Part shown: positions 1 through 6,990 of the stretch, piece after piece | How positions within the stretch are numbered: the first letter of the stretch is position 1 | Layout of the letters: each line of letters opens with the position of its first letter | NCBI GenBank assembly: GCA_030667105.1 | Contig: DAOUWN010000113.1 | Coordinates: 1 to 6,990, forward strand | From: Deltaproteobacteria bacterium | GTDB lineage: Bacteria; Desulfobacterota; Desulfobacteria; C00003060 | Direction: 5' to 3' | DNA: 6,990 nt | The notes under the pieces: model-generated | What the model saw: the letters and a program-made list of their open reading frames with translations, nothing else | What the model was told of the DNA's origin: nothing | Databases searched by the model: none | Translations under genes and position numbers: made by a program

Positions 1-531
1 AACAATCGCTTCCAGGACCTCGTCAACCCCGATCCCTTCTTTGGCCGAAGCGAGTATTGCCCCTGCCGAGTCCAGTCCAAGATCGTCTTCGATCTGCTGT
101 CTGACCCAATCCACGTCAGCGGCCGGAAGATCGATCTTGTTGATCACCGGGATAATCTCAAGATCATGGTCCATGGCCATATAAAGGTTCGCCACCGTTT
201 GGGCCTCCACCCCCTGGCTCGCATCCACCAGGATGAGGACCCCTTCACAGGATGCAAGGGACCTGGAAACCTCGTAGGTGAAATCCACGTGACCGGGTGT
301 GTCGATAAGGTTCAAGGTGTAAGTGTAGCCATCTTCGGCAGTGTAAGGCAGGGAGACGGCCTGGCTTTTGATCGTAATACCCCGCTCCCTCTCAATGTCC
401 ATTGTATCAAGGATCTGCTCTTTGAAATCTCGGTCCGAGATGATGCCGGTGGCCTGGATGAGACGGTCGGAAAGGGTCGATTTGCCGTGGTTTATGTGAG
501 CAATGATGCTGAAATTTCGAATGCGTTTCAC
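1..531 (-). CDS. lepA: Elongation factor 4 (LepA), N-terminal 177 codons, truncated by window edge
   Basis: LepA is a ribosome-binding translational GTPase that remodels stalled or mistranslocated elongation complexes. I translated the strand from a GTG start at 531; the frame is open for 177 codons to the left edge. GTPase motifs appear in order: P-loop AHINHGKST (residues 11-19), the RERGITIK switch I region (48-55), DTPGHVDF (77-84), NKID (131-134) and SAK (162-164). The opening IRNFSIIAH and the spacing of motifs are typical of LepA rather than EF-G or TypA. The start GTG overlaps the iorB stop in GTGA, with no clear Shine-Dalgarno site of its own, suggesting translational coupling; no in-frame ATG lies nearby upstream. 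Oddity: the fourth P-loop residue is Asn14 (AAC), where LepA usually has Asp. The C-terminal domains lie outside the window. Confidence 0.96.
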
Positions 532-1112
532 GATGTCCCAAAACCCATGCCAAAGGCCCGCAAATTTGCCTCCACAAACTTCTCCTTTGTCTTGGTGCGG
601 ATAGTCTCCTCAAAGGCTTCTCTGGGAACCGGCAAGGCTCCGCTGCTGGCCAGAGCGCCAATCATCACCACGTTGGCTGACAGCGCAGACCCGGCTTGCT
701 GCGCCAAGGCCTGTGCATTTAACGTAATCAGCTTCTTCACGCAGCTCCGGACAAAGGCAAAGAGCTTCTCAACATCAGGGTAAGCGCCTTTCCCAATAGC
801 CACACTGAAAGGGGTCACCGGTACGCTATTAGAAATGACCACGGAGTCGGCCGAACATCTCCGCAAAGCCCGATAAGTCTCCACCGGTTCAAATCCGAGA
901 AGAACATCTGCCTCGCCGTCCGAAATGATCGGGCTTTTTATATCGCCGATCATCACGGTCGATTCTACTACTCCGCCCCGCTGGGCCATACCATGGACCT
1001 CGCTGGCCAGGACATTATGACCCGCGTAAATTGCAGCTTCGGCCATAACCTTGGTGGCCAGAAGAGTTCCCTGCCCGCCAACGCCCGTGAAACATATACG
1101 ATAATTGTACAT
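528..1112 (-). CDS. iorB: Indolepyruvate:ferredoxin oxidoreductase, beta subunit
   Basis: This is the small subunit of the indolepyruvate oxidoreductase, which with IorA converts aryl pyruvates and CoA to aryl-acetyl-CoA and CO2 while reducing ferredoxin in the cytoplasm. The 194-residue product carries the gamma-type 2-oxoacid oxidoreductase signature: GVGGQG (residues 10-15) after a short beta strand, then [10 protein letters not shown] (about 43-52) and a [10 protein letters not shown] segment. Length fits the family. I chose the ATG at 1112 because GGAG lies 7 bases upstream (1120-1123). An in-frame ATG at 1142 would add 10 residues (MEGLVKRSDR) but has no ribosome site and lengthens the protein before the conserved strand. 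iorA ends 100 bases upstream in the same direction, and the stop overlaps the lepA start. Confidence 0.95.
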
Positions 1113-1119
1113 TCGATCG

Positions 1120-1124
1120 CTCCG
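1120..1124 (-). promoter_or_regulatory. Ribosome binding site that decides the iorB start
   Basis: CGGAG on the minus strand, 7 bases before the ATG at 1112. The alternative upstream ATG at 1142 is preceded only by A/T-rich sequence without a purine-rich site, so the shorter form of IorB is preferred. Confidence 0.75.
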
Positions 1125-1212
1125 TTTTACTAAACCTTCCATTTAATTAAACCAATTCAACTAATCAAACGGTGTTTCTCAGGCATCAATGTCGCAACAC
1201 CTGATCACTGCC

Positions 1213-3090
1213 CTAAATCTTTTTTGGCCTGATCTTCTTGCAAAACTGGATACATACCCCGCAACCGATACAAAGCTGTTCGTCAATGATCATGGTTGTC
1301 TTGGCATCAGGAGCCGGATTCTTGTAAAGGGCAGGACACCCGAAAGTGTCAATGCATTCCGTGCACTCCGTATTGCACTCAGGACCTACCACGAACGCCC
1401 GTTTTGATTTCTTCCCAAGGACCCGCCTCTCGTATAGAGGACACGGGGCCTTGGCTACAATGACGGAAAGCTGGTTTGACTCCAGGGCCTCCTGGATCGC
1501 CTTCTTGGTCTTGGACAGGTTGTTCGGGTTGACTACTGCCACCTGCTCAACGCCACAGGCCCTGACAATGGCCTCAATGGAAATAGAGGGCTTGTCCCAT
1601 CCGGGCAGCGTGATATCCGCGCCAGGATGAGGTTGGTGGCCGGTCATGGCTGTTGTGCCGTTGTCGAGGATTACGATAATGAAGTTGTGTTGGTTGTGCA
1701 CGGCATTGATCAGCCCTGTGATACCCGAGTGAAAAAACGTTGAGTCGCCGATAAACGCAATCACCTTGTTGCCTGTTACTCTGGAAATGCCGGCCGCTGA
1801 AGTGACACTGGACCCCATGCAAATAAGAAAGTCCGCTGTCTGCAAGGGGGGCAGAATTCCCAGGGTGTAACACCCGATATCTGTGGGAAAGATGGCTTCG
1901 GCCTTGGTCTCTTTCAGCACGCTGTTGACTGCATAATAGGCTGCCCGATGGGGACAACCCGCACACAGGTTCGGAGGCCGCATAGGAACCTGAATGGGCT
2001 CCGGGTTCTTCTCTACGTCGACGGGTTCTGGCAGGGTATAGTGAACGCCGAAAAACCGCGCTATGACCTCACGCACCATGCCGGGGTTGTATTCATATAG
2101 ACGTGAAAAGAGATCTGGCCTTTTTCCGGCAATAGGTGTGACAAGACCGTTGGTCTGGGCTGTAACCCTAAGACTATCCTCTAACAGAGGCTCCAGTTCC
2201 TCCACAACGAGGATCTTTTCCACCGATTTGATAAAGTCTAGTGCAAGCTTTTCAGGAAATGGGTATGTGAAACCGAGCTTCAGCACCCTGACCTTGTCCT
2301 CAATCCGAAGATCTTTGATGGCATCAGCCACGTAGTTATAGGCCATTCCGCTTGTGGCAATGCCCCACGAGCCTTCGCCGGTCACTGTATTAAAAGTCGA
2401 TTGGCAGGCCATGTCCCGAGCCTTTTCCGCCTGATCAAGAAGCACCTTGTGGCGGACCCTGGCATTTGCCGGTACAGTGACAAATCGAGCACTGTTCTTC
2501 TCAAAAGCACCTTTGGTCTTCGGGGGCCTCAGTGGGGCCGTTGTGACAATGCCGCGATAATGGCTCAACCGTGTGGTGGTCCGAAGCAGCACTGGCAGCT
2601 CAAGGGCTTCTGAAATTTCAAAGGCCGCCTTGGTCATCTCTTTGGCCTCTTGGGCGGATGCGGGTTCCAGCATCGGCAGGCTGGACAATCTGCCGTAGAT
2701 CCGACTATCCTGCTCATTCTGGCTTGAAAACATCGACGGGTCGTCGGCCGTAACGATAACCATGCCTCCCCGCACACCAACATAGGCCAATGTCATCAAT
2801 GGATCGGCAGCCACATTAAGGCCCACGTGTTTCATACTGCACATTGTCCGCACGCCAGACACAGCAGCGCCTGCAGCCGTCTCCAGGGCCACCTTTTCAT
2901 TGGTAGAATACTCAAAGTAAAGCTCTGATTCGGCAGCTATGCGGAAAAAGTTGTCTCCTATCTCAGATGACGGTGTGCCCGGATAGGTCGTGGCAAAGCC
3001 CAGGCCAGCCTCAAGAGCACCTCTAACAATGGCCTCATTTCCCAAAAGGAGAAGTTTCTTGCCTGTCTCTTCAGTCAACAGGGGATGCAT
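1213..3090 (-). CDS. iorA: Indolepyruvate:ferredoxin oxidoreductase, alpha subunit
   Basis: This is the catalytic subunit of the aryl-pyruvate oxidoreductase (625 residues, usual length). The N-terminal pyrimidine-binding-type domain has YPGTPSSE (36-43) and the STNEKVALE helix. The thiamine diphosphate domain has CAGCPHR (376-382), IGCYTLG (405-411), GDS (448-450) and NGTTAMTGHQ (477-486), the last two framing the metal/diphosphate site. A C-terminal two-[4Fe-4S] ferredoxin-like domain has Cys572, 576, 579 and 585, then Cys607, 610, 613 and 617 (CxxCxxCxxxC). The ATG at 3090 has GGAGG 6 bases upstream. It lies 141 bases after livG and 100 before iorB, so probably in one transcript. Oddity: the last cysteine is followed by Lys rather than the Pro usual in ferredoxin motifs, and the protein ends eight residues later. 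The substrate could include phenylpyruvate and hydroxyphenylpyruvate. Confidence 0.97.
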   Translation of the reverse strand: MHPLLTEETGKKLLLLGNEAIVRGALEAGLGFATTYPGTPSSEIGDNFFRIAAESELYFEYSTNEKVALETAAGAAVSGVRTMCSMKHVGLNVAADPLMTLAYVGVRGGMVIVTADDPSMFSSQNEQDSRIYGRLSSLPMLEPASAQEAKEMTKAAFEISEALELPVLLRTTTRLSHYRGIVTTAPLRPPKTKGAFEKNSARFVTVPANARVRHKVLLDQAEKARDMACQSTFNTVTGEGSWGIATSGMAYNYVADAIKDLRIEDKVRVLKLGFTYPFPEKLALDFIKSVEKILVVEELEPLLEDSLRVTAQTNGLVTPIAGKRPDLFSRLYEYNPGMVREVIARFFGVHYTLPEPVDVEKNPEPIQVPMRPPNLCAGCPHRAAYYAVNSVLKETKAEAIFPTDIGCYTLGILPPLQTADFLICMGSSVTSAAGISRVTGNKVIAFIGDSTFFHSGITGLINAVHNQHNFIIVILDNGTTAMTGHQPHPGADITLPGWDKPSISIEAIVRACGVEQVAVVNPNNLSKTKKAIQEALESNQLSVIVAKAPCPLYERRVLGKKSKRAFVVGPECNTECTECIDTFGCPALYKNPAPDAKTTMIIDEQLCIGCGVCIQFCKKIRPKKI

Positions 3091-3200
3091 AAGTACCCTC
3101 CATATTCATACGAAAATCCACAGTAACTATATTACTTTCATACCAAAAGTCTTGTTGGAAATCCAGGCTTACAAATCGATTAACCGTTGACAGGTTCACC

Positions 3201-3232
3201 ATTGCTCCATCACTCCAGTACTCCGATACTAC
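3201..3232. repeat. Degenerate tandem octamer repeat, four units
   Basis: On the plus strand four consecutive 8-base units read ATTGCTCC, ATCACTCC, AGTACTCC and GATACTAC. The first three share the CTCC end and the fourth is diverged. The run begins in the livG-iorA gap and its last unit touches the first base of the livG stop codon. It has a fixed period and no spacers, so it is not a CRISPR. Function unknown. Confidence 0.55.
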
Positions 3233-4056
3233 TACGTGAATCTTGATCCGGTAGCCCTTCTCAGGTCAGAATAGTCTATAGCTTCTCCCAGATAGGCATC
3301 AATGACATCCTGGTTGTCCTTGATGGCATGAGGGTGGCCCTCCGCTATCTTCTGGCCGTAGTTAATAACCACGATCTCGTCAGATATGTTCATGACAAGA
3401 TTCATGTCATGTTCTACGAGCAACACGGTGATGCCCTGATCCCGGATGGCGCAGATTCGTTCTGCCAGATACTCCGTTTCACGATCGTTAAGGCCTCCTG
3501 CTGGCTCATCCAGGAGAAGCAGTTCGGGGTCGGTTGCCAGAGCCCTTGCAATCTCTAGGAGCTTCTGGTCGCCCAGCGGAAGGTTGTCTGCCTTCATGTT
3601 TTTTTTCTCAAGCAGCCCTGCGAATTCGAGGCGCTCCAGGGCAGCTTGCCTTATATTGTCTTCCTCCTGTCGCATTCTTTTGAGGCGAAAGCCAGCAGCA
3701 AAGAACTCTGATCGAGTCCTCACATGGCGTCCTACCATCACATTTTCAAGCACCGTCATCTCGCCAAAAAGCTCCACGGTTTGAAATGTACTCGAAACAC
3801 CTTGAGCTGCGATCTGATACGGATTCAGACCGTTTATGGGCCGCCCCTTCAACCGGACCTCGCCCCTTGTGGGATCAAGAAGACCGGTAATCATCTTAAA
3901 CAGCGTGGTCTTTCCAGCGCCGTTTGGACCAATGACGGACTTGATCAACCCTGAATCCACGGCAAAAGAGAGAGTCTTGATGGCCAAGAGGCCGCCGAAT
4001 TCTTTGCATAGCCCATCAATTTCCAATAAGGCCGTATTATCTTTCGTTAAACGCAT
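3232..4056 (-). CDS. livG: ABC transporter ATP-binding protein, branched-chain amino acid (LivG) type
   Basis: The product (274 residues) is a cytoplasmic ATPase that would power a high-affinity amino acid importer. Seen in order: an aromatic A-loop region near LCKEFGG, Walker A GPNGAGKTT (43-51), Q-loop Gln92 in STFQ, signature segment NLPLGDQK (158-165), Walker B LLLLDEP (179-185) with the GGL D-loop, and the H-switch His216 in VEHDM. The VLENVMVGRH stretch and the AEGHP...VIDAYLGE tail are typical of LivG rather than LivF. The signature departs from LSGGQ, as is common in this family. The start is uncertain: ATG at 4056, or GTG three codons earlier at 4065; neither has a clear ribosome site. 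No permease, LivF or binding-protein gene lies in the window; iorA follows instead. Specificity for branched-chain amino acids is inferred from family only. Confidence 0.9.
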   Translation of the reverse strand: MRLTKDNTALLEIDGLCKEFGGLLAIKTLSFAVDSGLIKSVIGPNGAGKTTLFKMITGLLDPTRGEVRLKGRPINGLNPYQIAAQGVSSTFQTVELFGEMTVLENVMVGRHVRTRSEFFAAGFRLKRMRQEEDNIRQAALERLEFAGLLEKKNMKADNLPLGDQKLLEIARALATDPELLLLDEPAGGLNDRETEYLAERICAIRDQGITVLLVEHDMNLVMNISDEIVVINYGQKIAEGHPHAIKDNQDVIDAYLGEAIDYSDLRRATGSRFT

Positions 4057-4096
4057 AGTTATCACTTAAACGCGCAACTTCTCAACAACCATTGGG

Positions 4097-4125
4097 ACGA
4101 TAGATGAACCCCGGGGTCTTGTCAA
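4097..4125 (-). promoter_or_regulatory. Predicted sigma-70 promoter for livG-iorA-iorB-lepA
   Basis: On the minus strand, -35 TTGACA (4125-4120, perfect), a 17-base spacer and -10 TATCGT (4102-4097, 4 of 6 matches). Transcription would start near 4090, about 35 bases before the livG ATG. The spacer contains a perfect 10-bp palindrome, ACCCCGGGGT (4108-4117), a possible operator. Confidence 0.6.
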
Positions 4126-4137
4126 CCTGAGCCTCGA

Positions 4138-4153
4138 TGCGCAATTACGTGCA
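4138..4153. promoter_or_regulatory. Possible activator site, imperfect palindrome TGCGC-N6-GTGCA
   Basis: TGCGC and GTGCA are inverted half sites (4 of 5 matched) separated by 6 bases, lying about 60-70 bases upstream of the predicted sigma-54 start. The TGC...GCA form is reminiscent of NtrC-class enhancer sites, but the match is short and the position closer than usual. Confidence 0.3.
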
Positions 4154-4182
4154 CTCAACAAACAAGCCTGTCTCATATCAAA

Positions 4183-4199
4183 TTGGCAGGATACTTGCA
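4183..4199 (+). promoter_or_regulatory. Predicted sigma-54 (-24/-12) promoter of the receiver-NrtA fusion gene
   Basis: TTGGCAGGATACTTGCA matches the sigma-54 consensus YTGGCACGNNNNTTGCW at all but one defined base (G for C at 4189). The key GG (4185-4186) and GC (4197-4198) are separated by exactly 10 bases. Transcription would start near 4210, leaving a leader of about 60 bases before the ATG at 4270. Expression would then need RpoN and an ATP-dependent enhancer-binding activator. Confidence 0.8.
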
Positions 4200-4269
4200 C
4201 GAATAGACAGCCGGTAGACCTTGATGACAACATTTCGTTCACTTTTTCTCAAGAACAAGGAGCACGAAA

Positions 4270-5643
4270 ATGTCACTTGATAAGCAAATGACAATCCTGG
4301 TTGTAGATGATTCCGGAACCATGCGGGCGATGTTCAAACAGATGCTAAACAAACTTGGTTTTGATAACATCGTTTCCGCTGTGGATGGCGTTGATGGAAT
4401 CGAGAAGCTTCAAGAGCATAATATAGATCTGATAATCAGCGACTGGAATATGCCGAACAAGGACGGGTTGGACTTTCTGAAATGGGTCCGTCATAATGAG
4501 AAATGTGAGAACATCCCTTTCATACTGGCAACAGCACAGGGCGATAAGTCTCAACAAGAGCGTGGCAAAAAGGAGGGGGCAAATAACCATATTGCAAAGC
4601 CCTTTGACACTGAAGAACTCAAGGCAAAAATCGATGAGACTCTGGGCCTAAAAGACGAGGTCGCGGAAGAAAAGCGCGAGCCAAGGTTGATTCACGGGAA
4701 GGTTCAAATGAGAGTGGGGCATATTCAGATTACCGATCACCTTGCGCTCGGAGTTCTAAGGCATCAAATACAAACAGGAGAGGTTAGTCCCAAATATTTT
4801 GACCTGGAGACTCTATGCATGCCCGGCTGGAACCCGATTCAAGAATCTCTGGAAAAGGGAAACGTTGATGCCGCTTTCATTCTGGCCCCTATTGCAATGG
4901 ATCTCTTTGGATTTGGTGCACCCATAAAACTAGTACTGCTGGCTCACAAAAACGGCAGCATTTTTGTGCGTTCAAACAAGGATGAAATCAATAATTATGA
5001 ATCATTGAAAGACTTCTTCAAATATAAGGTAATAGACATCCCCCATAAAATGTCTGTCCATAATATGTTGGCACACAAATTCTTGACCGACTTGGGGTTG
5101 AAGCCGGGAGTCCCTGGAAAGAAGGCCATTAATGTCCGTTTTGAAGTCGTGCCGCCAGTAAAGATGCCCGGTATAATGAAGGAGAATGAAGAAGTCGCAG
5201 GCTTTATTGTGGCCGAACCGATCGGTTCGAATGCTATTGCAAAGGGGATTGCAGAGTTTCAGTTCCTCTCTGCATCGCTCTGGAAAAACCATCCCTGCTG
5301 CGTCGTTGCCATGCGGGATGAGTTTATTTCACAATATCCCGGTGCCGTGTATGAGTTTACCTCTTTGCTTGTTCAGGCTGGGAAGTTCATCGAGCAAAAC
5401 AAAAAAAAGGCTGCTGAAATTGCTGTTGCTTTCTTGGATCCCAAAAAAGAATTGGGCTTGACCACATCCGTTCTGGATAAGGTCCTTAACGAACCTCAAG
5501 GGATAACAATGAATGACCTGTACCCGGTGCTTGAGGACCTTGACAAGATTCAACGATATATGCACGATCAAATGGACATAGGCGTTTTGATTGACGTCGA
5601 AAGGTTCGTTGATCTAAAATTTGCCGATGCAGCGTGCAAATAG
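4270..5643 (+). CDS. CheY-like receiver fused to NrtA/NMT1-like ligand-binding domain
   Basis: Residues 1-126 form a complete receiver domain: acidic pair Asp13/Asp14, phospho-acceptor Asp58 within SDWNMPN, Thr88 and Lys110 (KPF). The alignment with chemotaxis CheY is one residue offset and unusually close around VVDDSGTMR and ISDWNMPN; His107 sits where CheY has Tyr106. After a charged linker (about 127-145), residues 146-445 resemble the NrtA/SsuA/NMT1 periplasmic-binding fold: MRVGHIQITDHLALGV at the first strand, MPGWNPIQESLEKGNVDAAFILAP, and IKLVLLAHKNGS. There is no signal peptide, lipobox or membrane segment, so the binding domain should be cytoplasmic. The ATG has AAGGAG 7 bases upstream (4257-4262). 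The gene stands alone, with divergent livG upstream and convergent usp downstream. A phosphorylation-controlled small-molecule sensor is inferred; ligand, kinase and output partner are unknown, and no DNA-binding domain is present. Confidence 0.9.
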   Translation: MSLDKQMTILVVDDSGTMRAMFKQMLNKLGFDNIVSAVDGVDGIEKLQEHNIDLIISDWNMPNKDGLDFLKWVRHNEKCENIPFILATAQGDKSQQERGKKEGANNHIAKPFDTEELKAKIDETLGLKDEVAEEKREPRLIHGKVQMRVGHIQITDHLALGVLRHQIQTGEVSPKYFDLETLCMPGWNPIQESLEKGNVDAAFILAPIAMDLFGFGAPIKLVLLAHKNGSIFVRSNKDEINNYESLKDFFKYKVIDIPHKMSVHNMLAHKFLTDLGLKPGVPGKKAINVRFEVVPPVKMPGIMKENEEVAGFIVAEPIGSNAIAKGIAEFQFLSASLWKNHPCCVVAMRDEFISQYPGAVYEFTSLLVQAGKFIEQNKKKAAEIAVAFLDPKKELGLTTSVLDKVLNEPQGITMNDLYPVLEDLDKIQRYMHDQMDIGVLIDVERFVDLKFADAACK

Positions 5644-5711
5644 ATCTCAGTAGTCCGGCCTGAGTCAGTTGCGGATAGCACGGGCACGGGTTATCGAAAT
5701 AGAGTACTCGC

Positions 5712-6185
5712 TCAGTCCACGACAATAACGGACACTTTTTTCGCAAGCTGGACAACCTTGTTGGAAACACTTCCAAAGAAAAACTCCTTAATACCCGACA
5801 GTCCCCGTCTTCCAATAACAAGCGTATCGTATTTCCCATGCTGGGCCTCGCTTAATATATCTCTTGCTAGGCCCACCTTCTTTTTCCTGATCTTGACGGT
5901 CACATTCTTGGAAGCAAAACCTGACTTTACGAGACCCTGCTTGGCCTTTTCCATAAAGGCTTTAACGCTCTCTTTCTTGGTGTCCTCTAGGGCACAAAAT
6001 GTTTGCCTGCTTTCCTTAAATAGTGGTGTAAGGGAGGGGCTGTCCAACCCGCAGGCTGCAGTGGAATCTGGGATGACACTAAATAGCGTAATCAAGGCGG
6101 TTGGATGCATGCTTTTAGCCACGTAGTTAACTGCCTTCATGGAATTCTTGGATTCATCGACTGCAACTAGAATTTTTTTTGCCAT
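5712..6185 (-). CDS. UspA-family universal stress protein, ATP-binding type
   Basis: A 157-residue single-domain Usp protein, expected to be a soluble dimer acting in stress or energy-limitation responses. The N-terminal strand MAKKILVAVDESKNSMKAV gives the adenine-contacting Asp. The C-terminal motif GRRG-(9 residues)-GSVS matches the G-2x-G-9x-G(S/T) nucleotide-binding signature, so this member should bind ATP, unlike the UspA subclass. The protein ends with KKVSVIVVD, the usual last strand. I chose the ATG at 6185 because AAAGGAG lies 7 bases upstream; the in-frame ATG at 6221 would add a non-conserved 12-residue lead. The central SLTPLFKESRQTFCALEDTKKESVKAF helix insert is family-like. 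It converges on the receiver fusion gene, 68 bases apart, with no evident terminator between. Confidence 0.94.
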   Translation of the reverse strand: MAKKILVAVDESKNSMKAVNYVAKSMHPTALITLFSVIPDSTAACGLDSPSLTPLFKESRQTFCALEDTKKESVKAFMEKAKQGLVKSGFASKNVTVKIRKKKVGLARDILSEAQHGKYDTLVIGRRGLSGIKEFFFGSVSNKVVQLAKKVSVIVVD

Positions 6186-6192
6186 TTGTCCT

Positions 6193-6199
6193 CTCCTTT
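6193..6199 (-). promoter_or_regulatory. Ribosome binding site that decides the usp start
   Basis: AAAGGAG on the minus strand, 7 bases before the ATG at 6185. It lies inside the coding extension that would result from the upstream ATG at 6221, which supports the shorter protein. Confidence 0.8.
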
Positions 6200-6215
6200 C
6201 ATGAAGCCTTCTGTC

Positions 6216-6272
6216 ACACAAAGTACCTCGATTTTTATTGATAATCCTTTATCAATATGAGGCTCTTTGTGT
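6216..6272. repeat. Nested inverted repeat over the usp promoter (possible operator)
   Basis: The core is a perfect 9-bp inverted repeat, TATTGATAA (6236-6244) and TTATCAATA (6249-6257), around a 4-base loop. Outside it CCTC (6226-6229) pairs with GAGG (6259-6262), and ACACAAAG (6216-6223) with CTTTGTGT (6265-6272). The core covers the -10 box and predicted start of usp, so a dimeric repressor site is more likely than an RNA element; the outer right arm overlaps the -35. Confidence 0.6.
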
Positions 6273-6275
6273 CAA
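6248..6275 (-). promoter_or_regulatory. Predicted sigma-70 promoter of the universal stress gene
   Basis: On the minus strand, -35 TTGACA (6275-6270, perfect), a 16-base spacer and -10 GATAAA (6253-6248, 4 of 6). The start would be near 6241, giving a leader of about 55 bases. The -10 lies inside a perfect inverted repeat. Confidence 0.6.
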
Positions 6276-6432
6276 GGGCAAAAGGTGTAAATCTCAACAG
6301 TTGGGGCGCCCCCTTGCAACTTCTCAAGGGGTTCTGGCTGTACGGTCACCAAAATGGTGGGAAAAGGTATGGTTTGGGGAGCTAAAGGAGAGGAGAATTA
6401 AGCGTCCTCGTTCTGCTTCACGTTGATTCCAT
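6276..6432. other. Non-coding spacer between the usp promoter and the DUF6812-like gene
   Basis: This stretch holds no convincing gene. It contains a 10-bp palindrome GGGGCGCCCC (6303-6312), bracketed by GTTG and CAAC, and a small hairpin CACCA-AAA-TGGTG (6347-6359). Neither is followed by a T-run on either strand, so no terminator for the small gene is called. A plus-strand open frame here lacks a ribosome site and recognisable sequence. Confidence 0.5.
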
Positions 6433-6690
6433 TTATACGCCTGCCAGTTCTTCGTCTTCTGGTTCAATCCAGACAATGTGGGCCTTGTTGATAATGAAGA
6501 CCTTTCCAGAGCCTCCAGAGTATGCAGCATCAAATAGAACAACAAAAGGCTTATCTGATCCAGTAAATATGTCTGAAACCCGTCGTTCTGAACCTAGATT
6601 TACCTTGCCTTGTATGACACTACCTTCTACTGTTCTCACCGTAATTGCTGCAGGTCTGACTATTCTGTCCGCTTCAACCGGTGTTCCCAT
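6433..6690 (-). CDS. Small hypothetical protein resembling DUF6812
   Basis: An 85-residue acidic protein, probably beta-rich and cytoplasmic (no signal peptide or membrane helix). From memory it resembles the DUF6812 family: a VRTVEGSVIQGKVNL strand pair, then a RRVSDIFTGSDKPFVVLFDA segment and a C-terminal VFIINKAHIVWIEPEDE strand. The family has no established function. The start is the ATG at 6690, with GGAGG 8 bases upstream (6699-6703); an earlier in-frame start at 6759 would lie upstream of the predicted promoter and lacks a ribosome site. It lies just downstream of tRNA-Ala and apparently has its own promoter. Confidence 0.8.
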   Translation of the reverse strand: MGTPVEADRIVRPAAITVRTVEGSVIQGKVNLGSERRVSDIFTGSDKPFVVLFDAAYSGGSGKVFIINKAHIVWIEPEDEELAGV

Positions 6691-6698
6691 GATAAGAC

Positions 6699-6703
6699 CC
6701 TCC
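6699..6703 (-). promoter_or_regulatory. Ribosome binding site that decides the small gene's start
   Basis: GGAGG on the minus strand, 8 bases before the ATG at 6690. It favours the 85-residue form over a 108-residue reading. Confidence 0.75.
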
Positions 6704-6717
6704 CTGCTTGGCACAAG

Positions 6718-6746
6718 ATTATCATGATTCCAACAAAAAGGGTCAA
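6718..6746 (-). promoter_or_regulatory. Predicted sigma-70 promoter of the DUF6812-like gene
   Basis: On the minus strand, -35 TTGACC (6746-6741, 5 of 6), an exact 17-base spacer and -10 GATAAT (6723-6718, 5 of 6). Transcription would start near 6711, about 20 bases before the ATG at 6690. The -35 is part of the inverted repeat called as the tRNA terminator. Confidence 0.7.
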
Positions 6747-6762
6747 CCGAAATGACCAACCC
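6735..6762 (-). terminator. Probable intrinsic terminator of tRNA-Ala
   Basis: On the minus strand, GGGTTGGTC (6762-6754), loop ATTTC and GGTTGACCC (6748-6740) can form a 9-bp stem with four G-U pairs, followed at once by TTTTT (6739-6735). It begins 14 bases after the tRNA CCA. A shorter alternative fold pairs GGTCA with TGACC. Stem strength is modest. Confidence 0.55.
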
Positions 6763-6776
6763 ATCTCATAACAACT

Positions 6777-6852
6777 TGGTGGAGCTGAGGGGGATCGAAC
6801 CCCTGACCTCATGACTGCCAGTCATGCGCTCTCCCAGCTGAGCTACAGCCCC
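6777..6852 (-). tRNA. tRNA-Ala (anticodon GGC)
   Basis: The minus strand folds as a complete 76-base tRNA including an encoded CCA. The acceptor stem GGGGCTG pairs with CAGCTCC and contains the G3-U70 wobble, the main alanine identity element. The D arm GCTC...GAGC, the anticodon stem CATGA/TCATG with loop CTGGCAG (anticodon GGC, reading GCC and GCU codons) and the T arm with GGTTCGATCC are all intact. Confidence 0.98.
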
Positions 6853-6881
6853 GATCAGTCTGTTTTTTTCTGGCAGAAAAT

Positions 6882-6990
6882 TGACGGCTTCGTAAAAAGT
6901 CCATCTGCGGCGTTGCGCTTCATCCCCGCCCTGTTAAATTCTCGCTATGCGAGACGGCGGAGCCGATTTAACAGGGTAAATCATTGCGAC
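6882..6990. repeat. Structured intergenic repeat, part of a probable larger palindromic element
   Basis: This non-coding stretch begins near TGACGGCTTCGTAAAAAGTC and runs off the right edge. Its core (6929-6976) is an 11-bp inverted repeat, CCCTGTTAAAT and ATTTAACAGGG, enclosing two hairpins: TCTCGC-TAT-GCGAGA (6940-6954) and CGGC-GGA-GCCG (6955-6965). All junctions abut exactly, so the 48 bases form a three-way junction with unpaired bases only in the loops. Outside it, GTTGC (6912-6916) can pair with GCGAC (6986-6990), hinting that the palindrome continues past the window. A REP- or MITE-like mobile repeat is inferred; no transposase is visible. Confidence 0.65.

Follow-up and report, generated by a model that had tools for sequence, protein, structure and literature searches.

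A 457-residue protein from a deltaproteobacterial contig joins a CheY-like receiver (REC) to an NrtA-like binding domain of the NMT1 type, and it is probably a cytoplasmic chemosensory regulator, that is, a CheY-like receiver with its own ligand-binding domain. The longer form REC-NMT1-CheW, which is common in the family, is in effect a CheV with a built-in binding protein. A chemosensory role explains the findings best because of the fusions to CheW and CheA, the che neighbours in part of the family, the full co-occurrence with CheA and the CheY-like receiver, and since relatives have the same domain pair fused to chemotaxis array proteins, the protein probably senses chemicals inside the cell for the control of movement. 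By fusion or gene order, the chemosensory link is seen in part of the family, and for the gene described here it runs only through a paralogue and relatives. The architecture, predicted fold, conservation, fusion partners, gene neighbourhoods and genome co-occurrence reported below were established by computation.

Domain architecture of the fusion protein

The window, which is the whole stretch of 6,990 nucleotides that was analysed, contains the fusion gene and its parts at the following positions:

4270..5643, + strand: REC-NMT1 fusion gene including the stop codon, 457-aa protein (ORF translation, Pfam, homologues, structure model)
4294..4632, + strand: CheY-like receiver, residues 9-121, with the phospho-acceptor Asp58, Thr88 and Lys110 (Pfam)
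4642..4698, + strand: linker, about residues 125-143 (structure model)
4699..5640, + strand: NMT1_2/NrtA-like binding domain, residues 144-457, Pfam match 144-385 (Pfam, structures, invariant residues)

The receiver, which the initial annotation had described as intact, has the residues expected of PF00072: Asp14, Asp58, Thr88 and Lys110 are present in 134/134 aligned rows, with Asp or Glu at position 13. The phospho-site sits in a DWNMP motif. The window receiver shares 37-40% identity with CheY structures, and its best NCBIfam match is the CheY equivalog NF007901, at 100.5 bits and below the cut-off of 189; judged by sequence, it is CheY-like and closest to CheY, yet not CheY proper. In the structure model, the linker has neither helix nor strand at residues 125-139, and the pLDDT block means over residues 121-140 are 80 and 72.

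The second domain matches NMT1_2 (PF13379) with 103 bits against a gathering cut-off of 24.7, and the structure prediction also gives the NrtA/NMT1-type fold that had been proposed. The N-terminus appears, by inspection, to lack a signal sequence, which agrees with the cytoplasmic location assigned earlier. The protein falls outside the ABC substrate-binding proteins as defined by an export signal and a periplasmic location, its receiver being N-terminal and its translation, by inspection, having no signal sequence. A frameshift or assembly artefact that joined two genes is ruled out because a search with the binding part, which returned 1740 homologues, found both REC and NMT1 in 115 of the best-listed 120. 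Pfam detects no CheW domain in the window protein, which is therefore not a CheV; the earlier statement that there is no output domain holds for this copy and fails for the wider family, in which added domains are seen, CheW most often.

Conservation of the binding domain

Conservation was counted over 134 REC-NMT1 rows at residues preselected as conserved in earlier alignments, and the rows, like those of the tree, were taken at a match to the window binding domain of E <1e-40 over >250 residues. Invariant in 134/134 rows are His151, Asp156, His157, Trp187, Asn188, Asp211, His226, Gly229, Ser230, His259, Ser262, Pro317, Trp338, His341, Pro342, Cys343 and Cys344. Exceptions occur in one row each at Gln153, His264 and Met299, in four rows at Glu316 and in eleven at Phe291, and three of the 30 rows of an earlier alignment have Tyr or Phe at His259. 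The preselected residues of the binding loops stay constant although fusion partners differ between rows, and they are nearly as invariant in 67 short rows, which resemble the window protein, as in 53 long ones (among the short rows, Glu316 is kept in 64/67 and Gln153 in 66/67).

Judged by the motifs and by the way this fold is generally built, the invariant residues would line the ligand cleft. The HPCC, VAEP and NGS motifs are also present in the binding protein of the linked transporter operon described below, and the CC, VAEP and IPH..S.H motifs in 3un6. A single common ligand for the REC-NMT1 family may fairly be deduced from this pattern of sequence, and the strong conservation of the binding loops makes ligand discovery a tractable problem of a single protein.

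Distribution and phylogeny of the family

Scanning a single genome for each species gave 217 loci, and the best 80 of these were fetched, so that the sample leans to window-like proteins. L001 is the top match, with 96% identity to the window protein. Among the titles of the loci are Desulfobacteraceae, other Desulfobacterales, Spirochaetes, Rhabdochromatium, another gammaproteobacterium, KSB1 and Melioribacteraceae, and sulfate reducers make up many of the fetched titles. A focal gene was recognised in 79 loci, 62 of them with the short, window-like form and 17 with a C-terminal CheW. In the class to which the genome nearest the window belongs, 76/291 genomes carry the family at E 1e-120 or better; in a phylum-wide draw, 11/198 genomes are positive. 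Because the genome searches scored no more than the 4 to 6 leading candidates in each genome, family copy numbers are lower bounds.

In a tree of 151 binding-domain rows, the window protein and L001 pair at 100, and this pair is nested in a clade that comprises 63 rows, all short, with an SH-aLRT of 100. CheW-fused rows surround this clade, the other short-labelled rows L104, L108, L109 and L119 are placed outside it, and 18 NMT1-only rows lie on the opposite side of the midpoint root. The topology would fit one loss of CheW in the ancestry of the 63-row clade, with inner forks that are partly weak and a root placed by midpoint only. The tree is a quick build, for which the program warned of long branches, and 56 weak forks are drawn open.

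The simple ORF caller lost some focal genes to overlapping ORFs, truncation or unusual domain order, which affects the locus, tree and conservation tables. The per-locus che count has no recognised focal gene for L034, L093, L099 and L107, of which L093 is REC-NMT1-CheW on rereading. L098, also lost by the caller and omitted by hand, stands outside the counts; reread, this locus encodes REC-NMT1-CheW amid che genes and favours the chemosensory reading. Seven loci were left out of the che counts, the tree and the conservation table by hand, namely L082, an NMT1-only locus, and L083, L087, L088, L100, L101 and L126, which duplicate loci already included.

Domain fusions and gene neighbourhoods

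The CheW domain of the long form is recognised in L062 by Pfam with an E of 1.4e-34, and a search with the L062 protein gave 1123 matches, of which 114 among the best-listed 120 combine REC, NMT1 and CheW. Among the matches listed, the database names of long-form entries include “chemotaxis protein CheW” and “Response regulator receiver modulated...”, so the REC-NMT1-CheW combination has already been met by annotation pipelines. Rarer fusion partners are CheA, kinase, SpoIIE and STAS domains. The protein of 1027 aa at L103:6978-10058 combines REC and NMT1 with the CheA dimerisation and ATPase domains and CheW, and genes for an MCP and CheW adjoin it; Pfam reports no Hpt domain in this CheA-like kinase. 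Tandem (REC-NMT1)x2-CheW proteins occur in L102 and L111, HisKA-HATPase-REC-NMT1 in L107, REC-NMT1-SpoIIE in L106, and REC-NMT1 with HATPase and STAS in L110 and L112.

Both forms are found in the genome of L001, where a REC-NMT1-CheW paralogue of the short gene comes immediately after a cheA-cheR pair whose cheA is truncated at the start of the contig. Another genome (L084) has the order CheA-CheR-[REC-NMT1-CheW]-CheX. In L098, one strand encodes CheW, three MCPs, the REC-NMT1-CheW protein (727 aa), a further MCP, CheR and later CheA, which is separated from CheR by one called ORF on the other strand; Pfam was run on all of these named genes but the first two MCPs. CheA adjoins the gene in each of L112-L117, and 5/6 of these loci contain an MCP. 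A rhodanese gene lies beside or near REC-NMT1-CheW in nine long forms of one clade (L061-L064, L067-L071), which is only a hint at a sulfur compound as ligand.

In a large Desulfobacteraceae-like group, the short form follows the order CheD (divergent), NMT1-only, ABC ATPase, binding protein, permease, REC-NMT1 and a gene named c1, after which an Hpt gene is found in some loci. The NMT1 binding protein of this operon has a twin-arginine-like start, as judged by eye. Over the 79 loci, an ABC permease lies <=2 genes upstream of REC-NMT1 in 34, and linked genes for the ATPase are found in 31, for the binding protein in 33 and for the NMT1-only protein in 35. CheD is present <=6 genes upstream in 20/79 loci, 18 of which have the transporter permease, and Hpt <=3 genes downstream in 11/79. 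Near other short forms, CheA, CheD and CheR are found at L026, CheA at L041, and an MCP at L017, L051, L073 and L077.

Counted by distance from the focal gene, che-type genes make up 46/487 genes at positions 1-2, 89/1301 at 1-6, 5/286 at 7-8 and 0/289 at 9-16, counts that are not independent because the loci are related. Counted locus by locus, the association is looser, with a che-type gene <=4 genes away in 19/79 loci of the first set and in 17/50 of a second set, which was partly picked for odd architectures. At the nearest relatives of the window gene (L001, L002, L003, L004, L007 and L010), several of whose contigs end early, there is none from -6 to +3 genes. These low counts, and the lack of a che gene near the window gene, weigh against the chemosensory reading.

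The c1 gene, which encodes about 230 aa, lies <=2 genes downstream of REC-NMT1 in 37/79 loci (for example, L030:9890-10576). In its product, about 80 aa at the N-terminus are conserved, an acidic, variable linker follows, and the C-terminus has a conserved helix motif around ILKESRxFWE; the protein might serve a partner as a tethered binding peptide. Pfam gives no match for the single member tested, the AF2 model is poor (pLDDT 63, pTM 0.29), and matches are found in 3/10 genomes tested, with none in the genome nearest the window; for these reasons, c1 was dropped as a route to the mechanism.

Co-occurrence with CheA, FliM and chemoreceptors

CheA (PF02895) is present in 201/291 genomes of the class: in 76/76 family-positive vs 125/215 negative genomes (Fisher 2e-15, ignoring phylogeny and completeness). 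FliM, on a comparison that likewise ignores phylogeny and completeness, is found in 157/291 genomes, in 64/76 of the family-positive and 93/215 of the negative ones. These cross-counts assume the same 291 genomes in all three surveys, the labels of which agree where listed. MCPs are found in 16/16 family-bearing genomes, with 2 to 40 matches, and the genome nearest the window is the one with 2 (E 1e-10), a low number that counts against the chemosensory role.

Split by form, with lists made by hand from the family listing, FliM occurs in 51/54 short-form genomes vs 13/22 long-only ones (Fisher 4e-4, ignoring phylogeny and completeness). As 9/22 long-only genomes have no FliM, the output need not be flagellar, and the FliM-less genomes with REC-NMT1-CheW suggest a use outside flagellar motility. 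Genomes with REC-NMT1-CheW and no FliM match are G241, G274, G324, G326, G388, G403, G440, G444 and G474, several of which hold three or four family copies.

Proposed mechanism and alternative explanations

The initial annotation had suggested that ligand binding and phosphorylation are coupled inputs, and this is supported as the likely logic of the protein, for which we infer ligand binding, the identity of the ligand, the phosphodonor and the direction of output along the following lines. A small molecule, probably imported by an NMT1-type ABC transporter, would fill the cytoplasmic cleft, and closure of the cleft would alter the receiver surface or the lifetime of its phosphorylation. Asp58 would be phosphorylated by CheA or, in some genomes, by the neighbouring Hpt protein, and the combined state of ligand and phosphate would tune signalling by CheA or CheY. 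In the CheW-fused form, this would happen inside the receptor array, and the CheW-less window form may be a soluble CheY-like regulator acting on CheA or the flagellar switch.

Three other explanations were weighed against this chemosensory role. REC-NMT1 could mainly regulate a linked ABC transporter in the manner of NrtC/CmpC, sensing the internal substrate and gating uptake with the receiver as a second input, which is unlikely given that no such transporter is adjacent in the window, in L001 or in most long-form loci, and that fusions go to CheW, CheA, kinase, SpoIIE and STAS domains and, in the loci examined, never to an ABC ATPase. The short form, lacking CheW, could also be a passive phosphate sink for CheA, with a binding domain that senses nothing any more, a function that CheV serves in part according to PMC12691637. 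Such a role is quite improbable: the binding loops of the short forms are nearly as invariant as those of the long ones, which argues against a dead domain, as such a domain would not keep them.

Least credible is a NasS-like sensor that releases an RNA- or DNA-binding partner upon ligand binding and uses its receiver for mere docking. NasS, as PMC3795266 describes it, is a cytoplasmic NrtA-like protein that acts by contact with a REC-ANTAR protein, and a partner of this kind had been among those suggested at the outset. ANTAR matches are present, however, in 5/16 family-bearing genomes and absent from the genome nearest the window; in two of the five genomes, ANTAR and REC-NMT1 share a contig, 0.9 and 1.07 Mb apart, and never closer for the short gene. 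The invariance of the phospho-site also speaks against a docking role. Of the partners initially considered, the chemosensory ones are favoured, by the CheW and CheA fusions, by che genes close to some members of the family and by the presence of CheA in 76/76 positive genomes, and the NasT-like one is disfavoured.

A bolder version of the chemosensory role, put forward here tentatively as possible though less likely than not, is that REC-NMT1 is a soluble, membrane-free chemoreceptor module with one ligand family-wide, which feeds CheW, CheA or, in the window form, a free CheY-like switch and bypasses the methyl-accepting receptors. To judge from the invariant histidines and the pair of adjacent cysteines, the ligand that the linked transporter delivers might depend on a metal or contain sulfur.

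In the usual account of chemotaxis, membrane receptors do the sensing and CheY is purely a messenger. If the family works along the lines of the main proposal above, cells would steer by what is already taken up, through a direct link from sensor to messenger outside the receptors, in a family that spans 76/291 sampled genomes of the class and other phyla and often adds CheW or CheA.

Relation to known systems

Among known proteins that pair a receiver with CheW, CheV comes closest: the long members of the family join the same two domains, and some lie beside cheA, cheR, cheX or MCP genes. Unlike CheV, the family has the order REC-NMT1-CheW, with the binding-protein domain in between, and the window copy is without CheW. 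For a cytoplasmic sensor domain placed in the array, the closest parallel is CheWS of Treponema denticola, which PMC10653840 presents as the first reported characterised CheW-fused chemotaxis sensor. It is a coupling protein of the chemotaxis system to which a cytoplasmic sensor of small molecules is fused, a plan that the long-form architecture fits, whereas its sensor is a CheR-like SAM-binding domain and that of the family an NrtA-like binding protein with a receiver. Fig. S10 of PMC10653840, as cited in its text, counts 30 undescribed CheW architectures, among which REC-NMT1-CheW may be included.

For a cytoplasmic NrtA-like sensor, the precedent is the nitrate sensor NasS, which, according to PMC3795266, has an NrtA-like domain without signal sequence, a feature that the window protein shares by inspection of its N-terminus, and works with a receiver protein. 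In that system, however, the two domains belong to different proteins, with an ANTAR protein as the partner, whereas REC-NMT1 has no linked NasT-type ANTAR gene in the 16 genomes tested. The cytoplasmic regulatory domains of NrtC/CmpC (8wm7, 9u9z, 9uak, 9uai) differ in being part of the ATPase subunit of an ABC transporter, and 3un6, an ABC-type binding protein of S. aureus crystallised with zinc, in being the ligand-binding component of ABC import without a receiver. Among the matches listed from open-licence papers, none describes REC-NMT1 or REC-NMT1-CheW, and a word search of the main text of PMC10782961 gave no NMT1 or binding-protein domain among the CheA architectures.

Candidate promoter and surroundings of the window gene

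Upstream of the fusion gene lies a candidate promoter, scored against the sigma-54 -24/-12 consensus:

4184..4199, + strand: candidate sigma-54 (-24/-12) promoter, TGGCAGGATACTTGCA (differs from the consensus at one position)

The site stands 86 bases before the start codon in the window and in L001, and a site that likewise has one mismatch lies at -174 in L002. It is only suggestive because 26/200 shuffled windows also hold at least one such match. Across loci, matches with <=1 mismatch precede 3/136 focal genes, one of which (L083) is on the same contig as L001, vs 11/1365 other genes (p 0.13), and matches with <=2 mismatches precede 7/136 vs 24/1365 (p 0.018).

There is no che gene near the fusion gene within the window, where the flanking genes encode a LivG-like ATPase, indolepyruvate oxidoreductase and a universal stress protein. 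Further along, at 6433-6759, the window encodes a small DUF6812 protein (E 1e-10), the gene of which adjoins a tRNA-Ala gene at 6777-6852 with the anticodon ggc.
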